From Phytoactinopolyspora endophytica (GTDB lineage Bacteria; Actinomycetota; Actinomycetes; Jiangellales; Jiangellaceae), in assembly GCF_004138495.1 (NCBI RefSeq), contig NZ_ML142878.1, forward strand, positions 5,783 through 18,485: 12,703 nt of DNA, written 5' to 3'. Both the position numbers and the translations under genes were made by a program. Below, in pieces: positions 1 through 12,703 of this stretch (its first letter is position 1; every line of letters begins with the position of its first letter). Under the pieces are notes generated by a model. That model was not told the DNA's origin and ran no database searches. It saw only the letters and a list, made by a program, of their open reading frames with translations.

Positions 1-96
1 GATCACGGCGGAGGCCACCAGGCCGGAACCGACCATCCAATAGGTCGAGCGGAGCGTGCGCAGCCGCGTCCACTCGTATCTGAGCGCATCAAGCAT
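1..96 (-). CDS. ABC-2 type transporter permease, N-terminal fragment
   Basis: Only the first 32 codons are inside the window. Reading from the ATG at 96 gives MLDALRYEWTRLRTLRSTYW, then a hydrophobic run (MVGSGLVASAVI) that opens the first membrane helix. This short amphipathic N-terminus followed by a helix is typical of permease subunits of drug-export ABC-2 transporters. The ATG lies 8 nt inside the end of the ATPase gene and has a good ribosome-binding site, GAGGT at 104-108 with 7-nt spacing, which decides this start over another ATG at 89 that soon meets a stop. The permease would form the membrane channel paired with the adjacent ATPase. The identification rests mainly on context because the protein is cut by the window edge. 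Confidence 0.75.
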   Translation of the reverse strand, partial: MLDALRYEWTRLRTLRSTYWMVGSGLVASAVI

Positions 97-1033
97 TCTG
101 GGCACCTCTGGAGGCATGGGCGGTCTGGATCGGCTTTTCGGCAACGAACTGCTCTGCGGCGCCGGTCGCGGACATGAAGGCCTCTTCCAGCGAGGCCGAG
201 CGGCTGGAGAGCTCGGCGAGCTCGACGCCTTCGGTGAACGCCAGGTGCCCGACCGCGCCGATCTCCATTTCCGAGACGACCAGCTCGCCGTCGTCACCTT
301 TGGCGACGGTCGCGCCCTCGGCTTCGAGGGCGGAGATGAAGGTGCCGGCAGCGGGGCTGCGGACGATGACGGTCGACCGGGTGAACTCGCGGACGAACTG
401 GTCGACGTCGCCGTTGAAGATCATCGTGCCGCGGCCGATGACGACCAGCTCGTCGGCCATGAGCTGCATCTCCGACAGCAGGTGGCTGGAGACGAAGATG
501 GTGCGGCCCTCGGAGGCCAGGCGCTTGAGCAGGTCGCGCATCCAGTGGATGCCGTGCGGGTCGAGCCCGTTGGTCGGCTCATCGAGCAGCAGCGTGTCCG
601 GGTCGCCGAGCAGCGCTTGGGCCAGGCCGAGACGCTGGGCCATGCCCAGCGAGTAGCCCTTGGGCTTCTTGCGCTTGACGGGGCCGAGCCCGACTAGCTC
701 CATGACCTTGTCGACGCGGGCGTCGTCGATCCCGTTGGCCGAGGCGAGCATCTTCAAGTGGTTGCGGGCACTGCGGGTGGGGTGGAACGGCTTCGCTTCC
801 AGCAGCGTGCCGACGCGGTTCATCGGGCGGCGGATCGAGGCGAACTCCTCGCCGTCGAACCGGGTCTCGCCCTCGCCGTGGTCGAGTCCGAGCATCAGGC
901 GCATTGTGGTGGACTTGCCCGAGCCGTTGGGGCCTAAGAATCCGGTGACCACCCCGGGTCGGACCTCGAACGAGAGATCGTCCACCGCTACCGTCTTCTT
1001 GTATCTCTTATGCAGGCCCTTCGCACAAATCAT
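89..1033 (-). CDS. ABC transporter ATP-binding protein, drug/bacitracin-export type
   Basis: A 314-aa cytoplasmic ATPase that would energise the permease encoded next to it. Visible motifs in order are Walker A GPNGSGKST (residues 34-42), the signature region YSLGMAQR (127-134), Walker B TLLLDEPTNGLD (147-158) and the switch histidine in VSSHLL (H184). The C-terminal 100 residues form the accessory domain usual in BcrA/DrrA-like ATPases, and the length is normal for them. The start is set at the ATG at 1033 because the conserved family sequence begins there (MICAKGLHKRY); a longer reading back to 1321 would add a low-complexity arginine-rich tail without homology. This ATG overlaps the stop of the upstream 79-aa gene (ATGA, 1030-1033) and has only a weak binding site (GGAA), so translation is probably coupled. 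The transported substrate is unknown; lipid-targeting antibiotics or peptides are common for this group. Confidence 0.93.
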   Translation of the reverse strand: MICAKGLHKRYKKTVAVDDLSFEVRPGVVTGFLGPNGSGKSTTMRLMLGLDHGEGETRFDGEEFASIRRPMNRVGTLLEAKPFHPTRSARNHLKMLASANGIDDARVDKVMELVGLGPVKRKKPKGYSLGMAQRLGLAQALLGDPDTLLLDEPTNGLDPHGIHWMRDLLKRLASEGRTIFVSSHLLSEMQLMADELVVIGRGTMIFNGDVDQFVREFTRSTVIVRSPAAGTFISALEAEGATVAKGDDGELVVSEMEIGAVGHLAFTEGVELAELSSRSASLEEAFMSATGAAEQFVAEKPIQTAHASRGAQNA

Positions 1034-1269
1034 GGTGTTCCAATCGGGAGACTCGAACGTGATTCGGCTTCGAGCAAATTGCCGAACACGTTGCGGCCCA
1101 ATGCTGCGGGTCGGCCCAGCCGGGGGCCGATGGTAGGGCCAGCGATACCGACGGCGGCGGGCGAGGCCACGACACCTGCTGACGTGCCGCCGGTGGCACC
1201 GGTCGCGGCGGTCAGTAGAAGCCGTCGCATGCCTGCGGCGAGAGGGGATGCAGACGATTCTGTCGTCAT
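1030..1269 (-). CDS. 79-aa protein of unknown function, first gene of the MarR-linked ABC operon
   Basis: I do not recognise the family. The ORF starts at an ATG preceded by GAAAGG at 8-9 nt spacing and ends in an ATGA overlap with the ABC ATPase gene. That coupling, plus its position straight after the operator region, is the best evidence that it is translated. The protein has a short polar N-terminus (MTTESSASPLAAG), then MRRLLL leading into a long alanine/glycine/threonine/valine-rich stretch (about residues 14-50), then a more polar tail with RNVFGNLLEAESRSSLPIGTP. It could be a small membrane-associated or exported protein, a peptide substrate of the transporter, or merely a translated leader that delivers ribosomes to the ATPase. 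There are no cysteines, which argues against lanthipeptide or disulphide-type bacteriocins. High-GC DNA yields open frames easily, so expression is unproven. Confidence 0.5.
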   Translation of the reverse strand: MTTESSASPLAAGMRRLLLTAATGATGGTSAGVVASPAAVGIAGPTIGPRLGRPAALGRNVFGNLLEAESRSSLPIGTP

Positions 1270-1319
1270 CGCTATGCCTTTCAATCGATTGTGAGACCGG
1301 GGGGCGATCCGAAATCCTC

Positions 1320-1349
1320 ATTAGGTAACCTAAGCATAGGTTACCTAAT
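1320..1349. promoter_or_regulatory. Perfect 13-bp inverted repeat: likely MarR operator in divergent promoter
   Basis: The arms are ATTAGGTAACCTA (1320-1332) and its exact reverse complement (1337-1349), separated by AGCA. Each arm is itself nearly palindromic (TAGGT-A-ACCTA), so the site can hold two dimers. It lies 51 nt before the 79-aa gene of the ABC operon and 104 nt before the divergent MarR gene. This is the layout expected of a MarR repressor that controls itself and a neighbouring efflux operon. On the minus strand a TATGCT -10-like hexamer spans the centre, so a bound repressor would block transcription. Assignment to this MarR is inferred from position. Confidence 0.75.
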
Positions 1350-1452
1350 GGTCGTTACGGTCTCGGAATGCCAGTGATGTCAGTCACCGAGGCCGACCGG
1401 TTTACTATCGGCAGACCGTGCCGAATGCCTTCCAATGTGAAAGCAGAACCAC

Positions 1453-1929
1453 ATGTCCTCTTCACTGTCTGAATCCGAGCCGCTCATCCGGCTGCTGTGG
1501 CGCGCACACAACTGGTTCCGAGCAGCCCTGACTGCTGCGTTCGAAGCCCAGGAAGACGGGTTGACCATCAGCGCGGCACACGTCACCCTGCTGAGTCAGC
1601 TCCCGTCAGAGGGGGCGAGCATCGCCGAGTTGGCTCGGCGTCTGGGCGTCAGTGCCCCGACTGCGCACCAGTGGGTCCATGAACTTGTCGCCCTCGGTGT
1701 GGTGACAGTGGAAAGCGATCCGCGGTCAGCTCGGTCGAAGCTCGTGTGCCTCTCGGCGGCCGGTGCTCAGCGCCGAACCGAGACGATGCAGATACTTGCG
1801 GGGCTCGAAACCGCGCTCGCCGAACGCGTCGGTGTGGATGCCGTCAGAGCGCTTCGGGCCGCGCTGGAGGAACCGTGGGGATCTCCGGAATGGGCAGTGG
1901 CGGAACTCCCCGACCTTTCCACCCGGTGA
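1453..1929 (+). CDS. MarR family transcriptional regulator
   Basis: A 158-aa winged-helix DNA-binding protein, a normal length for MarR. Helices near residues 8-35 (LIRLLWRAHNWFRAAL) form part of the dimer domain. The helix-turn-helix is at about 54-80 (GASIAELARRLGVSAPTAHQ, then WVHELVALG). The wing region follows at 84-104, with the family-typical D-R-S-A-R-S-K-x-V-x-L-S-x-x-G pattern. It probably binds the inverted repeat at 1320-1349 as a dimer and represses both itself and the divergent ABC operon until a ligand, perhaps the transporter substrate, releases it. The ATG at 1453 has a weak purine-rich site (GAAAG, 1439-1443). A TACTAT hexamer at 1403-1408 is a possible -10 element. The ligand cannot be deduced from sequence. 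Confidence 0.9.
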   Translation: MSSSLSESEPLIRLLWRAHNWFRAALTAAFEAQEDGLTISAAHVTLLSQLPSEGASIAELARRLGVSAPTAHQWVHELVALGVVTVESDPRSARSKLVCLSAAGAQRRTETMQILAGLETALAERVGVDAVRALRAALEEPWGSPEWAVAELPDLSTR

Positions 1930-2373
1930 CTCTGTCGGTTCGCGGACGCAGCGGCCAGTCCTTCCTCGACCCGACCTGTTGATCCGCAGGGAGCACGATT
2001 ACGCCTCTTCTGGCCTCTACCTGCATGTTTACCGACACGACCGCCCCCTTCGGGTCATGCCAGAACCCAGGGTTCGACGTCGTTTCATGCCAGACTCCGT
2101 GCCAGGCGATTCGCACTGGATGTCGAGCGGGACGACTTCGCGGGCTGTGTCGCGGGTCGCCGGAGGTGCCGGGTGTTCGCCCTGGACGCGGCAGTGGGCA
2201 GAAGGCGAACGGGTCGCCGACGCCGATCTGGGGATCGAGCTGACTGCCCAGGTCGTCGAAAGGTACGGGGCCTCCCGACAGGAACGCGCCCCGCGGGCCT
2301 ACAACGAGGACGATCTGATTGCGTTGTCTCTCCGCTGACAGCCGACGGCTGCCGTGGATCTCAGGTGGCCATC
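1930..2373. other. Gene-poor stretch with possible gene or insertion-sequence remnant
   Basis: No frame here has a convincing start, binding site and recognisable family together. A plus-strand frame is open through to a TGA at 2336-2338. Its tail (ERVADADLGIELTAQVVERY followed by a segment ending AYNEDDLIALSLR) looks more protein-like than the rest and may be the 3' end of a gene whose 5' part is lost. On the minus strand the stretch near 2020-2116 is also open but compositionally ordinary. Repeats at 2055-2105 suggest an old mobile-element end. I could not name a parent gene for any of this. Confidence 0.35.
2055..2094. repeat. 10-bp direct repeat TCATGCCAGA, two copies 30 bp apart
   Basis: TCATGCCAGA occurs at 2055-2064 and again at 2085-2094, with a further partial copy (GTGCCAG) at 2099-2105. 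Short tandemly spaced repeats of this type are found near the ends of IS21-like elements and also as regulator binding sites. No transposase gene is nearby, so a remnant end is only one reading. Confidence 0.45.
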
Positions 2374-2396
2374 TCTAGATTAGTCTAAGCTAGATT
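2374..2396 (+). promoter_or_regulatory. Imperfect palindrome and -10 element before the acetyltransferase (leaderless type)
   Basis: The 21-nt sequence at 2374-2394 begins TCTAG and ends CTAGA and matches its own reverse complement at 18 of 21 positions. It overlaps TAGATT (2391-2396), a TANNNT -10 hexamer ending 7 nt before the GTG at 2404. Transcription would then begin at or next to the start codon, giving a leaderless mRNA. This fits the lack of a ribosome-binding site. A regulator bound to the palindrome would cover the -10 element. Confidence 0.55.
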
Positions 2397-2403
2397 GGAC
2401 ACC

Positions 2404-2913
2404 GTGAGCGATCCATCGACATTACGTCCGGTGACGGTTGAGGATCTGCCGCAGCTGCGGCGTCTAGCCACCGACCCCGACAGCCTTGGCCCGGACTGGG
2501 GCGGATACGGCGACCCCGGCCATTTCGACCGCCGACTTGGCGAAGACGGGCTCCTTTCCGACCACGACGGCATGCTCGCCATCGACGTTGGTGGTCGGTG
2601 TGTCGGCCAGGTGTCATGGCGAGCGGTCAGGCATGGCGGCTCGCATCACTGCTGGGGTATCGGGGTGTCTGTGTTCCCCGAACACCGGGGCTGCGGACAC
2701 GGTTGGCGCGCTCAGAGACTTCTGGTGGACTACCTCTTCGCCACAACCCCGGTTCACCGCATCGAGGCGAAGACCCGCGCCGACAACGCCGCTGAGCAAC
2801 AGGCCCTGGCCAAGCTTGGGTTCACCCTGGAAGGCACGCTGCGCGGAGCGCAGTTCAAGGACGGCGAATGGCGCGACACCATGCTGTTCAGCCTGCTGCG
2901 TACGGACCGGTGA
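2404..2913 (+). CDS. GNAT family N-acetyltransferase, RimJ/RimL-like
   Basis: A 169-aa acetyltransferase that would move an acetyl group from acetyl-CoA to an amine of a protein or small molecule. The acetyl-CoA pyrophosphate loop is visible as R95-G-C-G-H-G100 (R/Q-x-x-G-x-G). It is preceded by the beta-strand WGIGVSVFPEHRG and followed by the helix AQRLLVDYLF. The C-terminal half has the RimJ/RimL pattern HRIEAKTRADN, then ALAKLGFTLEGTLR, and ends with DGEWRDTMLFSLL. The GTG at 2404 is preferred because the conserved sequence starts within a few residues and a -10 element sits 7 nt upstream; an in-frame TTG at 2395 would add three residues. Its substrate is unknown. The DinB-like gene follows after 50 nt on the same strand, so the two may be co-transcribed. 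Confidence 0.88.
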   Translation: MSDPSTLRPVTVEDLPQLRRLATDPDSLGPDWGGYGDPGHFDRRLGEDGLLSDHDGMLAIDVGGRCVGQVSWRAVRHGGSHHCWGIGVSVFPEHRGCGHGWRAQRLLVDYLFATTPVHRIEAKTRADNAAEQQALAKLGFTLEGTLRGAQFKDGEWRDTMLFSLLRTDR

Positions 2914-2963
2914 ACCAGTCGCCCGACGTGGCGCAGGCGGGACCGGTGCGGGAGACTGCCTCG

Positions 2964-3719
2964 ATGACTGCTGAATATGCCCAGAGCGACCAGTTCCGTG
3001 GTGCACGCATTCACCTGTGCGACCTTGCCGGCCTCGAGATCCGCGACTGTGAGGTCAGCGGTCTGAAGATCGTCGACTGCTATGGGAGCGACGTCTATCT
3101 CGGTGGCGACTTCGAGCGTGTCGTCGTCAACGACGTCGACGTGACCGCCTACGTCGAGGCCGAGCTCGACCGGCAGCACCCCGCGCGGGCGCTGGCGCGG
3201 GACGCCGCGGCCCCCGACGGCTACCGCTCTGCTTGGGATTCCATCGAGACGCTGTGGGTGGCGACGCTCGAGCGCGCCCGGCTGTTGCCCGAGGCCAAAC
3301 TCTACGAGCAGGTCGACGGCGAGTGGTCGTTCGTCGAGACCCAACGGCACCTGTTGTTCGCCGCCGATGCCTGGCTCGGCAACGCCGTACTCGAGGAGGA
3401 GGAGCCGTACCACCCTTGGGGCTTCCCCGCCGGCGGGATGCCGCCCGACGAGGCGGCGAAACTCGGGCTCACGCTCGAAGCCACCCCGACGCTCGACGAG
3501 CTGCTCGCGCCGCGGCTCGCCCGGATGGCCACGATGCGACGTGTCGTCGACGGACTCACCCAGACCGAGCTCGATCGGGTCTGCCGTCGCAAACCGGCGG
3601 ACCCGTATCCCGACCAGGAGTACGTCGTGCGTCGCTGCCTCAGCGTAGTGCTGAAGGAAGAGGTCGAGCATCACCGATATGCGGTGCGCGACCTTGCCGT
3701 ACTCGAGGCCGGCACCTGA
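2964..3719 (+). CDS. DinB family protein with pentapeptide-like N-terminal region
   Basis: A 251-aa protein. Residues 8-50 resemble a short run of pentapeptide-type repeats (FRGARIHLCDLAGLEIRDCE and onward), a prefix often seen on actinobacterial DinB-fold proteins. The four-helix DinB_2/maleylpyruvate-isomerase-like domain occupies about 86-245. Candidate metal-binding histidines are H129 (FVETQRHL) and H236/H237 (EEVEHHRYAV), the usual places for this fold. Family members are often metal-dependent thiol transferases using mycothiol or bacillithiol, but many have no known reaction and no substrate can be assigned. The ATG at 2964 is chosen because GGAG (2951-2954) lies 9 nt upstream and conserved sequence starts there; a reading from 2868 would overlap the acetyltransferase in another frame. 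Confidence 0.85.
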   Translation: MTAEYAQSDQFRGARIHLCDLAGLEIRDCEVSGLKIVDCYGSDVYLGGDFERVVVNDVDVTAYVEAELDRQHPARALARDAAAPDGYRSAWDSIETLWVATLERARLLPEAKLYEQVDGEWSFVETQRHLLFAADAWLGNAVLEEEEPYHPWGFPAGGMPPDEAAKLGLTLEATPTLDELLAPRLARMATMRRVVDGLTQTELDRVCRRKPADPYPDQEYVVRRCLSVVLKEEVEHHRYAVRDLAVLEAGT

Positions 3720-3744
3720 CCGCTTCACCCGACGAAGGACCTGA

Positions 3745-4572
3745 TCAGCAGCCGTGGAATCGGTCGCTGCCGGCCCAACCGTTGTTTGCCCAGGCGTCGG
3801 GTTCGGCTGGGGTGAAACCGGGGTAATGGTCGGCGAGCTGTTCGAGGGTCCAGCTGGTGAAGCGGGCTGCGCCTTGGGGACAGGTGTGGATGCCGTCTTC
3901 GCTGCGGTCGATCGTTCCGTCGTGCTCTCGGGCGTATTCGTTGCCCCAGACTTCTGCGGCGTCGAGGTATTCGACGCCGTCGAGGTTGTTAGCGATCTGC
4001 TGGGCGGCTTCGTGTGCCGTCGCGAGTTCGTCCATGTGGGGCTCGTAGAACTCGTCGGGCTGGATGGGTGGCATCGAGGCGATGAGAAGGTCGGCGTCGA
4101 GTTCCCTGGTGGTCTCGGCAAGGCGTTCGTACGCGGCGCGCTGTTCCTCGGGCGTGCCCCAGTCGTAGGTCGTGACCTGGTAGATCACCACGCCACCCCC
4201 GGCACGTCCAAGTTCTTCCGGCAGGGCGTTCCACTGTTCCTCGGCGTTGGGGCCGACGATGTTCCCGCCTCCGGTGGAGGTGGCGTCGATGAACCTCACG
4301 CCGCTTTCGGCCAGGCCCTGTTGCAGGGCGACTGCTTGGCCGGCGGCGACGGAGTCGCCGAGGAAGAGCACGGGCGACAGGCCGGCTTCATCGGCCTGGG
4401 AGGATTCGGTCCAGCCTTCGCTACCGGTGTCGTCGGCTTCGTTGGTACCGCAGGCGGTCAGCGCCACTGCTGCGAGAGCAACTGACGCGATGCCCGTCGG
4501 GCGCCCTAGCCGGTAGCGGAGGTTGCCGTGGGCAGCGGCCGGAGTAGTGTCGTGGGTTTTGTTGGTTCGCAT
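3745..4572 (-). CDS. SGNH-hydrolase family lipoprotein (putative esterase/acyltransferase)
   Basis: A 275-aa exported protein. A long N-region (about 27 residues) is followed by the hydrophobic core GIASVALAAVALTAC with the lipobox LTAC and acylation cysteine C41, so it should be anchored to the outer face of the cell membrane. The SGNH fold is shown by block I LFLGDSVAAG with catalytic S74, a glycine block TGGGN at 100-104, and block V DGIHTC with D226 and H229, the remaining catalytic pair. These enzymes hydrolyse or transfer acyl groups on cell-envelope sugars or lipids; the substrate is not evident. The C-terminus ends in a lone cysteine after a tryptophan-rich tail. The gene is convergent with the DinB gene (25 nt apart) and divergent from the phosphopantetheinyl transferase. 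The only ATG available is at 4572, without a clear ribosome-binding site. Confidence 0.85.
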   Translation of the reverse strand: MRTNKTHDTTPAAAHGNLRYRLGRPTGIASVALAAVALTACGTNEADDTGSEGWTESSQADEAGLSPVLFLGDSVAAGQAVALQQGLAESGVRFIDATSTGGGNIVGPNAEEQWNALPEELGRAGGGVVIYQVTTYDWGTPEEQRAAYERLAETTRELDADLLIASMPPIQPDEFYEPHMDELATAHEAAQQIANNLDGVEYLDAAEVWGNEYAREHDGTIDRSEDGIHTCPQGAARFTSWTLEQLADHYPGFTPAEPDAWANNGWAGSDRFHGC

Positions 4573-4654
4573 GCTTCGAATCTCGCAAGCTACTGTCGCG
4601 GCTACGGTGCAGGCGTGTCGCAGTTGTGTCGCAGACGCGGTCGATGCCGCAGGC

Positions 4655-4660
4655 TAGAAT
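4655..4660 (+). promoter_or_regulatory. -10 element TAGAAT upstream of the phosphopantetheinyl transferase
   Basis: TAGAAT fits the actinobacterial TANNNT -10 motif and ends exactly 6 nt before the ATG at 4667, so transcription would start about at that ATG. No good -35 hexamer is visible at 16-19 nt upstream. It is the best promoter candidate for the transferase in the 164-nt divergent region shared with the lipoprotein gene. Confidence 0.5.
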
Positions 4661-4666
4661 CCAGGG

Positions 4667-4720
4667 ATGACGTCGCCGCGTCTGACCGACTTGGAGCCGG
4701 CGAGCGCCCGTCAGGAGTGA
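4667..4720 (+). CDS. Possible leaderless 17-codon upstream ORF
   Basis: An ATG placed 6 nt after the TAGAAT hexamer opens a frame encoding MTSPRLTDLEPASARQE and ends with TGA at 4718-4720. That is 16 nt before the ATG of the phosphopantetheinyl transferase and in a different frame. If the transcript begins at 4667 this short peptide would be translated first. It could then affect translation of the transferase, which has its own binding site (GGAGAA, 4722-4727) just after the stop. It may also be a chance frame; evidence is position only. Confidence 0.3.
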   Translation: MTSPRLTDLEPASARQE

Positions 4721-4736
4721 CGGAGAACTGCGCATC

Positions 4737-5231
4737 ATGAGTACGCGGATCGCTATGCACCCGGCCGATGAGAACGCCGACGCGGTCCTGCGGTTCCGGG
4801 TGGCCGATCTGCTCTGCGTCGCCGAGGGCGTCGTGCGGGTGGGCCGACTCTGTGGCCGCTGCGGCTCGGCAGCGCACGGGAGGCCCTGGGCGAGGATGAC
4901 CGGCGCCCCTGCCCAGGTCGGGGTGAGCCTCTCCCGGTCCGGGTCGCACCTGCTCACAGCGGTGACTACCACGCATGACATCGGTGTCGACATCGAGTCC
5001 GTCGCCGCCGTCGACGCCGGCTGGGAACCACGGCTGGTGCTGCATCCGGCTGAGGCCGAGTTAGTGCGGACGGCGGGGGAACGGGCGGCGATGTGGTGCC
5101 GCAAGGAGGCGATCTTGAAGGCGCTCGGTGACGGGCTTGACACTCCGATGGCCTCGATCCGGGTCGCGGACTTCGAGGTCATCGATGTGCCGGCACCGGA
5201 GGGCTACCGGGCCGCGTACGCGATCATGTAG
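4737..5231 (+). CDS. 4'-phosphopantetheinyl transferase, Sfp type
   Basis: This enzyme moves the phosphopantetheine arm of coenzyme A onto the conserved serine of a carrier domain, turning it from apo to holo form. Visible motifs are the N-terminal CGRCGSAAHGRP (39-50), the magnesium/CoA motif GVDIE (83-87, with D85 and E87) and WCRKEAILKALGDG (120-133, with E124 and K128). At 164 aa it is shorter than Sfp (about 224 aa), but all core motifs are present and the C-terminal strand (GYRAAYAIM) looks complete, so I read it as a compact active enzyme. The start has a binding site GGAGAA 9 nt upstream. It converges with the peptidase-synthetase operon, whose carrier domain (S552 of the synthetase) is the obvious local substrate. 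That partnership is inferred from proximity. Confidence 0.9.
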   Translation: MSTRIAMHPADENADAVLRFRVADLLCVAEGVVRVGRLCGRCGSAAHGRPWARMTGAPAQVGVSLSRSGSHLLTAVTTTHDIGVDIESVAAVDAGWEPRLVLHPAEAELVRTAGERAAMWCRKEAILKALGDGLDTPMASIRVADFEVIDVPAPEGYRAAYAIM

Positions 5232-5271
5232 GCAGGCTGGCCAGGAGTGCAGACCGGGATCTCCTCTATCA

Positions 5272-5290
5272 CGCCGCCGAACCAGCGGCG
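5272..5290. terminator. GC-rich hairpin between convergent genes, possible bidirectional terminator
   Basis: CGCCGC (5272-5277) and GCGGCG (5285-5290) form a perfect 6-bp stem with a 7-nt loop, in the 70-nt gap between the convergent transferase and M1 peptidase genes. There is no U-tract on either strand, so this would be a GC-only terminator of the sort proposed in actinomycetes. Evidence is limited to position and symmetry. Confidence 0.35.
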
Positions 5291-5301
5291 CTCGGTCAGG
5301 C

Positions 5302-6633
5302 TCAGGGGTGGTGCAGCCGGGGAGGCTCGGGCAGCTCGGTCGAGAAGAGCCAGGCGTCGAAGAGGTCTGAGAGGTCCTCGCCGGCGAACTCGTTGACGTG
5401 GGCGATGAACATCTCGGTGGTGACGTTGCCGCCGTTGTTGGCCGCGACCCAGGTCCGGAGGATCTCGAAGAACGTGTTGTCGCCGACCCGTGCCCGCAGC
5501 GCATGGACGGTGAGGGCGCCACGCTTGTAGACGCGGTCGTCGAACATCAGTTCCGGGCCGGGGTCGCCGAGCAGCAGGTCGCGCGGGAGGTTCGCGAGTT
5601 TCTCGTAGTGGTCGTTCACTCGTTCCTGGACCGGCTTGACTCCGGACTCATGGGACCACAACCACTCGCTGTAGCAGGCGAAGCCCTCGTGCAGCCAGAT
5701 GTCCTTCCATTGGCGCAGCGTCACCGCGTTGCCGAACCACTGGTGGGAGATCTCGTGGGCGATCAGTCGGATCGCGTCCCAGCCGTCGTCGATGAAGTTG
5801 CGGCCGAAGGTGGACAGGCCCTGCGACTCGAGCGGGATCTCGAGCTCGTCGTCGGTGACTACGGCGGTGTAGGAGGTGAACGGGTAATCGCCGTAGATCT
5901 GGGTGAAGAAGTTGAGCATTTCGGCCTGCCGTCCGAAAGAAGCCTGGAAGTTGTCGGAGTGCCGCTCGGCCGGGGCGATGGTACGGACCGGGACTGGAGC
6001 GCCTGTCTGTTCGGTGACCTCGTAGCGGCCGATCTGGACCGTCGCGAGGTAGGTCGGCATCGGCGCGTCCTGCTGGTAGGACCACGTGGTGGCGCTTCCG
6101 CTGCGCTTGGTCGTGACCAGCTCGCCGGCTACTGCGACGTAGTAGTCGGACGGCGCGGTCACTGCGAGGGAGTAGGTCGCCTTGTTGTCCGGCCGGTCGT
6201 TACAGGGGAACCAGGACGGTGCGCCGTGTGGCTGCGCGGCGACGATGGCGCCGTCGGCCAGTTCCTCCCAACCGGCGCTGCCGAGCACCCGCGAGGGCAC
6301 GGGGCGGGGGTTGCCGGCGTATTTCACCCGCACCTGGAACTGCTCTCCGGAGCCGACCGGGTGCTTGACGACGAGCTTGCCGCCACGGTGTGTGAACTTC
6401 TCCGGCCGACCGTTCACAAAGACCTTCTGGAGGCGAAGCGCGTGCAGGTCGACACGGATCGCGTCGGTGGCGGTGAGCGCCCTGCATGTCAGGGTGGCGT
6501 CGCCGTCGAGTCGGTTGCCGACAAGCTTGTAGCCGAGGGCGAGGTCGTAGTGGAGGACGTCGTACGACGCGTCTCCGTGGCCGGGCACGTAAGGGTCGCT
6601 GCCGGGGTGCGCCGGTCTCGCAGTGAAACTCAT
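5302..6633 (-). CDS. M1 family zinc metallopeptidase, coupled to the Pls-type synthetase
   Basis: A 443-aa gluzincin aminopeptidase. The zinc site is HEISH (293-297) with the third ligand E316 in WLHEGF, the exact HExxH-18-E spacing, and QWFGN follows directly. In place of the GxMEN exopeptidase motif it has PLESQG (267-272), a variant I believe occurs in other bacterial M1 members. The beta-saddle domain fills residues 20-200 and the catalytic domain the rest; the length suits the short bacterial M1 enzymes. No signal peptide or membrane helix is seen, so it is probably cytoplasmic. The ATG at 6633 overlaps the synthetase stop (ATGA) and has a strong binding site, so both are made from one mRNA. 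M1 enzymes remove residues from free amino termini. A role in trimming, degrading or detoxifying the lysine-type polymer is plausible, since polylysine producers are reported to carry zinc-dependent polylysine-degrading aminopeptidases, but it is inferred. Confidence 0.92.
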   Translation of the reverse strand: MSFTARPAHPGSDPYVPGHGDASYDVLHYDLALGYKLVGNRLDGDATLTCRALTATDAIRVDLHALRLQKVFVNGRPEKFTHRGGKLVVKHPVGSGEQFQVRVKYAGNPRPVPSRVLGSAGWEELADGAIVAAQPHGAPSWFPCNDRPDNKATYSLAVTAPSDYYVAVAGELVTTKRSGSATTWSYQQDAPMPTYLATVQIGRYEVTEQTGAPVPVRTIAPAERHSDNFQASFGRQAEMLNFFTQIYGDYPFTSYTAVVTDDELEIPLESQGLSTFGRNFIDDGWDAIRLIAHEISHQWFGNAVTLRQWKDIWLHEGFACYSEWLWSHESGVKPVQERVNDHYEKLANLPRDLLLGDPGPELMFDDRVYKRGALTVHALRARVGDNTFFEILRTWVAANNGGNVTTEMFIAHVNEFAGEDLSDLFDAWLFSTELPEPPRLHHP

Positions 6634-9600
6634 TCGTCTTCCTCCCATGGGCCGATCGGGTTCCCGATCCAACGCGTTCGGGAGGGTACGCTCTCACCAC
6701 GCATGACCAGCGACACGGGACCCACTGTGGCATGGCGGCCGATCGTCGCGGCCGGCAAGATCACGCTGTTGGGGCCCAGCGTCGCTCCGGCTCCGAGTGC
6801 CACCGTGTCCATGCTGAGCACCCGGTCGTGGAATAGATGGGTCTGGACGACGCAGCCACGATTGACCGTCGCACCGGCGCGGAGTTCGACCAGGTCGGTC
6901 TCGGGCAGCCAGTAGGTTTCGCACCACACACCCGGCCCGATCCTCGCGCCGAGCATGCGCAGCCACACATTGAGCGCGACGGTGCCGGCGGTCACGCGGG
7001 CGAACCACGGGGCGGCGAGTACCTCGGTGAAGGTGTCAGCGAGCTCGTTGCGCCAGACGAAGGAGGTCCACAGGGCATGGTCGCCGGTGTCGTGGCGCCC
7101 GACGAGCAGCCACTTGGCGGCTACCGTGACCAAAGCAGCCAGGACGCTGCCGACGATCAGCACCGGCCCACCAAGGATGATGCCGAGCAGGATGCCGATG
7201 TCGTCGCGGGTGAGCAGCCAGAACAGAGTCGCCCCTACACCGATGTGGAGCGAGACGCCGAGGAACATCGGGAGGATCCGGCAGGACTCGACCAGCCCGC
7301 GGTAGACGCGGAGCTTCTTCGGCGGGTCGTAAGTGCGGCTACTGTCCTGGTCATCGCTGGTGCGCCGCAGCTTCTGCGGCGGGCTGCCCATCCACGACGT
7401 TCCGGCCTTGGCGACGGCCCGGCCCGGGGCCGCGGAGAGGACCGCGACCAGTGACTGCTTGGGGACCTTGCGGCCTGGGGCGAGCATGCCGGAGTTGCCC
7501 ACGAAGGCACGCTTGCCGACCTTGACCCGCTCGACGCGGATCCAGCCGCCGCCGAGCTCGTAGAAGCCGATCAGCGTGTCGTCGGCGAGGAAGGCGTGGT
7601 CGTTGACGTGGACCAGACTCGGGATCAGCAGCACCGTGGAGGCTTCCACGCCCTCGCCGATCCGGGCTCCGAGCAAGCGCAGCCAGATCGGCGTGATGGC
7701 ACTGGAGTAGACCGGGTAGAGCCAGTCGCGGGCCTCGTCGAGAAGCCGGAGCGTCCCCCAGATCTGGACGCCCACGGCTGAGTGGACGGGGTGGTGGCCC
7801 GGAGAGATGCCCCACGCGAAAAGCCGGGTGAGACCGAGAACGAGTAGCGACAGGACGACGTACGACAGCAGCGCGGCCAGGGGCAGCAACGGCAGAGCGG
7901 AACGGATCGCCTCGCCGAAAGTGTCGGTACCGCTGACGACGGGAACGAGCACGGCCGCGCCGACCAGCATCGAGACCCCTGGGAGCGCGGCGATCAGGAA
8001 GGCAACCAGGCCGTAGACGCCCAGCCACAATGAGCTTGACGACGGGCCCTTGGCCGACCAGGGACCACGGGCCTTGGCATGGCGCTCGGCCGGGGAACCG
8101 GACCAGAACTCGGCGGCAGGGACCCTGCCGGCGACGTGGGAACCGGGGGCGATCTCGGCGTCCTTGCCGACCACGGAGCCGGAGGCGAGGGTGCTGCGGG
8201 CCCCGATACGGGCGCGGGCGCCGATCCTGATGTGGCCGATGTGGACAAGGTCGCCGTCGATCCAGTGGCCGGCCAGGTCGACCTCGGGCTCGACCGCCGC
8301 GTGCTTGCCGATCTCGAGCATCCCCGTGACCGGGGGCAGAGTGTGCAAGTCGACGCCCTTGCCGATCTTCGCACCCAGCAGACGGGCGTAGAAAGGGAAC
8401 CACGGCGCCCCGGCCAGACCAGCGGCACCGAGCTCATCCTGGATCTTCTCGGCGAGCCAGATCCGCAGGTGGACCCGGCCGCCGCGGGGGTAACTGCCTG
8501 GCTCGAGCCTGCGGAGGAAGAACCGGGCGAGGCCCGCGGCCAGGGTCATCCGGCCGGGCGGGATGAGGAAGAACCAGCCCGTAACGATCATCAGCCATAG
8601 CGGAAACGACTCCAGCCAGGGCAGGTCGGTTGCTGCAGCGCCGATCGTAGAGGCGATCATCAGCCAGGTCACCCAGCGCAGCGCAGCCAGCGCCCGCAGC
8701 GGGACGAGCGCCAGCAGCTGGCCGATCTGAGTCTTCCGGCGGATCGGCCGAACCTTGCGGTCCGACATCACCTTGGCGCGGCCCATGTCTTCGAGGTTTG
8801 CGGCCAGCGTGGCCACCGTCGGGTTGGCGTAGAGATCTCCGACGGCGACCTCGGGATACTTCTCCCGGAGCCGGCCGACCACCTGGGCGGCGGTAAGCGA
8901 CCCGCCTCCGAAGTCGAAGAAGTCATCCTTGGGTGAGGTGACGTCGGCGCCGAGCACTTCGGCCCAGATCTCGGCGATCCAGGCGCTGGTGCCGCCCAGC
9001 TTGGCGACGGTGTCGCGACTCTTGGGCAGCGGCCACGGGAGTGCATCGCGATCAACCTTGCCGGAGGTGCGGGTCGGGAGCTCGTCGACGACGGCCAGGC
9101 GCGGCACGAGCGCGGCCGGCATCCGCAGCCGTAGGAGTTCCTTGGCCGCGCCGGAGTCATAGCGGTCGTTGACGGTGAGATAGCCGACCAGCACTTTGTT
9201 GCCGGACTTCGTGGAGCGCACGGTGGCAGCGGCGGAGACCACGCCGGGGATCCGCAGCATCTGGTCGTCGATCTCGCCGAGTTCGATGCGGCGTCCGCCG
9301 AGCTTGATCTGGTCGTCGGCGCGACCGGCGAATACGAGGCCGTCGGGGTCATTGCGCACGACGTCGCCGGAGCGGTAGGCACGATCCCAGGCCAGCGTCG
9401 GCATAGGTGCGTACTTCTCAGCGTCCTTCTCAGGGTCGAGGTAGCGGGCCAGGCCGACGCCGCCGATGATCAGCTCGCCGGACTCGCCTTCGGCGACCGG
9501 GTGGCCTTCGGGATCGACGACGGCGAGATCCCAGCCGTCGAGCGGGAGCCCGATCCGGACCGGGGCGTTGCCGTCGAGCATCGCCCCGCAGGCGACGACG

Positions 9601-10553
9601 GTGGCCTCCGTGGGGCCGTAGGTGTTCCAGACCTCGCGTCCTTCCGCCTGGAGCCGGGCAGCCAGCTCGGGCGAGCAGGCTTCGCCGCCCATAATCAGCA
9701 GCCTGACCTTGGCCAGCGCCTGGCGCGGCCACAGGGCGACGAGGGTTGGGACAGTTGAGACGATCGTGATGTCGTTGGCGACCAGCCAGGGGCCGACGTC
9801 GACCCCGGAGCGGACGAGCGACCGCGGCGCCGGCACCAGGCACGCGCCGTACGCCCAGGCCAGCCACATCTCCTCGCAACTGGCGTCGAAGGCGACCGAG
9901 AGCCCGGCCATCACGCGGTCGCCGGTGCCGATCGGGCGCTCCTGGAGGAACATCCGGGACTCGGCTTCGACGAAGGCGGCGGCGTTGCGGTGGGTGACCG
10001 CGACACCCTTGGGCTTGCCGGTGGAACCGGAGGTGAAGATCACCCAGGCATCGTCGCCGGGCTCCACGTCGCGCTGGGGCGTGGCCTCACTGGCGCGTCC
10101 GGCGGGGGTGGGCGAGACGACAAGGTCGTTGCCGACGATCGCCACCGCACCGGATTCCTCGAAGACGACGCGGGCCCGCTCGTCGGGGTCGTCGGCATCG
10201 ACAGGGACGTAGGCGGCCCCGGCGACGAGGATGCCGATGATCGCGACATAAAGGTCGGTCGTGCCAGACTTGATGCGTACGCCGACCTTGTCGCCCGGGC
10301 CGACGCCGATCGCTGCGAGTCGCCCGGCGAGCTCGGTGGCTGCCTCGTCGAGCTCATCATAAGTCAGCGTTTCCAGGCCGCTGTCGACGGCGAAAGAGTC
10401 GCCGTACTCCTCGACTGTGCTCCGGAAGATGGAGACGAGGGTGCGCGGGGAAGCGGCCCGGTCAACTGCGAGAAGCTCGGGGAGCAGGGCGTGTCGAGCA
10501 TCGACCATTGGCGAATTGTCGTACACCCAGATGAACGGCGGACGTACGGCCAT
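6630..10553 (-). CDS. pls: Pls/PosA-type membrane nonribosomal peptide synthetase, probable poly-epsilon-lysine synthetase
   Basis: A 1307-aa single-module enzyme with the architecture of Streptomyces albulus epsilon-poly-lysine synthetase, close to its length of about 1320 aa. The adenylation domain (about 35-510) has FTSGSTGKPKG (173-183), FDAS (222-225), NTYGPTEAT (310-318), YRSGD (393-397), GRADDQIKLGG (410-420) and TSGKVDR (496-502). The carrier domain (about 520-590) has FFDFGGGSL with S552 for phosphopantetheine. Six hydrophobic segments (about 612-640, 648-668, 843-872, 886-910, 1092-1115, 1118-1150) separate three hexapeptide-repeat/acetyltransferase-like domains (about 717-822, 947-1058, 1188-1297), which in Pls join monomers through isopeptide bonds. 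Specificity residues D223, A224, E227, S266, I287, G289, T311, V319, V320 and K499 read as a lysine-type code. The start is uncertain: the ATG at 10553 has only a weak GGA site, and an ATG at 10508 would shorten it by 15 residues. Confidence 0.92.
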   Translation of the reverse strand: MAVRPPFIWVYDNSPMVDARHALLPELLAVDRAASPRTLVSIFRSTVEEYGDSFAVDSGLETLTYDELDEAATELAGRLAAIGVGPGDKVGVRIKSGTTDLYVAIIGILVAGAAYVPVDADDPDERARVVFEESGAVAIVGNDLVVSPTPAGRASEATPQRDVEPGDDAWVIFTSGSTGKPKGVAVTHRNAAAFVEAESRMFLQERPIGTGDRVMAGLSVAFDASCEEMWLAWAYGACLVPAPRSLVRSGVDVGPWLVANDITIVSTVPTLVALWPRQALAKVRLLIMGGEACSPELAARLQAEGREVWNTYGPTEATVVACGAMLDGNAPVRIGLPLDGWDLAVVDPEGHPVAEGESGELIIGGVGLARYLDPEKDAEKYAPMPTLAWDRAYRSGDVVRNDPDGLVFAGRADDQIKLGGRRIELGEIDDQMLRIPGVVSAAATVRSTKSGNKVLVGYLTVNDRYDSGAAKELLRLRMPAALVPRLAVVDELPTRTSGKVDRDALPWPLPKSRDTVAKLGGTSAWIAEIWAEVLGADVTSPKDDFFDFGGGSLTAAQVVGRLREKYPEVAVGDLYANPTVATLAANLEDMGRAKVMSDRKVRPIRRKTQIGQLLALVPLRALAALRWVTWLMIASTIGAAATDLPWLESFPLWLMIVTGWFFLIPPGRMTLAAGLARFFLRRLEPGSYPRGGRVHLRIWLAEKIQDELGAAGLAGAPWFPFYARLLGAKIGKGVDLHTLPPVTGMLEIGKHAAVEPEVDLAGHWIDGDLVHIGHIRIGARARIGARSTLASGSVVGKDAEIAPGSHVAGRVPAAEFWSGSPAERHAKARGPWSAKGPSSSSLWLGVYGLVAFLIAALPGVSMLVGAAVLVPVVSGTDTFGEAIRSALPLLPLAALLSYVVLSLLVLGLTRLFAWGISPGHHPVHSAVGVQIWGTLRLLDEARDWLYPVYSSAITPIWLRLLGARIGEGVEASTVLLIPSLVHVNDHAFLADDTLIGFYELGGGWIRVERVKVGKRAFVGNSGMLAPGRKVPKQSLVAVLSAAPGRAVAKAGTSWMGSPPQKLRRTSDDQDSSRTYDPPKKLRVYRGLVESCRILPMFLGVSLHIGVGATLFWLLTRDDIGILLGIILGGPVLIVGSVLAALVTVAAKWLLVGRHDTGDHALWTSFVWRNELADTFTEVLAAPWFARVTAGTVALNVWLRMLGARIGPGVWCETYWLPETDLVELRAGATVNRGCVVQTHLFHDRVLSMDTVALGAGATLGPNSVILPAATIGRHATVGPVSLVMRGESVPSRTRWIGNPIGPWEEDE
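6640..6645 (-). promoter_or_regulatory. Strong ribosome-binding site for the M1 peptidase inside the synthetase gene
   Basis: On the minus strand GGAGGA lies 6 nt before the peptidase ATG and within the codons for the last residues of the synthetase (WEEDE). It fixes the start at 6633 rather than at the upstream in-frame codons, and shows the overlap is functional, not an annotation artefact. Confidence 0.85.
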
Positions 10554-10667
10554 CCCTGGTCCGGCCGCAAAGGCGCTCCACGCCGTTTTCTTCGCAGGTC
10601 AACCCCCACCGTGCCACGGACTTATCGCAACTTCGGACCAGCTCATGCCGCCTCGAGACGGGAGCGC

Positions 10668-10693
10668 TGACGGAATAAGCGAACTATCCGTCA
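10668..10693. promoter_or_regulatory. 7-bp inverted repeat upstream of the synthetase gene, possible regulator site
   Basis: TGACGGA (10668-10674) and TCCGTCA (10687-10693) are exact inverted arms 12 nt apart. They lie 115-140 nt before the synthetase ATG and just after the stop of the response-regulator gene. Spaced inverted heptamers suit a dimeric NarL/LuxR-type regulator, so this could be where the adjacent response regulator acts on the synthetase. It could equally be a weak RNA hairpin after the two-component genes. In the same gap TTGACC (minus strand, 10598-10603) is a good -35 hexamer, but no matching -10 is seen at 17 nt. Confidence 0.35.
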
Positions 10694-10707
10694 CATTGCC
10701 GAATGGG

Positions 10708-11388
10708 TCAGACCAGGCCTTGGTCGCGAGCGTATAGCGCAGCCTGAGTGCGGTCGCGAAGGCCCAGCCGATTCAGGATCCTGGAGATGTGATTCTTGAC
10801 GGTTCCTTCGCTGAGGTATAGGCGCTCGGCGATCTCACGGTTCGTCGAGCCGGTGGCCACGAGGCGCAGTACGTCGACCTCCCTGGCAGTCAGCGGATGG
10901 CGGGTCGGTTCTCGGCGCGGTGAGTTGTTCGGACGGTCGAGTGCCGACGTGAGCCGGGCTGCCGCGGCCGGATCGAACTGGACAACGCCGGCGTGCGCCG
11001 TTCGTACCGCATCGGCAAGTTCTTGCGCCGGACGGTCTTTGAGCAGGTATCCGCTGGCGCCGGCCTGGAGCGCATGCACGACGTACTCTTCGTCGTCGAA
11101 GGTAGTAAGCATGACCACCCGGCAGTTCGGAGCCCGGCCACGCAGGACGGTGACCGCTTCGATGCCGTCCATGGTGGGCATCCGTACGTCCATCAGGGCT
11201 ACGTCCGGCTCCAAGTTGAGTACGGCGTCAATTGCCTGCCTGCCATCGGCCGCGGTGCCGACCACCGCAATGCCGGGCTGTATATCCAGCAAGGACGCTA
11301 TGCTCTCCCGAATCAGCCGCTGGTCGTCGACGACGATGACGCAGATGTCGCGCGCTGGCCGTGGGACACGTTCTGGCTCGTCGGTCAC
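10708..11388 (-). CDS. NarL/LuxR-type response regulator
   Basis: A 226-aa two-domain regulator. The receiver domain (about 15-130) has the acidic pair D21-D22, phosphoacceptor D67 in ALMDVRMPTMDG, T95 in MLTTFDD and K117 in GYLLKDRP, so all switch residues are present. A linker leads to the LuxR-type helix-turn-helix (about 164-225) with LTAREVDVLRLVATG, then TNREIAERLYLSEGTVKNHI and LNRLGLRDRTQA. It starts with GTG at 11388, overlapping the kinase stop by 4 nt (GTGA), with AAGG 7 nt upstream inside the kinase gene, so the pair is translationally coupled and surely cognate. The synthetase starts 155 nt downstream on the same strand, making it a candidate target or even an operon member. That link is positional only. 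Confidence 0.93.
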   Translation of the reverse strand: MTDEPERVPRPARDICVIVVDDQRLIRESIASLLDIQPGIAVVGTAADGRQAIDAVLNLEPDVALMDVRMPTMDGIEAVTVLRGRAPNCRVVMLTTFDDEEYVVHALQAGASGYLLKDRPAQELADAVRTAHAGVVQFDPAAAARLTSALDRPNNSPRREPTRHPLTAREVDVLRLVATGSTNREIAERLYLSEGTVKNHISRILNRLGLRDRTQAALYARDQGLV

Positions 11389-12575
11389 ACAGCCACCTTG
11401 TGCGGGATGGTAACGATGACCCGCGTGCCCGCATCCGGCCCGCTGACCACCTCAACCGAGCCGCCCACGAGCTGCACTCGCTCACGCATTCCGAGCAGGC
11501 CGTAGCCTTCACGCTCGGGCGGAAGTCCGCACCCGTCATCGGCGACTACCAGATGTGCACCTTCGTCGTCACAGCGAGCGGTCACCCGCACGTGGGACGC
11601 CTGGGCGTGGCGGCGGGCATTGGTGATGCCTTCCTGGGCAGCCCGGTAGAGCGTGGTCAGCGCGGCCGGATCACACCGGCCTTCATTACCGGCGAAGTCG
11701 AGGCTGACCGACAGCTCGCCGCCGGCAGCCTCGTGAACCAGGTCATCCAGTGCCGCCGAGAGGCGGAACGGCTCAGTCGGGGCGCGCAGCGTGCGTACCG
11801 AGTGCCGTACGTCCTCAAGTGCACGCCGTGCCGAGCGGCTGGCATCGTCAAGGGCCTGCCGTACTGCGGGGCGGTCGCTGTCGAGGAACGTCGTGGCCTT
11901 CTCCAGCAGGACTGTGATGGCCGTCAGGTGGTGCCCGAGCCCGTCGTGGATGTCGCGTGCGACCCGGTTCCGCTCGGCCGCCGCCGACAGCTCAGAGACC
12001 CGTGAGGCATAGGTGCGTAGCTGGGCATGGGACTGCTCCAATCGCGCCCTGCCGCGCTGCTCTTCCACGGCGACCGAGGCCATCGCGATGGTCAGCGCCA
12101 GCCCGACCACGAACATCAGCAGATCGGAGACCTGCTCGACTTCGCTGTACCACTGCGGGACAGTCAACTCGAAGCTGATCACGAGCAATCCCAGGCTGAC
12201 GAGGCCGAGGGCGATGCTCACCTTCCAGCCGAACGCGAAGTACGCAGTGAACGGCAACAGCAGAAACAGCACCCGGGACAGGCCGGAGCCATCGGAGGCA
12301 GCCACAGCAACGAACAGGCACAGCCGAGCGACGAGCAGGGCGATCGCCGGGACGGTCGGCGTGCTCGCCAGGTATCGGCGGCGCTCGACGACGTCCAGCG
12401 CCATCAGCAATGTCAATCCGGCCACGAACGGCACAACGCTGGTGTGACCGAGGCCGGTGATTCCCGCGAATGTCCCGGCGACCAAGACGACGCCGTAGAG
12501 CACCGGTGAAACCCACGGCACCGGTCTGGTGGGAGAACCCGCAGGAACTGCGGCGTCGAGCCCGGCTGGCAGCAT
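11385..12575 (-). CDS. Membrane sensor histidine kinase, NarL-partner (HisKA_3) type
   Basis: A 396-aa kinase. About six hydrophobic segments (roughly 23-40, 46-62, 74-92, 101-116, 118-136, 150-170) form a membrane sensor with only short loops, suggesting it senses a membrane or envelope condition rather than a large periplasmic ligand. A coiled linker (171-200) leads to the dimerisation/phosphoacceptor motif ERNRVARDIHDGLGHHL with H210. The ATP-binding domain has the N-box QEGITNARRHA (N319), the G1 motif DDGCGLP (346-352) and GYGLLGMRERV (357-367), typical of DesK/NarX-like kinases. The start is the only ATG in frame (12575). No good ribosome-binding site precedes it, but TACGCT lies 6 nt upstream, consistent with a leaderless transcript. 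The signal is unknown; cationic-peptide or envelope stress is a guess from context. Confidence 0.93.
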   Translation of the reverse strand: MLPAGLDAAVPAGSPTRPVPWVSPVLYGVVLVAGTFAGITGLGHTSVVPFVAGLTLLMALDVVERRRYLASTPTVPAIALLVARLCLFVAVAASDGSGLSRVLFLLLPFTAYFAFGWKVSIALGLVSLGLLVISFELTVPQWYSEVEQVSDLLMFVVGLALTIAMASVAVEEQRGRARLEQSHAQLRTYASRVSELSAAAERNRVARDIHDGLGHHLTAITVLLEKATTFLDSDRPAVRQALDDASRSARRALEDVRHSVRTLRAPTEPFRLSAALDDLVHEAAGGELSVSLDFAGNEGRCDPAALTTLYRAAQEGITNARRHAQASHVRVTARCDDEGAHLVVADDGCGLPPEREGYGLLGMRERVQLVGGSVEVVSGPDAGTRVIVTIPHKVAV

Positions 12576-12581
12576 GCATGT

Positions 12582-12587
12582 AGCGTA
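12582..12587 (-). promoter_or_regulatory. Candidate -10 element for the two-component operon
   Basis: TACGCT on the minus strand fits TANNNT and ends 6 nt before the kinase ATG, the spacing expected for leaderless transcription in actinobacteria. No clear -35 hexamer is present. Confidence 0.35.
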
Positions 12588-12619
12588 CGGCCCTCGTGTG
12601 GGTTCCGGTCGATGGGCGG

Positions 12620-12655
12620 ATCGGCCGATGCCTATCGGCCGGTGCCGATCGGCAC
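12620..12655. promoter_or_regulatory. Cluster of GC-rich palindromes upstream of the two-component operon
   Basis: Three overlapping or adjacent symmetric elements occur within 36 nt: ATCGGCCGAT (12620-12629), an inverted repeat GGCCGAT/ATCGGCC with 4-nt spacer (12623-12640), and the 14-bp perfect palindrome GTGCCGATCGGCAC (12642-12655). They sit 45-80 nt before the kinase start, a position fitting an activator or repressor site, possibly autoregulation by the response regulator. The rest of 12576-12703 shows no gene I can support. Confidence 0.5.
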
Positions 12656-12703
12656 GGGTGTCGAGGTGATTGGCGGCTGCGAGCCTGGCAATCAGGCACT
12701 GTT

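Follow-up and report, generated by a model that had tools for sequence, protein, structure and literature searches.

The chemistry of epsilon-poly-L-lysine (epsilon-PL) synthesis is already known for the Pls family of synthetases. In Streptomyces albulus, according to the accessible part of PMC9223678, the pldII gene is translationally coupled to pls and is required for self-protection, and its product is placed outside the membrane. An operon of pls and a peptidase gene has been reported for Pls of Streptomyces and Corynebacterium (PMC8117764); the accessible portion of that paper reports the pair for epsilon-PL but for none of three other polymers, and places the diaminobutyrate (Dab) and diaminopropionate (Dap) enzymes in a different context. 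The same portion describes Pls homologues as widespread in coryneform actinobacteria. It states that the Pls of Corynebacterium variabile yields epsilon-PL in S. coelicolor, that no epsilon-PL was detectable in C. variabile itself and that expression of its Pls in C. glutamicum gave none. PosA, the delta-poly-L-ornithine synthetase of Acinetobacter baumannii, belongs to the same protein family and has a terminal domain likewise modelled with three beta-helices, but differs from the enzyme studied here in its ornithine substrate, its single-gene operon and its pocket code DMEHNGTVSK (PMC10522769, accessible text). The nearest code to that of PosA was that of a lysine-activating domain of bacitracin synthetase, yet ornithine was preferred. 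In the same text, DGESISVVNK is given as the beta-lysine code, and code position 2 is associated with substrate type, Ala with lysine, Met with ornithine and Phe with Dap or Dab.

The window, i.e. the whole 12,703-nt stretch of Phytoactinopolyspora endophytica DNA that was analysed, contains a pls gene and an adjoining peptidase gene (Table 1). Judged from its sequence, this gene pair very probably encodes an epsilon-PL synthetase and a coupled PldII-type peptidase for self-protection or polymer degradation, and was most likely acquired horizontally. The complete Pls architecture claimed in the first-pass annotation was borne out by the domain scores and an AlphaFold model. In profile searches the protein scored 677 bits against TIGR02353 (cut-off 423.1), and its succession of AMP-binding, carrier and Pls/PosA terminal domains is that of the Pls/PosA family. 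One TIGR02353 gene exceeded the cut-off in the source genome, a second match reaching only 23 bits. The reading frame was intact, and so were the pocket, the serine of the carrier domain and the coupled peptidase. The true start of pls may be Met16, which would agree with the length of the database prediction for the same protein (1292 aa), although the alignment reached residue 1 in 103 of 119 relatives (from the best 120 of 7504 proteins).

Table 1. Features of the pls locus, numbered by position in the window
Feature	Position	Strand	Remarks
4'-Phosphopantetheinyl transferase	4737..5231	plus	PF01648; converges on peptidase
M1-family metallopeptidase, PldII-type by position	5302..6633	minus	443 aa from ATG 6633; HEISH zinc motif and downstream Glu
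ATGA overlap, pls stop/peptidase start	6630..6633	minus	GGAGG just before; predicted translational coupling
pls, Pls/PosA-family synthetase	6630..10553	minus	1307 aa from upstream ATG; 1292 aa from Met16 (window 10508)
Terminal polymerisation domain, TIGR02353	6654..8720	minus	residues 612-1300; modelled as three helix pairs with three left-handed beta-helix units
Carrier (PP-binding) domain	8799..8981	minus	Ser552 as phosphopantetheine site
Adenylation (A) domain	9021..10454	minus	residues 34-511; best PDB match 7wew_A, E 5.3e-178
Pocket residues D223...K499, code DAESIGTVVK	9057..9887	minus	same code in 197/200 aligned sequences
Congener-shared flank	10699..12575	minus	response regulator 10708-11388 and histidine kinase 11385-12575; outside pls unit

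The closest solved structure by far was 7wew_A, named epsilon-poly-L-lysine synthase, which we take to be the A domain of S. albulus Pls. With the pocket-forming residues assigned from GrsA anchors, the pocket of the window protein was identical to that of 7wew_A at 10/10 positions in a pairwise alignment, through the motifs FDASCEEMW, VSTVP, LLIxGGE, NTYGPTE, TVVAC and TSGKVDR. The code read in the first-pass annotation was thereby confirmed; its likeness to the bacitracin code DAESIGSVCK gave way to the 7wew_A pocket as the closer match. Code position 2 is Ala224, the lysine type, and neither Met (ornithine) nor Phe (Dap/Dab), and the code as a whole differs from the PosA and beta-lysine codes. 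A lysine 2,3-aminomutase, the neighbour expected of an epsilon-poly-beta-lysine synthetase gene, was not found among the ten window ORFs run against Pfam. The pocket code assigns the window enzyme to the lysine type.

The same code was carried by nearly all of the 200 aligned sequences, close relatives of the window protein that comprise the window itself, 119 of the best 120 of 7504 proteins and the best 80 of 592 loci; the exceptions were DAESVGTVVK (twice) and DAASIGTVVK (once), and the carrier serine was kept in 200/200. The protein and locus sets overlap (e.g. P0064 and P0065 with L007, P0098 with L008), and the 200 sequences are therefore not all independent. Moreover, the 80 loci were picked with six peptide patterns, one of which (CEEMWLAW) spans pocket residue Glu227, so that agreement at this residue is partly built in. 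In the DAASIGTVVK sequence, P0055, the conserved Glu of the pocket is replaced by Ala, reflecting either a sequence error or an altered enzyme. For a control, 20 TIGR02353 loci from elsewhere in the class were hand-picked (and thus non-random) among the 72 positive genomes so as to cover multi-copy and divergent members; codes were counted in the 11 loci bearing an A domain, the nine without an A-domain match, L116 among them, being left out. Seven of the 11 carried DAESIGTVVK, while DFEYLGTVTK occurred twice and DFEYIGTVTK and DFECLSAVTK once each. These four divergent members (L120-L123) have Phe at position 2, the chain-length position, and DAESIGTVVK is therefore not universal in the Pls/PosA family.

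The AlphaFold model of the terminal domain predicts six membrane helices arranged in pairs, with three units (C1-C3) between them, each modelled as a left-handed beta-helix of the hexapeptide acetyltransferase fold. Hydropathy alone resolved four stretches in the window protein and five as the family mean. Foldseek returned no match to the 708-residue terminal domain at E <= 0.001; the best matches were single acetyltransferase domains with E values of 0.0012 and above. TIGR02353 genes without a window-like A domain in the stretch examined were observed in 9/20 class loci (L109, L111 and L113-L119), the stretch of L116 being cut by a contig end. The three of these that were scanned (L109, L113 and L119) showed only carrier and hexapeptide domains, with two carrier stretches in L119, and are presumably stand-alone Pls terminal modules loaded in trans.

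In each of the best 80 of 592 loci, pls was followed on its own strand by the gene for a related M1 peptidase; the two genes overlapped as NTGA in 48/80, and in 13 more the peptidase start lay on the final base of the pls stop codon. The gap reached about 2.1 kb in one Tsukamurella locus (L026); in the Tsukamurella/Williamsia loci L026, L037, L039, L041 and L053 the peptidase frame starts 0.3-2.1 kb after pls, without overlap. Among the control loci an M1 match was found in 5/7 with DAESIGTVVK and 0/4 with DFE codes, a weak test covering only 0.4-0.6 kb past pls. By eye, no signal peptide was seen on the window peptidase, a point against the best explanation, given the extramembrane location of PldII (PMC9223678, accessible part). 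With its M1 peptidase, PldII-type by position, and the ATGA overlap, the window has the operon context of epsilon-PL-type Pls. It shares with S. albulus Pls the order of A, carrier and terminal domains, all ten pocket residues and the coupled downstream peptidase, and differs in host order and in peptidase gene length (1332 bp, against 1404 bp for pldII in the accessible part of PMC9223678). Like C. variabile and other coryneforms (PMC8117764, accessible portion), the host is a non-Streptomyces actinomycete with pls and peptidase in an operon; its lineage is a different one, and the gene is rare in its own family.

Taken together, the A domain would activate L-lysine as the adenylate, as the pocket suggests, and load it on the carrier serine, which would have been primed by some phosphopantetheinyl transferase, perhaps the neighbouring one. 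The membrane-embedded terminal domain, with its three acyltransferase-like beta-helix units, would then link the lysine carboxyl to the next epsilon-amine; as in the family generally, polymerisation would proceed without the usual condensation domain of nonribosomal peptide synthetases. By analogy with S. albulus PldII, the translationally coupled peptidase would degrade the polymer, either for self-protection or for setting chain length. The neighbouring transferase may activate the Pls carrier domain; a similar converging gene was present in 9/80 loci (best 80 of 592).

Apart from the peptidase, no neighbour family occurred in more than 22 of the best 80 of 592 loci, these counts being rough since the clustering was done on raw ORFs, false frames included. 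On the other side of pls, the contig matched congener G002 from window position 10699 upward with 88% identity (32 kb of G002 compared), and no match was found below this point. The match ends 9 bases past the response regulator stop codon; in the other direction it continues outside the window as far as contig position 20233. The upstream histidine kinase was 89% identical to a kinase of Phytoactinopolyspora halotolerans. The two-component system was considered as part of the pls unit and dropped, as it occurs without pls in G002. Regulator-like ORFs were present in 9/80 and kinase-like ORFs in 7/80 loci (best 80 of 592), and just one of them was closer than 1 kb to pls: in L007, a regulator match with 31% identity lay 0.7 kb upstream. 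An ABC transporter ATP-binding gene at window 89-1321 (minus strand) resembled lantibiotic-protection and daunorubicin-resistance genes below curated cut-offs; DNA like its middle part was found in 4/4 congeners (76-77%), and this gene is therefore not specific to the pls unit.

A Pls above the cut-off was found in 1/5 Phytoactinopolyspora genomes and in 1/22 Jiangellaceae genomes, in both cases the source genome itself, the four congeners scoring below; in 20 of the 22 genomes, completeness is 90% or more and contamination 5% or less. Across the class, TIGR02353 exceeded the cut-off in 72/296 sampled genomes, a count in which the source genome is included, as are genes lacking an A domain. 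Among the matches listed (best 120 of 7504), the nearest Pls proteins belonged to Nocardioides sp. Root151 (81% identity over the length searched) and Brachybacterium sp. FME24 (79%), both from other host orders; we know of no product for either protein. In the Pls tree the window protein was sister to the Nocardioides protein, with a support of only 0.907. By RpoB, the source was nearest to Kribbella kalugense among 16 genomes searched (81% identity), with Ornithinimicrobium and Aeromicrobium at 79% each and Nocardioides sp. Soil805 at 77%; the Pls of K. kalugense (L062) was 57% alike to the window Pls. The RpoB search took 16 of 17 chosen genomes (L071 was left out), and L020 and L080 gave fragmentary matches only. 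As Ornithinimicrobium is as near as Aeromicrobium, and nearer than Nocardioides, RpoB places the host only roughly.

Because the gene is the only one above the cut-off in 22 family genomes and its nearest relatives are in Nocardioides and Brachybacterium, horizontal acquisition of the pls-peptidase unit by Phytoactinopolyspora is likely and is the simplest reading, the alternative being that pls was lost in the other 21 family genomes. Since G002 matches the contig only upstream of pls, pls is missing at that site in the congener; the 32 kb of G002 compared share only the upstream side with the contig and so do not mark where the acquired stretch ends downstream. The same distribution might suggest a contaminated assembly, in which the contig came from a strain of Nocardioides or Brachybacterium, given where the nearest Pls among the matches listed was found and that four congeners lack one above the cut-off. 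Such an origin is extremely unlikely: the adjoining 3.7 kb, reaching to where the response regulator ends, and the histidine kinase are both congener-like, and contamination was largely refuted on these grounds.

The lysine-homopolymer product proposed in the first-pass annotation remains the best reading, supported by the complete pocket match and by a pls-peptidase pair typical of epsilon-PL. It is very unlikely that the enzyme instead makes a homopolymer of ornithine, Dab, Dap or beta-lysine. PosA and the Dap, Dab and beta-lysine enzymes do have the same architecture, and PosA misled code-based prediction (PMC10522769, accessible text), a precedent for how prediction of substrate from code can fail. 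Against this, position 2 is neither Met nor Phe, the code is not DGESISVVNK, and Dab and Dap enzymes are placed outside the pls-peptidase context in the accessible portion of PMC8117764. The ornithine, Dab and beta-lysine alternatives that had been left standing therefore lost ground, as their pockets do not match the window code. A different possibility, compatible with epsilon-PL synthetase as the best explanation, is that pls is intact but silent or non-producing in this host, having been acquired as a cassette that lacks a functioning trigger. The reading is tentative and less likely than not. It would fit the occurrence above the cut-off in only one family genome and the silent C. variabile Pls (PMC8117764, accessible portion), a case indicating that a homologous pls gene can be silent, which counts against assured production. 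A promoter/terminator scan upstream of pls found nothing, with no sigma-70-type promoter matched at window 10480-10760, a weak test in a GC-rich host. Against silence, the frame is intact, and the pocket residues, the carrier serine and the coupled peptidase are all in place.

The window pls is thus an ordinary representative of a well-described family, and the gene beside it is the usual partner. The novelty implied by placing it outside the known producers is weaker than it appeared, since Pls is published as widespread in coryneforms (PMC8117764, accessible portion) and 72/296 class genomes were positive. For Phytoactinopolyspora and Jiangella, none of the papers among the matches listed concerned polylysine or NAPAA clusters, judged by title or abstract opening. 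Epsilon-PL is approved as a food preservative in a growing number of countries (PMC8117764, accessible portion), and a new source enzyme would therefore be of modest practical value. A speculative and rather improbable idea is that pls and the peptidase gene, in some cases joined by a phosphopantetheinyl transferase of their own, form a self-contained mobile cassette for production plus protection that crosses actinomycete orders, with a role of the polycation here other than antibiosis. The locus adds a genus of Jiangellaceae to the likely makers of epsilon-poly-lysine, and is a clear-cut example of a pls-peptidase pair that is rare and probably acquired, where the site in a congener has no pls.
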